Shown piece after piece: positions 1-64,000 of a stretch of 64,000 nucleotides of DNA. The notes under the pieces are model-generated. The model was not told where the DNA came from and did not search any database. It saw only the letters and a program-made list of their open reading frames with translations. Position 1 is the first letter of the stretch, and each line of letters starts with the position of its first letter. Source of the DNA: Streptomyces spiramyceticus (GTDB lineage: Bacteria; Actinomycetota; Actinomycetes; Streptomycetales; Streptomycetaceae); NCBI RefSeq assembly GCF_028807635.1, contig NZ_JARBAX010000001.1, positions 4,451,501-4,515,500 of the forward strand. Direction: 5' to 3'. The position numbers and the translations under genes are program-made.

Positions 1-813
1 TGCACCGGCATGCGCGGCGTCGCGGACTGCGAAATCGACCTGTACGGGCCGGACCAGGACATCCACTCCGGCTCCTTCGGCGGCGCCGTACCGAACCCGG
101 CCACCGTCGCCGCCCGTCTCGTAGCTGCCCTGCACGACGCGGACGAGCACGTCACAGTCCCCGGTTTCTACGACGGCATCACGCCTCTCACCGACCGTGA
201 GCGCGAGCTGTTCGCCGCCCTGCCCTTCGACGAGGCGCAATGGCTCCGTACGGCCAAGTCCCGCGCCACTCTCGGCGAGGCGGGCCACACCACCCTGGAG
301 CGCGTCTGGGCCCGCCCGACCGCCGAGGTCAACGGCATCGGCGGCGGCTACCAGGGCCCCGGCGGCAAGACGATCATCCCGTCGTCCGCCCACCTGAAAC
401 TGTCGTTCCGCCTGGTCGCGGGCCAGGATCCGGCCCGTATCGAGCAGTCCGTACGAGACTGGGTCGCGGCCCGGGTGCCGACCGGAATCAGCCACGAGAT
501 CAGCTTCGGCGCCGCCACCCGCCCGTGCCTGACGCCGCTGGACCACCCCGCCCTGCAGTCCGTCGTAAGGGCGATGGGCCGTGCTTTCGGACAGGAGATC
601 CTGTTCACACGAGAGGGCGGCTCGGGACCCGCCGCCGATCTTCAGGACGTACTCGGTGCACCCGTTCTTTTCCTGGGTATCTCCGTACCGTCCGACGGCT
701 GGCACGCGCCCAACGAGAAGGTCGAGCTCGACCTGCTCATGAAGGGCGTGGAAACGGCCGCGTACCTGTGGGGCGACCTCGCGGCGAACTGGCAGCCCTC
801 CCGAACCGCCTGA
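1..813 (+). CDS. M20-family metallopeptidase (dipeptidase type), 3' part
   Basis: This is the C-terminal 270 residues of a zinc peptidase whose start lies before the window; the frame is open from base 1. The dimerisation (lid) domain begins with HSGSFGGAVPNP near residue 25, as in M20 dipeptidases related to carboxypeptidase G2 and carnosinase. The segment GPGGKTIIPSSAHLKLSFR is the usual lid-to-catalytic transition. The HAPNE motif near residue 237 carries a late catalytic-domain metal ligand. The N-terminal ligands are outside the window. These enzymes cleave dipeptides or N-acyl amino acids in the cytoplasm. The natural substrate cannot be read from this part. The next gene follows 54 bp downstream on the same strand. 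Confidence 0.88.
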   Translation, partial: CTGMRGVADCEIDLYGPDQDIHSGSFGGAVPNPATVAARLVAALHDADEHVTVPGFYDGITPLTDRERELFAALPFDEAQWLRTAKSRATLGEAGHTTLERVWARPTAEVNGIGGGYQGPGGKTIIPSSAHLKLSFRLVAGQDPARIEQSVRDWVAARVPTGISHEISFGAATRPCLTPLDHPALQSVVRAMGRAFGQEILFTREGGSGPAADLQDVLGAPVLFLGISVPSDGWHAPNEKVELDLLMKGVETAAYLWGDLAANWQPSRTA

Positions 814-867
814 GCGTCCTGAACGACCCGAACCAATCCAGTCCATCCGGGGGAGTTGGAAGCACCT

Positions 868-1821
868 GTGAGTACCTCGACCGACCACACGGGCCTGACA
901 GCGGAGAGCCCGATCGGTCTCACCGCTCCGAGCGGCATCGACCGCGCAGCCCACCACCGCCTCGACGAGGCATGGCTGGCTGCGGCGTGGAGCCACCCGA
1001 CGACCCGGGTCTTCGTGGTCTCCGGCGGGCAGGCCCTGGTCGACGACACCCCGGACGGCCGCACCGAACTCGTCATGACCCAGGCCTTCGAGGCGCCGGT
1101 CACCGAGACGCACCGCTACTTCCTCGGTACGGACGAGGAAGGCGTCAGCTACTTCGCACTCCAGAAGGACGCCCTGCCCGGCCGCATGGACCAGTCCGCG
1201 CGCGCTGCGGGCCTGCGCGAAGCCGGACTGCTGCTCTCACCCCGCGACGCGAGCCTGATGCTCCATGCAGTGGCCCTGGAGAACTGGCAGCGGCTGCACC
1301 GCTTCTGCTCGCGCTGCGGCGAGCGCACCGTCATCGCGGCGGCGGGTCACATCCGCCGCTGCCAGGCGTGCGGCGCCGAGCACTACCCGCGCACCGACCC
1401 CGCTGTGATCATGCTCGTCACGGACGAGGACGACCGCGCGCTCCTCGGCCGCCAGGTGCACTGGCCGGAAGGCCGGTTCTCGACGCTCGCGGGCTTCGTC
1501 GAGCCCGGCGAGTCGATCGAGCAGTCGGTGGCGCGCGAGGTCTTCGAAGAGGCGGGCGTCACCGTCGGTCATGTCGAGTACGTCGCCAGCCAGCCGTGGC
1601 CGTTCCCGTCCAGCCTGATGCTGGGCTTCATGGCCCGCGCCACGTCCTCGGAGATCAACGTGGACGGCGAGGAGATCGAAGAGGCGCGCTGGTTCTCCAG
1701 GGACGACCTGCGGAACGCGATCGAGACCGGCGAGATCCTGCCCCCGTCAGGTATCTCGATCGCGGCCCGCCTGGTGGAGCTCTGGTACGGCAAGCCCCTG
1801 CCGAAGCCGCTGAACCCGTAG
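868..1821 (+). CDS. nudC: NAD(+) diphosphatase NudC (Nudix, zinc ribbon)
   Basis: A 317-residue Nudix hydrolase. A GTG start at 868 is chosen because GGGGGA lies about 13 bp upstream; a TTG at 856 is in frame but less likely. The protein has an N-terminal NUDIX-like domain, then a four-Cys zinc ribbon (CSRC near residue 146 and CQAC about 20 residues later). A canonical Nudix box follows, running from GFVEPGES to REVFEEAG. SQPWPFPSS comes next and is the SQPWPFPxS signature that separates NAD(H) pyrophosphatases from other Nudix enzymes. The family splits NAD(H) into NMN(H) and AMP and can remove NAD caps from RNA. A strong hairpin terminator follows at 1851-1895. Confidence 0.93.
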   Translation: MSTSTDHTGLTAESPIGLTAPSGIDRAAHHRLDEAWLAAAWSHPTTRVFVVSGGQALVDDTPDGRTELVMTQAFEAPVTETHRYFLGTDEEGVSYFALQKDALPGRMDQSARAAGLREAGLLLSPRDASLMLHAVALENWQRLHRFCSRCGERTVIAAAGHIRRCQACGAEHYPRTDPAVIMLVTDEDDRALLGRQVHWPEGRFSTLAGFVEPGESIEQSVAREVFEEAGVTVGHVEYVASQPWPFPSSLMLGFMARATSSEINVDGEEIEEARWFSRDDLRNAIETGEILPPSGISIAARLVELWYGKPLPKPLNP

Positions 1822-1850
1822 GCAGACCGCGTACCGGTACATGCGGCCGT

Positions 1851-1895
1851 ACATGTGGAAGGCCCCCGAGCCGAGCTCGGGGGCCTTCCACATGT
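1851..1895. terminator. Bidirectional hairpin terminator between nudC and mycoredoxin gene
   Basis: Perfect 20-bp inverted repeat, arms 1851-1870 and 1876-1895, with a 5-nt loop. It lies between convergent genes. There is no clear U-tract, which is common for Streptomyces hairpin terminators. Confidence 0.75.
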
Positions 1896-1907
1896 ACGGG
1901 GGTGGTC

Positions 1908-2165
1908 TCAGGCGCCCAGCGCCTGCTTGACCTGGGCCAGGCTCGGGTTGGTCATGACCGACTCCGGGCCGCCCTGGTGCGGGATCACGAGGACGGTCGG
2001 AACTGTCTGGTTTCCGCCGTTCGCCTTCTCGACGAAGGCCGCCGACTCCGGGTCCTGCTCGATGTTGATCTCGTTGTACGTGATGCCCTCGCGGTCCATC
2101 TGGCTCTTGAGCCGACGGCAGTAGCCGCACCACGTGGTGCTGTACATCGTCACAGTGCCCGGCAT
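1908..2165 (-). CDS. mrx1: Mycoredoxin (glutaredoxin-like)
   Basis: An 85-residue glutaredoxin-fold protein with the active site WCGYC (C13 and C16) and the cis-Pro segment TVPTVLV near residue 55. Actinobacteria lack glutathione and use mycothiol. Mycoredoxin-1 reduces mycothiolated proteins, and this length and motif fit Mrx1 rather than a thioredoxin. It diverges from uvrD2, with 156 bp between the starts. The upstream AT-rich stretch around 2200-2212 probably contains its promoter. I searched for a sigma-R promoter (GGAAT-N18/19-GTT) there and found only a GGAAA near-match without a GTT partner. Confidence 0.88.
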   Translation of the reverse strand: MPGTVTMYSTTWCGYCRRLKSQMDREGITYNEINIEQDPESAAFVEKANGGNQTVPTVLVIPHQGGPESVMTNPSLAQVKQALGA

Positions 2166-2321
2166 GTCGTTGGCGCTCCTTTGATTCGCTGGGGGATTCG
2201 TATATTTCCCAGGGACTCGAACGTACGTGACGCGCTCACCATTCCCGCATTAGTACGATCGGCGCCCGCTCCCTGTGGACAACCGACCCAGCCACCTCGG
2301 GCGACCTGGCAGCATGGCTGT

Positions 2322-4508
2322 GTGACAGCAGCAACGCACTCCTCTCTTTTCCCGCAGGTCCCCGACTCGGCGGACGCGGTGCTCGAAGGGCTCGACCCCG
2401 AGCAGCGCGCGGTCGCGACGGCCCTGCATGGTCCGGTGTGTGTGCTCGCAGGAGCCGGCACCGGCAAGACGCGCGCGATCACGCATCGCATCGCGTACGG
2501 CGTGCGTGCCGGGATACTGCAGCCCGCCAGTGTGCTGGCTGTCACCTTCACGAACCGCGCCGCGGGGGAGATGCGCGGCCGGCTCCGTCAGCTCGGCGCG
2601 GGCGGCGTCCAGGCGCGGACCTTCCACTCCGCCGCGCTACGCCAGCTCCAGTACTTCTGGCCGAAAGCAGTCGGTGGCGAGCTGCCGCGGCTCGTCGAGC
2701 GCAAGATCCAGCTCGTCGCCGAGGCCGCCGCACGCTGCCGCGTCCGGCTCGACCGCAATGAGCTGCGTGACGTGACGGGCGAGATCGAGTGGGCGAAGGT
2801 CACGCAGACGGTCCCCGGCGACTACCCGGCCGAGGTCGCCAAGTCGAGCCGAGAAGCTCCCAGGGACGCGGCGGAGATCTCTCAGATCTACGCCATGTAC
2901 GAGCAGCTCAAGCGCGATCGAGCCATGATCGACTTCGAGGACGTGCTGCTGCTCACCGTTGGCATCCTCCAGGACCGCCACGACATCGCCGACCACGTGC
3001 GCAGCCAGTACCAGCACTTCGTGGTCGACGAGTACCAGGACGTCAGCCCGCTCCAGCAGCGGCTGCTCAAACTGTGGCTCGGCGACCGGCAGAGCCTGTG
3101 CGTCGTCGGCGACGCCAGCCAGACGATCTACTCCTTCACCGGCGCCACCCCCGACCACCTGCTGAACTTCCGCACCGAGCACCCCAACGCAACCGTGGTG
3201 AAGCTGGTCCGCGACTACCGCTCGACCCCGCAGGTCGTCCACCTCGCCAACGGCCTGCTGAACCAGGCGCGCGGCCGCGCCGCCGAGCACCGGCTCGAAC
3301 TGATCTCCCAGCGCGAGGCGGGCCCCGAGCCCGTCTACACGGAGTACGCCGACGAGCCCGCCGAGGCCGAGGGCACGGCCCGCCGCATCCGCGACCTGAT
3401 CGCGGCGGGCGTCCCGGCAAGCGAGATCGCCGTGCTGTACCGCATCAACGCCCAGTCTGAGGTCTACGAGCAGGCCCTGGCCGACGCGGGAGTGCCCTAC
3501 CAGCTGCGCGGCGCCGAGCGGTTCTTCGAGCGCCAGGAGGTGCGCAAGGCGATCGCAGGCCTGCGCAGCGCCGCCCGCTTCGGGGACAACGACCCGCTGC
3601 TCGACGACGTCGTGGACCTGCCCTCCCAGACCCGCGCCGTCCTCAGCGGCAACGGCTGGACCACGCAGCCCCCAGCGGGCTCCGGCGCCGTCCGTGACCA
3701 GTGGGAGTCGCTCGCGGCACTGGTCCGCCTCGCGGAGGACTTCGCGAAGGCCAGGTCGGCAGCGACGCTCTCCGACCTTGTCGCGGAGCTCGACGAGCGC
3801 ATGGCCGCCCAGCACGCGCCCGCCGTCCAGGGCGTAACGCTCGCCTCGCTGCACTCGGCCAAGGGCCTGGAGTGGGATGCCGTGTTCCTGGTCGGCCTCA
3901 CCGAGGGGATGATGCCGATCACCTACGCCAAGACCGACGAGCAGGTCGAGGAGGAGCGGCGCCTGTTGTACGTCGGCGTGACACGGGCCCGGCTCCACCT
4001 GGGCCTCTCCTGGGCACTGTCCCGTTCACCCGGCGGCCGCGCATCCCGCCGTCCGAGCCGCTTCCTGAACGGGCTGCGCCCCGGCTCCTCAATCCCCGGC
4101 AGCCGGTCCGCCGGCGGCGGCGGTGGAGGCATCGAGCGCGGCAGCGCCACCGGCGCCACCAAGCGGGGGCGTCGGCGCTCGGCCCTGTGCCGGGTGTGCG
4201 GCAAGACCCTCACCGAGGCCGGCGAGGTGAAGCTGATGCGCTGCGAGGACTGCCCGTCCGACATGGACGAGGCGCTGTATGAGCGGCTGCGCGACTGGCG
4301 CGCTGTCCAGGCGAAGGACCTGGGCCAGCCCGCGTACTGCGTCTTCACCGACAAGACGCTGATGGCGATCGCCGAGGCGGCACCGGGCGAGGCGGGAGAA
4401 CTGGCCGTCATCTCAGGTGTCGGCGCCCGGAAGCTGGAGCGTTTTGGAGCCGATGTGCTGGCTCTCTGCACAGGTCAGGAGCCTGGAGGAGCCGACGAGG
4501 AGGACTGA
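2322..4508 (+). CDS. uvrD2: UvrD/PcrA-type superfamily 1 DNA helicase, UvrD2
   Basis: A 728-residue 3'-5' SF1A helicase. The GTG at 2322 is chosen as start; the same frame is open far upstream but that part overlaps other genes. Motifs in order are Walker A GAGTGKT near residue 44, motif Ia AVTFTNRAAGEM, Walker B DEYQD, motif III GDASQTIYSFTGA, LHSAKGLEWDAVF, and motif VI RRLLYVGVTRARLHL. After the helicase core come a Cys pair (CRVCGK) and a second pair (CEDCPSDM), then an HRDC domain (ALYERLRDWR to SGVGARKLERFG). A tetracysteine plus HRDC tail is the hallmark of actinobacterial UvrD2, where the tetracysteine links helicase to HRDC. Likely role: DNA repair and replication-associated unwinding. 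Confidence 0.94.
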   Translation: MTAATHSSLFPQVPDSADAVLEGLDPEQRAVATALHGPVCVLAGAGTGKTRAITHRIAYGVRAGILQPASVLAVTFTNRAAGEMRGRLRQLGAGGVQARTFHSAALRQLQYFWPKAVGGELPRLVERKIQLVAEAAARCRVRLDRNELRDVTGEIEWAKVTQTVPGDYPAEVAKSSREAPRDAAEISQIYAMYEQLKRDRAMIDFEDVLLLTVGILQDRHDIADHVRSQYQHFVVDEYQDVSPLQQRLLKLWLGDRQSLCVVGDASQTIYSFTGATPDHLLNFRTEHPNATVVKLVRDYRSTPQVVHLANGLLNQARGRAAEHRLELISQREAGPEPVYTEYADEPAEAEGTARRIRDLIAAGVPASEIAVLYRINAQSEVYEQALADAGVPYQLRGAERFFERQEVRKAIAGLRSAARFGDNDPLLDDVVDLPSQTRAVLSGNGWTTQPPAGSGAVRDQWESLAALVRLAEDFAKARSAATLSDLVAELDERMAAQHAPAVQGVTLASLHSAKGLEWDAVFLVGLTEGMMPITYAKTDEQVEEERRLLYVGVTRARLHLGLSWALSRSPGGRASRRPSRFLNGLRPGSSIPGSRSAGGGGGGIERGSATGATKRGRRRSALCRVCGKTLTEAGEVKLMRCEDCPSDMDEALYERLRDWRAVQAKDLGQPAYCVFTDKTLMAIAEAAPGEAGELAVISGVGARKLERFGADVLALCTGQEPGGADEED

Positions 4509-4521
4509 TTCAAACTCGTCG

Positions 4522-4561
4522 AAAAAATAGTTTGCGCATGCCCCAGGAATCCCCATAGGTT
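4522..4561 (+). promoter_or_regulatory. WhiB7/WblC-type autoregulated promoter of the wblC leader
   Basis: An A/T run AAAAAAT (4522-4528) lies 3 bp upstream of a -35-like TTGCGC (4532-4537). An 18-bp spacer separates it from a -10-like TAGGTT (4556-4561). WhiB7 regulons are recognised by an AT-rich tract directly upstream of a primary-sigma -35 element. The tract stands out in this GC-rich DNA. Transcription would begin near 4568, leaving a leader of about 570 nt before wblC. Confidence 0.8.
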
Positions 4562-4678
4562 CTTAACCACGGCAACAGCGACTTCTCTGAAGCGCTGTTT
4601 CCGTGCTGTACTCATCCGAATACGTAGGGACCGGCCCCGGCCATCAGGTCCCCGAGACGCCGAGAGGAGGCGAGCCCA

Positions 4679-4984
4679 GTGACCAGCTTCATGAACTTCA
4701 CCAAAATGACCGATCGCTCGGTCGTCGCCACCTGCCCGCTCGGCTCCTCTCTCCGTGGCACCGGTCTGTCCGGCATTTCCGCCGTCAGCCTGGCGTCTCT
4801 CGCGAGCCTCCCCGTGTCGCCGCGCAATGAGCGACCGACTGAGGCACCGGAAGCAGCAGTAGCAGCGGCACAGGCAAGGGCCTATGCCTTTGCGGCAGCC
4901 GGTGCCGGATCCATGAAGCAGACGACGCAGCACCACACGATGTGGGCCTTCCGTGGGCCTGAACCCTGGAGTGATCCAGCCTGA
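4679..4984 (+). CDS. Upstream ORF in the wblC leader (probable regulatory uORF)
   Basis: A 101-residue ORF with a GTG start at 4679 and a good ribosome site GAGGAGG 8 bp upstream. It lies inside the wblC transcript leader, between the WblC-type promoter and a strong hairpin terminator. The N-terminal part is Ser/Thr/Leu-rich, the middle is Ala-rich, and the C-terminus HHTMWAFRGPEPWSDPA is rich in aromatic residues. No enzyme domain is recognisable. whiB7/wblC genes are known to be controlled by uORF translation combined with transcription attenuation, so this ORF is probably a translation sensor. Ribosome stalling would favour read-through into wblC. Whether the peptide has a separate function is unknown. 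Confidence 0.72.
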   Translation: MTSFMNFTKMTDRSVVATCPLGSSLRGTGLSGISAVSLASLASLPVSPRNERPTEAPEAAVAAAQARAYAFAAAGAGSMKQTTQHHTMWAFRGPEPWSDPA

Positions 4985-5005
4985 TTCGCTCAGGCAGGCG
5001 CCTTC

Positions 5006-5051
5006 AGGGCCGCGGAACCCCACCAGGGATCCGCGGCCCTTCTGTTTGTCC
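5006..5051 (+). terminator. Attenuator-like intrinsic terminator in the wblC leader
   Basis: Perfect 11-bp stem AGGGCCGCGGA (5006-5016) / TCCGCGGCCCT (5030-5040) with a 13-nt loop, followed by the T-rich TCTGTTTGT. It starts 21 nt after the uORF stop codon and ends about 90 nt before the wblC start. A terminator here can only serve to stop the leader transcript, as in uORF-mediated attenuation. Two small hairpins at 4966-4979 and 4979-4995 overlap the uORF stop and could couple ribosome position to folding. Confidence 0.8.
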
Positions 5052-5139
5052 CGAACGGGAGAGACAGAGCGAAGGGCCTCGGGACAGCAACCGCCAACCG
5101 GCCAACCGGCCGGAACGATCAGACGAGGAAACAGCCACC

Positions 5140-5508
5140 GTGCAACTCGAAACGCACGCCCCGTCCGTACCGCCTTCCCAAACGATCACCCCGCCCGGTC
5201 TCACGGAGGACCCCGCCTTGACCCCCCTCACTGCGCTCACCGCGCTCGACGACGCCATCGAGAACCTCGGCGTGCCCGTCCCCTGCCGTTCCTATGACCC
5301 GGAGGTCTTCTTCGCCGAGTCGCCGGCCGATGTCGAGTACGCCAAGTCGCTCTGCCGCACCTGCCCGCTGGTCGAGGCCTGCCTCGCCGGTGCGAAGGAG
5401 CGCCGCGAGCCCTGGGGTGTCTGGGGTGGCGAGCTCTTCGTCCAGGGTGTCGTCGTCGCCCGCAAGCGTCCGCGTGGCCGCCCGCGCAAGAACCCGGTCG
5501 CGGCATGA
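5140..5508 (+). CDS. wblC: WhiB-family iron-sulfur regulator WblC (WhiB7)
   Basis: 122 residues, GTG start at 5140 with GAGGAA 9 bp upstream. The Wbl domain has four cluster-binding cysteines C49, C72, C75 and C81 (C-x22-C-x2-C-x5-C), then the GVWGGE turn near residue 90. The C-terminus carries an AT-hook, RGRPRK (residues 112-117), which separates WhiB7 orthologues from other Wbl proteins. WhiB7/WblC binds the primary sigma factor region 4 and, through the AT-hook, the AT-rich tract at target promoters. It activates resistance genes when translation is inhibited. The gene's own promoter shows that tract, so autoregulation is expected. It overlaps the next gene by 4 bp. Confidence 0.95.
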   Translation: MQLETHAPSVPPSQTITPPGLTEDPALTPLTALTALDDAIENLGVPVPCRSYDPEVFFAESPADVEYAKSLCRTCPLVEACLAGAKERREPWGVWGGELFVQGVVVARKRPRGRPRKNPVAA

Positions 5509-5828
5509 ACGCCATCGGAACCATCGATCGACCCCATACGCACGATCCCAAGAAGCAGGACCCGATGAACCCTTCCGCCCGTGAGCCCATCGGCTCCGCT
5601 ACCCCCGACGTCACCACCACCGGCGCGAATGACTCGCGTCAGAACAGGACCCGCGAGATGCAACTCATTCCAGAAGCCCTGGCTCGTGCCCATATGCAAG
5701 AACGCAGGCGTGAAGCCGAGGCGGAACACCAGGCCGTGCGCCTGATCGCCGCCCGGCGGATGCAGCGCCGTGCCGAGCGTGTGTCGCTGCGTGCCCGTCG
5801 CGCTCTGGCCATGGCGGTCATGCAGTAG
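5505..5828 (+). CDS. Small basic protein translationally coupled to wblC
   Basis: A 107-residue protein of unknown function. Its ATG at 5505 overlaps the wblC stop in an ATGA arrangement, so it is probably translated by re-initiation. An internal ATG at 5565, with GCAGGA upstream, is an alternative start giving 87 residues. The N-terminal half is Pro/Thr-rich and probably disordered. Residues 50-107 form a strongly charged helix rich in Arg, Ala and Glu. I recognise no domain. The tight coupling suggests a role in the antibiotic response or in modulating WblC, but that is inference. A 15-bp hairpin terminator follows. Confidence 0.68.
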   Translation: MNAIGTIDRPHTHDPKKQDPMNPSAREPIGSATPDVTTTGANDSRQNRTREMQLIPEALARAHMQERRREAEAEHQAVRLIAARRMQRRAERVSLRARRALAMAVMQ

Positions 5829-5862
5829 CCAGGCACTGGCTGCTTGGCAGACAGAAGCCCTT

Positions 5863-5896
5863 CGCGGGGGCCGGTCCGAAGGGACCGGCCCCCGCG
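5863..5896 (+). terminator. Hairpin terminator ending the wblC transcript
   Basis: Perfect 15-bp stem, arms 5863-5877 and 5882-5896, with a GAAG tetraloop. It lies 34 bp after the stop of the coupled small gene. Confidence 0.78.
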
Positions 5897-5944
5897 GTGC
5901 GTTGTACGCTGCAACGCGCCCCGTCGGGGGATATCGTCATAGAT

Positions 5945-6172
5945 GTGCCGAGTCCTCCCGGGGGAGACCCCCGGCCTCCTGAGCAGACTCCTCACCCTGC
6001 GCAGCAGGGTGCCGACGTCGTCGTGTGCTCCCGCTGCGGCAAGGTCTCCGAGGGCACACCGCTGACCTGGACCTGCTCGGTGGAGAACGGCCGCCGCCAG
6101 TATTTCTGCGACGACTGCGCGCGCGCCAACCTCAGAGCGATCGAGGGCCGCCTCGATTCGCCCTGGTGGTGA
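5945..6172 (+). CDS. Small zinc-ribbon protein
   Basis: A 75-residue protein with a GTG start at 5945; the frame is also open upstream, but that part overlaps the terminator. A Pro-rich N-terminus of about 25 residues precedes two Cys pairs, CSRC and CDDC, about 30 residues apart. This is the spacing of a single zinc ribbon. The C-terminus ends ESRL-like in RLDSPWW. The family is unknown to me beyond being a short conserved-looking actinobacterial protein. A zinc ribbon this small usually binds nucleic acid or a partner protein. No clear ribosome site precedes the start. It converges on the ABC1 kinase gene, with 9 bp between stops. Confidence 0.65.
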   Translation: MPSPPGGDPRPPEQTPHPAQQGADVVVCSRCGKVSEGTPLTWTCSVENGRRQYFCDDCARANLRAIEGRLDSPWW

Positions 6173-6181
6173 GCGCCCGCC

Positions 6182-7591
6182 CTAGGCCCCGGCCACCGCG
6201 CCGCCCACGGCATCGTCGACTGCGTCCACGTCTTCGGCAGGCACGTCAGCGAGGAAGCCGGGAAGCCACTCCTCCAGTTCGTCTCGCAGCCGCACAGTCG
6301 CGCCGAGCTGGCAGAGGACCCCGATAGTGCTCAACGTCACGCGGTGTATCAGCAGGTAGGAGGGCGGCAGGTTGAGCTGCTTGCCCAACTGATGGGCGGG
6401 CGAACGCATATCGGCGATCCGCGCCGCCTGCTGTCGTATCCAGCCCCGGGTGAACGTGAACTCGTCCGCCTGCGCCGGCTCGATGATGGGCAGCAGATAG
6501 TCCAGCACCGCATCCGGGTCCAGTTCGATGGACTCCTTGACGAATCCCTCCTCGCGGAGCAGCTCGTACACCGCCTCCGCCTCGCCGTCGAGCGTCATCC
6601 GCAGCGACTCGCCGATCGTGCCGGGCAGACCGCCGGGCAGCCGGTCCACGGTGCCGAAGTCCAGCACCCCGAGCCGCCATCCCGCGACCGCGCCTTCCTC
6701 AGGCTCCTCGTCGCCCATGGGCAGCAGCCGGAAGTTGCCCGGGTGCGGATCCGCGTGCAGCAGACCTGTGCGGGCCGGGCCGGAGAAGAGGAATCTGGCC
6801 AGCAACTGTCCGGCCCGGTCCCGCTGCTCCGGCGTGCCGTCCGAGATCACCTCGGCCAGCGGAATCCCGTCGATCCACTCTGTCACCAGCACCTGATCGC
6901 TCTGGTGCACCACATCGGGCACCACCACGTCAGGATCGTCGGCGAACTCCGCCGCGTGCTCCCGCTGCGCCTGCGCCTCCAGCTCGTAGTCCAGCTCCTC
7001 GGACACCCGGTCCCGCAACTCCGAAATGAGCGGCTTGATGTCCATCCCCGGGATCAGTGGGCCCAGCAACCATGCGAAACGGCTCAGTTGGGTCAAATCC
7101 GAGAGCAGCGCTTCCCCGGCCCCCGGGTACTGCACCTTGACGGCCACCTCGCGCCCGTCGTGCCACACCGCCCGGTGCACCTGGCCGATCGAGGCGGCGG
7201 CCGACGGCTTGTCCTCGAACTCCAGGAACAAATCCCGCCAATCCTCCCCGAGCCGCTCTTCAAGGACCGTGTGCACCGTGCGTGTCGGCATCGGCGGCGC
7301 CGCTTCCTGGAGCTTGGTCAGCGCCGCCCGGTACGGGCCCGCGACCTCCTCGGGCAGCGCGGACTCGAAGACGGACAGGGCCTGCCCGAACTTCATGGCA
7401 CCGCCCTTGAGCTCGCCGAGCACCTTGAAGAGCTGCTCCGCTGTGCGCTGTTGAAGCTCGCGCCCCACTATCTCGGCCGACTTGCCGCCGATCCGCTTGC
7501 CCAGGCCCCAGGTGGCTCGGCCGGCGAAGCCCAGTGGCAGTGCTGCCAGCTTGGCGGTACGGGTGACCGCCTTCCGGGGAAGATCAGACAT
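6182..7591 (-). CDS. ABC1/UbiB-family atypical protein kinase
   Basis: 469 residues; the ATG at 7591 is chosen because GGAGGGG precedes it by 4 bp. Signature motifs in order are GGAMKFGQALS near residue 65 (KxGQ), the Ala-rich ASIGQVHRA, EVAVKVQYPG with the nucleotide-binding Lys, ELDYELEAQAQ (ExD), LLHADPHPGNF and VLDFGTV (metal-binding DFG). These define the ABC1/ADCK/UbiB group, which supports quinone biosynthesis or lipid homeostasis through ATPase-like activity. Streptomyces makes menaquinone, so a direct ubiquinone role is excluded. The exact substrate is open. No transmembrane helix is evident in the C-terminal part. Confidence 0.88.
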   Translation of the reverse strand: MSDLPRKAVTRTAKLAALPLGFAGRATWGLGKRIGGKSAEIVGRELQQRTAEQLFKVLGELKGGAMKFGQALSVFESALPEEVAGPYRAALTKLQEAAPPMPTRTVHTVLEERLGEDWRDLFLEFEDKPSAAASIGQVHRAVWHDGREVAVKVQYPGAGEALLSDLTQLSRFAWLLGPLIPGMDIKPLISELRDRVSEELDYELEAQAQREHAAEFADDPDVVVPDVVHQSDQVLVTEWIDGIPLAEVISDGTPEQRDRAGQLLARFLFSGPARTGLLHADPHPGNFRLLPMGDEEPEEGAVAGWRLGVLDFGTVDRLPGGLPGTIGESLRMTLDGEAEAVYELLREEGFVKESIELDPDAVLDYLLPIIEPAQADEFTFTRGWIRQQAARIADMRSPAHQLGKQLNLPPSYLLIHRVTLSTIGVLCQLGATVRLRDELEEWLPGFLADVPAEDVDAVDDAVGGAVAGA

Positions 7592-7633
7592 GCGCCCCTC
7601 CAAATCCCAGACACCCATGGCCGCGTGAGGCGG

Positions 7634-8779
7634 TCACCCGGCCATTGTGTCCTGTGGCTCGCCGGCGCCCGAGGCGCACTCCCCCGAAGTGTGCCCGCCG
7701 GCGCCGCAGGAGCATTCACGGTGGGGTGACATCGACGACTGGCGCCAGTCCAGCAGGGGCAGCGCCGCCTCCCATCTCACCCCTGTTGTCGCAGGCAGCT
7801 CGCCGTCCAGAAACGACAGCGCGTGCGCCGCGGCCAGACCGGCGACCGCCGTCGCCAGACCGATGTCGCAAGCCGGTACGGGCCCGCGCCGCCCCGAGCG
7901 CCACTGCGCCAGCATCCGCGGCCACCCCGGGTCGCGCTCGGCACGCTCCAGCGCCATGCAGCCGGCGCACGCAGTCCCGCCCGGCAGCACCAGCGGCCCC
8001 ACCACCCCTGTTGCTTCGGCGACCCCCGCATACAAATGAGGTGTCCCAGAGCTGAGCCAGGGCTCGGCTTCGACAGGATCGGGAGCGTACGCCGCGGCCC
8101 CGTCCCGAGGGGCCACGATCACGAGCGACAGCCCCGGCTCACCCCCGCCGGACGCCCTTGCCGCCTCCGCCGCACGCGGAGGCCGACCGGGCGCGGCCCG
8201 CCGCACCAGCTGCCGCGCCGCCGTGTCCCGACGGTCGCCGACGGACGCCGCCGGCAGTCCGCCGGGCGCGACGTCCCAGAGCTCCGCGGACCCGCTGTCC
8301 AGCACCTCGACCCGACCCACGCCCCCGGCGGCCAGCACGGAAGCGATGGTCGCGCCGACCCGCCCCGCGCCACGCACCTGCACCCGCATCGCGCGCCTGG
8401 CCGCCAATCGCCGTGTCCCACCGGCCGGTTCGGGATGGGCCACGGAGAGCGAGGCCAGATCGGGCCGGAGCCGGTCGAACATGTCGGCGCGCATGCGCAG
8501 AGCATCCACCCCGGCGCCGCCCGCCGTAGCGTCGTCGATCAACCCTGCCGCCGTCAGCCGCGACACCAGCTCGTCCACGAGCCCGTCGGGCAGGCCCATC
8601 GCCCGCGCCTCCTCGCGCAGCAGCGGAAGGCCTCGCGTCCCGTCGAGCAGCCCGAGGAAACTCCCCGTCGCCGTGTCTACGGGCCCCACCGTCACCGCGT
8701 GCGCCGACGTCATGCCGAACTGCACGGTCTGCCGGTCCCGCCATGCGCGCTTCAGTGCAGGCTTCACCATCGGATGCAT
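7634..8779 (-). CDS. ThiF/E1-like adenylyltransferase-domain protein
   Basis: 381 residues, with an ATG at 8779 and GGGGGAC upstream. The N-terminal 130 residues look like a winged-helix or peptide-binding region (LLREEARAMGLPDGLVDELVSRL). The C-terminal half is a Rossmann fold with the glycine-rich loop VRGAGRVGATIASVLAAGG, typical of ThiF/MoeB/E1 enzymes. Two Cys pairs, CAGC and CSC near the end, could bind zinc. E1-like proteins adenylate a C-terminal carboxylate of a partner protein or peptide. In TOMM (azole peptide) clusters, relatives bind leader peptides. No precursor peptide, cyclodehydratase or ubiquitin-like protein is visible next to it, so the partner is unknown. It diverges from a metallopeptidase gene. 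Confidence 0.75.
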   Translation of the reverse strand: MHPMVKPALKRAWRDRQTVQFGMTSAHAVTVGPVDTATGSFLGLLDGTRGLPLLREEARAMGLPDGLVDELVSRLTAAGLIDDATAGGAGVDALRMRADMFDRLRPDLASLSVAHPEPAGGTRRLAARRAMRVQVRGAGRVGATIASVLAAGGVGRVEVLDSGSAELWDVAPGGLPAASVGDRRDTAARQLVRRAAPGRPPRAAEAARASGGGEPGLSLVIVAPRDGAAAYAPDPVEAEPWLSSGTPHLYAGVAEATGVVGPLVLPGGTACAGCMALERAERDPGWPRMLAQWRSGRRGPVPACDIGLATAVAGLAAAHALSFLDGELPATTGVRWEAALPLLDWRQSSMSPHRECSCGAGGHTSGECASGAGEPQDTMAG

Positions 8780-8965
8780 CTCGCCGTCCCCCGTCGCCTC
8801 GTGCAAGATCCGTTGTCGGTTCTCAGAATGCACGGCGTGGCCGAAGTCGGCGGAAAGTTGTCCACAGGTTGTGCACATTAGTCATTCAAATGGTGCACAC
8901 AAGGGATCGGATCGCGTTCGAACCACCAGGAGGCGGGACTTCCGCCACTGACAGCGGGTAACGTC

Positions 8966-9547
8966 GTGGCCGTGCCCGTCGACCCTCTGCACAGCGCGAC
9001 AAACCCGCCGCCCCGCGGCTCACGGTCGAGCGCGGTCGAGGTCCGCAGGAGCGCCCGCCGCAGCAGGACGGTCTCCGCGTACCGTGAGGGCGATCGCACC
9101 ATCGTGCTCATCCCCGACCGTATGTCGGAAGCGGAAGAGCAACGCTGGGTGAGCGTGATGCTCGACAAGCTCGCCGCCCAGGAGAACAAGCGCATCTTCG
9201 GGGATTCCGAACTCGCCGAGCGGGCTCGGCAATTGTCCGTCCAGTACTTCGACGGCAGGGCGTGCCCCGCCACCGTGCGCTGGGTGACGAACCAGAACAC
9301 CCGCTGGGGCTCGTGCACTCCGGCGGAAGGCAGCATCCGCCTGTCGCACCGCCTGCAGGGCATGCCGGAGTACGTCGTCGACTACGTGCTCCTTCACGAG
9401 CTCGCCCACTTGCTCGTACCGGGCCACGGTCCGCGCTTCTGGCAGCTCCTGGAGGCGTACCCTCGCACCGAGCGGGCTCGCGGCTACCTCGAAGGAGTCG
9501 TCGCCGCCGACCGGTTGCCGCACTTGCCGGCCGCACGCACCGAGTGA
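8966..9547 (+). CDS. YgjP-like M48-type metal-dependent hydrolase
   Basis: 193 residues with a GTG start at 8966 (a second GTG at 8972 is possible). The core motif is HELAHLLVPGHGPRFW near residue 140: HExxH followed by a third His seven residues on. It is preceded by RWGSCTPAEGSIRLSHRL, which is diagnostic of the YgjP/SprT-like (DUF45) group. These are predicted zinc metallopeptidases, some linked to type I restriction or DNA-protein crosslink repair. Here the divergent neighbour is a ThiF-like gene about 190 bp away, which may share a control region. The substrate is unknown. Confidence 0.85.
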   Translation: MAVPVDPLHSATNPPPRGSRSSAVEVRRSARRSRTVSAYREGDRTIVLIPDRMSEAEEQRWVSVMLDKLAAQENKRIFGDSELAERARQLSVQYFDGRACPATVRWVTNQNTRWGSCTPAEGSIRLSHRLQGMPEYVVDYVLLHELAHLLVPGHGPRFWQLLEAYPRTERARGYLEGVVAADRLPHLPAARTE

Positions 9548-9653
9548 CCTTCGGCGATTCTGTACCGAGTCTGTACCGGCTTGGCCGGAAGTAGCTGTTT
9601 GCGGCTAGCCTGACGCGACGCATTCACCTCGGGATGGGGGACGGTCGTTACGC

Positions 9654-11327
9654 ATGGCCAGGGAATTTCAACGCGGCCACAAGGCCAAGATCAGTGACCT
9701 CACAGCGGGGACGGACCTGTACGTAGGCGTGCAGATCGCGGGGCCCGGGCTGACCTTCGACATCAGTTGCTTCGGACTCGACGTCAATGAGCAGCTCTCG
9801 GACGATCGTTATTTCGTCTTCTTCAATCAGCCGAAGTCGCCCGAGGAGTCGATCCAGCAACTAGGCCCGCAGGCCGGTGACACGGAGTCGTTCCGCGTGA
9901 CGCTGGACCGCGTTCCGGCGAGCATCCACAAGCTCTCGTTCACCGCGACCATCGACGGTGCGGGCCAGATGTCGCAGGTGGGCCCCGGTTACATCCGTAT
10001 CGTCGCGGGCGGCGAAGAGGTCGTCAGGTACGCCTTCACCGGCTCGGAGTTCACCACCGAGCGCGCCGTGATGCTGGGCGACTTCTACCTCAAGGACGTG
10101 TGGCGGTTCGCCGCCGTGGGCCAGGGGTTCGACGGCGGGCTCGACGCCCTCCTGAAGAACTTCGGTGGTGAGGTCGCGGAGGAAGAGCCCGCCCCGCAGC
10201 CGCAGGCCGCGGCCCCCGCCTTCGCCCCGCCGCCCCAGGCAGCGCAGCCCGCGCCGTCCTTCGGCGCCCCCGCAGCACCGGCCCCGGCTCCTGCCCCGGC
10301 CCCCGCCCCGGCTCCCGCTCCGGCACAGGGCTTCGCCCCGCCGCCGCAAGCCCCGGCCCCCGCACCGACCCCTGCGCAGGGCTTCGCCCCGCCGCAGCAG
10401 GCCGCGCCGCCACAGGCGCCCGCCCCCGCTGCCCCGCCGCAGCAGATGCACGCGGCCCCCACCATCGCCGCACCGATGCCCACACAAGGCGACGGGATGC
10501 CGCCGGCCCCTCCTGCGCCGTACGGACAGCCGCCCCAGCAGCCGCAGTTCGGCCAGGTCCCGGGCCAGCCCGCCCCCTACGGTCAGCCTGCCCCGTACGG
10601 ACAGCCACAGGGCGCACCGCACGGCGGCGCCCCCCAGGGCGTGCCTCAAGGTGCCCCCCAGGGAGGCGCCGGTCTGCTGGCCGCCCTCCAGCCGTACCGC
10701 GAGGCGGCCACCGGGCAGCGCTGGACCCCGCAGAACCAGCAGCTCATGCGGGTCGACCTGGGCATGGGCGGTACGCCTGTCCTCGCCCGCCAGGGCAGCA
10801 TGGTGATGTACCAGGGCAAGGTCGACTTCGGCTACAAGGGCGCCGGCTTCGCGGGCCGCTTCGTCGGCAACGCGACCGGCCAGGAAATGCAGTTGATGCG
10901 CTGCTCAGGACGCGGCCAGGTCTTCCTCGCCGAGAACGGCGCCCATCTGCACCCCATCGAGCTCCAGGGCGACGGCATCTGCGTCTCCGCGGAGAACGTC
11001 CTCGCCTTCGACGAGTCGCTGCAGTACGAGGTCCGCAGGATCGAAGGTCACGGCATCCCCGGCGGCGCCCTGTTCACCATGCAGTTCCAGGGCAGCGGCA
11101 CGGTCGTCGTGAAGACCAACGGCATCCCCGTGGTCCTGCCCGTCACGCCGACCACCTTCGCCGACGCCAACGCCGTCATCGCGTGGTCCTCCGCGTCCCA
11201 GGTGATCCTTTCCAGTCAGGTCCGGCTCCGCCGCAACGCCTACCCGGGCCACAGCGGAGAGACCGTCAATCTCCAGTTCCGGGGCGCCCCCGGAAACTTC
11301 ATCGTCGTCCAGCCCTACGAGGTCTGA
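9654..11327 (+). CDS. TerD-domain / AIM24-domain fusion protein
   Basis: 557 residues. Residues 1 to about 175 form a TerD domain (KISDLTAGTDLYVGVQI, DVNEQLSDDRYFVFFNQ, DTESFRVTLDRVPASI). TerD proteins bind calcium and belong to tellurite/stress-response membrane complexes. Residues 180-340 are a low-complexity Ala/Pro/Gln linker. Residues 345-557 form an AIM24 (DUF124) beta-sandwich (MRVDLGMGGTPVLARQGSM, MRCSGRGQVFLAENG). GGGGGAC lies upstream of the ATG. Two further AIM24 genes follow at 11 bp and 19 bp, so the three form one operon. Likely a cytoplasmic or membrane-surface scaffold in envelope stress; the mechanism is not known. Confidence 0.85.
   Translation: MAREFQRGHKAKISDLTAGTDLYVGVQIAGPGLTFDISCFGLDVNEQLSDDRYFVFFNQPKSPEESIQQLGPQAGDTESFRVTLDRVPASIHKLSFTATIDGAGQMSQVGPGYIRIVAGGEEVVRYAFTGSEFTTERAVMLGDFYLKDVWRFAAVGQGFDGGLDALLKNFGGEVAEEEPAPQPQAAAPAFAPPPQAAQPAPSFGAPAAPAPAPAPAPAPAPAPAQGFAPPPQAPAPAPTPAQGFAPPQQAAPPQAPAPAAPPQQMHAAPTIAAPMPTQGDGMPPAPPAPYGQPPQQPQFGQVPGQPAPYGQPAPYGQPQGAPHGGAPQGVPQGAPQGGAGLLAALQPYREAATGQRWTPQNQQLMRVDLGMGGTPVLARQGSMVMYQGKVDFGYKGAGFAGRFVGNATGQEMQLMRCSGRGQVFLAENGAHLHPIELQGDGICVSAENVLAFDESLQYEVRRIEGHGIPGGALFTMQFQGSGTVVVKTNGIPVVLPVTPTTFADANAVIAWSSASQVILSSQVRLRRNAYPGHSGETVNLQFRGAPGNFIVVQPYEV
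10258..10680 (+). repeat. Ala/Pro/Gln low-complexity coding repeat
   Basis: Degenerate GCCCCGGCTCC-type units encode alternating Ala-Pro, then QPAPYGQ-type units near 10560-10615 that include two near-identical Pro-Tyr-Gly-Gln blocks. This is the linker of the TerD/AIM24 fusion and a likely site of length variation between strains. Confidence 0.75.
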
Positions 11328-11338
11328 GGGAGCCCGTC

Positions 11339-12019
11339 ATGAATCAGCAACTCGCGGGCTTCGCCCCGACCCCGATCGCGGCCCGCATGGAGAACCACGG
11401 CCGCGCGATGCTCAAGGTCGCCATGGCCGGCGGCCAGGACCTCTACGCACGCACCGGCTCGATGGTGGCGTACGAGGGATTCATCCAGTACGAGCCGAAC
11501 CCGCCCGCCGTACGCCAGATCGCCTCCCAGTGGATCAGCGGCGAGGGAACGCCGGTCATGAGGTGCTCCGGTGACGGCCTGCTCTACCTCGCCGACTACG
11601 GCGCGGACGTCGTCGTCATCAACCTCAACAACGAGGCCCTCTCGGTCAACGGCACCAACCTGCTCGCCTTCGACGCCCACCTCCAGTGGGGTGTGGAGCG
11701 GGTCAAGGGCATGGCCAAGTTCGCCGGACAGGGCCTGTGGAACATCCAGATCTCGGGCACAGGATGGGTCGCGGTGACCTCGCGCGGCACCCCGATCGTC
11801 GTCGACTGCGGACGCGGCGAAGACGAGACGTACGTCGATCCGGACGCCCTCGTCGCCTGGTCCCCGAACCTCAAGGTCAAGGGCAAGCGCAGCTTCAAGG
11901 CGTCCTCCCTGATCGGGCGGGGCAGCGGAGAGGCGTACCAGATGGGCTTCTCCGGCGAGGGCATCGTCGTCGTACAGCCGAGCGAGGACAGCACCGACCG
12001 CCTGCGGGTCCGGGGCTGA
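11339..12019 (+). CDS. AIM24-family protein (second of three)
   Basis: 226 residues, ATG at 11339, 11 bp after the TerD fusion. It is a stand-alone AIM24 (DUF124) domain sharing the pattern of the fusion's C-terminus: LYARTGSMVAYEGFI, PVMRCSGDGLLYLADYG, NLLAFDAHLQW, DALVAWSPNLKVK, and GEGIVVVQPSE near the end. AIM24 domains are beta-helical, related in fold to tryptophan RNA-binding attenuation proteins. Some affect mitochondrial inner-membrane organisation in yeast. In bacteria the role is not settled. Operonic linkage suggests heteromeric assembly with the neighbouring AIM24 proteins. Confidence 0.85.
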   Translation: MNQQLAGFAPTPIAARMENHGRAMLKVAMAGGQDLYARTGSMVAYEGFIQYEPNPPAVRQIASQWISGEGTPVMRCSGDGLLYLADYGADVVVINLNNEALSVNGTNLLAFDAHLQWGVERVKGMAKFAGQGLWNIQISGTGWVAVTSRGTPIVVDCGRGEDETYVDPDALVAWSPNLKVKGKRSFKASSLIGRGSGEAYQMGFSGEGIVVVQPSEDSTDRLRVRG

Positions 12020-12038
12020 GGGGGAGCGAGAACACACC

Positions 12039-12794
12039 ATGCAGAGCCCACTTTTCAGTTACACGGAACAGCAGTCCCAGGACCGGTACACCGTGCAGAA
12101 CCCGCAGCTCCTGCGGGTCTCGCTGACCGGCCACGACGACGTCCTCGCCCGCAAGGGCGCCATGGTCGCCTACCAGGGGCTGATGGAATTCGACGGTGAG
12201 TACGGTACGAACGGCCAGCGCCGCGCCCGGGCCAACACCGGTGAGGGACTGGACCTGATGCGCTGCTCGGGGCAGGGCACCGTCTACTTCGCCAACCTCG
12301 CGCAGTACGTCCATGTGGTCGACGTCGACCACGACGGCCTGACCGTGGACAGCGCCTACGTCCTCGCGCTCGACTCCACGCTGAACACCGAAGTCATCGC
12401 TGTCGACAGCCAGTACGGCATCTCCGGCACCGGCAAGTACCAGCTCAACATCTCCGGGCGGGGCAAGGTCGCGCTGATGACCTCGGGCCAGCCGCTGATG
12501 ATCCAGGTCACGCCCGAGAAGTACGTCAACGCCGACGCCGATGCCATCGTCGCCTGGTCCAGCTCCCTGCGCGTACAGATGCAGGCCCAGACGCACTCGT
12601 CGAACGTGCGGCGGCGGCGCGGCAACACCGGCGAGGGCTGGGAACTCAGCTTCCTCGGGCAGGGCTTCGCGCTGGTGCAGCCCAGCGAGGTGATGCCGCC
12701 GCAGCACGCCGAGATCGGACAGGGCGCCGCCGCCCAGTTCGGTGTGGGCCAGCATGGCGCCCACGGCCAGAACCAGAACAACGCCTGGAACTGA
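12039..12794 (+). CDS. AIM24-family protein (third of three)
   Basis: 251 residues, ATG at 12039 preceded by GAGGGGGAG. It has the same AIM24 pattern: VLARKGAMVAYQGLMEF, DLMRCSGQGTVYFANL, YVLALDSTLNTE, DADAIVAWSSSLRVQ and GQGFALVQPSE. A Gln/His/Gly-rich tail of about 30 residues after that is probably disordered. Compared with gene two, it carries an insertion around RRARANTGEGL. It closes the TerD/AIM24 operon; a terminator follows 32 bp later. Function is uncertain, as for its neighbours. Confidence 0.85.
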   Translation: MQSPLFSYTEQQSQDRYTVQNPQLLRVSLTGHDDVLARKGAMVAYQGLMEFDGEYGTNGQRRARANTGEGLDLMRCSGQGTVYFANLAQYVHVVDVDHDGLTVDSAYVLALDSTLNTEVIAVDSQYGISGTGKYQLNISGRGKVALMTSGQPLMIQVTPEKYVNADADAIVAWSSSLRVQMQAQTHSSNVRRRRGNTGEGWELSFLGQGFALVQPSEVMPPQHAEIGQGAAAQFGVGQHGAHGQNQNNAWN

Positions 12795-12826
12795 CGGCTC
12801 TTAAAACACAGGTCCCCAAAACATGC

Positions 12827-12860
12827 GTAAGGGGCGGGCTCCCAGGAGCCCGCCCCTTAC
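12827..12860. terminator. Hairpin terminator between the AIM24 operon and the Nudix gene
   Basis: Inverted repeat with arms 12827-12842 and 12845-12860, effectively a 14-15 bp stem with a tight loop, between convergent genes. Confidence 0.75.
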
Positions 12861-12880
12861 CCATGCCCTGTCGGGCCCGT

Positions 12881-13402
12881 CTACAGCGCCGCGCGCGTAC
12901 GTTCCATCAGGCGTACGACCGACTCGTCGGCCACGCCCGCCACTTCGTCGTACGCGAACCAGCGCAGGTCCAGCGACTCCTCGCTGATCTCCGCCACCGC
13001 ACCCTCCGGCGCCAGCGCCGCGTACTGCACATCCAGATGCCAGTGGCAGGGCGCGGGAATCGCATGCCGGTCAAGCCGCACCGGTCCCACAGGCAACAGC
13101 GTCAGCCCGGGGATCCCGGACTCCTCGGTCGCCTCGCGCAGCGCCGCCGCCGCGAGCGTCGCGTCGCCCGGCTCGCAGTGACCGCCCATCTGCAGCCACA
13201 GGTTCAGCTTCTTGTGCAGCGTCAGCAGCACCCGTCCGCGCTCCGGATCGACGACCAGCGCACTCGCCGTGACGTGCCCGGCCTCACAGGCCTTCCACAT
13301 CCCGTCCGCGTGCACCGACAGGTGATCCAGATACGTCTGGCGCAGCTCTTCCTGGTCCTCGTAGTCCTTCAGGACGAGGACGGCGTTGTCATGCAGGCTC
13401 AC
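12881..13402 (-). CDS. Nudix hydrolase
   Basis: 173 residues, with a GTG start at 13402 that overlaps the TGA of the upstream zincin gene by 4 bp, so it is translationally coupled. The Nudix box is present as GGHCEPGD, then REATEESGIPG near residues 70-95. The protein lacks a zinc ribbon and the SQPWPFPxS element, so it is not a second NudC. The substrate, perhaps a nucleotide sugar or modified NTP, cannot be told from sequence. The pairing with a DUF2342 zincin gene is seen in other actinobacteria and suggests a shared but undefined role. Confidence 0.85.
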   Translation of the reverse strand: MSLHDNAVLVLKDYEDQEELRQTYLDHLSVHADGMWKACEAGHVTASALVVDPERGRVLLTLHKKLNLWLQMGGHCEPGDATLAAAALREATEESGIPGLTLLPVGPVRLDRHAIPAPCHWHLDVQYAALAPEGAVAEISEESLDLRWFAYDEVAGVADESVVRLMERTRAAL

Positions 13403-14844
13403 TTGTCGGTGTCGCCCTCTTCGTCGCCCTTGTCCTTGGTCAGGTCCGGCTTGGTGGTGCCAGAACCGGTGCCGCCTCCCGCCGCCTCGCCGAGCATCTT
13501 GTCGATCTCGGAGAAGTCCAGCTGCTCGCGGTGCACGAACCCGTCCGGGTCGTCCAGGTCCTCCGCCGTCGGCAGCATGTCCGGGTGCTCCCACAGAGCG
13601 TCGCGGCCCTCCAGGCCCCGCGCGTCCGTGAGCGAGGCCCACAGCCGCGAGGCGTCCCGCAGCCGACGCGGGCGCAGCTGGAGACCGATGAGCGTCGCGA
13701 ACGTCTGCTCGGCGGGACCACCGGACGCCCGGCGCCTGCGCAGCGTCTCGCGCAGCGCGTCCGCCGACGTGAGGCGGGGCTTGGCGGCCTCGTGCACCAC
13801 CGCGTCCACCCAGCCCTCGACCAGCGCGAGCGCCGTCTCCAGGCGGGCCAGCGCCACCTTCTGCTCAGCGGTGTCCTCCGGCTGGAACATGCCCTGCTGG
13901 AGCGCTTCCTGAAGCTGCTCCGGGTGCGAGGGGTCGAGCTGGCCTACGACGTCCTCAAGCTTCGACGTGTCGACCTTGATCCCACGCGCGTATCCCTCGA
14001 CCGCGCCGAACAGGTGCGAGCGCAGCCACGGCACATGTGCGAAGAGCCGCTGGTGGGCGGCCTCGCGCAGCGCCAGATACAGCCGCACCTCGTCCTTCTC
14101 GACGCCCAGGTCCTTGCCGAACGCCTCGATGTTCAGCGGCAGCAGCGCTGCCTTGCCCGCCGGGCCGAGCGGCAGACCGATGTCGGTCGAGCCGACCACC
14201 TCGCCCGCCAGGACGCCCACGGCCTGCCCGATCTGCTGACCGAACATCGCACCGCCCATGGACCGCATCATCCCGAGCAGCGGGCCGGCCATGGCCTGCA
14301 TCTCCTCGGGCAGTACGTCGCCCATGGCGGCCCCGACACGCTCGGCGACGGGGTCCACCAGCTGCTTCCAGGCAGGCAGGGTCGCCTCGACCCACTCGGC
14401 GCGGCTCCACGCCACCGATGTGCCCGCGCCGGAGGGCATCGAGGTCACGCCGTCCAGCCACAGGTCGGCAAGACGCACGGCCTCCTCGACCGCCGACCGC
14501 TCGCCGGGGCTGATGCTGGCGTCCTTGGTGCCGTCGGCCGTGCCCTGTGCGACGGTCTGGCGCGCGATGTCCTTGGCCATGTCCCAGTTCACGGGACCGC
14601 CCTCGTAGCTGAGCATCTGGCCCAGCTGCTGGAAGGCCGCGCCCAGGTCGTTCGGGTTCAGCGAACCGAACATCGCGGCGAACGGATTGTCTCCGCCCGC
14701 GCCGCCCGGCAGACCGCCGAACCCGAGCGGGTTCGCCGGACCCTGGCCACCCTGGCCACCGCCCTCGCTGCCCTTCTTCTTGCCATCGTCGCCGTCCTCC
14801 GGCTCCTCCGGCGGAAGGCCGAATCCGAATGGGGTGTCACTCAC
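13399..14844 (-). CDS. Zinc-dependent metalloprotease-like protein (DUF2342/zincin-2)
   Basis: 481 residues. The N-terminal 55 residues are acidic then Gly/Pro-rich and probably disordered (PPEEPEDGDDGKKKG). The globular part from residue 60 contains LYLALREAAHQRLFAHVPWL, the family's conserved E-A-A-H segment, in place of a classical HExxH. Families of this type are annotated as zinc metalloproteases or as F420-biosynthesis-associated proteins on genomic association only; activity is not demonstrated to my knowledge. The C-terminus is acidic (DKGDEEGDTDK). It leads a two-gene operon with the coupled Nudix gene. Confidence 0.8.
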   Translation of the reverse strand: MSDTPFGFGLPPEEPEDGDDGKKKGSEGGGQGGQGPANPLGFGGLPGGAGGDNPFAAMFGSLNPNDLGAAFQQLGQMLSYEGGPVNWDMAKDIARQTVAQGTADGTKDASISPGERSAVEEAVRLADLWLDGVTSMPSGAGTSVAWSRAEWVEATLPAWKQLVDPVAERVGAAMGDVLPEEMQAMAGPLLGMMRSMGGAMFGQQIGQAVGVLAGEVVGSTDIGLPLGPAGKAALLPLNIEAFGKDLGVEKDEVRLYLALREAAHQRLFAHVPWLRSHLFGAVEGYARGIKVDTSKLEDVVGQLDPSHPEQLQEALQQGMFQPEDTAEQKVALARLETALALVEGWVDAVVHEAAKPRLTSADALRETLRRRRASGGPAEQTFATLIGLQLRPRRLRDASRLWASLTDARGLEGRDALWEHPDMLPTAEDLDDPDGFVHREQLDFSEIDKMLGEAAGGGTGSGTTKPDLTKDKGDEEGDTDK

Positions 14845-15035
14845 GGGTTTCCTCGGCTCGTAAGGCCGCCGGCTCCGGCCGGCGGCAGCTGCCCGACATC
14901 ACCACCCAGCGTAGACACCAGAGCCTGTAATGGGCTCGGTGCTCCGCCGACCCTTGGCCTGCGGCAGGATGGACGCCACCTGGTACGTACCCGCCAAGGC
15001 GTATACGTACTGAAGACAACCGCTGGAGACGCCCG

Positions 15036-16142
15036 GTGAGTTCCCCAGATCCGCAGGTTCGCGCAGCGCGAAACCACACAACCGCAGGCCGCGGTCCCGT
15101 CGTAGCGGTCACGGGTGCCGCTTCCGGTATCGGTGCGCTGCTCACCCGGCGCCTTGCCGCGTCGGAAGAAATCAAACAGGTCGTCGCGATCGACGAGCGC
15201 CGTGGCGAGGTGGCCGAGGCGCAGTGGCACATCCTGGACGTACGCGACCCGGCCATCGCGGAGAAGCTGCGCGGCGCCGACGTCGTCGTGCACCTGGCCC
15301 TCGACCTCGACCTTGAGACGGACCCGGCCGCCCGTACGGCCTACAACGTGCGCGGCACCCAGACCGTGCTCACGGCGGCTGCCGCCGCAGGCGTCCACCG
15401 CGTCGTGCTGTGCACTTCGGCGATGGTCTACGGCGCCCTGCCGGACAACGACATCCCACTCTCCGAGGACGCGGAACTGCGCGCCACAGCGGAGGCGACG
15501 GGCGTGGGTGACCTCTTGGAGATCGAGCGCCTGAGCCGCCGCGCGCCCCGTGCGCACCCCGGCCTGAACGTCACGGTGGTAAGGCCCGCCGTCCTGGTGG
15601 GTGGTACTGACACCGCACTCACCCGCTACTTCGAGTCGCCCCGCCTCCTCGTCGTCACCGGCTCCCGCCCCACCTGGCAGTTCTGCCATGTGGAGGACCT
15701 GGTCAGCGCACTGGAGTACGCCGCGCTGGAGAAGGTCGACGGTGAGCTTGCGGTCGGCTGCGACGGCTGGCTGGAGCAGGAGGAGGTCGAGGAGCTCAGC
15801 GGTATCCGCCGCATGGAGCTGCCGTCGGCGGTCGCCCTGGGGGCCGCCGCCCGTCTGCACCGGATCGGCCTGACGCCCTCTCCCGCCGGGGACCTCGCGT
15901 ACACGATGTATCCCTGGGTGGTGAGTGTCAGCCGGCTCCACGACGCGGGCTGGCGGCCCCGGTGGACCAACGAGGAGGTCCTCTCGGAGCTCCTGGAAGA
16001 GGTCGCGGGACGGCACACCGTCGCCGGCCGCCGCCTCGGCCGCAAGGACGCCACCGCAGCGGGCGCAGCGGGCGCGACGGTCGCTCTGCTGGGCGCCGCC
16101 GCTGTGGTCCGCCGTGCCCGCAAGGCACGGCGGCGCATGTAG
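15036..16142 (+). CDS. NAD-dependent epimerase/SDR-family protein with C-terminal hydrophobic tail
   Basis: 368 residues, GTG start at 15036 with CTGGAG about 8 bp upstream. An extended-SDR Rossmann fold starts at VVAVTGAASGIGALL (residues 22-36). VVHLALDLD and TSAMVYGALPD follow, with the Tyr of the active-site region. The usual YxxxK is not clear: the expected Lys position is not obvious, so catalysis may be altered. Residues 335-355 (AAGAAGATVALLGAAAVV) form a single hydrophobic segment, followed by a very basic tail RRARKARRRM, suggesting tail anchoring to the membrane. The substrate is unknown. It diverges from the zincin gene. Confidence 0.78.
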   Translation: MSSPDPQVRAARNHTTAGRGPVVAVTGAASGIGALLTRRLAASEEIKQVVAIDERRGEVAEAQWHILDVRDPAIAEKLRGADVVVHLALDLDLETDPAARTAYNVRGTQTVLTAAAAAGVHRVVLCTSAMVYGALPDNDIPLSEDAELRATAEATGVGDLLEIERLSRRAPRAHPGLNVTVVRPAVLVGGTDTALTRYFESPRLLVVTGSRPTWQFCHVEDLVSALEYAALEKVDGELAVGCDGWLEQEEVEELSGIRRMELPSAVALGAAARLHRIGLTPSPAGDLAYTMYPWVVSVSRLHDAGWRPRWTNEEVLSELLEEVAGRHTVAGRRLGRKDATAAGAAGATVALLGAAAVVRRARKARRRM

Positions 16143-16222
16143 AACCCTCCATACAGGGGGTCTGTACAGCCGGTCGAAAGCGCTATTCCGCAATGTCAGT
16201 GCGGTACGGCACGATGGGGACC

Positions 16223-16684
16223 ATGGCAGGTACGTACTCCCACCCGGGCGAGCAGGCGGCACAGGACCCCATCCGGCTGCTGGCGATCCGCGACACCCCC
16301 CTCTCCGTCGACGAGGTCTTCAGAGCGGTGGGCGACGCCGCCGCGGGCGGAACGGCGCTGTTCGTCGGCACCGTGCGTAACCATGACGGGGGCGCCGACG
16401 TCGACAGACTCGGCTACTCCTGCCACCCCTCGGCCGAGGACGAACTACGCCGTGTGGCCGAAAAGGTCGCCGCGGATTTCCCGGTACGGGCACTGGCGGC
16501 CATCCACCGTGTGGGTGACCTGGAAATCGGCGACCTCGCGGTCGTCGTCGCGGTCTCCTGTCCGCACCGCGGCGAGGCCTTCGAGGCATGCCGCAAGCTG
16601 ATCGACGACCTCAAGCACGAGGTCCCGATCTGGAAGCACCAGAAGTTCTCCGACGGCACGGAAGAGTGGGTCGGCGCCTGCTGA
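16223..16684 (+). CDS. moaE: Molybdopterin synthase catalytic subunit MoaE
   Basis: 153 residues. The ATG at 16223 is preferred; ATGs at 16214 and 16193 are also in frame and the ribosome site is weak for all, so the start is uncertain by up to 10 residues. GGTALFVGTVRNHDGG and CRKLIDDLKHEVPIWKHQKF are the MoaE signatures; the latter contains the two lysines that receive sulfur transfer from MoaD. The enzyme converts precursor Z to molybdopterin with MoaD. moaD is not adjacent. The gene stands alone between the SDR and a tiny membrane ORF. Confidence 0.92.
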   Translation: MAGTYSHPGEQAAQDPIRLLAIRDTPLSVDEVFRAVGDAAAGGTALFVGTVRNHDGGADVDRLGYSCHPSAEDELRRVAEKVAADFPVRALAAIHRVGDLEIGDLAVVVAVSCPHRGEAFEACRKLIDDLKHEVPIWKHQKFSDGTEEWVGAC

Positions 16685-16862
16685 AACCGGCGTCGGGAAT
16701 CGGCGCTGGGCCGGGGCCGCGGTGTCGCCGGGCTGCTGATCGGCCTACTGGTCGTCACCCACCCGATTTGCGTAACCGCACCCCTGCCGTGAGCGTTAGA
16801 CCGACCGGTGGTTAATCTGCTGATCGGCCGGTCCCGGTCGATCTTGGAGTCCGGAGGTCGGA

Positions 16863-17033
16863 ATGGCAGCACTTGCCTGGTTGCTGATTCCGTTTTTCGC
16901 TGCGCTCGGCGCCGCGATATGGGGAACCTGGGCAGCACGCAATCGCACGGTCGGCGATGTTTCCGAACTCGCCGGGTACACCCGGTTCCGCGAGGCGATG
17001 GAAAAGTCCGGCCCCGGTTCCGACGCCGCCTGA
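16863..17033 (+). CDS. Small single-pass membrane protein
   Basis: A 56-residue ORF with ATG at 16863 and a strong GGAGG 5 bp upstream. Residues 3-22 (LAWLLIPFFAALGAAIWG) form one transmembrane helix. A polar C-terminal part follows (RNRTVGDVSELAGYTRFREAMEK). A good ribosome site, typical codon use and the clean membrane-protein layout support it as real. No function is recognised. It lies 130 bp before the PDZ/S16 protease gene on the same strand. Confidence 0.7.
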   Translation: MAALAWLLIPFFAALGAAIWGTWAARNRTVGDVSELAGYTRFREAMEKSGPGSDAA

Positions 17034-17163
17034 AGCCGACTGGCGCGGCCCCGCACCGTACGCCCGAGACGCCCGAGTCCCCGATTCCTCGGACTACCCG
17101 CGGTACTCCTCGTACGGACGGCCCCAGCGGTGCTCCGGCCGACCCGTCCCGTACTGTCGTTCC

Positions 17164-18252
17164 ATGCCACGCCGCACTGCGACGATGCTCGCCTCCACCC
17201 TCATCCTGATCACGCTGCTGTGCGCGGGCGTATTCATCACGGTCCCCTACTCGGAAATGTCTCCGGGCCCGACCGTGAACACTCTGGGCAAGGCGGCCGG
17301 CGAGCCGGTGCTGCAGATCTCCGGTCGCAAGACCTACCCGACCACCGGCAATCTCAACATGACCACGGTCAGGGTCACCGGCGCGGACTACAAAATGAAC
17401 CTGGTCGAGGCGGTATACGGCTGGCTGGCCCATGACAGCGTGGTGGTACCGCACGACACGCTCTACCCGGACGGCAAGACGGAAGAAGAGTCCACCCAGG
17501 AGAACGCCGAGGAGTTCAGCCAGTCCCAGGAGAGCGCCAAGACGGCGGCCCTGAGGAAACTCGGCATCCCGGTGAAGACCCGCGTGGTCGTCTCCACCGT
17601 CCTCAAGGACAGCCCCGCCGAGGGCAGGCTCCACGCGGGCGACGTCGTCAAGGCCGTCGACGGCACGGCCGTCAAGGACCCCAAGGACGTCGCCAAGCTC
17701 GTCACCAGGCACGAGCCGGGGGAGAAGGTCGTCTTCACGGTTGTCCCGGCCAAGGACGCGGCCGCCGCGGAGAAGGCGGGCAAGGAGCCGGTGGGCAGCG
17801 AAGACATCACCATCACCACCAAGAAGGCCGGCGACGACGACCGCGCGATAGTCGGCATCCACGCCGGGCCCGACAACACGTTCCCGTTCAGCATCGACAT
17901 CAAGCTGGCGGACGTGGGCGGCCCGAGCGCGGGCCTGATGTTCTCGCTCGGCATCGTCGACAAGCTCACGCCCGGGAACCTGACCGGCGGAACGTTCGTG
18001 GCGGGCACCGGAACCATCGACGAAGCGGGCAAGGTCGGCCCGATCGGCGGCATCCAGATGAAGACCGTCGGCGCGCGCGACGCGGGCGCCGAGTACTTCC
18101 TGACTCCCAGCGACAACTGCGCGTCCGCCGCATCGGACGTTCCCGAAGGCCTCACCCTGGTGAAGGTCAAGACGATCGACGACGCCACGAAGTCGCTGGA
18201 GAAGATCCGCAAGGGGGACACGGCCGGCCTGCCGCAGTGCACGACGGGCTGA
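17164..18252 (+). CDS. Membrane-anchored PDZ / Lon-type S16 peptidase (YlbL-like)
   Basis: 362 residues, ATG at 17164. One N-terminal transmembrane helix (residues 8-26) is followed by an extracytoplasmic region. A PDZ domain covers roughly residues 125-215 (RVVVSTVLKDSPAEGRLHAG, VKAVDGTAVKDPKDVAKL). The C-terminal part is a Lon proteolytic domain with the catalytic Ser in GGPSAGLMFSLGI and the Lys in GPIGGIQMKTV, a Ser-Lys dyad. In Bacillus the homologue YlbL degrades the SOS division inhibitor YneA. A similar role in envelope-side regulated proteolysis is inferred. The upstream in-frame extension is rejected for lack of a ribosome site and because it overlaps the small membrane ORF. Confidence 0.88.
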   Translation: MPRRTATMLASTLILITLLCAGVFITVPYSEMSPGPTVNTLGKAAGEPVLQISGRKTYPTTGNLNMTTVRVTGADYKMNLVEAVYGWLAHDSVVVPHDTLYPDGKTEEESTQENAEEFSQSQESAKTAALRKLGIPVKTRVVVSTVLKDSPAEGRLHAGDVVKAVDGTAVKDPKDVAKLVTRHEPGEKVVFTVVPAKDAAAAEKAGKEPVGSEDITITTKKAGDDDRAIVGIHAGPDNTFPFSIDIKLADVGGPSAGLMFSLGIVDKLTPGNLTGGTFVAGTGTIDEAGKVGPIGGIQMKTVGARDAGAEYFLTPSDNCASAASDVPEGLTLVKVKTIDDATKSLEKIRKGDTAGLPQCTTG

Positions 18253-18270
18253 TGACCGTGCCCCCAGGGG

Positions 18271-18837
18271 TTACGCCTCGAACGTGGCGGCCAGGGCCTC
18301 GGCGAGGCCCGGAACGAGCGCCGAACCGGTGAGGACCTCGGTCGCCGAGTCCTTCTCCCGCAGCCGCAGCGCCGACTCGCGTACGCCGTTGCGCAGTACA
18401 GCCACCGTCATACGGACCTCCTGACGGTCCGGGTGCTTTGCCACCCACTTCGCCAGCTGGGCGTCGCTCAGGCCCTCAGGTACGGACGTCTCGGCGGACG
18501 GCGGCAGCATCAGCCGCTCCACCGTCAGCGCGCAGCCCGCCACGGCGTCGGGCCAGGCGATGGTGGCCAGGAACTCGTCGAGTGCGGCGTCCTCAGGGAT
18601 CTCGTCCTGCTCGACGGGGGTGAGGGTGGCCGTCGAATCGGTGTCGTCGAGACCGAGCTGGGCCGCGAGGCCCGGCTCCTGGGCACGGAGTTTGGCGGTG
18701 TCGACGAGGGCGAACAGCCTGGCCGGCTGATCCCAGCCGAGCCCGGAGGTGTATTCGTCGATTTCGAGCACGGCGCGGGTGAGCGGGCTCGTGGCCATGG
18801 GAGGCCCGGAGGGGGAAACGTTGGACATGTTCAACAT
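18271..18837 (-). CDS. PPA1309-family protein
   Basis: 188 residues from ATG 18837 (AAGGAGG 4 bp upstream); ATG 18828 gives 185 residues and is an alternative. The protein matches the actinobacterial PPA1309 family: AVLEIDEYTSGLGWDQPARLFALVDTA near the N-terminus and EVRMTVAVLRNGVRESALRLR in the C-terminal half. It is soluble, acidic, without transmembrane or signal features. No biochemical role is known. It diverges from the UPF0182 membrane protein gene with 115 bp between starts, an arrangement conserved in Streptomyces to my knowledge. Confidence 0.82.
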   Translation of the reverse strand: MLNMSNVSPSGPPMATSPLTRAVLEIDEYTSGLGWDQPARLFALVDTAKLRAQEPGLAAQLGLDDTDSTATLTPVEQDEIPEDAALDEFLATIAWPDAVAGCALTVERLMLPPSAETSVPEGLSDAQLAKWVAKHPDRQEVRMTVAVLRNGVRESALRLREKDSATEVLTGSALVPGLAEALAATFEA

Positions 18838-18952
18838 CCTGCCTCCTTGGGACCCCAAAGCGGGAACTGAGTAAAGCTTCAGTAAGTTGCATGAGTGGGC
18901 TCTACGATCGCGGAGCCTGCTTCTACGACAGCGAACTTTCGAGGTGCGCACC

Positions 18953-21850
18953 TTGGCTTTCCAGATGCCGGACCGCGGCGGAGGCCCGACCGGGCCACGG
19001 ATCAGAGTCGGCCGGCCGTCCAGGCGTGTCCGGACCCTGCTCATGACATTGGGTGTCCTGGCCGTCCTGGCCATGGCGTTCGTCATGTTCGCCGGGTTCT
19101 GGACAGACTGGCTCTGGTACCGGTCGGTCAATTACTCGTCGGTCTTCACTACCACCCTGTGGACCAAGATCGGCCTGTTCGCCGTCTTCGGACTGCTGAT
19201 GGCAGGGGCCGTCGGTGTGAACATCTGGCTCGCGCACCGGCTCCGGCCGCCGCTGAGCGCGATGTCGCTGGAGCAGCAGAACCTGGACCGCTACCGGATG
19301 GGCATCGCCCCGTACAAGAAGTGGGTGCTCCTCGGGGTCACCGCTCTGGTCGGGCTGATCGCCGGAGCCTCCGCGTCCGGCCAGTGGCGGACCTGGCTCA
19401 TGTGGGTCAACGGGGTGTCCTTCGGCCAGAAGGACCCGCAGTTCGACATGGACGTGTCGTTCTACGCCTTCGACCTGCCCTGGTACCGCTTCCTGCTCGG
19501 CTTCGGCTTCGCGGCCGCCGTGCTGTCCCTGATCGCCGCCGCCCTCGTGCACTACCTGTACGGCGGCCTGCGCATCACCAGCCCCGGAGCGCGGGCGACC
19601 GCCGCGGCCACCGGCCATCTGTCGGTGCTGCTCGGCCTCTTCGTGGCGCTCAAGGCCGTCGCGTACTGGCTCGACCGGTACGGGCTGGCAGTGAAGTCCA
19701 GTGACTTCAAGGCGACCGGCAACTGGGCGGGCCTGCGGTACGTCGACGCCAACGCCTACCTCCCCGCGAAGACGATCCTCTTCTGCATCGCCGTCATCTG
19801 CGCCCTGCTGTTCTTCGCGACGCTGTGGCGCCGCACCTGGCAGCTGCCGGTCATCGGCTTCGGCCTGATGGTGCTCTCGGCGATCCTCATCGGCGGGCTC
19901 TACCCGGCGATCGTGCAGAAGTTCCAGGTCCAGCCGAACGAGCAGGCCAAGGAAGCGCCGTACATCAAGAAGAACATCGACGCGACGCGCGAGGCGTACG
20001 GCATCGATGACGCGAAGGTGGACGACTACCGGGGCGTCGGCGACAGCAGGGACAACACCAAGCTGCGCAAGGACGCCGACTCGGCGGCCAGTTACCGGCT
20101 GATCGACCCGAACGTCGTCCCGCCGACCTTCCAGCAGCTCCAGCAGGAGCGTAAGTACTACCAGTTCCCCGCGACGCTGGACGTGGACCGTTACAAGGGC
20201 CAGGACACGGTCGTCGGTCTGCGCGAGCTCGACCTCAAGGGCATCCCCAAGCGCAACTGGATCAACGACCACTTCACGTACACGCACGGCTATGGCGTGG
20301 TCGCCGCCAAGGGCACGGCCGTCAAGCCGGACACCGAGGGCGCCCCGGACTTCACCGAGTCCGGCCTGCCGTCCGAGGGCACGATCGGCACGTACGAGCA
20401 GCGGATCTACTACGGCGAGAAGACCCAGCAGTACTCGATCGTGGGCGGGCCGCAGAAGGAGCTCGACTACGAGAAGAACGGCGAGCCCACCACGACCACC
20501 AGCTACAAGGGCAAGAGCGGAGTCAACCTGTCGAACCCGCTGAACCGGGCCGCGTACGCGGTGACCTTCAGCGAGCCGCAGATCCTCTACTCGGGAGCCA
20601 TCGGCGAGGGCTCGCGGATTCTCTACAACCGCACGCCCAAGGAGCGCGTCGAGGCGGTCGCACCCTGGCTGTCCCTCGACGGCGACGCCTACCCGGCAGT
20701 GGTCGGCGGCCGTGTCCAGTGGATAGTGGACGCGTACACCACCACCAACGGCTACCCGTACGCCTCGCGCACGACGCTGGGGGAGACCACGGCCGATGCG
20801 CTGTCGCAGACCGACAACCAGCGTGCGGTGATCGCCCAGCAGAACCAGGTCAACTACATCCGCAACTCGGTGAAGGCCACCGTCGACGCGTACGACGGCA
20901 CGGTCAAGCTGTACCAGTGGGACACCGAGGACCCGGTCCTCAAGACCTGGATGAAGGCGTTCCCCGACACGGTGAAGCCGAGGGGCGACATCGCCCCGGA
21001 CCTGATGGCGCACCTGCGCTACCCGCAGGACCTCTTCAAGGTGCAGCGCGAGCTGCTCACCCGCTACCACGTCGAGAGCCCGTCGCAGTTCTACAGCGGC
21101 AGTGACGCGTGGCAGGTGCCGGACGACCCGACGACGGGCGAGAAGAGCTCCGTCCCGCCGTACTACCTGAGCCTGAAGATGCCGCAGGAGACGGACCGGA
21201 AGTTCTCGCTGACGACGACGTTCACCCCCAACGGACGCCCCAACCTCGGTGCGTTCATGGCGGTCGATGCGGATGCGTCGAGCAAGGACTACGGAACGAT
21301 AAGGCTCCTGCGTGTCACGGGCGACGTACCGGGCCCGCAGCAGGTGCAGAACCGGCTGAACAGTAATAGCGAGGTCGCCGAGTTCGTCAGGAACATGAAG
21401 GGCGCCAACTCGGACATCGAGTACGGCAACCTGCTGACGATCCCGCTGAACGACGGCTTCCTCTACGTCGAGCCGGTGTACGCCCAGGGCAACAACGCCT
21501 ACCCACTCCTGAAGAAGGTCGCCGTCTCGTACGGCAGGGAGACCGTCTTCAAGGACTCGCTCGGAGAGGCGCTCAACGCGGTCTTCGGCGACGAGGGCGC
21601 GCAGCCGCCACCGGGTGACGGGGACGGCGACGTCACGAAGCCGCCGGCCGACGGCGACGGTTCGCTCCAGAAGGCCATCGAGGACGCCCAGAAGGCGTAC
21701 GACGAGGGCGAGGAGGCCCTGAAGAAGCAGGACTGGACCGCTTACGGCGAAGCGCAGGAGAGGCTCCAGGACGCGCTCCAGCGGGCCGCCGACGCCGAGG
21801 CCAAGAGTGAGGCCAAGCCGGACGGGAAGGGCGACCAGAAGGGCGACTGA
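18953..21850 (+). CDS. UPF0182 family multi-pass membrane protein
   Basis: 965 residues. A TTG start at 18953 is chosen because GAGGTG lies 6 bp upstream; ATG 18965 is the alternative. About seven transmembrane helices occupy the first 330 residues (first one [20 protein letters not shown]). A long extracytoplasmic domain follows, with conserved features such as [21 protein letters not shown] and [20 protein letters not shown]. The last 90 residues are acidic, charged and helical ([22 protein letters not shown]). UPF0182 proteins are abundant actinobacterial membrane proteins of unknown function. An initiator tRNA gene starts 42 bp after the stop. Confidence 0.9.
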
Positions 21851-21892
21851 GCTGGGACTGTCCCGCGTCGTGGTACTGTTTGAACACAACGA

Positions 21893-21966
21893 CGCGGGGT
21901 GGAGCAGCTCGGTAGCTCGCTGGGCTCATAACCCAGAGGTCGCAGGTTCAAATCCTGTCCCCGCTA
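21893..21966 (+). tRNA. Initiator tRNA-Met(CAT), copy 1
   Basis: 74 nt without encoded CCA. It folds as a cloverleaf: acceptor CGCGGGG/CCCCGCT, D-stem GAGC/GCTC, anticodon stem CTGGG/CCCAG with loop CTCATAA, T-stem GCAGG/CCTGT with TTCAAAT. Three G-C pairs at the base of the anticodon stem and an unpaired 1-72 position mark an initiator tRNA. Here 1-72 is C-U. Identical to the copy at 24343. Confidence 0.96.
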
Positions 21967-21974
21967 CTGAAGAA

Positions 21975-22014
21975 GACGAGGGCCCGGATCTCGAAAGAGA
22001 TCCGGGCCCTCGTC
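21975..22014 (+). terminator. Terminator of initiator tRNA copy 1
   Basis: Perfect 18-bp stem, arms 21975-21992 and 21997-22014, with a GAAA tetraloop, 8 bp after the tRNA. Confidence 0.85.
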
Positions 22015-22214
22015 GTGTGCCTGAGTGCCTATGCGTATGCGTATGCCTGTGCGTATGCCTGCGGGTTCGTGCGCCCGTACGAAGTGTGGTTCCGACGGGC
22101 GGAGTTGGTGTTGAGGCGTTTGGAGTGTCTCTCTGTGGGCATGTCGACAAAACGCTGAAGTGACCTCACTGGCTGCGGTATACCAGGTGTACGCGGGTTG
22201 CGGGTGGTGCGACG

Positions 22215-24233
22215 ATGGGTTTTATGGGGGACAGGACAACTCTGTTGGAGACAGGGCGGTTTGTGCAGCGACATCAAGAGCACGCTGTGGACACCGTGGA
22301 CACCGCCGAGGCCGAGTCGGAGGCGCGGCACCGGCGCGCTGCCGAGAGCGGCGACACCGAGTCCATGAGCGTGCTCGGCTCGCTGCTGCTGCGCCGCGGT
22401 GACCTCGACGGTGCCGAACCGCATCTGCGCGCCGCGACCGCCGACGGCGACCGCGCCGCGGCCAACAACCTCGGCGTCCTCCTCCACCAGCGCGGATATG
22501 CCGACGAGGCGGCCGGCTGGTGGCGCATCGCCGCTGTGGCCGGGTCCGCCGCCGCCGCGCACGCCCTCGGCAGGCACTACCGCGAGCGCGGCGACGAGCC
22601 CGCCGCCGAGTACTGGCTGCGCCAGTCCGCCGAGCAGGGCCATGCGCTGGGGGCGTACGCCCTCGCCGACCTGCTGGAACACCGCAGCGACGTGGGCGCC
22701 GAGCGCTGGCTGCGCGCCGCCGCCGAGCAGGGCCACCGCGAAGCGGCGTACCGCCTTGCCCGCACGCTGGACCGCCGCGCGGCCGCGGAGGCGCACGCGG
22801 GAGGGGGCGCGGCTGACTCCGGCGGGGATGCGGGCGGTGGCTCCGGCCGTACGGGCGCCCGCAGGGCCGGTACGGACACCGGTGTGGGACGGGGCAGGCT
22901 GGGCCCCGGCTACCTCGACTTCGGCACGGGCACCCGTCACGCAGCCGTCGGCTCGGGTACTGGTACCGGAACCGGCCCAGGCAGCAGCACCGGAACCCGG
23001 CATGCCGTCGCCGCCGAGCCGGATGCCGCCGTCGAGGCCGAGCAGTGGTACCGGCAGGCCGCAGCGCGCGGGCACCGGCGTGCCGCCCTGCACCTCGGCG
23101 CGATCCTCGAAGGGCGGGGCGAGCTCAAGGAGGCCGGGCGCTGGTACCTGACCTCCGCCAAGGACGGCGAGGCCCGGGCCGCGTGCGCGCTGGGCTTCCT
23201 GCTGCGTGACGCGGGCGACGAGGAGAGCGCCGCCGTCTGGTGGCTGCGTGCCGCCCAGGACGGCGACGGCAACGCGGCCAACGCGCTGGGCGCCCTGCAT
23301 GCCGCCCGTGGCGAGCAGCAGACCGCCGAGCGCTGGTACCGGGCTGCCCTGGACGCCGGTGACGTGAACGGGGCGTACAACCTCGGGCTGCTCTGCGCGG
23401 CCCAGGGGCGTACCGCCCAGGCCGACCAGTGGTACCGTCGAGCCGCCTACGCGGGCCACCGTGAGGCCGCCAACGCGCTCGCCATTCTGTTGCTGCAGGG
23501 CGGCGATGCGGCCGGCGCCGAGCCCTGGTTCTCCAAGGCCGCCGAGGCCGGCAGCGTCGACGCCGCCTTCAACCTCGGCATCCTCCACGCTGGGCGCGAC
23601 GACGACCGTACGGCCTTCGTCTGGTACGAGCGCGCGGCGGCCGCCGGGCACACGGAGGCCGCGCTCCAGGTCGGCATCGCCCTGCTCAGGGACGGTGAGG
23701 AGCAGGACGCCGAGCGCCATCTGCGCTGCGCCGCGGGGAGCGGCAACGCCGAGGCCGCCTTCCGCCTCGCCACGCTGCTCGACAGCAGGCAGCCGCCCGC
23801 GGGTCCGCCCGCGCTCGGTGAGGCGCTGACCGAGAAGAGCGAGTGCGAGGAGTGGTACGAGCGCGCTGCCGAGCAGGGCCACCGGCGCGCGCAGGTGCGG
23901 GTGGGCATGCTCGCTGCGGGCCGCGGTGACCTTGAGGGCGCCGCGCGCTGGTACCGCGAGGCCGCGGAGGCCGGCAGCCGTAACGGTGCGTTCAACCTCG
24001 GGCTGCTGCTGGCCCGTGAGGGCAGCGAGCCCGAGGCGGCTCTGTGGTGGTCCCGCGCGGCGCAGGCCGGCCACGGTCGGGCCGCGCTGCGTCTGGCGCT
24101 GCTTGCCGCGCGGCACGGTGAGCTGGACGAGGGGGAGCGGTGGTGTGCGCGGGCGGTGCAGCTGGGTCCGCCGGAGGTCGCGGAGCGGGCGGCGCGGTTG
24201 CGGGAGGCGCTGCATCAGGAGCTCACCGCGTAG
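22215..24233 (+). CDS. Sel1/TPR-like repeat protein
   Basis: 672 residues, ATG at 22215. Almost the whole protein is about fifteen Sel1-like helical repeats of 33-36 residues with the pattern A-x-x-LGxLL-x-x-x-G-x-x-x-x-A-x-x-W-Y/W-x-x-A-A-x-x-G (examples: AANNLGVLLHQRGYADEAA, GAYNLGLLCAAQGRTAQAD, GAFNLGLLLAREGSEPEAA). A Gly/Thr-rich insertion at residues 195-265 interrupts the array. Such solenoids are protein-binding scaffolds. No catalytic domain or signal peptide is visible, so it is probably cytoplasmic. It sits alone between two identical initiator tRNA genes. Partner and function are unknown. Confidence 0.85.
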   Translation: MGFMGDRTTLLETGRFVQRHQEHAVDTVDTAEAESEARHRRAAESGDTESMSVLGSLLLRRGDLDGAEPHLRAATADGDRAAANNLGVLLHQRGYADEAAGWWRIAAVAGSAAAAHALGRHYRERGDEPAAEYWLRQSAEQGHALGAYALADLLEHRSDVGAERWLRAAAEQGHREAAYRLARTLDRRAAAEAHAGGGAADSGGDAGGGSGRTGARRAGTDTGVGRGRLGPGYLDFGTGTRHAAVGSGTGTGTGPGSSTGTRHAVAAEPDAAVEAEQWYRQAAARGHRRAALHLGAILEGRGELKEAGRWYLTSAKDGEARAACALGFLLRDAGDEESAAVWWLRAAQDGDGNAANALGALHAARGEQQTAERWYRAALDAGDVNGAYNLGLLCAAQGRTAQADQWYRRAAYAGHREAANALAILLLQGGDAAGAEPWFSKAAEAGSVDAAFNLGILHAGRDDDRTAFVWYERAAAAGHTEAALQVGIALLRDGEEQDAERHLRCAAGSGNAEAAFRLATLLDSRQPPAGPPALGEALTEKSECEEWYERAAEQGHRRAQVRVGMLAAGRGDLEGAARWYREAAEAGSRNGAFNLGLLLAREGSEPEAALWWSRAAQAGHGRAALRLALLAARHGELDEGERWCARAVQLGPPEVAERAARLREALHQELTA

Positions 24234-24238
24234 TGCGG

Positions 24239-24268
24239 GGTGCCGGTGCCGGTGCCGGTGCCGGTGCG
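24239..24268. repeat. GGTGCC hexanucleotide tandem repeat
   Basis: Four perfect GGTGCC units followed by a GGTGCG variant, just after the Sel1 gene stop. It is non-coding and likely to vary by slippage. Confidence 0.8.
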
Positions 24269-24342
24269 GATGTGGGCGCGGGCGCGGTGCGAGAAGGGAT
24301 TTGCGCTGGTCGGGCGTGACAACGTACAGTCGGGTTTACCGA

Positions 24343-24416
24343 CGCGGGGTGGAGCAGCTCGGTAGCTCGCTGGGCTCATAACCCAGAGGTCGCAGGTTCA
24401 AATCCTGTCCCCGCTA
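24343..24416 (+). tRNA. Initiator tRNA-Met(CAT), copy 2
   Basis: Identical in all 74 bases to the copy at 21893, including the 2 bp before it (GA) and about 10 bp after it. Same initiator features: three G-C pairs in the anticodon stem and a C1-U72 mismatch. No encoded CCA. Confidence 0.96.
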
Positions 24417-24428
24417 CTGAAGAAGTAG

Positions 24429-24472
24429 ACACTGAAGGCCCGGATCTCGATTGAGATCCGGGCCTTCAGTGT
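24429..24472 (+). terminator. Terminator of initiator tRNA copy 2
   Basis: Perfect 20-bp stem, arms 24429-24448 and 24453-24472, with a GATT loop. The inner part matches the copy-1 terminator and the outer part differs, so the duplication reaches into the terminator. Confidence 0.85.
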
Positions 24473-24517
24473 TTGCAGGGGTGGGGCCGGCCGTGCGGGC
24501 CGGTGGGCACACGCCTC

Positions 24518-24934
24518 TCAGGCGGAAGCGCAGTTTGGGCAGAGGCCTCGGTAGGTGACTTCTACGTCCGAGATCGTGAAGCCGAAGCGTTCCGTATCCG
24601 GGAGGTCCGCCAGCGGGTTGCCCGCCGGGTGTACGTCGCGGATGGCGCCGCACTGTGCGCACACCAGGTGCTGGTGCGGCTGGTGTGCGTTCGGGTCGTA
24701 CCGCTTGGCGCGGCGGTCCGTGGACACTTCCAGCACCTCGCCGAGGGAAACCATCTCGCCCAGCGTGTTGTAGACCGTCGCGCGCGAGATCTCGGGCAGC
24801 TTGGCCACCGCCCGCGCATGCACCTCGTCGGCGGTCAGGTGGATGTGCTCCCCGTCGAGGACTTCAGCCACGACGCGCCGCTGAGCGGTCATACGCCAGC
24901 CGCGTCCGCGCAGTCGTTCCAACAGGTCACTCAT
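24518..24934 (-). CDS. catR: Fur-family peroxide repressor CatR
   Basis: 138 residues. An N-terminal winged helix (RMTAQRRVVAEVLD, SRATVYNTLGEMVSLGEV) is followed by a C-terminal dimerisation domain with HQPHQHLVCAQCG and CPNC. These Cys pairs bind structural zinc, and the His-rich part binds the regulatory metal, as in PerR-like Fur proteins. It is divergent from the monofunctional catalase gene, exactly as catR-catA in S. coelicolor. There CatR represses catA and itself and is released by hydrogen peroxide. Its start is ATG 24934. Confidence 0.93.
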   Translation of the reverse strand: MSDLLERLRGRGWRMTAQRRVVAEVLDGEHIHLTADEVHARAVAKLPEISRATVYNTLGEMVSLGEVLEVSTDRRAKRYDPNAHQPHQHLVCAQCGAIRDVHPAGNPLADLPDTERFGFTISDVEVTYRGLCPNCASA

Positions 24935-24979
24935 GCCGCCCAGCCTAACAGTGGTGGGACCCAGGTCCCGAACAGGTGT

Positions 24980-25023
24980 GACTTTGGATGCTTGCTTGAC
25001 TTAGACAAAGTCCATTGTAGGAT
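24980..25023 (+). promoter_or_regulatory. catA promoter with nested inverted repeats (probable CatR operator)
   Basis: TTGACT (24996-25001), a 16-bp spacer and TAGGAT (25018-25023) form a good primary-sigma promoter. GACTTTG (24980-24986) and CAAAGTC (25006-25012) form an inverted repeat across the -35. A tighter GACTT/AAGTC pair lies within 24998-25012. Fur-family repressors bind such sites. Assignment to CatR rests on position. Confidence 0.65.
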
Positions 25024-25079
25024 CGACACCGGCATACGCCAAGGGACAGGACTTGTCAGGAATGACGCAGGAGGCGCAC

Positions 25080-26531
25080 GTGACGCAGGGACCGCTCACC
25101 ACGGAGGCCGGCGCGCCGGTCGCCGACAACCAGAACAGCGAGACCGCTGGCGTCGGCGGTCCCGTTCTGGTCCAGGACCAGGCACTGCTGGAGAAGCTCG
25201 CGCACTTCAACCGGGAGCGCATACCGGAGCGCATCGTGCACGCCCGCGGCGCCGGTGCGTACGGCACCTTCACGCTGACCCGTGACGTCTCGCAGTGGAC
25301 GCGCGCCAAGTTCCTCTCCGAGGTCGGCAAGCAGACCGAGACCTTCCTCCGGTTCTCGACCGTCGCCGGCAACCTCGGTTCCGCCGACGCCGTCCGTGAC
25401 CCGCGTGGCTTCGCGCTGAAGTTCTACACGGAAGAGGGGAACTACGACCTCGTAGGGAACAACACGCCCGTCTTCTTCATCAAGGACGCCATCAAGTTCC
25501 CCGACTTCATTCACACGCAGAAGCGCGACCCGTACACGGGCTCGCAGGAAGCCGACAACGTGTGGGACTTCTGGGGTCTGAGCCCCGAGTCGACCCACCA
25601 GGTCACCTGGCTCTTCGGTGACCGCGGTATCCCCGCCACGCTGCGCCACATGAACGGGTACGGCTCGCACACGTACCAGTGGAACAACGAGGCCGGCGAG
25701 GTCTTCTGGGTCAAGTACCACTTCAAGACCGACCAGGGCATCAAGAACCTCACCCAGGACGAGGCCAACAAGCTCGCCGGTGAGGACCCGGATTCGCACC
25801 AGCGCGACCTGCGCGAGGCCATCGAGCGCGGCGACTTCCCGTCCTGGACCGTGCAGGTGCAGATCATGCCGGCGGCCGAGGCGGCGGCGTACCGCTTCAA
25901 CCCGTTCGACCTGACCAAGGTCTGGCCGCACGCGGACTACCCGCCGATCGAGATCGGCAAGCTGGAGCTCAACCGCAACCCGGAGAACATCTTCGCCGAG
26001 GTAGAGCAGTCGATCTTCAGCCCCGCGCACTTCGTGCCGGGCATCGGCCCGTCCCCGGACAAGATGCTTCAGGGTCGTCTCTTCGCGTACGGCGACGCCC
26101 ACCGCTACCGCGTCGGCATCAATGCCGACCACCTGCCGGTGAACCGCCCGCACGCCACCGAGGCGCGCACCAACTCTCGTGACGGGTACCTGTACGACGG
26201 CCGCCACAAGGGCGCCAAGAACTACGAGCCCAACAGCTTCGGCGGTCCCTTCCAGACGGACAAGCCGCTGTGGCAGCCCATCCCGGTCACGGGCGGCACG
26301 GGCAACCACGAGGCCCCGAGCCACGCCGAGGACAACGACTTCGTCCAGGCGGGCAACCTGTACCGGATGATGTCCGAGGACGAGAAGGGCCGTCTGATCG
26401 AGAACCTCGCCGGGTTCATCTCCAAGGTGTCGCGCGACGACATCGCGGAGCGTGCGGTCAACAACTTCCGTCAGGCCGACGGTGACTTCGGCAAGCGGCT
26501 GGAAGCCGCGGTCCAGGCCCTGCGCGGCTAG
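25080..26531 (+). CDS. catA: Monofunctional heme catalase CatA
   Basis: 483 residues, GTG at 25080 with CAGGAGG 6 bp upstream; ATG 25062 in the same frame is a weaker candidate. Clade-3 style small-subunit catalase: catalytic His in [13 protein letters not shown] (about residue 56), Asn in [17 protein letters not shown], and the heme-ligand Tyr in [15 protein letters not shown]. It decomposes hydrogen peroxide to water and oxygen in the cytoplasm and is the major vegetative catalase in streptomycetes. Regulation by the divergent CatR is expected. A hairpin terminator follows 21 bp after the stop. Confidence 0.96.
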
Positions 26532-26552
26532 TACGGACCGCTTGTCGTAGAC

Positions 26553-26588
26553 AGAGGGCCGGATTCCCCCGGGGGAGTCCGGCCCTCT
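26553..26588. terminator. Hairpin terminator between catA and the CBS-domain gene
   Basis: 11-bp outer stem AGAGGGCCGGA (26553-26563) / TCCGGCCCTCT (26578-26588), extended by an inner CCCCC/GGGGG pairing, between convergent genes. Confidence 0.78.
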
Positions 26589-26634
26589 GTGTGCGTACGC
26601 GCCGGACTTGTGTACGCCGGACTGTGCGCGGGGC

Positions 26635-27036
26635 TCAGCCGGCCAGGGCGGTCGGGTGCCTGCGGGCCGGGGCCCAGCAGCGGATGATGTCCCGTACGGA
26701 GACGACGCCGACCGGGCCGTTTCCGTCCAGGACGACGAGATGGCGGAAGCCGCCGTGCGTCATGGCCTCCGCGGCCTCCTCCAGGGTCCAGGAGGGTGCG
26801 GCGAAGACGACGTCGGTGGTGGTGTGCATGCCTGCGGTCTCGTGGTCGGGATCCTGGCCCGTACCGACCGAGATGAGGATGTCGCGTTCGGTCAGGATGC
26901 CGAGCCCGCCGGCGTCGTGGTCGAGGACGACGGCGGCGCCGACGCGGCGCTCCGCCATCAGTCGGGCTGCCTGGCGGAGTGTGTGGGCGGGGCCGATGGT
27001 GAGGACCACCGTGCTCATGGCGTCACGGACGAGCAT
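26635..27036 (-). CDS. CBS-domain pair protein
   Basis: 133 residues, ATG at 27036 with AAGGAGG 11 bp upstream. Two CBS motifs form one Bateman module: VRDAMSTVVLTIGPAHTLRQAARLM and TTTDVVFAAPSWTLEEAAEAM. Each ends in the usual strand-turn (GILTERDILIS and GVVSVRDIIRC). Stand-alone CBS pairs bind adenosine nucleotides and often act as energy sensors; no effector domain is fused. The AT-richer stretch 27066-27095 upstream with ACAAATTCACAA may hold the promoter. The partner is unknown. Confidence 0.88.
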   Translation of the reverse strand: MLVRDAMSTVVLTIGPAHTLRQAARLMAERRVGAAVVLDHDAGGLGILTERDILISVGTGQDPDHETAGMHTTTDVVFAAPSWTLEEAAEAMTHGGFRHLVVLDGNGPVGVVSVRDIIRCWAPARRHPTALAG

Positions 27037-27200
27037 GGACAGAGCCACCTCCTTGGTGAACCGGCCCTGTGAGAACCAATTCACAAATTCACAAGTGGGG
27101 TCGCTCTCAGAGTGGCAGCCGCCAGGGACGCCATCAAGGGGGCGCGTGAGGCGTATTGCCGTGCGCGCCCCCACCGTCACGCGTCGATGTACGCCCCGCC

Positions 27201-27995
27201 TCACCCGCCGATGTAGCTCAGCAACTCCTCGTGGAGCAGGCCGTTGGAGGCCGCCGCGTTGCCGCCGTGCGGGCCTGTCACACCGTCGAGGCTGGTGAAC
27301 ACGCCGCCCGCCTCCTGGACGATGATCACGTTCGCGGCCATGTCCCACAGCGAGAGCTCCGGCTCCGCGCACATGTCCACCGACCCCTCGGCGACCATCA
27401 TGTACGGCCAGAAATCGCCGTATCCGCGCGTCCGCCAGCAGTCGCGGGACAGGTCGAGGAAGCCGTCGAGGCGGCCTCGCTCCTCCCAGCCGGTGAGTGA
27501 CGAGTACGCGAAGGACGCGTTCTCGATCTTGTCGACCTTGGAAACATGCAGTCGCGTCGCGGACGTGAGGCTGCGGCCGGTGTACGCGCCGCCGCCCTTC
27601 GCCGCCCACCAGCGGCGGCCCAGCGCGGGCGCGGACACGACGCCCATCACGGGCTGGAAGCCGTTCTCGCCCGCCTCCATGAGCGAGATCAGCGTCGCCC
27701 AGACCGGCACGCCGCGTACGTAATTCTTGGTGCCGTCGATCGGGTCGATCACCCAGCGCCGCGGGCCCGTGCCCTGAAGTCCGTATTCCTCGCCCAGTAC
27801 GGCGTCGCGCGGCCTGCCGCGGTGCAGGTGGCTGCGGATCAGCTCTTCGGCGGCCTTGTCGGCCTCGGTCACCGGCGTCATGTCCGGTTTGGTCTCGACC
27901 TTCAGATCCAGAGCCTTGAAGCGCTCCATCGTCGTGGCGTCCGCGGCGTCCGCGAGGACATGGGCAAAGCGCAGATCATCGTGATAGTCGGGCAT
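27201..27995 (-). CDS. hisN: Histidinol-phosphatase HisN (inositol monophosphatase family)
   Basis: 264 residues. IMPase-family motifs: VTEADKAAEELIR, GEEYG, the metal site WVIDPIDGTKNYVRG (DPxDGT) near residue 85, and the second metal motif LWDMAANVIIVQEAGGVF near residue 220. The orthologue in S. coelicolor (SCO5208, from memory) was identified as the missing histidinol-phosphate phosphatase of histidine biosynthesis. The lack of other his genes here is normal because hisN lies apart from the main cluster. It is divergent from a TetR regulator gene with 127 bp between starts. Confidence 0.88.
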   Translation of the reverse strand: MPDYHDDLRFAHVLADAADATTMERFKALDLKVETKPDMTPVTEADKAAEELIRSHLHRGRPRDAVLGEEYGLQGTGPRRWVIDPIDGTKNYVRGVPVWATLISLMEAGENGFQPVMGVVSAPALGRRWWAAKGGGAYTGRSLTSATRLHVSKVDKIENASFAYSSLTGWEERGRLDGFLDLSRDCWRTRGYGDFWPYMMVAEGSVDMCAEPELSLWDMAANVIIVQEAGGVFTSLDGVTGPHGGNAAASNGLLHEELLSYIGG

Positions 27996-28122
27996 GACCG
28001 AACAGTATCGACCGGCTTCTGCGCAAACCACATGGTCTCGCCGTGCGGGCACTGCCCCCGACCCGCGGGCTCTTGACAGTGCCGGACCGCGAGTCAACTC
28101 TGACAGGCGGGGAGGCAACGCC

Positions 28123-28818
28123 ATGCCCACAGCGCGAGAAGCCCTACTGGACGCCGCCTTCACCGCAGTCGCGGGCCGGCCGTGGTCCCGGGTGCGGATG
28201 GTCGACGTTGCCGCGGCAGCCCGGGTCTCCCGGCAGACCCTCTACAACGAATTCGGCAGCAAGGACGGCCTCGCCCGCGCCCTCGTGCGCCGCGAGGCCG
28301 ACACGTATCTGGCGGGTGTCGAGCGGGCGCTGGTCGAGCGGGTGCCGGTGGACCGGATGCCGGCCGACCGCGCCGAAATGGTCCAGGACCGGCTCCTGGC
28401 CGTCGCGGAGTGGACCGTCGCCGCCGCCCGCGCCAATCCGCTCGTACGGGCCCTGCTCACCGGCTGCTGGAGCGAGCGGCTCCCCGCGCCCAGCCCGGCC
28501 AGGACCCACCTCGGCGGTGTCTCGATGTCCCCGGTCCCGGCTCAGCGCCGCGCCGACGCGGGGCATCCCGGGCCCGCCGAACTGGCCGCCGCGGTGCGGG
28601 ACCGGGCGGTGGCCGTGCTGGAGCGGGGGTACGCCAAGGAAGAGGCCGGGGCGGTCGCGAACCGCTGCGAGCTGGCGGTGCGGCTCGCGCTCTCGTACGT
28701 CGTCGCGCCCGGTGGGTCTGCGGGAAACGGCGAATCCGGCGAGGACTTCAGGAGGCTGCTGCGGGCCGTGCTCGGCAACGGCCTCACTGGGACGAGCCGG
28801 AGAGCTGGAGACCGATGA
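28123..28818 (+). CDS. TetR-family transcriptional regulator
   Basis: 231 residues, ATG at 28123 with GGGGAGG upstream. N-terminal TetR helix-turn-helix: REALLDAAFTAVAGRPWSRVRM, VAAAARVSRQTLYNEFGSKDGLARALV. The C-terminal ligand domain is divergent. Its 3' end overlaps the 3' end of the SMR transporter gene by 35 bp in a tail-to-tail arrangement. It is therefore a candidate regulator of the transporter. A TTGACA (28073-28078) upstream is a possible -35. Confidence 0.88.
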   Translation: MPTAREALLDAAFTAVAGRPWSRVRMVDVAAAARVSRQTLYNEFGSKDGLARALVRREADTYLAGVERALVERVPVDRMPADRAEMVQDRLLAVAEWTVAAARANPLVRALLTGCWSERLPAPSPARTHLGGVSMSPVPAQRRADAGHPGPAELAAAVRDRAVAVLERGYAKEEAGAVANRCELAVRLALSYVVAPGGSAGNGESGEDFRRLLRAVLGNGLTGTSRRAGDR

Positions 28819-29107
28819 CGCCGACGATCACCAGCGAAATCGAGATGATCTTGAGCGTCGACACCACGTCACCGAGAAAGATCATTCCGTAGATCGCGGT
28901 GCCGGCCGCACCGATGCCCGTCCACACCGCGTACGCCGGCCCGACGTCGAGCTTCTTCAGCGAGAGGGTCAGTAGGCCGAAGCTGGCCAGGGCGAACGCG
29001 CAGAAGGCGACCGTGGGCCAGAGTCTGGTGAAACCGTGGGAGAGCTTGAGGCACACCGCGAAGCCGGTCTCGAACAGACCGGCCACCACCACGAGCAGCC
29101 ACGGCAT
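28784..29107 (-). CDS. Small multidrug resistance (SMR) family transporter, Gdx/SugE-like
   Basis: 107 residues with four transmembrane helices. The first helix carries the essential Glu (VVVAGLFETGFAVCLK). AYAVWTGIGAAGTAIYGMIF is the Gdx-type signature rather than the EmrE type. Gdx proteins export guanidinium in exchange for protons; EmrE types export quaternary ammonium drugs. Only one SMR gene is present, so a homodimer inserted in both orientations is likely. I see no guanidine riboswitch upstream. Instead there is a 20-bp palindrome at 29145-29164. GGGAGG lies 7 bp before the ATG. Confidence 0.88.
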   Translation of the reverse strand: MPWLLVVVAGLFETGFAVCLKLSHGFTRLWPTVAFCAFALASFGLLTLSLKKLDVGPAYAVWTGIGAAGTAIYGMIFLGDVVSTLKIISISLVIVGVIGLQLSGSSQ

Positions 29108-29144
29108 GGTCTTTCCTCCCGGGTCGGTGACTGCTTCGTCTCAC

Positions 29145-29164
29145 TAAGTGCGATTATGCACTTA
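29145..29164 (-). promoter_or_regulatory. 20-bp palindromic operator upstream of the SMR gene
   Basis: TAAGTGC (29145-29151), GATTAT spacer, GCACTTA (29158-29164): a perfect 7-bp inverted repeat about 40 bp before the SMR start. On the transcribed strand it contains a -10-like CATAAT. The TetR gene downstream is the obvious candidate binder. Confidence 0.65.
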
Positions 29165-29196
29165 CCAAGAGCGGGGAAGGGGTAAACGCGGCGCTC

Positions 29197-30207
29197 TCAG
29201 TCGCCTTCCCGCCGCTCCCTCGTGGCCAGCAGCCGCCGCAGTGAGTCGAGCCTGGCCGGATCGGCGTGACCGTCGGCCACCCACTGGTCCAGCGCGCACT
29301 CCGCCTCGTCGTGGCTGCAGCCGCGCGGACACTCCTCCGTCCCCGGCTCCAGGTCCGGGAAGGCATGGATGACGCGCGACGGGTCGATGTGGTTCAGGCC
29401 GAAGGACCGCACGCCAGGCGTGTCGATCACCCAGCCCTTGCCGCCCGAGAGCGGCAGCGCGAGCGCCGATGTGGTGGTGTGCCTGCCTCGGCCCGTGACC
29501 GCGTTGACCAGGCCGGTCGTACGCCGCCGCTCCTCCGGTACGAGCGTATTGACGAGGGTCGTCTTGCCGACGCCGGAGTGGCCGACGAAGGCCGTGACCC
29601 GGTCGTCGAGGTGCTCGCGCACCATGGCCGTCGCCGCCCCGCTCTCCAGCTCCTCGCGGCTGGTCACGAGGTACGGGACACCGAGCGGGCGGTACGCCTG
29701 GAGCAGCGGCTCCGGCGACGCCAGGTCCGACTTGGTCAGTACGAGGAGCGGTTCGAGCCCGGCGTCGTACGCCGCCACCAGACAGCGGTCGATCATGCGC
29801 GGGCGCGGCTCGGGATCGGCCAGCGCCGTGACGATGGCCAGCTGGTCGGCGTTGGCGACGACCACGCGCTCGAACGGGTCGTCGTCGTCGGCCGTGCGCC
29901 GCAGGACCGACTTGCGCTCCTCGATCCGGACGATGCGGGCGAGGGTGTCCTTGTCGCCGGAGAGATCGCCGACGATGCTGACGCGGTCGCCGACAACCGC
30001 GGCCTTGCGGCCCAGCTCGCGGGCCTTCATCGCCATGACCGTACGGCCGTCGACGAGGCAGGTGAGACGGCCCCGGTCGACGGTCAGGACGAAGCCTTCG
30101 ACGGCGTCCTCGTGCTTGGGGCGGGTGTGGGTGCGAGGCCGGTTGCCCTTGCGGTTCGGGCGGACCCGGATGTCGTCCTCGTCGGGGTTCTTGCCGTATC
30201 GGCGCAT
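29197..30207 (-). CDS. rsgA: Ribosome small-subunit-dependent GTPase RsgA
   Basis: 336 residues. Circularly permuted GTPase order: G4 motif LVLTKSDLA comes before G1 GHSGVGKTTLVN, then G2-like TGRGRHTTT and G3 WVIDTPGVRSFGL. It has an N-terminal OB-like domain after a basic start (RPNRKGNRPRTHTRPK) and a C-terminal zinc-binding CPRGCSHDEAEC. RsgA assists late 30S maturation in the cytoplasm. It follows aroA by 12 bp on the same strand, an actinobacterial pairing, so both are likely co-transcribed. Confidence 0.94.
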   Translation of the reverse strand: MRRYGKNPDEDDIRVRPNRKGNRPRTHTRPKHEDAVEGFVLTVDRGRLTCLVDGRTVMAMKARELGRKAAVVGDRVSIVGDLSGDKDTLARIVRIEERKSVLRRTADDDDPFERVVVANADQLAIVTALADPEPRPRMIDRCLVAAYDAGLEPLLVLTKSDLASPEPLLQAYRPLGVPYLVTSREELESGAATAMVREHLDDRVTAFVGHSGVGKTTLVNTLVPEERRRTTGLVNAVTGRGRHTTTSALALPLSGGKGWVIDTPGVRSFGLNHIDPSRVIHAFPDLEPGTEECPRGCSHDEAECALDQWVADGHADPARLDSLRRLLATRERREGD

Positions 30208-30219
30208 CTCGTCAGCCCG

Positions 30220-31569
30220 TCAGTTTTCCGCGAGCCCGAGCATGCCGGTCCACATGCGTGGGAAGTCCGGGAGCGTCTTGGCGGTGGTCGCGACATTCTC
30301 GATCTGTACGCCCTTGACGGCGAGGCCGATGATCGCGCCTGCGGTCGCCATGCGGTGGTCGTGGTACGTGTGGAACACCCCGCCGTGCAGGGGGCGCGGC
30401 CTGATGCGCAGGCCGTCCTCGGTCTCGGTGACGTTGCCGCCGAGCTCGTTGATCTCCTTGGTGAGGGCGGCCAGCCGGTCGGTCTCGTGCAGCCGCAGGT
30501 GCGCGACGCCGCGCAGGACGGACTCGGAGTCGGCCAGCGCCGCGACGGCCGCGATGCCGGGGGTCAGCTCGCCGACGTCGCCGAGATCCACGTCGATGCC
30601 CCGGACACGTCCCATGCCGGTGAAGGTCAGGCCCTGCTCGGTCAGCTCGTACGAGCCACCCATCTCGGTGAAGATCTCGCGCAGCGCGTCGCCGGGCTGG
30701 GTGGTGTGCTCCGGCCAGTCCGGGATGGTGACGCGGCCGCCGGTGATCAGGGCGGCGGCGAGGAACGGCTGGGCGTTGGAGAGGTCGGGCTCGACGGTCA
30801 GGTCGCGGCCCAGTACGGCGCCGGGGGAGACCCGCCAGACGTTCGGCTCGCCGCCGGATTCCGGGGTGTCCACCTGTGCGCCGACGCTGCGCAGCATGTC
30901 GACGGTCATCCGGATGTGCGGGAGAGAGGGGAGGACGGCGCCGGTGTGGCGCACCTCCACGCCCTGGTTGAAGCGCGGGGCGGACAGCAGGAGCGCGCTC
31001 ACGAATTGCGAGGACGAGGACGCGTCGATCTCCACAGGGCCGCCGTCCAGTGCGCCGCCGCCGTGCACGGTCAGAGGCAGCGAGCCGCGGCCGTCGTCGT
31101 CGATACGGGCGCCGAGCGTGCGCAGCGCCTCGATGACGGCACCCAGCGGGCGTTCGTACGAACGGGGGTCGCCGTCGAAGCGGACCGGACCGTCGGCGAG
31201 CGCCGCGACGGGGGGCAGGAAGCGCATCACCGTGCCGGCGTTGCCGACGTCGACCGTGGCGGGGCCGTGCAGCCCGGCCGGGATCACGCGCCAGGCCTCG
31301 CCTGAGCCGTCGGGGCTTCCCGTGACGGAAGAGCTGGACGACACCGTCTCCTCGATGCCGACGCCCAGCGCGCGCAGGGCCTCGGCCATCAGCAGGGTGT
31401 CGCGGGAGCGCAGGGGGTGGCGCAGCCAGCCGGGTTCGGCGGCGAGGGAGGCCAGGACGAGACCACGATTGGTGACCGATTTCGAGCCGGGCACGGTGAC
31501 GGTCGCGTCGACGGCTGTGCTCGTGTGAGGGGCGGGCCAGAGGTCGGGGTGCACGGGGCTTTCGGTCAT
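30220..31569 (-). CDS. aroA: 3-phosphoshikimate 1-carboxyvinyltransferase (EPSP synthase)
   Basis: 449 residues, ATG at 31569. Shikimate-3-phosphate and PEP binding residues are seen in [11 protein letters not shown] (Lys and Arg), [28 protein letters not shown] (catalytic Asp), [13 protein letters not shown] and [12 protein letters not shown]. The phosphoenolpyruvate/glyphosate loop reads GNAGTVMRF where most class I enzymes have GNAGTAMRP, so the Pro after the Arg is Phe. The enzyme acts in aromatic amino acid biosynthesis. It leads the aroA-rsgA unit. The ribosome site is weak. Confidence 0.94.
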
Positions 31570-31645
31570 GGCTTTCACTTTAGTGGCATGTGGCGGACAC
31601 AGATCTTGATCAAATGCGCCGAAACCGGGGCGTAACTCAAGGGTG

Positions 31646-32359
31646 CTAGATGTCCAGCAGCCAGCGGCCGCCGCCCAGCAGCGCACACACCGACACCGTA
31701 TGGAAGAGGAACAGCCACATCGCGGCAGGCACGTGCGTGAGGCGTGACAGCTGGTCGGCGTCGGAATCGGGGGCTCCGCCGTGGCGGCGCTTGGACTGGA
31801 GCTCGAAGGCGGGTCGTACGCCGCCGATGAGCATGAACCAGACAGCGGCGTACGCGAAAGCGGCCTGGACCTCCGGTGAGGTCAGCCAGGAGATCAGCAG
31901 GAAGGCCGCACCCGTGAGGATCACGGTGAGCGCCCCGTACGCGTTGCGGATCATCACCAGCATGGCGATGAGCAGGGCGGTGGCGATCCAGAGGAAGAGC
32001 GTGATGTGGTTCGCGGCGAGCAGCCAGGCGCCGCCGAGGCCGAGGAGCGGCGGGGCGGTGTAACCGGCGGCGGCCGTGAGGATCATGCCGATGCCGGTCG
32101 GCTTGCCGCGGCTGACGGTGAGGCCGCTCGTGTCGGAGTGGAGGCGGATGCCGTCCAGGCTGCGGCCGGTGAGGAGAGCGATCAGGCCGTGGCCGCCCTC
32201 GTGGGCGATGGTGATGGCGTTGCGCGACAGGCGCCAGACGACGCGCGGGACGACGACGGCGAGGGCGACGGCGGCCGTGGCTATCACGAGCCATTGATCG
32301 GGGTCGGGCTGCGCGCCGAAGACGCGGTCCCACAGGGCGCCGAGATGGGTGCTGTCCAT
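31646..32359 (-). CDS. M50-type membrane metalloprotease-like protein
   Basis: 237 residues with six or so hydrophobic segments. The first helix region contains [17 protein letters not shown], an HExxH zinc motif embedded near a membrane segment, as in the M50B-like family. A later segment has [16 protein letters not shown], equivalent to the partly conserved third-ligand region. M50B-like proteins differ from classical site-2 proteases and have no assigned substrate. It is divergent from the SRAP gene, with only 49 bp between starts, so promoters overlap. Confidence 0.82.
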
Positions 32360-32408
32360 TGTTCGGGCGGCTCCTTGAGGTCTGGGCAGTCGTGGCAGTG
32401 TGGCACTT

Positions 32409-33224
32409 ATGTGCGGACGGTATTCAGCGAGCCGGAGGCCCGAGGACCTCGTCGGGCTCTTCGATGTGCAGAAGTGGGAGCCGAAGGAGGCGCTCGCGCC
32501 GGACTGGAATGTGGCTCCCACCAAGGAAGTCCACGTGGTCCTGGAGCGTCCTCTCAAAGACGCAGCCGATCGGCGTCCGGTTCGGCAGCTGAGGAAGATG
32601 AAGTGGGGGCTCGTGCCGTCGTGGGCGAAGTCACCCGAGGGCGCGGCTCGGATGATCAACGCGAGGGCCGAGTCGGTGCACGAGAAGCCGTCGTTCAAGC
32701 AGCCGTTCGTTTCGCGGCGCTGTCTCGTCCCGGCCGACGGCTACTACGAGTGGGTCACCGGCGCGGACGAGCGTCAGCTGGAGGTGGAGGGGAAGAAGAA
32801 GCGGGCCCGGAAGCAGCCGTACTTCGTGACCCCGGCGGACGGGTCGGTCATGGCGATGGCCGGTCTCTACGACTTCTGGCGCGATCCGACCCTGCCGGGT
32901 GACCATCCGCAGGCGTGGTGGGTGACGTGCTCGGTGATCACCACCGAGGCGGAGAAGTCACCGCTGGCGGTGGCACCGGCCGAGGGCCCCGGGTCGCTGG
33001 CCGACATCCACCCCCGGATGCCGCTGATGGTGACGCCGGACCGGTGGGATGCGTGGCTGAATCCGGCCCGTACGGACATCGAGGACGTACGGACACTGCT
33101 GGCGCCGCCGCCTGGCGGGCTGATGCGGGCCTATCCCGTGAGCACGGCGGTGAGCAACGTCAAGAACAACGGCCCGGAGCTGCTGGAGGAGCTGGCGGCG
33201 CCGGAGGTGGGGACGCTGTTCTGA
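32409..33224 (+). CDS. SRAP-domain protein (abasic-site crosslinking, YedK/HMCES-like)
   Basis: 271 residues from ATG 32409, which puts Cys at position 2 (MCGRYSAS). After Met removal this Cys forms a thiazolidine with abasic sites in single-stranded DNA, so the start is fixed by function; an upstream in-frame start would destroy it. Other SRAP signature residues are Asn34 (WNVAPT), Glu in VPADGYYEW and His in DIHPRMPLMV. A basic insertion (EGKKKRARKQPY) follows the Glu motif. The protein shields abasic sites at replication forks. Confidence 0.93.
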   Translation: MCGRYSASRRPEDLVGLFDVQKWEPKEALAPDWNVAPTKEVHVVLERPLKDAADRRPVRQLRKMKWGLVPSWAKSPEGAARMINARAESVHEKPSFKQPFVSRRCLVPADGYYEWVTGADERQLEVEGKKKRARKQPYFVTPADGSVMAMAGLYDFWRDPTLPGDHPQAWWVTCSVITTEAEKSPLAVAPAEGPGSLADIHPRMPLMVTPDRWDAWLNPARTDIEDVRTLLAPPPGGLMRAYPVSTAVSNVKNNGPELLEELAAPEVGTLF

Positions 33225-33329
33225 GGCGGGGCGCGCGGTGCGTGTGCGCTGACGCGGGGTGCGGTGCCTGTCGCGGGCGCGTGGGTGGGTCGACCCCGCG
33301 CCGTACGCGCGGAAAGGCAGGATGGGGGC

Positions 33330-33968
33330 GTGACGCAGAGCGAGATCGTTGAGACGGGTGTCGGTGAGGCGCGGATCACCTGGGCCGAGGCCAGGAAGCC
33401 GCGCATAGTGCTGGCCGTGAGTCATGGCGCCGCGGGCGGCATCGGGGCCCGGGACCTGCAGGGGCTCGCTGCCGCCCTGCCGCCGCGCGGGGTCACCGTC
33501 GCTCTGGTGGAGCAGCCCTGGCGCGTGGCCGGGAAGAAGCTCGCGCCCGCCCCCAAGACCCTGGACGCCGGGTGGCGCGACCTGTGGCCCGCGCTGGCCA
33601 AGGCCGGGCTGCCGGTGGTGGCCGGCGGGCGCAGTGCGGGGGCGCGGGTGGCGTGCCGTACGGCGGTCGAACTGGGGGCCTGTGCCGTGCTGGCGCTGAG
33701 CTTTCCGCTGCACCCTCCCGGCAGGCCCGAGAAGTCCCGGGCGGACGAGCTGCTCGGGGCGGGCGTACCCACCCTGGTCGTACAGGGCGGAAACGATCCG
33801 TTCGGGAAGCCCGCCGAGTTCCCCGAGGGCGATTACGAGCTCCTGGAGGTGCCGTACGCCGATCATGGTTTCGCCGTGCCGAAGAAGGCCGGGTCGACGG
33901 AGGAACAGGTCCTCGAAGTGATCACGAGCGGCGTCGCGACCTGGATCGACGGCCTGCGGGAATGCTGA
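33330..33968 (+). CDS. Alpha/beta-hydrolase-fold protein (KANSL3/Tex30-like)
   Basis: 212 residues, GTG at 33330. Fold landmarks: LAVSHGAAGG (oxyanion region), GRSAGARVACRTA (nucleophile elbow GxSxG with Ser), LVVQGGNDPFG (acid) and PYADHGF (catalytic His). This layout matches the bacterial KANL3/Tex30-like hydrolases. The substrate is unknown. Its 3' end contains the -35 region of the sigma-R promoter at 33959, so any read-through would enter sigR. Confidence 0.85.
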   Translation: MTQSEIVETGVGEARITWAEARKPRIVLAVSHGAAGGIGARDLQGLAAALPPRGVTVALVEQPWRVAGKKLAPAPKTLDAGWRDLWPALAKAGLPVVAGGRSAGARVACRTAVELGACAVLALSFPLHPPGRPEKSRADELLGAGVPTLVVQGGNDPFGKPAEFPEGDYELLEVPYADHGFAVPKKAGSTEEQVLEVITSGVATWIDGLREC

Positions 33969-33984
33969 GCACGACACCTCTGTT
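33959..33984 (+). promoter_or_regulatory. Sigma-R-dependent promoter (sigRp2-type)
   Basis: GGAAT (33959-33963), an 18-bp spacer, and GTT (33982-33984): exact match to the sigma-R consensus. It overlaps the stop codon of the hydrolase gene. The transcript would begin about 40 nt before ATG 34035 and so encode the long SigR form, giving positive autoregulation. Confidence 0.88.
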
Positions 33985-34034
33985 GTTCGGTGCGACGACA
34001 TACGCAGCACGTACGTGGAGAGGGAGTCCGTCGC

Positions 34035-34868
34035 ATGGGTTCGACCATCTGCCCGAGCCGCTCGAACACCGCTGACCTGGAGTGGACGGTGCTCAGTGCG
34101 GCCAAAACCGCCCCTCGTCGGGCGGCGGCCGGGTCGGATCGTCGTCTATCCTCCGATTCGAGCGGGTCCGCATTCGGTCCTGCCAAGGCGTTGGAGGAGG
34201 TGGGTCCGGTCACTGGGACCGACAGGGGGACCGACGACGGCCAGGCGGAGGAGAACACGCCGGAGACCACCGCCGAGCGCAACGCGCGCTTCGAGCGTGA
34301 CGCTCTTGGTTTCCTCGACCAGATGTACTCCGCCGCATTGCGTATGACACGTAATCCGGCCGACGCGGAGGACCTGGTGCAGGAGACGTATGCCAAGGCG
34401 TACGGGTCCTTCCACCAGTTCCGCGAGGGTACGAATCTGAAGGCATGGCTTTACCGCATTCTGACGAACACCTTTATCAACACGTACCGGAAGAAGCAGC
34501 GCGAACCTCAGCGCAGCGCCGCCGAGGAGATCGAGGACTGGCAGCTCGCACGCGCCGAGTCGCACATGTCGACGGGCCTGCGCTCCGCCGAGACGCAGGC
34601 GCTCGACCACCTGCCCGACTCGGACGTAAAGTCCGCGCTGCAGGCGATCCCCGAGGAGTTCCGCATAGCGGTCTATCTCGCGGATGTGGAGGGCTTTGCG
34701 TACAAGGAGATCGCGGACATCATGGGTACACCCATCGGCACGGTGATGTCCCGGCTGCACCGGGGCCGTCGTCAACTGCGCGGCATGCTTGAGGACTACG
34801 CGCGTGACCGCGGGCTGGTACCGGCGGGAGCCGGGGAGTCGAACGACGGGAAAGGTTCGGACTCATGA
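34035..34868 (+). CDS. sigR: ECF sigma factor SigR (long form SigR'; short form from 34200)
   Basis: ECF sigma factor of the thiol-oxidative stress response. Two starts fit known biology. GTG 34200, directly after GGAGGAG, gives the 222-residue sigma-R. ATG 34035 adds exactly 55 residues, matching the unstable sigma-R' isoform, which is made from the induced sigma-R promoter and degraded by Clp protease. Sigma-2 motifs: [24 protein letters not shown]; sigma-4: [40 protein letters not shown]. The stop overlaps the rsrA start (ATGA), consistent with coupled synthesis of the anti-sigma factor. Targets elsewhere include thioredoxin and mycothiol genes. Confidence 0.95.
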
Positions 34869-35167
34869 GCTGCGGAGAGCCGCACGAGACTGACTGCTCA
34901 GAGGTCCTGGATCATCTCTACGAGTTCCTCGACCACGAGATGCCCGACAGCGACTGCAACAAGTTCGAGGTGCACTTCGAGGAGTGCTCCCCCTGCTTGG
35001 AGAAGTACGGCCTCGAACAGGCCGTGAAGAAGCTGGTGAAGCGCTGTTGCGGCAGTGACGACGTACCGGCGGACCTGCGGGCCAAGGTCATGGGGCGCAT
35101 CGACCTGATCCGCTCCGGTCAGGCCGTGCCCGACCAGGATGTGACGGCTGTGACAGAGGAGGCCTAG
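34865..35167 (+). CDS. rsrA: Redox-sensitive zinc anti-sigma factor RsrA
   Basis: 100 residues. Cysteines lie at 3, 11, 31, 41, 44, 61 and 62, with His37. This is the same numbering as S. coelicolor RsrA, including the ZAS motif H-x3-C-x2-C (HFEECSPC). Reduced, zinc-bound RsrA holds SigR. Disulfide stress forms a C11-C44 or related bond, ejects zinc and frees SigR. Translationally coupled to sigR through the ATGA overlap. All residues needed for redox switching are present. Confidence 0.96.
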
Positions 35168-35351
35168 GGCTTGTCCTAGCCTCCGCGCGCAGCGCGTCTG
35201 TGCAGTGCGTCTGCGTACGCCGGGACGAAAGCGGCCGATTATCACTCGAACGTGCTAATCGGCCCCTTCGTTCTGTTCCCACCCGTTCAACTCGCTAGCG
35301 TGGCGCACGAATTGGCGCGGGCGAACGGTAACGGACGCGGGAGCGAACCTG

Positions 35352-36959
35352 GTGAGAGCTCTGACGGGTGCGGCGCGGGCGTACATCCTCTGTGCGCTGC
35401 TCGCGGCCGCCTGCTGTGTCCTCCCCGCCTTCCACCCCGCCGCCCGCACCCCGTGGGGCCCCGTCACGCTGCTCGCCGTGGTGTACGCCGCCTGCGAGCT
35501 GCTCGGCCGTCGGCCCTTCCTCGTCAGCGCCGTACGGGTCGGGGCGGGGTCCTTCTTCCCGGTGCTGCTCGCCGCCGCGCTGCTCCTGCCGCCGTCGGCC
35601 GCCGCGCTCGTCGCCGTACCGGGGGCGCTCGTCGGCCATGTCGAGCGGCGCCCTCGCGCGGTACGGCGGGCCTGGCGCGCGGCGCAGCTCGCGCTCGCCG
35701 CCTGGGCCGCGGCGCACGTCTGCACGGCCCTCGACGGCCGGGCCCCGCTCGGCGGCGGGGGAGCGGGTGCAGGGGCGGGCGCAGGGACCTCGGCGGCGCA
35801 CGCGGCGGTGCCCGACTTTCCGTACGTCATGGTGCCCGCCGGCGCCGCCGTACTCGCCTTCTGCCTGGTCCTGTGCGCCCTCGACGGCGGCATTCTCGCC
35901 ACCGCCGAACGGCTGCCCGTCCGCAGCGCCTGGCGAGGGCTGCTGCTGCGGTCCCTCGCTCCGCACTGCGTGCAGGGTCTGGCCGGGCTGATGATGGCCG
36001 TCCTGTGGCGGAGTCCGTACGGCCCCCTCGCCGCGCTCTTCGTCCTCCTCCCGATGTACATCTCCTGCTGGATCTTCGCGCAGTACCACCGCGAGCGCGC
36101 CGCCCATCAGGCCACCATCCGCGCCCTCGTACAGGCCGTCGACATCAAGGACCGGTACACCCGCGGGCACAGCGAACGCGTCGGCCGGGCCTCCGTGATG
36201 ATCGCGCGAGAGCTGGGCATGGACGAGGACCGCATCGAGGTCCTGCGCTTCGCCGGAATCCTGCACGACGTCGGCAAACTCGGCGTCCCCACACGGCTGT
36301 TGCGCAAGGACGGCCCGCTGACACCAGAGGAGCGCCGCGTCATCGAGCTGCATCCCGAGTACGGGCACGAAATGGTCCGCGGCATCGGCTTCCTCGGCGA
36401 GGCGCGGTCCGCGATCCTGCACCACCACGAGCGGCTCGACGGCAGTGGGTATCCGTACGGTCTGGCGGGCACCCAGATCCCGGAGTTCGCGCGGGTCGTC
36501 GCCGTCGCCGACGCGTTCGACGCGATGACGTCGAACCGCTCGTACCAGCGGGCCAGGCCGGTCGGTACGGCGGTGGAGGAGCTGGACCGGTGCGCGGGGA
36601 CGCAGTTCGACCCGGTCATGGTGGCGGCACTGATCCGGGCCCTGGACCGGCACGGCTGGCACCAGCCGGTGACCGCGGACGAACAGACCCCGCCGCCCGC
36701 ACGAGTCGCCGCAGATACCCAAAGCGCGTCCAGAGGAAACGTCCCGCCCGGTCACGCCCCCCATGCGCCCCCCGCGCGCACCCCCCATGCGCCCCCCGCC
36801 CCGGGTCCTGGCCCCGCCGCCGGTCCCGGCCCCGCCGGTCCCGGCCCCGCCGGTCCCGGCCCCGCCGGTCCTGGCCCCGATCCCGGTCCTGGCCCCGCTC
36901 CCGACTCCGCCCTTGCTCCCGACTCCGCTCTCGCTCCTGACTCCGGACGGTCCGCATGA
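35352..36959 (+). CDS. Membrane-anchored HD-GYP-type phosphodiesterase-like protein
   Basis: 535 residues, GTG at 35352. About six hydrophobic segments lie in residues 8-245. From residue 253 an HD-GYP-like domain begins: ALVQAVDIKDRYTRGHSERV, the HD pair in ILHDVGKLGVP, ELHPEYGHEMVRGIGFL, and HHERLDGSGYPYGLAG, which contains the HHE and the DGxGYP signature. HD-GYP proteins hydrolyse cyclic di-nucleotides. Because the HD and GYP elements are intact, activity is plausible. Residues 440-535 are Pro/Gly/Ala/Asp-rich and disordered. The stop overlaps the next gene (ATGA). c-di-GMP controls Streptomyces development through BldD, so this may be relevant. Confidence 0.85.
   Translation: MRALTGAARAYILCALLAAACCVLPAFHPAARTPWGPVTLLAVVYAACELLGRRPFLVSAVRVGAGSFFPVLLAAALLLPPSAAALVAVPGALVGHVERRPRAVRRAWRAAQLALAAWAAAHVCTALDGRAPLGGGGAGAGAGAGTSAAHAAVPDFPYVMVPAGAAVLAFCLVLCALDGGILATAERLPVRSAWRGLLLRSLAPHCVQGLAGLMMAVLWRSPYGPLAALFVLLPMYISCWIFAQYHRERAAHQATIRALVQAVDIKDRYTRGHSERVGRASVMIARELGMDEDRIEVLRFAGILHDVGKLGVPTRLLRKDGPLTPEERRVIELHPEYGHEMVRGIGFLGEARSAILHHHERLDGSGYPYGLAGTQIPEFARVVAVADAFDAMTSNRSYQRARPVGTAVEELDRCAGTQFDPVMVAALIRALDRHGWHQPVTADEQTPPPARVAADTQSASRGNVPPGHAPHAPPARTPHAPPAPGPGPAAGPGPAGPGPAGPGPAGPGPDPGPGPAPDSALAPDSALAPDSGRSA
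36804..36948 (+). repeat. In-frame Pro-Gly-Pro-Ala tandem repeats
   Basis: Four near-perfect 15-bp units of the type GGTCCCGGCCCCGCC, then degenerate units, then two 18-bp units encoding Ala-Leu-Ala-Pro-Asp-Ser. They code for the C-terminal tail of the HD-GYP protein. Likely variable in length. Confidence 0.8.
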
Positions 36960-38260
36960 GTGCCGTCCCGTGGGGCCTCAGCGGGCATGTACCGAGGCGC
37001 AGGAGGGCGCAGCCGCCGTCGGCTCTTGCGCTCGTGTACTGCGCCGCCGCAGCGCTCACCGCCTACGCCCTCGGCAGCACCCTCTGGTACGGGCTGGCCG
37101 AGCCCGGTGTCGCCCTCGCTTTCGGGGTTCTCATCACCGTCGGCGAGCTCGCCCGCTGGGGCGCCCGGGGACCCGAGCGGGAGCCCACGCCGCTCGGCTC
37201 CGCCGGCGCCCTCGCCTACGCCCTGCTCGGGCAGAACGCCGCGCAGCCCACCACCCACGGCGTGCTCCAGGTCGTCGCCGTGGTCGTGACCGCCGCCCTC
37301 GTCGGGGCGGTGCCGCACATCGCGCGCGGGCACGGGCCCGACGTCGGCCAGGTCGCCCGCCGCGTCCTCACCGTCGCCTTCGCGGCCGTCTGTTTCCAGC
37401 CGCTGTACAACTCCGGGATGTTGCGGGAGTGGCTCGGTCACGGCCCGTACTACGCGATCTGCCTGCTCTTCCTCCTCGCCCTCACCGCCCTGTGCGACGC
37501 CGTGATCGCCGCCGCCATGGCACGTGCCCGCACCCGCTATCCGTACGGCCCGCTGCTCAGGGACGAGCTGCGGGCCCTGCTCGGGATCGGCTCCGCCGTC
37601 TGCGCCACGGGGGCCGTCATGGCGCTCGGCGTCGCCGTCGCCGGACTGTGGGCGCTGCCAGTCTTCTGCGTGCCGCTGCTGCTCACCCAGATGGCGTTCC
37701 GGCGGTTCGCGGCCGTCCGTACGACGTACCGCCAGACCATCACCTCCCTGGCCCGCGCCACCGAGATCGCCGGTTACACCCCGCCGGGCCACGCACGCCG
37801 CGTCGCCCTCCTCAGCGGCGCCGTCGGCCGCGAGCTCGGCCTCTCGGAGCCCGACCTCACGGTCCTGGAGTACGCCGCCCTGATGCACGACATCGGACAG
37901 CTCTCCCTCCTCGACCCTGTCCCCGCAGGGGCCACCGCCTCCCTGCCGCCCGCGGAACAGCGCCGCATCGCCCTGCTCGGCGGAGCCGTCGTACGTCAGA
38001 CCGGGGTGCCCGCCGAGGTCGCCGTGGTCGTGGAGCGGCAGGCCGACCCGTACCGGGAGCAGCCGCTGCCCGCCCGAATCGTCCGCGCCGTCAACGCATA
38101 CGACGATCTCTCGGGGGAAAGCGGCGGGGGACTGGGCGGACCGCTCAGCGCCCTGGAACAGCTCCGCCTGGGCACGGGAAACGACTATCAGCCCGAGGTC
38201 GTGGAATCCCTGGCGCGCGTCCTGTCGCGAGGCGGTCTGACCCCGTCCCCACCTGGGTAA
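36956..38260 (+). CDS. Membrane protein with degenerate HD domain
   Basis: 434 residues. The ATG overlaps the stop of the preceding HD-GYP gene (ATGA), so the two are coupled. Seven or so hydrophobic segments span residues 22-235. The C-terminal third resembles the HD-GYP domain (RATEIAGYTPPGHARRVALL, YAALMHDIGQLSLLDPV, RIVRAVNAYDDL). It keeps an HD pair but lacks the HHE and the GYP loop. It is probably a catalytically reduced partner or regulator of the upstream enzyme. The topology of both proteins suggests a membrane hetero-complex. Confidence 0.82.
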   Translation: MSAVPWGLSGHVPRRRRAQPPSALALVYCAAAALTAYALGSTLWYGLAEPGVALAFGVLITVGELARWGARGPEREPTPLGSAGALAYALLGQNAAQPTTHGVLQVVAVVVTAALVGAVPHIARGHGPDVGQVARRVLTVAFAAVCFQPLYNSGMLREWLGHGPYYAICLLFLLALTALCDAVIAAAMARARTRYPYGPLLRDELRALLGIGSAVCATGAVMALGVAVAGLWALPVFCVPLLLTQMAFRRFAAVRTTYRQTITSLARATEIAGYTPPGHARRVALLSGAVGRELGLSEPDLTVLEYAALMHDIGQLSLLDPVPAGATASLPPAEQRRIALLGGAVVRQTGVPAEVAVVVERQADPYREQPLPARIVRAVNAYDDLSGESGGGLGGPLSALEQLRLGTGNDYQPEVVESLARVLSRGGLTPSPPG

Positions 38261-38376
38261 CCCATGGGTAATGAGCGCCCCTGTGACCGGGCATGGTTGG
38301 ATGCAAAGAAGAGGAGAAAGTCGAAGTAGAAGGTGCCCGGGGGTACTGGCCCTTCAGCGACCGGCAGGCGGGAATC

Positions 38377-39357
38377 GTGAGGATCTTCGGGAAGGTACGG
38401 CATCGGCCCTCCGCCTCGTGGCGGCAGGCCACCGACCGCGCGTTCACGCTGATCGGTGACGGTCGGTACGAGGACGCGGGGGCGCTGCTGACGCGCGCGG
38501 CGGATCTCGAACCCTGGTTGTCCGAGTCCTGGTTCAACCTCGCGCTGCTGCACAAGTTCCGGCACGACTGGGAACAGGCACGGTCGGCGGGACTGCGAGC
38601 CGTCGCGCTCCTGGACCGGGAGACCGGCGCTCCGGACTGGTGGAACGTCGGCATCGCGGCCACCGCCCTCCAGGACTGGCCGCTCGCGCGCCGCGCCTGG
38701 CAGGCGTACGGCCTCAAGGTGCCCGGTGAGCCCACCGAGAGCGGCGAGCCCGTCGGCATGGAGCTCGGCAGCGCCGCCGTCCGCCTGTCGCCCGAGGGCG
38801 AGGCCGAAGTGGTGTGGGGCCGCAGACTCGACCCGGCCCGTATCGAGGTGCTGTCGATTCCGCTGCCCTCGTCTGGGCGGCGCTGGGGCGAGGTCGTCCT
38901 GCACGACGGCGTACCGCACGGCGAGCGCGTCACGGCCGCGGGGCCCTCGTTCCCCGTCTTCGACGAGATCGAGCTCTGGGCTCCCTCGCCCGTGCCCACC
39001 TGGGTGGTGCTCCTGGAGGCGGCGACCGAGGCCGACAGGGACGCCCTGGAGCGGCTGGCCGCCGACGCGGGATTCGCCGCCGAGGACTGGTCGTCGTCCG
39101 TACGGCTGCTCTGCCGCGCCTGCTCCGAGTCGCAGATGCCCAGCGACGAGGGCGACGGCGAGCACCTGGACCCGCACGACCACAGTGAACCGGGACACCC
39201 GGGGCCGCTCGGCCACCGCACGGCCGGCGAGCTGTGGGTGCCGGAGCGCGAGTGCGGCATAGCGGCACCGGCCGGTCTCGTCCGGGGTCTGCTGGACGGC
39301 TGGGTCGCCGACAGTCCGGACAGCCGCGAGTGGCGGGACCTCGAAGAAGTCTGCTGA
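38377..39357 (+). CDS. TPR-like repeat protein of unknown function
   Basis: 326 residues, GTG at 38377; the frame is open to 38293 but a basic RIFGKVRHRPSASWRQATDR start is more typical. Residues 15-120 contain two or three tetratricopeptide-like helices (ATDRAFTLIGDGRYEDAGALL, ESWFNLALLHKFRHDWEQA, NVGIAATALQDWPLARRAW). The C-terminal region, rich in Trp and acidic residues, resembles no domain I know. It has two Cys close together in LLCRACSES and an Asp/His cluster after it. It lies just before peptide deformylase but has its own spacing of 84 bp. Confidence 0.75.
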   Translation: MRIFGKVRHRPSASWRQATDRAFTLIGDGRYEDAGALLTRAADLEPWLSESWFNLALLHKFRHDWEQARSAGLRAVALLDRETGAPDWWNVGIAATALQDWPLARRAWQAYGLKVPGEPTESGEPVGMELGSAAVRLSPEGEAEVVWGRRLDPARIEVLSIPLPSSGRRWGEVVLHDGVPHGERVTAAGPSFPVFDEIELWAPSPVPTWVVLLEAATEADRDALERLAADAGFAAEDWSSSVRLLCRACSESQMPSDEGDGEHLDPHDHSEPGHPGPLGHRTAGELWVPERECGIAAPAGLVRGLLDGWVADSPDSREWRDLEEVC

Positions 39358-39441
39358 GGCCACGTGCCCCGGGCGGTGCCCTTAGGCTGTATGGGCACAT
39401 CATTCGGTGTTCCGGGGTTTTGAGGAAGGCGTACGGCGGAC

Positions 39442-40074
39442 ATGTCGCAGCAGGAGACGGACCAGCAGGTCATCAACGACGGGTTCGTCGTGGACACGGA
39501 GGACACCGAGGAGCGCGAGCAGGCGTACCGCGCGCGCGGCACCGCCCGCCCCATCACCGTCGTCGGCAACCCGGTCCTCCACAAGGAGTGCAAGGACGTC
39601 ACCGAGTTCGACGACAAGCTGGCCGCGCTGATCGACGACATGTTCGCCAGCCAGCGGGCGGCCGAGGGCGTCGGCCTCGCCGCCAACCAGATCGGTGTCG
39701 ACCTCAAGGTCTTCGTCTACGACTGCATGGACGACGACGGTGTGCGCCACGTCGGTGTCGTCTGCAACCCGGTCCTCGAAGACCTCCCGCAGGACCAGCG
39801 CAATCTGGACGAGGCGAACGAGGGCTGCCTGTCCGTCCCCACGGCGTACGCCGAACTGGCCCGCCCCGACTACGCGGTCGTGCACGGCCAGGACGCCCGG
39901 GGCAACGCCATCAAGGTGCGCGGCAGCGGTTACTTCGCGCGCTGCCTCCAGCACGAGACGGACCACCTGTACGGCTACCTGTACATCGACCGTCTGTCGA
40001 AGCGCGACCGCAAGGACGCGCTGAAGCAGATGGCAGAGGGCACGCCGCGCTACGAGGTCGTCCCGAACGACTGA
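39442..40074 (+). CDS. def: Peptide deformylase
   Basis: 210 residues. The three PDF motifs are present: [10 protein letters not shown] (motif 1), EGCLSVP (motif 2, Cys metal ligand) and QHETDH (motif 3, HExxH ligands). A 30-residue acidic extension precedes the catalytic core. The enzyme removes the N-formyl group from nascent proteins using an Fe or Zn ion. Streptomyces usually has several def paralogues, so this is one of a set. A terminator follows 20 bp after the stop. Confidence 0.95.
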
Positions 40075-40094
40075 TCTCGCGTACGTACGACGCC

Positions 40095-40137
40095 AAGAGG
40101 GCCCCGTGCCGCCGGTTCGCCGGTGCGGGGCCCTCTT
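40095..40137. terminator. Hairpin terminator after def
   Basis: Perfect 12-bp stem, arms 40095-40106 and 40126-40137, whose loop contains a second small GCCGG/CCGGT pairing. Confidence 0.78.
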
Positions 40138-40376
40138 CGCTGCCGTCACCGTCGCCATTGGTCGGACAAATGACCCTGGCCGACGCCCTGTTGACGCGCG
40201 TCCAGGGGGGCGTCAGTCTCGGGCGTGCCCCGCTCCTGTGCTCCCCGTTTCCCGGCATGGAGGTCCAATGCTCCGACGTACCGCGAGATGTGCGCTCAGT
40301 ATTGTCATGCTCATGATTGACGCGCTGGCCGCTACGGCCCCCTCCTGACGGCCGCACCGGAAGGCCGGCACGGACC
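40138..40376. other. Intergenic stretch between def and the AraC-type gene
   Basis: The 302-bp gap between convergent genes (40075-40376) holds the def terminator and otherwise nothing I can name. A GGCCGGCAC/GTGCCGGCC inverted repeat (40363-40396) straddles the end of the AraC-type gene and may terminate it. Confidence 0.5.
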
Positions 40377-41345
40377 CTACGCGGCCTGTGCCGGCCCCCG
40401 GAATGTGCGGCGGTAGGCGTTCGGGGTCGTGCCCAGTGACCGTACGAATTGATGACGCAGCGCCGCCGCGTTCCCGAACCCCGCGCGGCCCGCGATCGCG
40501 TCCACCGTGTGGTCCGTCGCCTCCAGCAACTCCTGGGCGAGGAGGACCCGCTGGCGCAGCAGCCAGCGGTACGGCGTCGTGCCCGTCTCCTGGAGGAAGC
40601 GGCGCGCGAACGTCCGGGGCGACATGTGCGCCCGTTCGGCCAGTTGCTCCACGGTCATCTCCTGGTCCAGATGCCGCTCCATCCAGGCCAGCACCCCGCC
40701 CACCGTGTCGCAGCGCGCGTACGTCAGCGGACGCTCGATGTACTGCGCCTGTCCGCCGTCGCGGTGCGGCGGGACGACCATGCGGCGGGCGATGGTGTTG
40801 GCGACCTCGGAACCGTGTTCCTGGCGTACGACATGCAAGCAGGCGTCGATCCCGGCGGCCGTGCCGGCCGACGTGATGACCGGGCCCTCGTCGACGTACA
40901 GTACATCCGGCTCGACCCGTGCCCGCGGATGGCGGCGGGCCAGCTCTGCGGAGTGCCGCCAGTGGGTCGTGCACCGGCGCCCGTCCAGCAGCCCCGCCGC
41001 GCCCAGTACGAACGCGCCCGAGCAGACGCTGAGCACCCGGGCCCCGCGGTCGACGGCCCGGCGCAGGGCGTCGAGCAGCGGCTCGGGGTAGGTGCGGGCC
41101 TCGCAGTGCTGGTCGGCGGGGATGGCGATGAGGTCGGCGCTGTCCAGCCGGTCGAGTCCGTGCGGTACGGAGATGGAGAAGGCGCCGGAACGGGCGCTCA
41201 GCGGGCCCGGTTCGGCGGCGCAGACCGCGAAGTCGTAGACCGGCAGCCCCTGATCGCTGCGGTCGATACCGAACACCTCACAGATGACGCCGAGTTCGAA
41301 GGGATTGACTCCGTCGACCAGCGCCACGGCCACGTTTTTCAGCAT
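40377..41345 (-). CDS. AraC-family (GlxA-type) regulator, possible NrdS
   Basis: 322 residues, ATG at 41345. The N-terminal DJ-1/PfpI-like domain (VAVALVDGVNPFELGVICEVFG, VLSVCSGAFVLGAAGLLDGR with the nucleophile-elbow Cys) is joined to a C-terminal AraC double helix-turn-helix (MTVEQLAERAHMSPRTFARRF, AIAGRAGFGNAAALRHQFVRS). GlxA-type regulators sense unknown ligands. In S. coelicolor an AraC-like gene, nrdS, follows nrdAB in one operon. Here an AraC-type gene lies 1.8 kb downstream of nrdB on the same strand, with two genes inserted between. NrdS identity is therefore only a suggestion. Confidence 0.85.
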   Translation of the reverse strand: MLKNVAVALVDGVNPFELGVICEVFGIDRSDQGLPVYDFAVCAAEPGPLSARSGAFSISVPHGLDRLDSADLIAIPADQHCEARTYPEPLLDALRRAVDRGARVLSVCSGAFVLGAAGLLDGRRCTTHWRHSAELARRHPRARVEPDVLYVDEGPVITSAGTAAGIDACLHVVRQEHGSEVANTIARRMVVPPHRDGGQAQYIERPLTYARCDTVGGVLAWMERHLDQEMTVEQLAERAHMSPRTFARRFLQETGTTPYRWLLRQRVLLAQELLEATDHTVDAIAGRAGFGNAAALRHQFVRSLGTTPNAYRRTFRGPAQAA

Positions 41346-41426
41346 GCTCGCAGTGTGGCAGCAATTCGACGTTCCATGACAGTCCTGCCACTCACTTTTC
41401 TGGGCGGGAAAGACCACAGTGGAGCC

Positions 41427-41645
41427 ATGACAACCTTCCTGAACTACCTCGCAGTCCTGACCGTCTTCCTGCTCCTCACCCTCCCTTCCTTCATCGGACA
41501 CGCCAGAGAACGCCGGATCGACCGGCAGCTCCGGGAGGCCGGGAACCCCCGCCCGCGTCAGCCTGAAACAGCACGCAGGGCGCCCGGCCGGCGGCCGGTC
41601 AGGCGGTCCATCGCGACGGACGTGCTGTCGTCGGCCGGCAGGTGA
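41427..41645 (+). CDS. Small single-pass membrane protein
   Basis: 72 residues, ATG at 41427 with GTGGAG 4 bp upstream. Residues 3-22 (FLNYLAVLTVFLLLTLPSFI) form one transmembrane helix; the rest is a basic, Arg/Pro-rich tail. It starts 81 bp from the divergent AraC-type gene. Its last 88 bp overlap the 3' end of the XRE regulator on the other strand, so its true end or reality is less certain than for the neighbours. Confidence 0.5.
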   Translation: MTTFLNYLAVLTVFLLLTLPSFIGHARERRIDRQLREAGNPRPRQPETARRAPGRRPVRRSIATDVLSSAGR

Positions 41646-42412
41646 ACGATGAGGCGCTGGTCGTCGTCGGCGGGCAGTTCGAGCGTCTCGTACGCCAGCC
41701 TCAGCTCGCCCGCCTCCGGGTGCACGAGGCGGGTGACGCCGCTGGACCTCGGAAGCCCCGGCAGCGTGTCCACGCGCCCGCTGAAGTCCGCCCCGGCGGT
41801 GACGGTCAACTCGTCGGCGAGCACCGCGACATGCGCGTCCGCCCGGAAAGGGCCCTGCTTGAGCGCCGCCACCTGCTCGTCGGCGACGAGGCCCCAGTCG
41901 GGGTACGCGGTACGCGCCCGGGGGTCGGTGAACACGAAGCGGGCGAGGTTCGGCGGCGTGCCGTCCAGCAGGCCGATCGGGCCCGCCAGCCGCTCGTAGC
42001 CCTCCGTGCGGGCGAGGATCTCGCTCAGCCGGTTGACCAGCACGGCGGGTGTGGGCTCCAGCCGGTCGAGGAGTGCCCGCACGGTGGGCCGTACCGTACG
42101 GACGGGTGACGCGCCGCCCATGCAGTTGAATCCCGCGTCGGCCGCCTTGGTGAGGCGGTGCAGGTGGATGCGCTCGCTCGCGGTCAGCCGCAGCGCGTCG
42201 GCCAGCGCGGACAGCACCTGGGCGGAGGGCCGGCGGTCGCGCCCCTGCTCCAGACGTGTCACGTACTCGACGCTGACGCCCGCAAGCGTGGCCAGCTCGG
42301 AGCGGCGCAGGCCCGGTGTGCGGCGGCGGGCGCCGGTGGGCAGCCCCACCTCGGCGGGTGTGACGGCTTCACGGCGGATGCGCAGGAAGAGGCCCAGCTC
42401 GTTGTCGCTCAC
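41558..42412 (-). CDS. XRE-family regulator with MmyB-like ligand domain
   Basis: 284 residues, GTG at 42412. An N-terminal helix-turn-helix (RRSELATLAGVSVEYVTRLEQGRDRRPS) is followed by the MmyB-like C-terminal domain (LVNRLSEILARTEGYERL, FVFTDPRARTAYPDWG, LRLAYETLELPADDDQRLIVHLPAD). This pattern is very common in actinobacteria, often next to a divergent oxidoreductase that it controls. The divergent FMN reductase gene starts 164 bp away and is the likely target. Confidence 0.9.
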   Translation of the reverse strand: MSDNELGLFLRIRREAVTPAEVGLPTGARRRTPGLRRSELATLAGVSVEYVTRLEQGRDRRPSAQVLSALADALRLTASERIHLHRLTKAADAGFNCMGGASPVRTVRPTVRALLDRLEPTPAVLVNRLSEILARTEGYERLAGPIGLLDGTPPNLARFVFTDPRARTAYPDWGLVADEQVAALKQGPFRADAHVAVLADELTVTAGADFSGRVDTLPGLPRSSGVTRLVHPEAGELRLAYETLELPADDDQRLIVHLPADDSTSVAMDRLTGRRPGALRAVSG

Positions 42413-42575
42413 CTTCCGAACGTAACACCGGCTGCCGGACCGGATCGTGGCCCTGCCACTACCAGTCTCGGCCCGGCCTTCCTGGTCCCGGCTGCGCCCG
42501 GCAGATTGAGGGACGTGACCCCGACGGGTCACTCCCACACCTCGTATGCCGGACAACCGGACAAGGAGCACAGCC

Positions 42576-43178
42576 ATGCACAGTGAGACGCCCCTCAATC
42601 TCGCGGTCGTCATCGGAAGCGTCAGGGAGGGCCGGTTCGGACCGGTCGTCGCCAACTGGTTCGTCGAACAGGCCGAGCAGCACGGCCGGTTCACCGTAGA
42701 CCTCATCGACCTGGCGGATACGCCGATCCCGCTGGAGCTGCCGGCCGTGCCGCCGGCGATGCAGCCCGACCTGGCCCGCCCCGCGAGCATGGAGCCCCTC
42801 ACCCGCCGGCTCGCCGCCGCCGACGCGGTCGTCGTACTGACGCCGGACTACAACCGCAGCTTCCCGGCCTCGCTCAAGGCCGCCGTCGACTGGCACTACA
42901 CCGAATGGCAGGCCAAGCCGATCGGCTTCGTCGGTTACAGCGGAGGCAGCGGCGGCCTCCTGGCCATCGAACAGCTCCGCCAGGTCTTCAACGAGCTGCA
43001 CGCCCACACGGTCCGCGACTACGTCTCGTTCCCCCGGTATTACGAGCTCTTCAGCCCCGACGGGAGCCTCAAGAACCCCGAAGAGCCCAACGGCGCCGCG
43101 AAGGTCCTGCTCGACCAGCTTCACTGGTGGGGCTCGGTCCTCCACGACGCCAGGCGCGACCGCCCGCTCGCGGTCTGA
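42576..43178 (+). CDS. NADPH-dependent FMN reductase-family flavoprotein
   Basis: 200 residues, ATG at 42576 with AAGGAG 8 bp upstream. Flavodoxin-like fold: phosphate-binding IGSVREGRFGPVVANW at residues 13-28 and TPDYNRSFPASLKAAVDW near residue 90, where the canonical motif is PEYN. Family members reduce FMN, quinones or azo compounds. Control by the divergent XRE regulator is likely. It converges on nrdB with 6 bp between stops and no visible terminator, so transcript collision or overlap is possible. Confidence 0.9.
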   Translation: MHSETPLNLAVVIGSVREGRFGPVVANWFVEQAEQHGRFTVDLIDLADTPIPLELPAVPPAMQPDLARPASMEPLTRRLAAADAVVVLTPDYNRSFPASLKAAVDWHYTEWQAKPIGFVGYSGGSGGLLAIEQLRQVFNELHAHTVRDYVSFPRYYELFSPDGSLKNPEEPNGAAKVLLDQLHWWGSVLHDARRDRPLAV

Positions 43179-43184
43179 GGCTTC

Positions 43185-44207
43185 CTAGAAGTCGTCGTCG
43201 AAGGCGACCGAGCCCTCGACCGCGACCTGGTACGCCGACGGGCGGCGCTCGAAGAAGTTCGTCAGCTCCTGCACGCCCTGGAGCTCCATGAAGGAGAACG
43301 GGTTCTCCGAGCCGTACACCGGGGCGAAGCCGAGGCGCTCCAGGCGCTGGTCGGCGACGCACTGGAGGTACTCGCGCATCGACTCGGTGTTCATGCCGGG
43401 CAGGCCGTCACCGCACAGGTCGCGACCGAACTGGAGCTCCGCCTCGACGGCCTCCTTCAGCATGTCGGTGACCTGCTGCTGGAGGGCGTCGTCGAAGAGC
43501 TCCGGCTCCTCCTTGCGGACGGTGTCCACGACCTCGAACGCGAAGTTCATGTGCATCGTCTCGTCGCGGAACACCCAGTTGGTGCCGGTCGCCAGGCCGT
43601 GCAGCAGGCCGCGCGAGCGGAACCAGTAGACGTAGGCGAAGGCGCCGTAGAAGAACAGGCCCTCGATGCACGCCGCGAAGCAGATCAGGTTCAGCAGGAA
43701 GCGGCGGCGGTCGGCCTTCGTCTCCAGGCGGTCGATCTTCTCGACCGAGTCCATCCACTTGAAGCAGAACTGCGCCTTCTCGCGGATGGAGGGGATCTCC
43801 TCGACCGCGTCGAACGCCGCCGCGCGGTCGTCCGGGTCGGGCAGATAGGTGTCGAGCAGCGTCAAGTAGAACTGGACGTGCACGGCCTCCTCGAAGAGCT
43901 GGCGGGAGAGATACAGCCGCGCCTCGGGGGAGTTGATGTGCTTGTAGAGGGTCAGCACCAGGTTGTTGGAGACGATCGAGTCGCCCGTCGCGAAGAACGC
44001 GACCAGCCGGCCGATCATGTGCTGCTCACCGGGGGTGAGCTTGGCGAGGTCGGCGACGTCCGAGTGGAGGTCGACCTCCTCCACCGTCCAGGTGTTCTTG
44101 ATCGCGTCCCGGTAGCGCTCGTAGAAGTCCGGGTAGCGCATGGGGCGCAGGGTCAGCTCGAAGCCCGGGTCGAGAAGGTTTTTGGATGTAGCAGCCTTGT
44201 CACTCAT
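43185..44207 (-). CDS. nrdB: Class Ia ribonucleotide reductase small subunit NrdB
   Basis: 340 residues, ATG at 44207, 2 bp after the nrdA stop; a GTG at 44219 overlapping nrdA is an alternative. Ferritin-like fold with iron ligands and radical Tyr in FEEAVHVQFY (E, H and Tyr four residues after the His, as in E. coli E115-H118-Y122). A second ligand set lies in CIEGLFFYGAF and RDETMHMNFA. It supplies the tyrosyl radical to NrdA for dNTP synthesis. Co-transcribed with nrdA and therefore under the cobalamin riboswitch. Confidence 0.96.
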   Translation of the reverse strand: MSDKAATSKNLLDPGFELTLRPMRYPDFYERYRDAIKNTWTVEEVDLHSDVADLAKLTPGEQHMIGRLVAFFATGDSIVSNNLVLTLYKHINSPEARLYLSRQLFEEAVHVQFYLTLLDTYLPDPDDRAAAFDAVEEIPSIREKAQFCFKWMDSVEKIDRLETKADRRRFLLNLICFAACIEGLFFYGAFAYVYWFRSRGLLHGLATGTNWVFRDETMHMNFAFEVVDTVRKEEPELFDDALQQQVTDMLKEAVEAELQFGRDLCGDGLPGMNTESMREYLQCVADQRLERLGFAPVYGSENPFSFMELQGVQELTNFFERRPSAYQVAVEGSVAFDDDF

Positions 44208-44209
44208 GA

Positions 44210-46597
44210 TTACTGGCACGCCTCGCAGGACTCGGGGTTCTCAAGGGAGCAGGCGATCGCGTCCGCGTCGGGAGCCGGAGCCTGCTGTACGGGGATGGGG
44301 GCCGCGGCCGAGGCCGCGCGCGCGATGCGGGTCGCGGGGCGCGAGCGCAGGTAGTACGTCGTCTTCAGCCCCTTCTTCCAGGCGTACGCGTACATCGAGC
44401 TGAGCTTCCCGATGGTCGGCGTCTCCAGGAAGAGGTTGAGGGACTGCGACTGGTCGAGGTACGGCGTACGGGCCGCCGCCATGTCGATCAGTCCGCGCTG
44501 CGGGATCTCCCACGCGGTGCGGTACAGCGCTCGTACCTCGTCCGGGATCCAGCTGAAGCCCTGGACCGAGCCGCTGGCCTCGCGCAGCGCCTCGCGGGAC
44601 TGGGCGTCCCAGACGCCGAGCTTCTTCAGGTCCTCCACCAAGTAGGCGTTGACCTGGAGGAATTCACCGCTGAGCGTCTCGCGCTTGAAGAGGTTGGAGA
44701 CCTGCGGCTCGATGCACTCGTACACGCCCGCGATCGATGCGATGGTCGCGGTCGGCGCGATCGCGAGGAGCAGGGAGTTGCGCATTCCGGTCTTGGCGAT
44801 ACGGGCGCGCAGCGCGTCCCACCGCTCCGGCCAGGTCGTCTCGACGCCGTAGTGGTCGGGGTGCAGCACGCCGCGCGCGGCGCGGGTCTGGGACCAGGCG
44901 GGCAACGGTCCGTTGCGTTCGGCGAGGTCGCAGGAGGCCTCGTACGCGGCGAGCATGATCCGCTCGGCGATCTTCGTGGAGAGCGTCTTCGCTTCGGCGG
45001 AGTCGAAGGGCAGCCGCAGCTTGAAGAGGACATCCTGGAGGCCCATCGCACCCAGGCCCACCGGGCGCCAGCGGGAGTTGGAGCGGCCCGCCTGCTCGGT
45101 CGGGTAGAAGTTGATGTCGACGACGCGGTCGAGGAAGGTGACGGCGGTACGGACCGTCTCGTCCAGGCGCTCCCAGTCGATGTCGCCGGCCTCGGTGACG
45201 AACGAACCGAGGTTGACCGAACCGAGGTTGCAGACGGCCGTCTCGCCGTCGTCCGTGACCTCCAGGATCTCGGTGCAGAGGTTGGAGGAGTGGACGACGG
45301 AGCCGGGCTCGGCCGTCTGGTTGGCCGTACGGTTCGACGCGTCCTTGAAGGTCATCCAGCCGTTGCCGGTCTGGGCGAGGGTACGCATCATGCGGCCGTA
45401 CAGGTCACGGGCCGGGATCGTCTTGCGGGCCAGACCCGCCGCCTCGGCCTTGCGGTACGCGGCGTCGAACTCGTCGCCCCACAGGTCGACCAGCTCGGGC
45501 GCGTCCGACGGCGAGAACAGCGACCAGTCGGCGTCGGCGTCGACGCGGCGCATGAACTCGTCGGGGATCCAGTGCGCGAGGTTCAGGTTGTGCGTACGCC
45601 GGGCGTCCTCACCGGTGTTGTCGCGGAGCTCCAGGAACTCCTCGATGTCCGCGTGCCAGGTCTCCAGGTACACGGCGGCGGCGCCCTTGCGCCTGCCGCC
45701 CTGGTTGACCGCCGCGACCGAGGCGTCGAGCGTCTTCAGGAACGGCACGATGCCGTTGGAGTGCCCGTTCGTGCCGCGGATCAGCGAACCGCGGGCGCGG
45801 ATGCGGGAGTACGCGAGGCCGATGCCGCCCGCGTGCTTCGACAGGCGCGCGACCTGGTGGTAGCGGTCGTAGATCGAGTCGAGCTCGTCCTGCGGCGAGT
45901 CCAGCAGGTAGCAGGAGGACATCTGCGGGTGCCGGGTGCCGGAGTTGAAGAGCGTCGGGGAGGACGGGAGGTAGTCGAGGCGGCTCATCAGCCGGTAGAG
46001 GGAGGCGACTTCGTCGACGGCCGGGGCGGAGTCGTTCTCGGCGAGGCCGGACGCGACGCGCAGCATGAAGTGCTGCGGAGTCTCGATGACCTGGCGCGTG
46101 ATCGGGTGGCGCAGCAGGTAACGGCTGTAGACCGTGCGCAGGCCGAAGTAGCCGAAGCGGTCGTCGGCAGTGGGGTCGATCAGCGCGTCGAGGCGAGCGG
46201 CGTGGGTGGCGACGAAGGCGGCCGTACGGTCCGCGATGAGGCCCTCGCGGTGGCCCACGGAGACCGACTCCGAGAAGGTACGGACGCCCTGCGTCGCCGC
46301 CTCGTCGCGGATCGTGCGGGTGAGCAGCCGGGCCGCGAGCCGCGAGTACGCCGGGTCCTCGGAGATGAGACCGGCGGCGGCGTCGGTGGCGAGCCCCCGC
46401 AACTCGGCCGCGTCGGAACCGGCGTTCCGGCCGCGCAGGGCCGCGGCGGCGACCTTGCCCGGGTCGGTGTCGGGAAGGTCGGCGGTGAGGTCGGTCAGGG
46501 TCCGCAGAAGTACGGTCCCGGGTCCGTCGGACGACTCCGTGGCGGTAGCCGTGGCAGTTGCTGTGGCAGATGCCGGATCGGCTGGCGCGATGGTCAC
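44210..46597 (-). CDS. nrdA: Class Ia ribonucleotide reductase large subunit NrdA
   Basis: 795 residues, GTG at 46597 after GAGGGAG; the longer open frame upstream runs through the riboswitch and is not coding. A short TATATATA-type Ala/Thr linker near residues 10-20 precedes the NrdA N-terminal domain. Active-site motifs: SSCYLLDSP (first cysteine of the disulfide pair) and SSNLCTEILEV (Asn, radical Cys, Glu). The C-terminal shuttle cysteines are in ESCEACQ. Class Ia enzymes need oxygen for NrdB. Streptomycetes also carry a B12-dependent class II enzyme, which explains repression of this operon by cobalamin. Confidence 0.95.
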   Translation of the reverse strand: MTIAPADPASATATATATATESSDGPGTVLLRTLTDLTADLPDTDPGKVAAAALRGRNAGSDAAELRGLATDAAAGLISEDPAYSRLAARLLTRTIRDEAATQGVRTFSESVSVGHREGLIADRTAAFVATHAARLDALIDPTADDRFGYFGLRTVYSRYLLRHPITRQVIETPQHFMLRVASGLAENDSAPAVDEVASLYRLMSRLDYLPSSPTLFNSGTRHPQMSSCYLLDSPQDELDSIYDRYHQVARLSKHAGGIGLAYSRIRARGSLIRGTNGHSNGIVPFLKTLDASVAAVNQGGRRKGAAAVYLETWHADIEEFLELRDNTGEDARRTHNLNLAHWIPDEFMRRVDADADWSLFSPSDAPELVDLWGDEFDAAYRKAEAAGLARKTIPARDLYGRMMRTLAQTGNGWMTFKDASNRTANQTAEPGSVVHSSNLCTEILEVTDDGETAVCNLGSVNLGSFVTEAGDIDWERLDETVRTAVTFLDRVVDINFYPTEQAGRSNSRWRPVGLGAMGLQDVLFKLRLPFDSAEAKTLSTKIAERIMLAAYEASCDLAERNGPLPAWSQTRAARGVLHPDHYGVETTWPERWDALRARIAKTGMRNSLLLAIAPTATIASIAGVYECIEPQVSNLFKRETLSGEFLQVNAYLVEDLKKLGVWDAQSREALREASGSVQGFSWIPDEVRALYRTAWEIPQRGLIDMAAARTPYLDQSQSLNLFLETPTIGKLSSMYAYAWKKGLKTTYYLRSRPATRIARAASAAAPIPVQQAPAPDADAIACSLENPESCEACQ

Positions 46598-46725
46598 GGG
46601 GTGCTCTCCCTCGCTCGGCTCGGGGCCGACGGGGGAGGGGGTGGGGGCGTACGGGCGCACGACACCCTTGAAGGGCGGTACATCACGTAGCGTCCACCGG
46701 CCCAACCGCGAGGCCCGGCGTGTCG

Positions 46726-46850
46726 GCATCCGGTTCGGTCGAGCCGGATGCGCCGTCGGCAGGTGGTCGGACTCCTGGGTGCGCGAAAGCACACCGATCA
46801 CACCGTTGCGGGACAGTTCCGGATTCGCACCGGATTCCCCTGCGGCGACA
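46726..46850 (-). promoter_or_regulatory. Cobalamin (B12) riboswitch in the nrdA leader
   Basis: On the minus strand the conserved core GGTGCGAATCCGG (about 46822-46834) is followed by AACTGTCCCGCAACGGT. The B12 box CCAGGAGTCCGACCACCTGCC lies at about 46759-46779. P1 pairs 46751-46754 with 46844-46847 and P2 pairs 46759-46763 with 46839-46843, so the aptamer is compact at about 100 nt. An 8-bp hairpin (46726-46733/46744-46751) right after P1 is a candidate expression platform. The ribosome site of nrdA is about 130 nt further on. B12 is expected to repress nrdAB. Confidence 0.92.
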
Positions 46851-47033
46851 GCGAGGTTGAGCATACATGTGGGGGCGGTTGGATGAGGCACCCCCCAGAT
46901 GTTGTGTCGGTGCGGGTGGTGGGCCCTGCGGGAACCGGTCCCCTGCTGGCCCTTGCGGCAGTTGGGAGGAGCCCCCGCAGGACCCGTACGCCCCTCGGGC
47001 GTGTTGTGTCTCAGTCGACGGACGGGCGCGATC

Positions 47034-47324
47034 TCATATCTGGCTCTCCATCCGCTCGACCGCGTTCTTGGCCTCCACGAGGTCGGCGCCCGTGATCTCG
47101 CGGTAGAGCTTGATCGCCGGAATCTTCTTCCCGTCCCGCAGGAGCGTGTTGACCCGGTCCAGTTCGGGATCGGCCTCCTGGATGCCCAACTGGCCGAGGA
47201 TGAGATCGATCTTGCGCTCAAGGCGGGCGACGTTGCGGGTGGTTCGTTTGATCCGGCCATCGGTGATCGAGCCCACCAGCACGATGACGATGAGGAGGGC
47301 GAGGAACAACATCTCCGTATTCAT
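47034..47324 (-). CDS. Membrane-anchored ribosomal L7/L12 C-terminal-like protein
   Basis: 96 residues. Residues 4-22 (EMLFLALLIVIVLVGSI) form one transmembrane helix, followed by a helical segment. Residues 55-96 (VNTLLRDGKKIPAIKLYREITGADLVEAKNAVERM) match the ribosomal protein L7/L12 C-terminal domain, which binds translation factors. The ribosome-anchoring N-terminal domain of true L7/L12 is absent, so this is not a ribosomal protein. Function is unknown; possible binding of translation GTPases at the membrane is speculation. It lies between nrdA and ybdD on the same strand. Confidence 0.82.
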   Translation of the reverse strand: MNTEMLFLALLIVIVLVGSITDGRIKRTTRNVARLERKIDLILGQLGIQEADPELDRVNTLLRDGKKIPAIKLYREITGADLVEAKNAVERMESQI

Positions 47325-47356
47325 GATCCGCGATCCTAGTGAGCGCGGGTACAGCG

Positions 47357-47393
47357 ACGGGCCGCCGCATCCCCGGGGGATGCGGCGGCCCGT
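47357..47393 (-). terminator. Hairpin terminator after ybdD
   Basis: Inverted repeat with arms 47357-47374 and 47376-47393; after allowing a 4-5 nt loop, about 16 bp of stem remain. It ends the cstA-ybdD transcript and lies before the L7/L12-like gene. Confidence 0.78.
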
Positions 47394-47417
47394 ACAACTG
47401 CCGGTCGTGCCACTGGC

Positions 47418-47621
47418 TCAGCAGCAGCGGAAGCCCTCGCGGGGGTCTGCCTCGCGGGCGTCCGTGCGGCTGCGCTCGAAGTCCCGGCGGGTCATGACCG
47501 GGGCCCCGGGGTCGTGGGAACGGGCGTGCGCGACATAGCGGTCGTACGCCGACTCGCCCGTCAGCTCGCGGACGTACCAGCGGATCCGGCCCGCCGCCCG
47601 GCGCACGTCCGTGAGGGTCAT
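47418..47621 (-). CDS. YbdD/YjiX family small protein
   Basis: 67 residues, ATG overlapping the cstA stop (ATGA). It has the YbdD-family motifs GRIRWYVRELTGESAYDRYV and PVMTRRDFERSRTDARE, and ends in Cys-Cys. These small soluble proteins are always paired with CstA/BtsT pyruvate or peptide transporters and are needed for transport in Enterobacteria. Coupled translation here fits a 1:1 complex. Confidence 0.9.
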   Translation of the reverse strand: MTLTDVRRAAGRIRWYVRELTGESAYDRYVAHARSHDPGAPVMTRRDFERSRTDAREADPREGFRCC

Positions 47622-49861
47622 TCCGGCGTTCCTGTTCCGACTGTCTCCGTCCCGACTGTCCCCGTACCGACGGGCTCGGCTTCCTTGCGGATGCCGCCCT
47701 CCGGGCCGAGGCCTGCCGCCACGAGCTCCGCCTTCTCTTCCTTGGTCGCGATGATCGACGCGGGCGCGACGAGCCGCGACTCGACGAACGGAGCCTCGCT
47801 GAGCGTGGCGCTCGCGGGGTTGCGGACCGCCTTGACGCACACCCTGGCCGCGTCGACGAGCACCACCACGATGAGGATCGCGAAGAGCGCGCACAGCACG
47901 CCGTCGACCGTGGAGTTGGTGACGACGGTGTGCATGTCGTCGAGGCTCTTGGCGGGCGGCAGCACCTGGCCGGCGTCGATGCCCGCCTGGTACTTGTCGC
48001 GCTGGGCGAAGAAGCCGACCTTCACGTCGTCCGAGAAGATCTTCTGCCAGCTCGCGGTGAGCGTGACCGCGGCGTCCCAGGCGAGCGGGACGGCGGTGAC
48101 CCATGCCCACTTCAGCCGCCCGGACTTGACGAGCAGTGTGGTGCAGACGGCGAGCGCGACGGCGGCGAGGAGCTGGTTGGCGATGCCGAACAGCGGGAAG
48201 AGCTGGTTGATGCCGCCCAGTGGGTCGTGCACGCCGACCCACAGGAAGTAGCCCCAGCCGCCGACGACGACAGCGCTGGCGAACCAGACACCCGGCTTCC
48301 AGCTGACCTGGCGGAACGGCTTGTAGACGTTGCCGAGCATGTCCTGGAGCATGAAGCGGCCGACGCGGGTGCCTGCGTCCACCGTGGTGAGGATGAACAG
48401 CGCCTCGAACATGATCGCGAAGTGGTACCAGAACGCCTTCATCCCGGCGCCGCCGATGACCGCCGAGAAGATCTCCGACATGCCGAGCGCAAAGGTCGGC
48501 GCACCACCGGTGCGCGACAGGAGGCTCTGCTCCTCGACATCCGCCGCCGCCTTGGCCAGCGCGTCGGGGGAGATGGAGAACCCGAGGTTGGTCACCGCTT
48601 CGGACGCGGCCTGGACGTTGTCGCCGATCACACCGGCGGGCGAGTTGATCGCGAAGTACAGGCCCGGGTCGATGATGCAGGCGGTGATCATCGCCATGAC
48701 CGCGACGAACGACTCGGTCAGCATGGCGCCGTAACCGATCATCCGGATCTGCGTCTCCTTCTGGACCATCTTCGGGGTGGTGCCCGAAGAGACCAGGGAG
48801 TGGAAGCCGGAGAGGGCGCCGCAGGCGATGGTGATGAAGACGAACGGGAACATCGAGCCGGCGAAGACCGGGCCGGTGCCGCTGGTCGCGAAGTCGGTGA
48901 CGGCGTCCATCTTCAGCGTCGGCAGGGCGATGAAGACGCCGAGAGCCAGCAGCCCGATCGTGCCGATCTTCATGAACGTCGAGAGGTAGTCGCGCGGGGC
49001 CAGGAGCAGCCACACCGGCAGCACCGAGGCGAGGAAGCCGTACACGATCATCCAGATGACGAGCGTGCCCGGCTCCAGCGTGAAGGTGTCCGCCCACGAC
49101 GACTCCGCGACCCAGCCGCCCGCGACGATCGCGAGCAGCAGCAGCGATACGCCGATGAGCGACACCTCGCTGACCCGGCCGGGACGCAGAATGCGCAGAT
49201 ATACGCCCATGAAGAGCGCGATCGGGATCGTCATGCCGATGGAGAAGACGCCCCACGGCGAGTGCGCGAGGGCGTTCACGATGACCAGCGCGAGCACCGC
49301 GAGCAGGATGATCATGATGGCGAAGACGGCGATCAGCGCGGCCGCGCCGCCGAAGGGCCCGATCTCGTCACGTGCCATCTGGCCGAGCGAACGGCCGTTG
49401 CGGCGCGTGGAGAAGAACAGCGTCACCATGTCCTGGACGGCGCCGGCGAAGATGACGCCGACGATGATCCAGATCGTGCCGGGCAGGTAGCCCATCTGCG
49501 CGGCGAGCACGGGCCCGACCAGCGGCCCGGCGCCCGCGATCGCGGCGAAGTGGTGCCCGAACAGCACGCGCCGGTCGGTGGGGTGGAAGTCGACGCCGTT
49601 GTCGAGCCGCTCGGCGGGAGTGGCCCGGTTCTTGTCGACCTTCAGGACGCGGTTGGCGATGAAGCGCGAGTAGAAGCGGTACGCGATGGCGTACGAGCCG
49701 AGGGCCGCCGCCAGCATCCAGGCTGCGGAGACCTCTTCGCCCCTGGAGAGCGCGAGGACGGACCAGCCGATCGCTCCGACGAGGGCCACCGTGGCCCATA
49801 TGGCTATGGACTTCGGGGACAGTGCCCGTTGCCTCTCGGGTGGAGGTGTCGATTCCGGCAT
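47618..49861 (-). CDS. cstA: CstA/BtsT-family carbon-starvation transporter
   Basis: 747 residues with about 16 transmembrane helices. Family motifs include GHHFAAIAGAGPLVGPVLAAQMGYLPG, the signature loop near residue 90, and SSGTTPKMVQKETQIRMIGYG. An extended acidic C-terminal tail is cytoplasmic. CstA/BtsT proteins import pyruvate or small peptides with a proton or sodium gradient and are induced when carbon is short. The small YbdD protein is coupled downstream. No amino-sugar regulatory site is visible upstream, though dasR is the next gene on this side. Confidence 0.92.
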   Translation of the reverse strand: MPESTPPPERQRALSPKSIAIWATVALVGAIGWSVLALSRGEEVSAAWMLAAALGSYAIAYRFYSRFIANRVLKVDKNRATPAERLDNGVDFHPTDRRVLFGHHFAAIAGAGPLVGPVLAAQMGYLPGTIWIIVGVIFAGAVQDMVTLFFSTRRNGRSLGQMARDEIGPFGGAAALIAVFAIMIILLAVLALVIVNALAHSPWGVFSIGMTIPIALFMGVYLRILRPGRVSEVSLIGVSLLLLAIVAGGWVAESSWADTFTLEPGTLVIWMIVYGFLASVLPVWLLLAPRDYLSTFMKIGTIGLLALGVFIALPTLKMDAVTDFATSGTGPVFAGSMFPFVFITIACGALSGFHSLVSSGTTPKMVQKETQIRMIGYGAMLTESFVAVMAMITACIIDPGLYFAINSPAGVIGDNVQAASEAVTNLGFSISPDALAKAAADVEEQSLLSRTGGAPTFALGMSEIFSAVIGGAGMKAFWYHFAIMFEALFILTTVDAGTRVGRFMLQDMLGNVYKPFRQVSWKPGVWFASAVVVGGWGYFLWVGVHDPLGGINQLFPLFGIANQLLAAVALAVCTTLLVKSGRLKWAWVTAVPLAWDAAVTLTASWQKIFSDDVKVGFFAQRDKYQAGIDAGQVLPPAKSLDDMHTVVTNSTVDGVLCALFAILIVVVLVDAARVCVKAVRNPASATLSEAPFVESRLVAPASIIATKEEKAELVAAGLGPEGGIRKEAEPVGTGTVGTETVGTGTPE

Positions 49862-50000
49862 GACGATCCGTCCCCTCGCGCGATCTTCCTCGTAATGTGC
49901 GCGAAATCTAGGCGCTGTGACCGCCGTCCGTAACCCCCCGTCCGCATATCGGTACGGACACAGTGGCGTCGCCGCAGGTCACGGGAGGTTCGGCGTCAGT

Positions 50001-50037
50001 CCGTCAGTCCGTCTCCGGCCGCTTCAGGTTGGCCACG
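50001..50037. repeat. 37-bp direct repeat, copy of the dasR 3' end (left)
   Basis: Identical to 50316-50352, which covers the last codons and stop of dasR. This copy lies outside any gene, 42 bp from the left terminal repeat of the inserted element, and is followed by a CCGGGGG-CAA-CCCCCGG hairpin (50049-50065). Confidence 0.85.
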
Positions 50038-50078
50038 CTGTGCTGTCCCGGGGGCAACCCCCGGACCCCCGGCCGCTC

Positions 50079-50308
50079 CTAGGGCGTGTCCGGCGGATCA
50101 TGCCTGGGCCGCGGGGCCTGGCACGCACATCTGCGGCGTTGTCGTCAGTCGCTGACTCCCCCAAGTTCTCGACTGCGCTCGAACAGGGGGGACCCCCATC
50201 GCGTCGACTCCCTCCTCCGCCTTGCAGCTGCACGCACCAGGCCCCGCTCACCAGCACTGAGAACGCGCCGCACCCTGAAGTCGTCCTGATCCGCCGGACA
50301 CGCCCTAG
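50079..50308. mobile_element. MITE-like element with 22-bp perfect terminal inverted repeats
   Basis: 230 bp bounded by perfect inverted repeats at 50079-50100 and 50287-50308, each beginning CTAGGGCGTGTCCGGCGGAT. No transposase is encoded inside. The outer CTAG at each end may include a short target duplication. The interior has a CCCCC/GGGGG hairpin with a GTTCTCGA/TCGAAC core. The terminal and inner sequences resemble dispersed repeats seen in many Streptomyces genomes next to IS5-like transposases, from memory. It separates cstA from dasR. Confidence 0.82.
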
Positions 50309-50315
50309 GCCGGCG

Positions 50316-50352
50316 CCGTCAGTCCGTCTCCGGCCGCTTCAGGTTGGCCACG
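50316..50352. repeat. 37-bp direct repeat at the dasR 3' end (right)
   Basis: Coding copy of the repeat at 50001-50037; it contains the dasR stop codon (50319-50321). Confidence 0.85.
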
Positions 50353-51086
50353 AACTTGTAGCGGTCGCCCCGGTAGACAGAGCGCACCCACTCCACCGGA
50401 TCGCCGTTCCCGTCGATCGAGTGCCGGGAGAGCATCAGCATCGGCAGGCCCACGTCCGTACCGAGCAGCCCGGCCTCGCGCGGCGTGGCGAGCGAGGTCT
50501 CGATGGTCTCCTCGGCCTCGGCGAGCCGTACGTCGTACACCTCGGCCAAGGCGGTGTAGAGCGAGGTGTACTTGACGAGCGAGCGGCGCAGCGCGGGGAA
50601 GCGCTTCGCCGACAGATGCGTCGTCTCGATGGCCATCGGCTCGCCGCTCGCCAGCCGCAGGCGCTCGATGCGCAGGACGCGGCCGCCCGGGCTGATGTCG
50701 AGCAGCCCGGCGAGCGTGTCGTCGGCTGTCACGTACCCGATGTCGAGGAGCTGGGACGTGGGCTCCAGGCCCTGTGCCCGCATGTCCTCGGTGTACGAGG
50801 TGAGTTGGAGGGCCTGCGAGACCTTGGGCTTGGCCACGAAGGTGCCCTTGCCCTGGATCCGTTCGAGACGGCCCTCGACGACCAGTTCCTGCAGCGCCTG
50901 GCGCACGGTCGTGCGTGACGTGTCGAACTCGGCTGCCAGGGTCCGCTCCGGCGGCACCGGCGTACCCGGCGGCAGCGTTTCCGTCATATCCAGCAAATGC
51001 CGCTTTAGCCGGTAGTACTTGGGTACGCGCGCCGTGCGAGTCGCCGGCCCGCCCTCGGCTTCTGTGCCGCCCCCGTCCGTGGCCAT
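50319..51086 (-). CDS. dasR: GntR/HutC-family regulator DasR
   Basis: 255 residues, ATG at 51086. GntR winged helix ([53 protein letters not shown]) and a HutC/UTRA ligand domain ([59 protein letters not shown]). DasR is the global regulator of N-acetylglucosamine use, chitin degradation, development and antibiotics in Streptomyces, and its affinity for DNA is lowered by glucosamine-6-phosphate. It is divergent from dasA, with two dre-like sites between the genes. The last codons are duplicated at 50001-50037. Confidence 0.96.
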
Positions 51087-51243
51087 GACCCGCCTTCCCG
51101 ACTTCTGTGCTGCTGCCGTCACCGGCTCCTCCGACTGTCGCGGCTCACATGGTGGCACGGCCTCGTCACGGGACGTCGCCCTTACTCAGGTGTCGGTCCG
51201 ATAACGGACGCGAGTGCCCTTCTTATACACCCTTGACACCCCT

Positions 51244-51259
51244 AAAGGTCTAGGCCAAG
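51244..51259. promoter_or_regulatory. DasR site (dre-like), first copy upstream of dasA
   Basis: AAAGGTCTAGGCCAAG matches the dre consensus ACTGGTCTAGACCAGT in 11 of 16 positions, including the GGTCTA and CCA cores. It lies between the divergent dasR and dasA genes. Confidence 0.7.
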
Positions 51260-51267
51260 CTCCCGGT

Positions 51268-51283
51268 ACTGGTCTAAACCATT
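51268..51283. promoter_or_regulatory. DasR site (dre), second copy upstream of dasA
   Basis: ACTGGTCTAAACCATT matches the dre consensus in 14 of 16 positions. Eight bp after site one, so both may be bound together. A further half-site, AGACCAGGT (51286-51294), follows. Confidence 0.88.
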
Positions 51284-51414
51284 AAAGACCAGGTCCCAGC
51301 CCCACGGGCAGGCCCCTGTGCAGCGACTCCAGTTTCAGGAGTGATGCGACAGGAGCGATACGACGCAACTCCCGGGCGGTGTGGGGATTCTCTTGCATCC
51401 CTGAGGAGGGTGGC

Positions 51415-52713
51415 GTGAAGCGCAAGCTCATCGCGGCAATTGGTGCGACGGCCATGATGGCTTCGGTCGCGGCGTGTGGTTCCGGAGACTCCAACGCTTC
51501 CAAGGACCCCAAGGAGCGCAACGAGACGCTCACCGTCTGGCTGATGGTCGACGCTCAGAGCACGTGGCCCGAGCTGGTCAAGGACGTCAACGCCCAGTTC
51601 AAGGCGAAGTACCCCAAGACCAAGGTGAACGTCCAGTACCAGCAGTGGGGCGACAAGGCCAAGAAGCTGGACGCCGCGCTCGCCGGTGACAAGTACCCGG
51701 ACGTCGTGGAGCTCGGCAACACCGAGACGATGACGTACATCCTCAACGGTGCTCTCGGCGAGATCGACCCGAAGAAGTACGAGAATTCCGACACCTGGAT
51801 CAAGGGCCTCAAGGACACCTGTTCCTTCGAGGGCAAGCAGTACTGCGTGCCCTACTACGCGGGCGCCCGCGTCGCGCTCTACAACAAGGACATGTTCAAG
51901 GCGGGCACCGGCTCCGACAAGCTGCCCCAGACCGAGGCCGACCTGACCAAGGCCCTCGACAAGGTCGGCAAGAAGTACGACAAGGACAAGGCGTTCTCGC
52001 CGCTCTACCTGCCGGGCCGCTACTGGTACGCCGCCATGTCGTACGTCGCCGCGTACGGCGGCCAGATAGCCAAGTACGACGAGGGCACGAAGGAGTGGAA
52101 GTCCTCCCTCTCCACGCCCGAGGCGCAGAAGGGCATCAAGCACTTCACCGACCTGGTCGACACGTACAACAACGGCGACAAGACCAAGGACGAGCAGGAC
52201 CACGCCAACGTCATGGCCAATGAGAAGACCGCTCTTCTATACGGCAACGGCTGGGAAGCCGGCAGCGTCATCGACCCCAAGGGCAACGGCAACGCCAAGC
52301 TGAAGGACAAGATCGGCGTCGCCGGTATGCCCGGCCCCGATGGCAAGGCCCTGCCGTCCTTCATCGGCGGCTCCGACCTCGCCACCATCTCCAAGTCCAA
52401 GGTCCAGGACCTCGGCGAGGAGTGGATCTCGATGTTCACGAGCGCGAAGTCGCAGGAGGTCCTCGCCTCCAAGAACATCCTGCCGAACAACACCAAGCAG
52501 CTCGCACCGCTGAAGGCCAAGCCGGAGACCGCTCCGATCGCCAACGCCGTGCCCGACGCCTGGTTCACGCCGATCGCCCCGGGCTGGACGGCCATCGAGA
52601 AGAAGGAAATTCTCGAAGTCATGCTGCTCGACATCATCAAGGGCAAGTCGGTCGAGGACGCCACCAAGGCGGCCGACGCGGAGATCGACAAGCTGATCAA
52701 CGCAGAGTCCTGA
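51415..52713 (+). CDS. dasA: N,N'-diacetylchitobiose ABC transporter binding lipoprotein DasA
   Basis: 432 residues, GTG at 51415 with GAGGAGGG 6 bp upstream. Signal peptide with lipobox SVAAC; Cys21 becomes the lipid anchor. Extracellular solute-binding family 1 features follow (TVWLMVDAQSTWPELVKDVN, YPDVVELGNTETMTYILNGAL, AGMPGPDGKALPSFIGGSDLA). In S. coelicolor DasA binds chitobiose. No ATPase is present in the operon; such systems share MsiK. The transcript is controlled by DasR sites upstream and by a hairpin after the gene. Confidence 0.94.
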   Translation: MKRKLIAAIGATAMMASVAACGSGDSNASKDPKERNETLTVWLMVDAQSTWPELVKDVNAQFKAKYPKTKVNVQYQQWGDKAKKLDAALAGDKYPDVVELGNTETMTYILNGALGEIDPKKYENSDTWIKGLKDTCSFEGKQYCVPYYAGARVALYNKDMFKAGTGSDKLPQTEADLTKALDKVGKKYDKDKAFSPLYLPGRYWYAAMSYVAAYGGQIAKYDEGTKEWKSSLSTPEAQKGIKHFTDLVDTYNNGDKTKDEQDHANVMANEKTALLYGNGWEAGSVIDPKGNGNAKLKDKIGVAGMPGPDGKALPSFIGGSDLATISKSKVQDLGEEWISMFTSAKSQEVLASKNILPNNTKQLAPLKAKPETAPIANAVPDAWFTPIAPGWTAIEKKEILEVMLLDIIKGKSVEDATKAADAEIDKLINAES

Positions 52714-52734
52714 ACCAGAGCCTCTTGATCGCTC

Positions 52735-52772
52735 GCGGGGGTGGCGGTTCCTTCGGGAACCGCTGCCCCCGC
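52735..52772 (+). terminator. Intercistronic hairpin between dasA and dasB
   Basis: GCGGGGG (52735-52741), TG, GCGGTTCC (52744-52751), TTCG loop, GGAACCGC (52756-52763), TG, CCCCCGC (52766-52772): 15 pairs with a small symmetric internal loop. It would reduce read-through so that more dasA than dasBC mRNA is made, as common for binding-protein genes. Confidence 0.78.
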
Positions 52773-52810
52773 CCTCCGGTATCCGGCCCGAACGGAAGGC
52801 AGCCAGCACA

Positions 52811-53806
52811 ATGAGTGCCGCCGACATTCAAGCAGCAGACCCCCCGGCAACCATGGATCAGGCCCCCGAGGTCATCGGCCCCGAGCCGTCCGAGGGCGCG
52901 TCGCGCAGGCCGCGGAAGGCCGGCGCCCTGCTGCCGTACCTCCTGATAGCCCCCGCGTTCGTCGCGATCGCTGCCGTGTTCGTCTGGCCGCTGGTCAAGA
53001 CGGTGATCATGTCCTTCCAGGACGTCGGCCGCCGCGAACTGTGGACCGGGGAAGCCGCCCCCTGGGTGGGATTCGACCAGTTCACCGAGATCCTCGGCGA
53101 CGGCGAGTTCTGGGACGTCGTCGTACGCACGATCGTCTTCATGGCCGCCTGCGTGGTGTCCACGATGGTGATCGGGCTCGGCCTCGCCATGGTGATGCAG
53201 CGCATGTCCACCTGGGCCCGGCTGCTGCTCACGGCCGCGCTCATCGCGGCCTGGTCGATGCCGCTGCTCGTGGCGACCTCGATCTTCCGCTGGTTCGCCG
53301 ACTCCGACTACGGCGTACTGAACATGGTGCTGACGGAGTATCTGGGCCTGGACTTCCAGGGCCACAACTGGTTCCTCGACTCCACGCAGGGCTTCACCAT
53401 CATCGGCGGGGTCGTCGTCTGGGGCGCTGTCCCCTTCGTCACCATCACGCTCTACGCCGCCCTGACCCAGGTCCCCAAGGAGCTGGAGGAGGCCGCGTCG
53501 CTCGACGGCGCCGGCACCGGCGGCGTATTCCGTTATGTCACCTGGCCGGTCATCAAGCCGGTCTTCCAGATGGTCGCCACCCTGTCGGTGATCTGGGACT
53601 TCAATGTCTTCGGCCAGGTCTTCCTGATCCGCGGCAACAAGCCGGAACCGGAGTACGCGCTGCTCGGCCTCTACTCCTTCGAGAAGGCATTCGAGTCCAA
53701 CTCCTTCAGCCAGGGCGCGGCGATCTCCCTCATCACGGTCCTGCTGCTGTCCGGCGTCGCCGTGTACTACCTGCGCCAGCTGCTCAAGATCGGAGAGGTC
53801 GAGTGA
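52811..53806 (+). CDS. dasB: Chitobiose ABC transporter permease DasB
   Basis: 331 residues. The N-terminus of about 40 residues is cytoplasmic and rich in Pro/Glu, followed by six transmembrane helices. The ABC importer EAA loop is seen as ELEEAASLDGAGTGGVFRYV near residue 225, which docks onto the shared ATPase. Pairs with dasC, whose GTG overlaps the stop. Family: MalF/sugar permease. Confidence 0.94.
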   Translation: MSAADIQAADPPATMDQAPEVIGPEPSEGASRRPRKAGALLPYLLIAPAFVAIAAVFVWPLVKTVIMSFQDVGRRELWTGEAAPWVGFDQFTEILGDGEFWDVVVRTIVFMAACVVSTMVIGLGLAMVMQRMSTWARLLLTAALIAAWSMPLLVATSIFRWFADSDYGVLNMVLTEYLGLDFQGHNWFLDSTQGFTIIGGVVVWGAVPFVTITLYAALTQVPKELEEAASLDGAGTGGVFRYVTWPVIKPVFQMVATLSVIWDFNVFGQVFLIRGNKPEPEYALLGLYSFEKAFESNSFSQGAAISLITVLLLSGVAVYYLRQLLKIGEVE

Positions 53807-54660
53807 GCGTCTCCACTCCCCAGGTCCTGCGACCCGACCGCAAGAAGAACCGGCTGCTCTTCAATGTCGTAGGGCTGCTGGCCTTCGTCGTCATGGCCTT
53901 CCCGGTCTACTGGCTGGTCATCAGCGCACTGCGGCCGAACAGTGAAATCCGCAGCTACGACCAGACGTTGTGGCCCTCGTCGATCACCTTCGACAACTTC
54001 CAGCGGGCCATCAACATGCCGAACTTCGGCACGGCGATCCAGTCCAGCCTGATCATCTGTGTCACCGCGGTCGTCGGCGCCATGGTGCTCTCCACCATCG
54101 CCGCCTTCGCGATCGGCCGCTTCCGGTTCTTCGGCCGCAAGGCCTTCATGATGGTGCTGCTCGTCGTGCAGCTGCTGCCGCCGACCGCGATGCTCATCCC
54201 CATCTACATCCAGCTCAACGACCTGGGCGGGCTCAACGAGTACTGGGGCGTGACGACCATCTATCTCGTCTCCACGCTGCCCTTCGCGACCTGGATGATC
54301 CGCGGCTTCGTGATCAACATTCCGAAGGAGCTGGAGGAGTCCGCGATGGTGGACGGCTGCAGCCGGATGGGCGCCTTCTGGCGCGTCATCTTCCCGCTGC
54401 TCGCCCCCGGCCTCGCCGCCGCCTCGATCTTCTCGCTGATCAACGCGTGGAACGAGTACCTCCTCGCGTACGTCGTGCTCCAGGACAACGACAAATACAC
54501 GCTCAATGTGTGGCTCATGAACTTCACCACCTCCCGCGGTGTGGACTACGGCGCGCTGATGGCCGCCTCGACGCTCATCGCCATCCCGGTCGTTGTCTTC
54601 TTCATGATCGTCCAGAAGAAGATGGCATCGGGTCTCACCTCCGGCGCAGTGAAGGGGTAA
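53803..54660 (+). CDS. dasC: Chitobiose ABC transporter permease DasC
   Basis: 285 residues, GTG at 53803 overlapping the dasB TGA. Six transmembrane helices and the EAA loop ELEESAMVDGCSRMGAFWRVI (first 20 residues ELEESAMVDGCSRMGAFWRV) identify it as the MalG-type partner. With DasB it forms the channel for DasA-delivered chitobiose. Next gene starts 7 bp later. Confidence 0.94.
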   Translation: MSVSTPQVLRPDRKKNRLLFNVVGLLAFVVMAFPVYWLVISALRPNSEIRSYDQTLWPSSITFDNFQRAINMPNFGTAIQSSLIICVTAVVGAMVLSTIAAFAIGRFRFFGRKAFMMVLLVVQLLPPTAMLIPIYIQLNDLGGLNEYWGVTTIYLVSTLPFATWMIRGFVINIPKELEESAMVDGCSRMGAFWRVIFPLLAPGLAAASIFSLINAWNEYLLAYVVLQDNDKYTLNVWLMNFTTSRGVDYGALMAASTLIAIPVVVFFMIVQKKMASGLTSGAVKG

Positions 54661-54667
54661 CGCTCCC

Positions 54668-56215
54668 ATGACGACCTTCGCACGTGGCACTGACACTCTG
54701 ACGCGCGACGCCCTCGCCGTCCTCCAGCCGGGCTTCCTCGGCACCGCCGCCCCCGACTGGCTGCTGCGCCGTGTCGGTGAAGGGCTCACGTCCGTCGGCC
54801 TGTTCGGCCGCAACATCGCCTCTCCCGGGCAACTGGCGGCGCTCACCGCGCAGTTGCGCGCCGAACGCGACGACGTGCTCGTCGCGATCGACGAGGAGGG
54901 TGGTGACGTCACCCGCCTCGAAGTCCGGAACGGCTCGTCCTTCCCCGGCAATCTCGCGCTCGGCGCCGTCGACGACACCGAACTGACCAGGGCCGTCGCC
55001 CGCGAACTCGGCCGTCGGCTGGCAGAGTGCGGCGTCAACCTCAACTGGGCGCCGTCCGCCGACGTCAACTCGAATCCGGGCAATCCGGTCATCGGTGTAC
55101 GTTCCTTCGGCGCCGACCCGCAGCTCGTGGCCCGGCACACGGCGGCGTACATCGAGGGTCTGCAGTCCTCCGGTGTCGCCGCGTGCACCAAGCACTTCCC
55201 CGGCCACGGCGACACCGCCGTCGATTCGCACCACGCGCTGCCCCGCATTGATGTGGATCTCGCCACGTTGCACGCCCGTGAGCTGGTGCCTTTCCGTGCC
55301 GCGATCGACGCGGGCTCCAAATCTGTGATGAGCGCGCATATCCTTCTTCCTGCGCTCGACCCGGCCCGCCCGGCGACTCTGAGCCCGCGGATCCTGACCG
55401 GTCTGCTGCGCGAGGAGCTGGGCTACGAAGGGCTTGTCATCACCGACGGCATGGAGATGCAGGCCATCTCCGCGACGTACGGCATCGAGCGTGGCAGCGT
55501 CCTGGCGATCGCCGCCGGCGCCGACGCGATCTGTGTCGGCGGCGGACTGGCGGACGACGAGACCGTGCTGCGGCTGCGCGATGCGCTGGTCGCAGCCGTA
55601 CGGGACGGCGAACTGCCCGAGGAACGGCTGGCCGACGCGGCCGCCCGCGTGCGCGCGCTCGCGGGCTGGACGCGGCAGACCAGGGGGGCCCGGGGGGCTT
55701 CGGGGCCGGGCGTGGCTTCACAGGAGGGGACCGCGCCCGGCTCCGAAACCAGCATCGGCCTGGTGGCGGCCCGCCGCGCGCTGCGCATCACCCGGGGCGC
55801 GGACGCCACTCCAGCCATGGCAGCCGCTCCCGTCACCTCCGCGCCGTACGTCGCCGCCTTCACCCCCGTCGCGAACATCGCCGTCGGGGACGAAACGCCG
55901 TGGGGCGTGGCGGCCGAGCTCGCGCGACTGCTTCCGGGCACCGAGACGGACACGTACAGCAGCGAGGACTCCATGGCCGCGACGCAGGTTCTCGCAGCCG
56001 CCGGGGACCGCCGGATCGTCGCCGTTGTACGGGACATCCACCGCCACCCGTGGATGGGCGCGGCACTCGACGTCCTGCTCGCGGCACGCCCCGACACGGT
56101 CGTCGTCGAGATGGGAGTGCCCCAGGCGCCGCCGAGGGGCGCCCTGCACATCGCGACGCACGGCGCCGCGCGAGTGTGCGGGCTGGCGGCGGCGGAGGTC
56201 GTCGCGGGCGTCTGA
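54668..56215 (+). CDS. dasD: GH3-family beta-N-acetylglucosaminidase (DasD)
   Basis: 515 residues, ATG at 54668. The NagZ-type His-Asp dyad loop is present in KHFPGHGDTAVDSHHALPR near residue 175. The catalytic nucleophile is in LVITDGMEMQAIS near residue 260. A C-terminal GH3 accessory domain follows (LALITRG-like region to residue 515) with a Gly/Ala-rich linker at 335-360. No signal peptide is visible, so it acts in the cytoplasm on imported chitobiose, releasing N-acetylglucosamine. Last gene of the dasABCD operon; its 3' end carries a tandem 16-bp repeat. Confidence 0.9.
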   Translation: MTTFARGTDTLTRDALAVLQPGFLGTAAPDWLLRRVGEGLTSVGLFGRNIASPGQLAALTAQLRAERDDVLVAIDEEGGDVTRLEVRNGSSFPGNLALGAVDDTELTRAVARELGRRLAECGVNLNWAPSADVNSNPGNPVIGVRSFGADPQLVARHTAAYIEGLQSSGVAACTKHFPGHGDTAVDSHHALPRIDVDLATLHARELVPFRAAIDAGSKSVMSAHILLPALDPARPATLSPRILTGLLREELGYEGLVITDGMEMQAISATYGIERGSVLAIAAGADAICVGGGLADDETVLRLRDALVAAVRDGELPEERLADAAARVRALAGWTRQTRGARGASGPGVASQEGTAPGSETSIGLVAARRALRITRGADATPAMAAAPVTSAPYVAAFTPVANIAVGDETPWGVAAELARLLPGTETDTYSSEDSMAATQVLAAAGDRRIVAVVRDIHRHPWMGAALDVLLAARPDTVVVEMGVPQAPPRGALHIATHGAARVCGLAAAEVVAGV

Positions 56216-56271
56216 CCACACGAGCGTCTGACCACACGAGCGTCTGACGACACGAGCGTCTGACGACACGA
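56208..56271 (+). repeat. Four tandem 16-bp repeats spanning the dasD stop
   Basis: Units at 56208-56223, 56224-56239, 56240-56255 and 56256-56271 of the type GCGTCTGACCACACGA. Units one and two are identical and units three and four differ from them by one base (CC to CG). The first unit contains the dasD stop, and each later unit repeats the same stop pattern. Confidence 0.9.
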
Positions 56272-56307
56272 CGGTGCCGGGGTCCCACAGAGGGGCCCCG
56301 GCACCGT
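56271..56307. terminator. Hairpin terminator between dasD and nagB
   Basis: Perfect 12-bp stem, arms 56271-56282 and 56296-56307, between convergent genes. Confidence 0.82.
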
Positions 56308-56328
56308 CATGTCATGCGTCTCAGTGCC

Positions 56329-57114
56329 TTACAGCCCCTGCCAGGCCGGCTTCGCCGCGTACGTCGCCCGGAAGTAGTCGGCGAGCTTCAGCTTGGACGC
56401 CGCCGCCTCGTCTACGACGACCGTCGCGTGCGGGTGCAGCTGGAGCGCGGAGGCCGGCACCAGCGCGGCGACCGGCCCCTCGACGGTCTGCGCCACCGCC
56501 TCGGCCTTGCCCTCACCGGTGGCGAGCAGCACCAGGTGGCGGGCCTCCAGGATGGTGCCTATGCCCTGGGTGATGACGTGGTGGGGCACCTGGTCGATGT
56601 CGCCGTCGAAGAACCGCGCGTTGTCGACGCGGGTCTGCTCGGTCAGCGTCTTGATCCGGGTGCGGGAGGCGAGCGAGGAGCAGGGCTCGTTGAAGCCGAT
56701 GTGCCCGTCGGTGCCTATGCCGAGCAGCTGGAGGTCGACGCCGCCCGCCTCGGCGAGCGCACGGTCGTATGCCTCGCACGCGGCCTGGATGTCGTCGGCG
56801 GAGCCGTCGGGTCCCATGAAGGACGCCTCGGACAGGCCGAGCGGCTCGACGACCTCGCGCAGCACGACCGAGCGGTACGACTCGGGATGCCCGGCGGGCA
56901 GGCCGACGTACTCGTCCAGCTGGCAGATCCGGGCACGCGACGCGTCGACGGCGCCGGAGCGGACCTTGGCGGTCAGCGCTTCGTAGATGGGCAGCGGGGA
57001 CGAACCGGTGGCCACGCCGAGCAGCGCGCCGGGCTTGCGGCCCAGCAGGTCGACGATCCCTGCCGCGATGAGCTCGCCGCCCGCTCCGGCGTCCGGAACG
57101 ATGACAACTTCCAC
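56329..57114 (-). CDS. nagB: Glucosamine-6-phosphate deaminase NagB
   Basis: 261 residues. Motifs: GVATGSSPLPIYEAL (phosphate loop), CQLDEYVGL (catalytic Asp), GIGTDGHIGFNEP (Asp, His and Glu of the active site). It converts glucosamine-6-phosphate to fructose-6-phosphate and ammonia, so it also removes the DasR ligand. Divergent from the SIS-domain gene; a dre-like site lies 35 bp upstream of its start. Confidence 0.95.
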   Translation of the reverse strand: MEVVIVPDAGAGGELIAAGIVDLLGRKPGALLGVATGSSPLPIYEALTAKVRSGAVDASRARICQLDEYVGLPAGHPESYRSVVLREVVEPLGLSEASFMGPDGSADDIQAACEAYDRALAEAGGVDLQLLGIGTDGHIGFNEPCSSLASRTRIKTLTEQTRVDNARFFDGDIDQVPHHVITQGIGTILEARHLVLLATGEGKAEAVAQTVEGPVAALVPASALQLHPHATVVVDEAAASKLKLADYFRATYAAKPAWQGL

Positions 57115-57148
57115 GCTGATCCTGCCGATCTGAAGAGGGAGCCAGTAT

Positions 57149-57164
57149 GGTGGTATAGACCAAT
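57149..57164. promoter_or_regulatory. DasR site (dre-like) between nagB and the SIS gene
   Basis: GGTGGTATAGACCAAT matches the dre consensus in 12 of 16 positions and retains TGGT and TAGACCA. It sits 35 bp from the nagB start and 118 bp from the SIS-gene start. Confidence 0.8.
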
Positions 57165-57281
57165 CTAGCAGAGCTCCGGTGTACGTCAGGGGGCTTTCGC
57201 CAGGCGGACAACAGGCGGACGAACGGACTCTCGTGGTCGACTGGGACCGTGGCGGCGTTCGTCACTCTGGAGGCACTGAGC

Positions 57282-58328
57282 ATGGTCGAGCAGCCCGGCA
57301 GGATCATGTCCGGCGAGATGGCGGAGCAGCCCGCGGTGCTGCGCCGGATCCTCGAAACCGGCGCCCCGAGAATCCGTGAGACCGCACAGGCGATCGCCGC
57401 GAGGAAACCGCGCTTCGTGCTCCTCACCGCCCGCGGTACGTCGGACAACGCGGCGCTCTACGCGAAGTACCTGCTGGAGATCCGGCTCGGTCTGCCGTGC
57501 GGGCTGACCTCCATGTCCACGACGACGGCGTACGGCGCCAGGCCCGACCTCAGTGACGTGCTGGTCATCACGGTCAGCCAGTCCGGCGGCTCGCCCGACC
57601 TGGTGGCCTCCACCAGGGCGGCGCGCGCGGCGGGCGCGGTCACCCTCGCCGTGACCAACAATCCGGACTCGGCGCTGGCCGCGGTCAGTGAGTACCACAT
57701 CGACATCCAGGCGGGCCCGGAGAAGGCCCTGCCCGCCACGAAGACGTACACCGCCTCGCTCCTCGCCCTCTACCTCTTCGTCGAGGGCCTGCGGGGCGGC
57801 GACGGCACGGCCGCACAGGTCCTGCCCGAACTCGCGGAGCAGATCCTGGCCCGCAAGGCGGAGATCAAGCAGCTCGCCGCCCGCTACCGTTTCGCCGAGC
57901 GCATGGTCATCACATCGCGCGGCTACGGCTATCCGACGGCCAAGGAGGCGGCGCTCAAGCTGATGGAGACGAGCTACATCCCCGCCCTCTCCTACTCCGG
58001 AGCCGACCTGCTGCACGGCCCGCTCGCCATGGTCGACAACATCTCGCCGGTCATCGCGGTCGTCACGGCCGGCAAGGGCGGCGAGGCGCTCCAGCCCGTA
58101 CTGGACCGCCTGCGGGGCCGGGGCGCGGACCTGTTCGTGATCGGCCCGAAGGCACAGGTCGATGCCGCGTCGGCGGGCTTCGTCCTCTCCATGGAGGGCG
58201 TCGCGGAGGAACTCCAGCCGATTCTGGAGATCCTCCCGCTTCAGCTCCTGGCGTACGAGGTGACGATCGCCCGAGGTCAGGACCCGGACGCCCCCCGAGC
58301 CCTGGCCAAAGTCACCGAAACCCACTGA
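57282..58328 (+). CDS. SIS-domain sugar-phosphate isomerase/aminotransferase-like protein
   Basis: 348 residues, ATG at 57282 after CTGGAGG. Two SIS domains as in the isomerase half of GlmS: LLTARGTSDNAALYAKYLLE, VITVSQSGGSPDLVASTRA, MVITSRGYGYPTAKEAALKLMET, SGADLLHGPLAMVDN. The glutaminase domain is missing, so it cannot be a normal GlmS. Stand-alone proteins of this type act as ammonia-independent isomerases or deaminases of amino-sugar phosphates (AgaS/FrlB-like). Its location opposite nagB and the dre-like site tie it to amino-sugar metabolism. Confidence 0.88.
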   Translation: MVEQPGRIMSGEMAEQPAVLRRILETGAPRIRETAQAIAARKPRFVLLTARGTSDNAALYAKYLLEIRLGLPCGLTSMSTTTAYGARPDLSDVLVITVSQSGGSPDLVASTRAARAAGAVTLAVTNNPDSALAAVSEYHIDIQAGPEKALPATKTYTASLLALYLFVEGLRGGDGTAAQVLPELAEQILARKAEIKQLAARYRFAERMVITSRGYGYPTAKEAALKLMETSYIPALSYSGADLLHGPLAMVDNISPVIAVVTAGKGGEALQPVLDRLRGRGADLFVIGPKAQVDAASAGFVLSMEGVAEELQPILEILPLQLLAYEVTIARGQDPDAPRALAKVTETH

Positions 58329-58378
58329 CCCTGCGGGCCCGGCCATGATTTGATCCAGCAGGGCCATAGACACAAGTT

Positions 58379-58394
58379 AATGGTCTAGTCCACA
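58379..58394. promoter_or_regulatory. DasR-like site upstream of the PdtaS-like kinase
   Basis: AATGGTCTAGTCCACA matches the dre consensus in 12 of 16 positions, with an intact TGGTCTAG core and TCCA. It lies 51 bp after the SIS-gene stop and 217 bp before the kinase start. Not part of the known das operon promoters as I recall them. Confidence 0.68.
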
Positions 58395-58610
58395 ATGTGC
58401 AGGTAAAAAGCTTCCTCCCTCCCCGCACAGGAGGGCGGAACGAGGCACCGGTCGCTCTCTGCCCTGACTGCGTACCGGTACCTCTGTCGGCCGCGCGGGA
58501 CCGCACATCCGCCGGCCTGAGTAGCTCCGGGCTGCGGTGCCGGCAGGGCTGAGGGTCCCTGCCAGGCGCCGCGGCCATGGGGTCGCCCGAGCGGCGGTAC
58601 GCTCGCACAC

Positions 58611-60086
58611 GTGCCCTCCATGAACGACCTCGTCCGCCAGCACACCGCTCTGAGTGAAACCGACCTCGAGTGGCTCCACCTGCTGGTCTCGGAGTGGCAG
58701 CTGCTCTCCGACCTCTCCTTCGCCGACCTCGTCCTGTGGGTCCCCACGCTGGACGGCACCCGCTATGTGTCCGTCGCCCAGATGCGGCCCAACACCGGGC
58801 CGACCTCCTACCAGGACGACATGGTCGGCCACCTCGTCCCGCGCGGCCGCCGCCCCCTCCTCGACGCCGCCCTCGACGAAGGCCGGATAGTGCGCGAGGG
58901 CGACCCCGAGTGGCGGGAGGAGGTCCCGGTCCGGGTCGAGTCGATTCCCGTACGCCGCGAGGGCCGCGTACTCGGAGTGATCGCACGCAATACGAACCTG
59001 CTGACCGTACGCACGCCCAGCCGCCTCGAACTGACCTACCTCCAGAGCGCCTCCGACCTGGCCCAGATGATCGCCGCGGGGTCCTTCCCGTTCCCCGGCC
59101 AGCAGGTCGACATGGACGCGTCACCGCGCGCCGGAGACGGCCTGATCAGGCTCGACGCGGACGGCATCGTCCAGTACGCGTCGCCGAACGCCCTCTCCGC
59201 GTACCACCGCCTCGGCCTCGCCTCCGACCTCGTCGGCCACCACCTGGGCCAGGCCACCGCCGAACTCGCCCCCTCCCGCGGCCCGGTGGACGAAGCGCTG
59301 GTCAAGCTGGCCAGCGGCTGGGCGCCGCGCGAGACCGAAGTCGAGGGCAACGGCGGGGTGATCCAGCTGCGCGCGATCCCGCTCAAGCCCAAGGGCACCC
59401 GCATCGGATCGCTCGTACTGTGCCGGGACGTCACGGAACTGCGCCGCCGCGAGCGGGAGTTGATCACCAAGGACGCCACCATCCGGGAGATCCACCACAG
59501 GGTGAAGAACAACCTCCAGACGGTGGCGGCGCTGCTGCGCCTCCAGGCCCGCAGGATGGATTCGGAGCAGGGGCGCGAGGCGCTCAACGAGGCGGTACGC
59601 CGCGTCGGCTCGATCGCGATCGTCCACGAGACGCTCTCGCAGAACCTCGACGAGCGCGTGGAGTTCGACGACATCGCCGACCGGGTGATCGCGATGGTCG
59701 CCGAAATCTCGCCCGGCAAGGTCAAGTGCCGCCGTACGGGCCGTTTCGGCATCCTCGACGCCGAGGTCGCGACCCCGCTGGCGATGGTCCTCACCGAGAT
59801 CATGCAGAACGCCCTGGAGCACGCTTTCGCACCTGCGGAGCAGGGATCGGTCGAGGTCGCGGCGGTGCGCGGCGGCGACCGCAAGGACGCGCGGCTGCTG
59901 ATCACGGTGCAGGACGACGGGCGCGGACTGCCCGAGGGGTTCGACCCGAAGCGGACCGGCAATCTGGGGCTGCAGATCGTACGGACCCTGGTGGAGGGCG
60001 AGTTGGGCGGGACGTTCGACATGGTCCCCGGCCCGGAGGGCGGTACGCAGGTCCTGCTCGACATCCCCGTCAGGGCCGACAAGTAG
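58611..60086 (+). CDS. pdtaS: HisKA_2-type sensor histidine kinase (PdtaS-like)
   Basis: 491 residues, GTG at 58611. Domain order: GAF-like N-terminal domain (SDLSFADLVLWVPTLDGTRYV), PAS domain (IRLDADGIVQYASPNALSAY), HisKA_2 with phosphoacceptor His in IREIHHRVKNNLQTVAALLR, and HATPase_c (MQNALEHAF, VQDDGRGLPEGF, NLGLQIVRTLVEGEL). No transmembrane helix, so a soluble sensor. In M. tuberculosis PdtaS phosphorylates the ANTAR antiterminator PdtaR and lies next to whiB1; the same neighbour, wblE, is here. The response regulator gene is not adjacent. Confidence 0.9.
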   Translation: MPSMNDLVRQHTALSETDLEWLHLLVSEWQLLSDLSFADLVLWVPTLDGTRYVSVAQMRPNTGPTSYQDDMVGHLVPRGRRPLLDAALDEGRIVREGDPEWREEVPVRVESIPVRREGRVLGVIARNTNLLTVRTPSRLELTYLQSASDLAQMIAAGSFPFPGQQVDMDASPRAGDGLIRLDADGIVQYASPNALSAYHRLGLASDLVGHHLGQATAELAPSRGPVDEALVKLASGWAPRETEVEGNGGVIQLRAIPLKPKGTRIGSLVLCRDVTELRRRERELITKDATIREIHHRVKNNLQTVAALLRLQARRMDSEQGREALNEAVRRVGSIAIVHETLSQNLDERVEFDDIADRVIAMVAEISPGKVKCRRTGRFGILDAEVATPLAMVLTEIMQNALEHAFAPAEQGSVEVAAVRGGDRKDARLLITVQDDGRGLPEGFDPKRTGNLGLQIVRTLVEGELGGTFDMVPGPEGGTQVLLDIPVRADK

Positions 60087-60094
60087 AAAGCAGC

Positions 60095-60124
60095 GAGCCC
60101 CGGACCGAGAACGGTCCGGGGCTC
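60095..60124. terminator. Hairpin terminator between the kinase and wblE
   Basis: Perfect 12-bp stem, arms 60095-60106 and 60113-60124, with a 6-nt loop, 8 bp after the kinase stop. Confidence 0.82.
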
Positions 60125-60244
60125 ACTGTGCGCATCGGGGGGTACTGCGCGCTGCGGCTCGGGGCGGGTGGTGCGTACGCGCTCTCAACGGTTTATGCCG
60201 TCAAGGCACACGCGCCGCCAAGCTCAGGCTCGAAGCAGGGGGAA

Positions 60245-60502
60245 TCAGGCGGTCGCGTTACGCGCCCGGTTGCGGGCGGCGCGGCGCTTCATTGCGCGTC
60301 GCTCGTCCTCGCTGAGTCCACCCCAGACGCCGGAGTCCTGACCGGACTCGAGCGCCCACTGCAGGCACTGCTCCATGACGGGGCAGCGGCGGCAGACGGC
60401 CTTGGCTTCCTCGATCTGCAGCAGCGCAGGACCGGTGTTGCCGATGGGGAAGAACAGCTCCGGGTCTTCCTCACGACAAACGGCGTTGTGACGCCAGTCC
60501 AT
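60245..60502 (-). CDS. wblE: WhiB-family iron-sulfur regulator WblE (WhiB1-like)
   Basis: 85 residues. Cluster cysteines at C9, C37, C40 and C46 match WhiB1 numbering. GVWGGLSEDERR near residue 60 is the Wbl turn, and the C-terminus is basic (MKRRAARNRARN) for DNA contact. WhiB1 binds region 4 of the primary sigma factor and its [4Fe-4S] cluster reacts with nitric oxide. It is essential in M. tuberculosis. Unlike WblC there is no AT-hook. Short palindromes lie in the leader at 60526-60560. Confidence 0.95.
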   Translation of the reverse strand: MDWRHNAVCREEDPELFFPIGNTGPALLQIEEAKAVCRRCPVMEQCLQWALESGQDSGVWGGLSEDERRAMKRRAARNRARNATA

Positions 60503-60525
60503 GGCTGCTACCTCTCCTTGGTATT

Positions 60526-60560
60526 ACAAGCACGTTGCTTGTGAATGTGAACGCTTTCAC
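60526..60560 (-). promoter_or_regulatory. Two inverted repeats in the wblE leader
   Basis: ACAAGCA (60526-60532), CGT, TGCTTGT (60536-60542) is a perfect 7-bp inverted repeat 24-40 bp before the start codon. GTGAA (60547-60551), CGCT, TTCAC (60556-60560) is a second, with a LacI-operator-like GTGAACGCTTTCAC look. Binder unknown. The remaining DNA up to 60817 (315-bp gap between wblE and the lipid kinase) holds a T-run at 60720-60727 and no gene I can name. Confidence 0.55.
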
Positions 60561-60817
60561 GAATCCCCCCGCAAGTGAAGGGCCGACTGCCAGTTGCCTG
60601 GTGTGGTCCTTGTGAAGGAGGGGTTCTTGCTCTCAGTGGAGGCCGGTGTTGCGGGCCGTCCCGATCGCCATGTAGAGATTCGCAAACCTCGGCAGCGGAT
60701 ACAACCCCTTCCGGAAAGTTTTTTTTGATTCCTCGGTGTCGGCTAGGTCACAGCCGTACTTCCATGGGGTGGACCCCAGTAGATACGTTCGAGTTAAAGG
60801 ACTTTTGCGCGTTCCGC

Positions 60818-61786
60818 TCACACAATCACACGCAGTGCACGGCGTACGCCTGTGAACGTCACGCTAGTACGCAGTCCTAGGTGGTCGCCGTCCATCTGGA
60901 AGGGCAGCGGAGCCTTTGAATGCAAGGTGAAGTCCGTCAAGTCATGCAGCGTTACCGCGTGCTTACCGTGCGGACCGCGATCAGGACTTGAAGTGAGCAG
61001 CTGGGTCGCATAACGGGCCACCGTGGGGGTGGACATCCGGCTGAGGGCGAGTACGTCCAGGGCCTTGTCGAAGGAGGCCTCGGGGGACGCGTACATCGGG
61101 CGATTCCCCAGGTAGGTCCATGGTGCGGTGTTGCAGACTATGGAAAGCACAAGATCTTTTACGGGGTCGTGGCCCGGCCGCTCCAGGGTGATCAGCCCGT
61201 GCAGGCGGTGCGGTTCCTCCAGGAATTGGCGTACCACCTGGCGCACGTAGAGGGCGTGGGTCGAGCGCTTTCCGCGCTCCCGCTGCTGCTCGACCCTGCC
61301 GATCACTCCCGCGTCGAAACCGAGCCCCGCCGTGAACGTGAACCAGCGGCCCGGGACGGATTCGTCCTCGGTGCCCGGCGTGCCGCCCGCGTGCCCGAGG
61401 CCGACCGTGCGCTCGCTGCGCGTGCTCAGGGCGTCCAGAATGGCGCCGGTCGCCTCGACGGCGTCGTTGGGCAGCCCCAGCGCTCGGGCGAATACGTTCG
61501 TGGAGCCACCGGGGACGACCGCGAGGCGCGGCAGCCGGTCGGGGTCGGGCCCGGCGTGCAGGAGCCCGTTGACGACCTCGTTGACGGTGCCGTCGCCACC
61601 GAGCGCGACGACCAGGTCGATCTCCTTGCTCTGCGCGGCCTGCCGGGCCAGGTCGCGGGCGTGTCCGCGGTACTCGGTGGTCACCGCTTCCAGCTTCATC
61701 TCGCTGGCGAGGGCATGAATCAGGACATCGCGGGTGCGTGCGCTGGTGGTGGTTGCTGCCGGGTTGACCACGAGGAGTGAGCGCAT
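60818..61786 (-). CDS. Diacylglycerol/lipid kinase-family protein
   Basis: 322 residues, ATG at 61786. DAGK catalytic domain: VVNPAATTTSARTRDVL (nucleotide-binding start), VVALGGDGTVNEVVNGLL (GGDGT motif) and LAVVPGGSTNVFARALGLP. C-terminal region as in YegS/DgkB-type lipid kinases. It probably phosphorylates diacylglycerol or a related lipid at the membrane. Divergent from a small membrane protein gene with 72 bp between starts. Confidence 0.9.
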   Translation of the reverse strand: MRSLLVVNPAATTTSARTRDVLIHALASEMKLEAVTTEYRGHARDLARQAAQSKEIDLVVALGGDGTVNEVVNGLLHAGPDPDRLPRLAVVPGGSTNVFARALGLPNDAVEATGAILDALSTRSERTVGLGHAGGTPGTEDESVPGRWFTFTAGLGFDAGVIGRVEQQRERGKRSTHALYVRQVVRQFLEEPHRLHGLITLERPGHDPVKDLVLSIVCNTAPWTYLGNRPMYASPEASFDKALDVLALSRMSTPTVARYATQLLTSSPDRGPHGKHAVTLHDLTDFTLHSKAPLPFQMDGDHLGLRTSVTFTGVRRALRVIV

Positions 61787-61858
61787 GCGCAGCAGCCTAC
61801 CTACTTGGGGGTACCCGGCCCAGACCTGGCCCGCTGGGGCGGCCGCTACGCTGCAGGG

Positions 61859-62299
61859 GTGAGTACTGAGCAGCCCGAGCAAGAGCAGGCACCCGCCGCC
61901 GAACCCCGACCCTCCAGGCTGACGGCCGCCGCGGCGCTCGCCGCGCTTGAGGGCCTGGCCCTGATCGCCGGTGGCGCGTACATGCTCGTAATGGGACTGA
62001 TCGGCAGCCCCGACAAGCCGGAGCAGGCGGAGATGGGCGGCCTGACCCTGCTCGTCCTCGCGGTGCTGCCGCTGGTGGCCGCGCGCGGACTGCTCAAGTG
62101 CCGGGCGTGGAGCCGGGGGCCGGCCATCATCACGCAGCTCATGGCGCTGCCGGTGGCCTGGACTCTGCTGCGCTCGGAGGGCTCACTGCTGATCCCGGCC
62201 GGAATCGTGCTCGCCGCGGTGGCCGTGACGTCACTGGTGCTGCTGGTCAACCCGCAGACCACGCAGGCGCTGGGAATCCGCAGCGCCCGCGACGCATAG
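61859..62299 (+). CDS. Membrane protein of unknown function, four helices
   Basis: 146 residues, GTG at 61859. A 20-residue acidic/Pro-rich N-terminus, then four transmembrane helices (AALAALEGLALIAGGAYMLV, LTLLVLAVLPLVAARGLL, ITQLMALPVAWTLL, LLIPAGIVLAAVAVTSLVLL). No known domain. Converges on sigH, with 29 bp between the ends. Probably an integral-membrane accessory protein conserved in streptomycetes. Confidence 0.82.
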   Translation: MSTEQPEQEQAPAAEPRPSRLTAAAALAALEGLALIAGGAYMLVMGLIGSPDKPEQAEMGGLTLLVLAVLPLVAARGLLKCRAWSRGPAIITQLMALPVAWTLLRSEGSLLIPAGIVLAAVAVTSLVLLVNPQTTQALGIRSARDA

Positions 62300-62328
62300 C
62301 GTCACGGGCGCAGCGACAGCGTCAAGGA

Positions 62329-63327
62329 TCACTCCTCGACGAGGAGCCTTTCGCGGAGCTGGGCCAGCGTGCGGGCCAGCAGGCGCGAGACATGCATCTG
62401 GGAGATGCCGACCTCCTGCGCGATCTGCGACTGCGTCATGTTCCCGAAGAAGCGAAGCAGCAGAATCCGCTTCTCCCGGGGCGGAAGATCCTCCAGCAGC
62501 GGCTTGAGTGACTCCCGGTACTCGACACCCTCCAGCGCCTCGTCCTCCGCGCCCAGCGTGTCAGCGACGGCCGGGGAATCGTCGTCCGTGTCCGGGACGT
62601 CCAGCGACAGCGTGCTGTACGCGTTGGCCGACTCCAGGCCCTCCAGGACCTCTTCCTCCGAGATCCCGAGGCGCTCGGCCAGCTCGTGCACCGTCGGGGA
62701 ACGACCGTGCTGCTGGGAGAGCTCCGCCGTGGCCGTCGTCAGCGACAGGCGCAGTTCCTGAAGCCGGCGCGGCACCCGGACCGCCCAGCCCTTGTCGCGG
62801 AAGTGCCGCTTGATCTCACCGACGACGGTCGGTGTCGCGTACGTCGAGAACTCGACGCCGCGCTCCGGATCGAACCGGTCCACCGACTTGATCAGCCCGA
62901 TCGTGGCGACCTGGGTCAGGTCGTCGAGAGGCTCGCCGCGGTTGCGGAACCGCCGCGCGAGGTGCTCGACCAGCGGAAGGTGCATCCGCACAAGACGGTT
63001 GCGCAGCTCCGCCTTCTCCATCGATCCGTCCGGCAGTTTGCGCAGCTCGATGAACATCGAGCGCGCACCACTGCGATCGTGCGGATCATGGCGTCCGTGA
63101 TCCTTGGAGTGCTCTTCGTGCTCGCTCATCTGGCCCGCCCGCTCTGCCTGCTCCGCCGCCGCCGTGCCCACCAAGCCCTCCACCAGGCCGTCCACCGGGT
63201 GGGGGCGGGCCTGCTGCTCAGGGAGACCCGTCGGCTGGAGCGCGGACTCGACCGGAGTCGCGCGCCCTCCCGCGGGCGTCTTTGGGCTGAGCTCCTCGTT
63301 GCGCACCGGCCCGTCCCCGTTCCTCAC
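62329..63327 (-). CDS. sigH: Stress sigma factor SigH (SigB/SigF family)
   Basis: 332 residues from GTG 63327, whose GTGA overlaps the ushX stop. Shorter forms could start at GTG 63306 or ATG 63129, and S. coelicolor SigH is known to occur in several lengths. The first 65 residues are Pro/Gly/Glu-rich and unstructured. Sigma-2: LRNRLVRMHLPLVEHLARRF, DLTQVATIGLIKSVDRFDPE, FSTYATPTVVGEIKRHFRD; sigma-3: PTVHELAERLGISEEEV; sigma-4: LPPREKRILLLRFFGNMTQS, SQMHVSRLLARTL. It controls osmotic and developmental genes and is held by UshX. Confidence 0.93.
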   Translation of the reverse strand: MRNGDGPVRNEELSPKTPAGGRATPVESALQPTGLPEQQARPHPVDGLVEGLVGTAAAEQAERAGQMSEHEEHSKDHGRHDPHDRSGARSMFIELRKLPDGSMEKAELRNRLVRMHLPLVEHLARRFRNRGEPLDDLTQVATIGLIKSVDRFDPERGVEFSTYATPTVVGEIKRHFRDKGWAVRVPRRLQELRLSLTTATAELSQQHGRSPTVHELAERLGISEEEVLEGLESANAYSTLSLDVPDTDDDSPAVADTLGAEDEALEGVEYRESLKPLLEDLPPREKRILLLRFFGNMTQSQIAQEVGISQMHVSRLLARTLAQLRERLLVEE

Positions 63328-63737
63328 GCCGGCCCGGGTCCCGCGCCGCGCTGTTTGTACAGGCTGATGGTGACCGTACGGTCCTCCGCGACCGTGGAGT
63401 CGACCTTGCCCGCGAGTGCGGAGAGCACCGTCCAGGCGAACGTGTCGCGCTCGGGCGCGCGCCCGTCGGTGGTCGGGGCCGACACCGTCACGTCGAGGGA
63501 GTCGTCGACGAGCCGGAAGACGCAGCTGAGGACGGAGCCCGGCACGGCCTGCTGAAGCAGGATCGCGCAGGCCTCGTCGACCGCGATGCGCAGGTCCTCG
63601 ATCTCGTCGAGGGTGAAGTCCAAGCGCGCCGCAAGGCCGGCAGTGGCCGTACGCAGCACGGACAGATAGGCACCTGCAGCGGGCAGCCGGACTTCCACGA
63701 AGTCCTGGGTCCCGGGCTCGCCTGCGATCTGGGACAC
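63324..63737 (-). CDS. ushX: Anti-sigma factor UshX (RshA/PrsH), serine-kinase type
   Basis: 137 residues, GTG at 63737 with GGAGGTGAGG just upstream. RsbW/SpoIIAB-type HATPase-like fold: FTLDEIEDLRIAVDEACAIL (N-box) and SVLSCVFRLVDDSLDVTVSA. In S. coelicolor the homologous protein binds SigH and is itself released by anti-anti-sigma factors. Coupled to sigH by the overlapping GTGA. The longer in-frame start at 63800 is not supported by a ribosome site. Confidence 0.9.
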   Translation of the reverse strand: MSQIAGEPGTQDFVEVRLPAAGAYLSVLRTATAGLAARLDFTLDEIEDLRIAVDEACAILLQQAVPGSVLSCVFRLVDDSLDVTVSAPTTDGRAPERDTFAWTVLSALAGKVDSTVAEDRTVTISLYKQRGAGPGPA

Positions 63738-63955
63738 CCTCACCTCCAAGGTGGCACAAGCTCTTTCGGGGGTCCGAGAGGGGGCACCCCCCGGAGCCAC
63801 GCGGTACGTCGTTCGCCGGTGACGCTATCGCGATCCACTCTTCCGTGTCGCCAGGGCCCCTGCCCGGCGACATGTCACTCATGGTAAGCACATGGGTACG
63901 GACAGTGGCTAGGGGTCTGCGGTGCCCAATTGCAGAGAACCAGCGCCGGGTTGAC

Positions 63956-63980
63956 GTACCCACACGTCAGACGATCGAAC
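63956..63980 (-). promoter_or_regulatory. SigB/SigH-type promoter upstream of ushX-sigH
   Basis: On the minus strand GTTC (63977-63980), a 15-bp spacer, and GGGTAC (63956-63961), close to the sigma-B-family consensus GTTT-N14/16-GGGTAT. It lies about 220 bp before the ushX start. Autoregulation by SigH is the likely meaning. Confidence 0.65.
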
Positions 63981-64000
63981 CGTCCACCGTGCACCAACGC

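Follow-up and report, generated by a model that had tools for sequence, protein, structure and literature searches.

WblC/WhiB7 turns on a large intrinsic resistance programme in actinomycetes, and the wblC locus of Streptomyces spiramyceticus raises the question of how the RNA ahead of the gene settles whether transcription stops or continues into it. A 64,000-nucleotide stretch of the genome (hereafter the window, to which all positions refer) was analyzed. The original prediction, made from its letters alone, described an antibiotic-responsive attenuator composed of an autoregulatory promoter, an upstream open reading frame (uORF) and a terminator, and proposed that the switch may be a matter of ribosome position only. 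The attenuator is supported here and is published for orthologues; the purely positional switch gives way to a predicted antiterminator with compensatory change across the class. With a probability of roughly 0.88, the leader is a ribosome-controlled transcription attenuator of wblC, in which an early stall yields the antiterminator and hence read-through. The parts of the leader, their conservation, the predicted pairings and the covariation were computed here.

Organization of the wblC locus

The end of a helicase gene, the promoter, a uORF of 101 codons, an intrinsic terminator and wblC follow one another on the + strand, with wblC downstream of the UvrD-like helicase gene:

to 4508, + strand: 3' end of the UvrD-like helicase gene (ORF translation and Pfam)
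4521..4561, + strand: WblC-type autoregulated promoter, GAAAAAATAGT-TTGCGC-N18-TAGGTT (sequence and conservation)
4679..4984, + strand: uORF, GTG 4679 to TGA 4984, 101 codons, ending MWAFRGPEPWSDPA-stop, 25 rare codons
5006..5047, + strand: intrinsic terminator, stem 5006-5020/5026-5040 with one mismatch, T-rich tail 5040-5047
5140..5508, + strand: wblC (WhiB7 orthologue), 122 aa (Pfam Whib, E 1.8e-14; RGRPRK near the C-terminus)

The downstream gene was identified as WblC/WhiB7 by its Whib domain and as the best of seven matches of the wblC protein query in the 7.08-Mb genome. The RGRPRK stretch near its C-terminus is of the kind called an AT-hook. The 101-codon uORF of the original prediction is real and lies in a long leader, its GTG preceded by the ribosome site AGGAGG at 4665-4670.

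Comparisons within the genus used the best 80 of 577 relatives, named Streptomyces. A wblC match was present in 147/147 genomes of the order (E <= 1e-15) and 209/246 of the class (E <= 1e-18), and 40 upstream regions from the order and 60 from the class were chosen for divergence; with the window and the 80 Streptomyces loci these make 181 loci.

Promoter and 5' leader

The predicted autoregulatory promoter, an AT tract plus TTGCGC-N18-TAGGTT, is present at 4521-4561, where the AT tract GAAAAAAT (4521-4528) is followed by the -35 element TTGCGC (4532-4537), an 18-nt spacer and the -10 element TAGGTT (4556-4561). The WblC consensus of S. coelicolor, in the available part of its source, reads GAAAWY-N3-TKGMNN-N16-19-TANNNT, and most starts of WblC promoters lie 7-8 bp downstream (PMC7157823); transcription is therefore expected to start near 4568-4569. 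The window promoter fits the consensus except in the hexamer 3 nt before the -35 element, AAAAAT, which has 5/6 letters of GAAAWY; an AT-rich motif 3 bp ahead of the -35 element and a TANNNT -10 element, as expected of an autoregulatory promoter, are both there. The form AAAA..T-N3-TTGC-N16-19-TANNNT was found upstream in 80/80 Streptomyces loci, a stricter pattern run on shorter slices in 43/81 loci, and a loose pattern in 15/15 other-order and 40/60 other-class loci.

Three hairpins lie between the expected start and the uORF:

4568..4605, + strand: hairpin H1 at the 5' end, CACGG...CCGTG with inner CTTC.GAAG (predicted folds)
4627..4653, + strand: hairpin H2, GGGACC...GGTCCC (predicted folds)
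4658..4672, + strand: CGCC-GAGAGGA-GGCG (CGCCGAGAGGAGGCG), the uORF Shine-Dalgarno in a small hairpin (conservation)

Among 44 aligned Streptomyces leaders (45 were chosen and L124 was dropped), the five outer pairs of H1 are kept in 36-43/44 and the four inner pairs in 29-39/44, and one outer pair changes from C-G to U-A. In 33/44 leaders the H2 stretch can form a perfect stem of 5 bp or more, with varying letters and an arm that is not always the same. H1 and H2 largely keep their shape while their letters change. The 15-mer CGCCGAGAGGAGGCG is exact in 103/106 Streptomyces leaders examined, and this hyperconserved Shine-Dalgarno hairpin could tune initiation on the uORF.

The intrinsic terminator

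A Rho-independent terminator with a perfect 11-bp stem and a T-rich tail had been proposed between the uORF and wblC, and it is confirmed at 5006-5047: the stem 5006-5016/5030-5040 is continued by an A.A mismatch and a CCC/GGG extension, and the tail is TTCTGTTT. A simple terminator scan with allowed loops of 3-8 did not list the hairpin, presumably because the loop of the 11-bp stem, taken alone, measures 13 nt. The terminator pattern occurs once in the 7.08-Mb genome and so does a backwards control pattern; the pattern alone is therefore not significant, and it is the conservation that is. When no pattern filter was applied, the highest-ranking T-tailed hairpin of the final 480 nt was found to hold the core GCCGCGG...CCGCGGC in 172/181 loci, so the stem is kept in relatives, a point on which the original prediction hung. 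The exceptions are L079, L132, L175, L185, L192, L202, L207, L209 and L215, of which L209 holds the core by pattern. The pattern itself matched 174/181 loci; the seven without it (L132, L175, L185, L192, L202, L207, L215) were left out of pattern-based counts and examined separately. The 71-row alignment described below was rejected as sole evidence for terminator invariance, since its rows were selected by a pattern that requires the core, and the unfiltered 172/181 is used instead. A strand that pairs with two partners in turn would explain this near-invariance of letters.

No leader copies were matched on plasmids and phages. A terminator pattern on a metagenomic viral contig (L218:2440-2470) was dismissed by eye as an ordinary look-alike: the ORFs on either side are unrelated, and the listed stretch shows none that is WhiB-like.

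A predicted antiterminator in the uORF tail

The original prediction reported no perfect antiterminator partner for the terminator. A partner is predicted in uORF codons 88-95, which can pair with the 5' arm of the terminator and its flanks:

4942..4963, + strand: antiterminator 5' strand A1, GTGGG-cc-TTCCGTGG-g-CCTGAA, uORF codons 88-95 (predicted folds)
4964..4971, + strand: A2, CCCTGGAG, 10 nt before the uORF stop (predicted folds)
4979..4995, + strand: hairpin P1, GCCTGA...TCAGGC, over the uORF stop codon, at the apex of the antiterminator (predicted folds)
5003..5023, + strand: antiterminator 3' strand, TTCAGG-g-CCGCGGAA-c-CCCAC, overlapping the terminator 5' arm (predicted folds)

At transcript end 5024, A1 (4942-4963) and 5003-5023 are predicted to form 19 pairs that enclose P1. 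From transcript end 5028 the outer five of these yield to local pairs and 14 remain. In transcripts that begin at 4925, the central antiterminator pair has a probability of 0.99-1.00 at ends 5018-5032 and of 0.61 at 5034, and from end 5036 onward the terminator fold dominates. At transcript end 5048 the terminator fold (-60.1) and the antiterminator fold (-51.9) are ~8 kcal/mol apart. Since the terminator is favoured at full length, the antiterminator must be a kinetic product, and kinetic trapping is needed. In most relatives A2 is the upper strand of the antiterminator, and the window uses an alternative register.

The duplex of the native uORF tail with the terminator 5' arm (-34.4 kcal/mol) is stronger than the best of 70 other 48-nt uORF windows (-23.1) and than 992/1000 dinucleotide shuffles, 8/1000 reaching its energy. 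Of the synonymous recodings of the tail, 617/1000 pair at least as strongly as the native one; the peptide and the high GC therefore explain the strength, and the codons are not selected to maximise it. The terminator 5' arm pairs upstream in 99/105 Streptomyces, 15/15 other-order and 51/54 other-class loci, as do 34-50% of shuffles, and mean fold energies lie below those of shuffles by 2.2, 5.0 and 2.6 standard deviations, respectively. Both halves of the antiterminator, nested, are predicted in 105/105, 14/15 and 50/54 loci (169/174; the failures are L152, L162, L163, L165 and L198), compared with 161/420, 40/180 and 280/648 shuffles (22-43%). With these shuffle rates, and with recodings equal to the native tail, the idea that pairing of the 5' arm is significant by itself was rejected. 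Pairing strength alone is weak evidence, and the case for the antiterminator rests on covariation and conserved geometry.

Covariation and geometry across the class

Outside Streptomyces the uORF tail differs, and folds of the printed loci, judged by eye, mostly repeat this architecture as GGG..UUCCGC..CCUGGAG opposite CUCCAGG.CCGCGGAA.CCC, a hairpin across the uORF stop forming the cap. The suggestion that the switch depends on the species is thus weakly borne out: letters and register vary, but the architecture is predicted in 169/174 loci.

Covariation, proposed as a check in the original prediction, was examined in a structure-blind alignment of 71 sequences, made up of 9 of the 106 window-plus-Streptomyces rows and the 69/75 non-Streptomyces rows with the terminator pattern, minus those dropped for want of a stop or partner (L130, L162, L165, L172, L193, L208, L211). 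Compensatory changes are seen: 69 antiterminator cells show two-sided change, against 39.1 +/- 5.0 in shuffled alignments, and 0/500 shuffles reach as many. Pairing is found in 74.9% of antiterminator cells, against 71.7 +/- 0.4% in shuffles, and falls to 53.4%, 47.0% and less in versions displaced by one, two or three columns; the displaced versions score no higher than 0.110 for covariation, where the undisplaced one scores 0.196. Counted by pair instead of by cell, two-sided change (12 vs 11.2) is unremarkable, 214/500 shuffles being as high, and the number of further pair types is borderline (38/500 shuffles). With a slide of -3 columns the control reaches the same 69 two-sided cells, but its pairing is down to 31.2% of cells. 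Even in the absence of structure, related sequences can score above shuffles, and in A2 the Streptomyces rows are shifted by one column, so that the count is lowered. In the same test 94.8% of terminator cells pair and two-sided change is 18 vs 3.5, in rows that were partly chosen for the terminator. Taken as a prediction with covariation, an antiterminator built from uORF and terminator sequence is present.

The loci examined separately point the same way in part. Altered terminator letters are matched by the uORF-tail strand in L192 (GGACC/GGUCC), L175 (UCUC/GAGA), L207 (GGGUCC/GGACCC) and L215 (GCGAUUC/GAAUCGC); in L202 the strand engages only letters that have not changed, and the pairing in L185 is irregular.

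The geometry relative to the uORF stop is conserved as well. One terminator-side column was fixed, and the spacing was measured between its partner and the first stop codon that follows in any frame (L162, L193 and L211 have no partner). It is 15 in 15/15 other-order loci and 14-16 in at least 39/51 other-class loci with a partner; among Streptomyces it is 16 in 89/105, 23 in 15 (the register of the window) and 13 in one. Given this near-constant spacing, CCUGGAG sits ~10 nt ahead of the stop, where a ribosome that has arrived there would cover it.

Rfam gave no match over the leader at gathering score, and the five sub-threshold matches in 4500-5200 are headed by one of E 0.23 on the minus strand. 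An arrangement largely kept across the class suggests an RNA family that is missing from Rfam 15.

Ribosome position and the probable attenuation mechanism

Folding with ribosomes at different uORF codons had been suggested as a check, and it separates two zones: the antiterminator survives ribosomes at codons 76-86 and is lost at codons 87-97. The ribosome was modelled with a 29-nt footprint and its P site at codons 76 onward, earlier codons not covering the tail. The antiterminator was kept at codons 76-86 (P 0.81-1.0), fell to P 0 at codons 87-97 and came to 0.06-0.31 at codons 98-99. At codons 100-101 or the stop, A1 is not covered in the window, and P is 1.0 if the helix may close around the ribosome and 0 if only RNA on its 3' side counts; termination with a ribosome there is assumed to need a helix that is unable to close around it. 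On this modelling, stalls should induce unless they fall within the last 15 codons, and a response to stalls in nearly any uORF codon suits a sensor of many drugs.

In the attenuator model, for which we infer ribosome occupancy, timing and read-through, RNA polymerase would start near 4568 and ribosomes would load on the uORF. Under free translation a ribosome would stand over codon 87 to the stop while the polymerase makes 5003-5040. This ribosome would mask A1/A2 and P1, or keep them off their partner, and the terminator at 5006-5040 would then form and end transcription near 5047. A stall caused by a drug or a shortage of charged tRNA in roughly the first 86 codons would leave the uORF tail free. 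P1 would fold over the stop and bring 4942-4963 onto 5003-5023 before the 3' arm of the terminator is complete. With the 5' arm captured, the polymerase would enter wblC, and WblC would activate its own promoter.

The C-terminal peptide of the uORF is itself conserved and might indicate a drug- or peptide-specific arrest at one defined codon, as in erm or tnaC leaders. Variants of MWAFRG-x-x-PWSDPA end the uORF in 80/80 Streptomyces loci and the window, so the conservation of the uORF in relatives, which the original prediction needed, extends to its C-terminal motif; W-S-D-P-A is present in most Streptomyces. Proline at position -2 is found in 81/81 Streptomyces uORFs, always as CCA, and in 56/63 uORFs outside the genus; Pro-Pro occurs in the last four residues of 50/63 of the latter set. 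Arrest at one codon is nevertheless quite improbable, as modelled stalls at any of codons 76-86, and by geometry also earlier, suffice, and a ribosome halted at the C-terminal motif would cover the antiterminator and thereby lower expression. Orthologues are moreover induced by many drugs and by amino acid shortage, according to parts of three papers (PMC12421871, PMC11550727, PMC13393426).

Still less probable is a model in which the place of the ribosome, or its uncoupling, alone promotes or prevents the terminator, with no antiterminator involved. A ribosome at the uORF end does overlap both P1 and A2, and at equilibrium the RNA folds into the terminator. A strong competing fold with covariation exists, however, and an early-stalled ribosome covers no part of the terminator, which without a competing fold should then form and preclude induction. 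Ribosome position still matters in the antiterminator-based attenuator, because it decides whether the antiterminator can form.

Peptide and codons of the uORF

The codons of the uORF set it apart from its neighbours. Rare codons, defined as those that make up <10% of the codons for their amino acid in window ORFs (a reference of long ORFs, some overlapping frames among them), account for 25/101 uORF codons in the window, compared with 12/122 in wblC and 63/738 in the helicase gene. The mean rare fractions across 80 species are 0.21, 0.073 and 0.055 (79 loci for the helicase). GC3 of the uORF is below that of the helicase in 78/79 loci, the helicase frame of each locus being the stop-free frame with the highest GC3, a choice that leans to high GC3. 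Among conserved degenerate columns, one codon is used in at least 90% of species in 43/50 for the uORF, 65/107 for wblC and 8/65 for the helicase end, and conserved rare columns number 9, 5 and 1, respectively. As for the cluster of regulatory codons that an amino-acid-specific attenuator of the ilv/trp type would have, placed so that stalling in it releases the antiterminator, alanine provides 19/101 uORF residues and GCA 7 of the 25 rare codons.

The constraint on codons, together with several conserved peptide motifs, could be read as the mark of a functional small protein, with attenuation a secondary role. We give this reading very little credence. The uORF peptide has no match in Pfam and NCBIfam, and its tail motif W-x-F-R-G, found in 21/25 further Streptomyces loci, is absent from the 75 others bar one chance match (L170) while the RNA architecture persists; the codon constraint, for its part, points to RNA or translation speed.

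A refinement of the ribosome-controlled attenuator, doubtful at present, is that the uORF serves as a tuned track for ribosomes. Proline near a stop codon slows termination. Conserved rare codons over the body of the uORF may slow ribosomes and let mild inhibition be sensed, and the penultimate proline (with Pro-Pro near the end in most other actinomycetes examined, in D-P-A-stop in Streptomyces) may slow termination and make a healthy ribosome dwell over A2 and P1 while the polymerase makes the terminator. If true, the track would set the basal leak and drug threshold of wblC/whiB7 throughout the class. Slow decoding is not the sole reading of the codon conservation, as some of these codons sit in RNA stems.

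Two further structures were noted inside the uORF. The hairpin GACCGATCGCTCGGTC at 4708-4723 (codons 10-15) retains a rare GAT codon and may be a sign of RNA structure in the early part of the uORF. The element GGCACCGG (4757-4764) is the exact reverse complement of CCGGTGCC (4899-4906); both are mostly conserved in Streptomyces and are candidates for a long-range pairing.

Equally little weight falls on Rho-dependent or translation-level control of wblC in place of intrinsic termination, for which nothing direct was found beyond a long leader that is ribosome-free past 4984, given the strong intrinsic terminator with a T-rich tail conserved over the class and the RNA-seq that, in the part available of its source, places attenuation in the leaders of two mycobacteria after the uORF, at the corresponding point (PMC4128351).

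Relation to known attenuators

The window leader is a well conserved member of a known system, the mechanism of which is already known; added here are the location of the antiterminator strands, their support by covariation and two testable refinements. It resembles leaders of the erm type in that an antibiotic-stalled ribosome would change the folding of the leader RNA. The erm-type leaders commonly free a ribosome site and need a drug-specific stall codon. Poulton 2024 reportedly describes mycobacterial whiB7 as sensing amino acids through uORF composition.

For orthologues, the literature, including portions of PMC11550727 and PMC13393426, describes induction by antibiotics, attenuation through the uORF, an antiterminator that shares sequence with both uORF and terminator, and autoregulation. 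In the available excerpts, translation of the uORF suppresses wblC (PMC11550727), WblC responds to many ribosome drugs and to amino acid starvation (PMC12421871), and a study of M. smegmatis gives the same outline of the attenuator (PMC13393426). Citing papers, in the portions available, credit the attenuation mechanism of a wblC orthologue to Lee, Lee and Roe 2022. The wblC/whiB7 attenuator of S. coelicolor and mycobacteria described there shares with the window the gene, promoter type, uORF, intrinsic terminator and kind of antiterminator, a likeness drawn from excerpts of the citing papers and not strand by strand; the species may differ. The covariation, stop spacing, penultimate proline and rare codons come from the present computation; Lee, Lee and Roe 2022 may also report them. 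With the likely competing strands known, and their arrangement kept from Streptomyces to distant actinomycetes with similar ribosome spacing, the switch can be tested strand by strand.

The ilvB1 attenuator of M. tuberculosis, as far as the accessible text of PMC13236596 goes, works likewise, a ribosome at the uORF stop giving the terminator and a stall the antiterminator. The ilv leader senses four defined regulatory codons (PMC13236596), whereas ~85% of the 101-codon uORF is the predicted sensing zone in the wblC leader. The Streptomyces ARE-ABCF leaders tiaA and are5sc also share a uORF, premature terminator, antiterminator and antibiotic induction in the part available of PMC12421871. Their uORFs (9 and 3 residues) cause stalling at the start codon (PMC12421871), whereas the long wblC uORF should sense any elongation block.

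Neighbouring elements of the window

The wblC stop codon is overlapped by a further ORF:

5505..5828, + strand: uncharacterised ORF of 107 aa, its ATG overlapping the wblC stop

The product has no match in Pfam and NCBIfam. The ORF is present in 80/80 Streptomyces loci with a mean identity of 76%, and the overlap with the wblC stop is kept in 80/80. From its arrangement it is a probable co-induced operon partner of wblC and a candidate member of the same WblC resistance response.

Two RNA elements of other kinds were noted further along the window. A partial match to a cobalamin riboswitch lies at 46769-46839 on the - strand (35.5 bits vs a curated score of 31.5), and the Streptomyces sRNA scr5239 is found at 58411-58569 on the + strand (Rfam RF02605, 128.9 bits).
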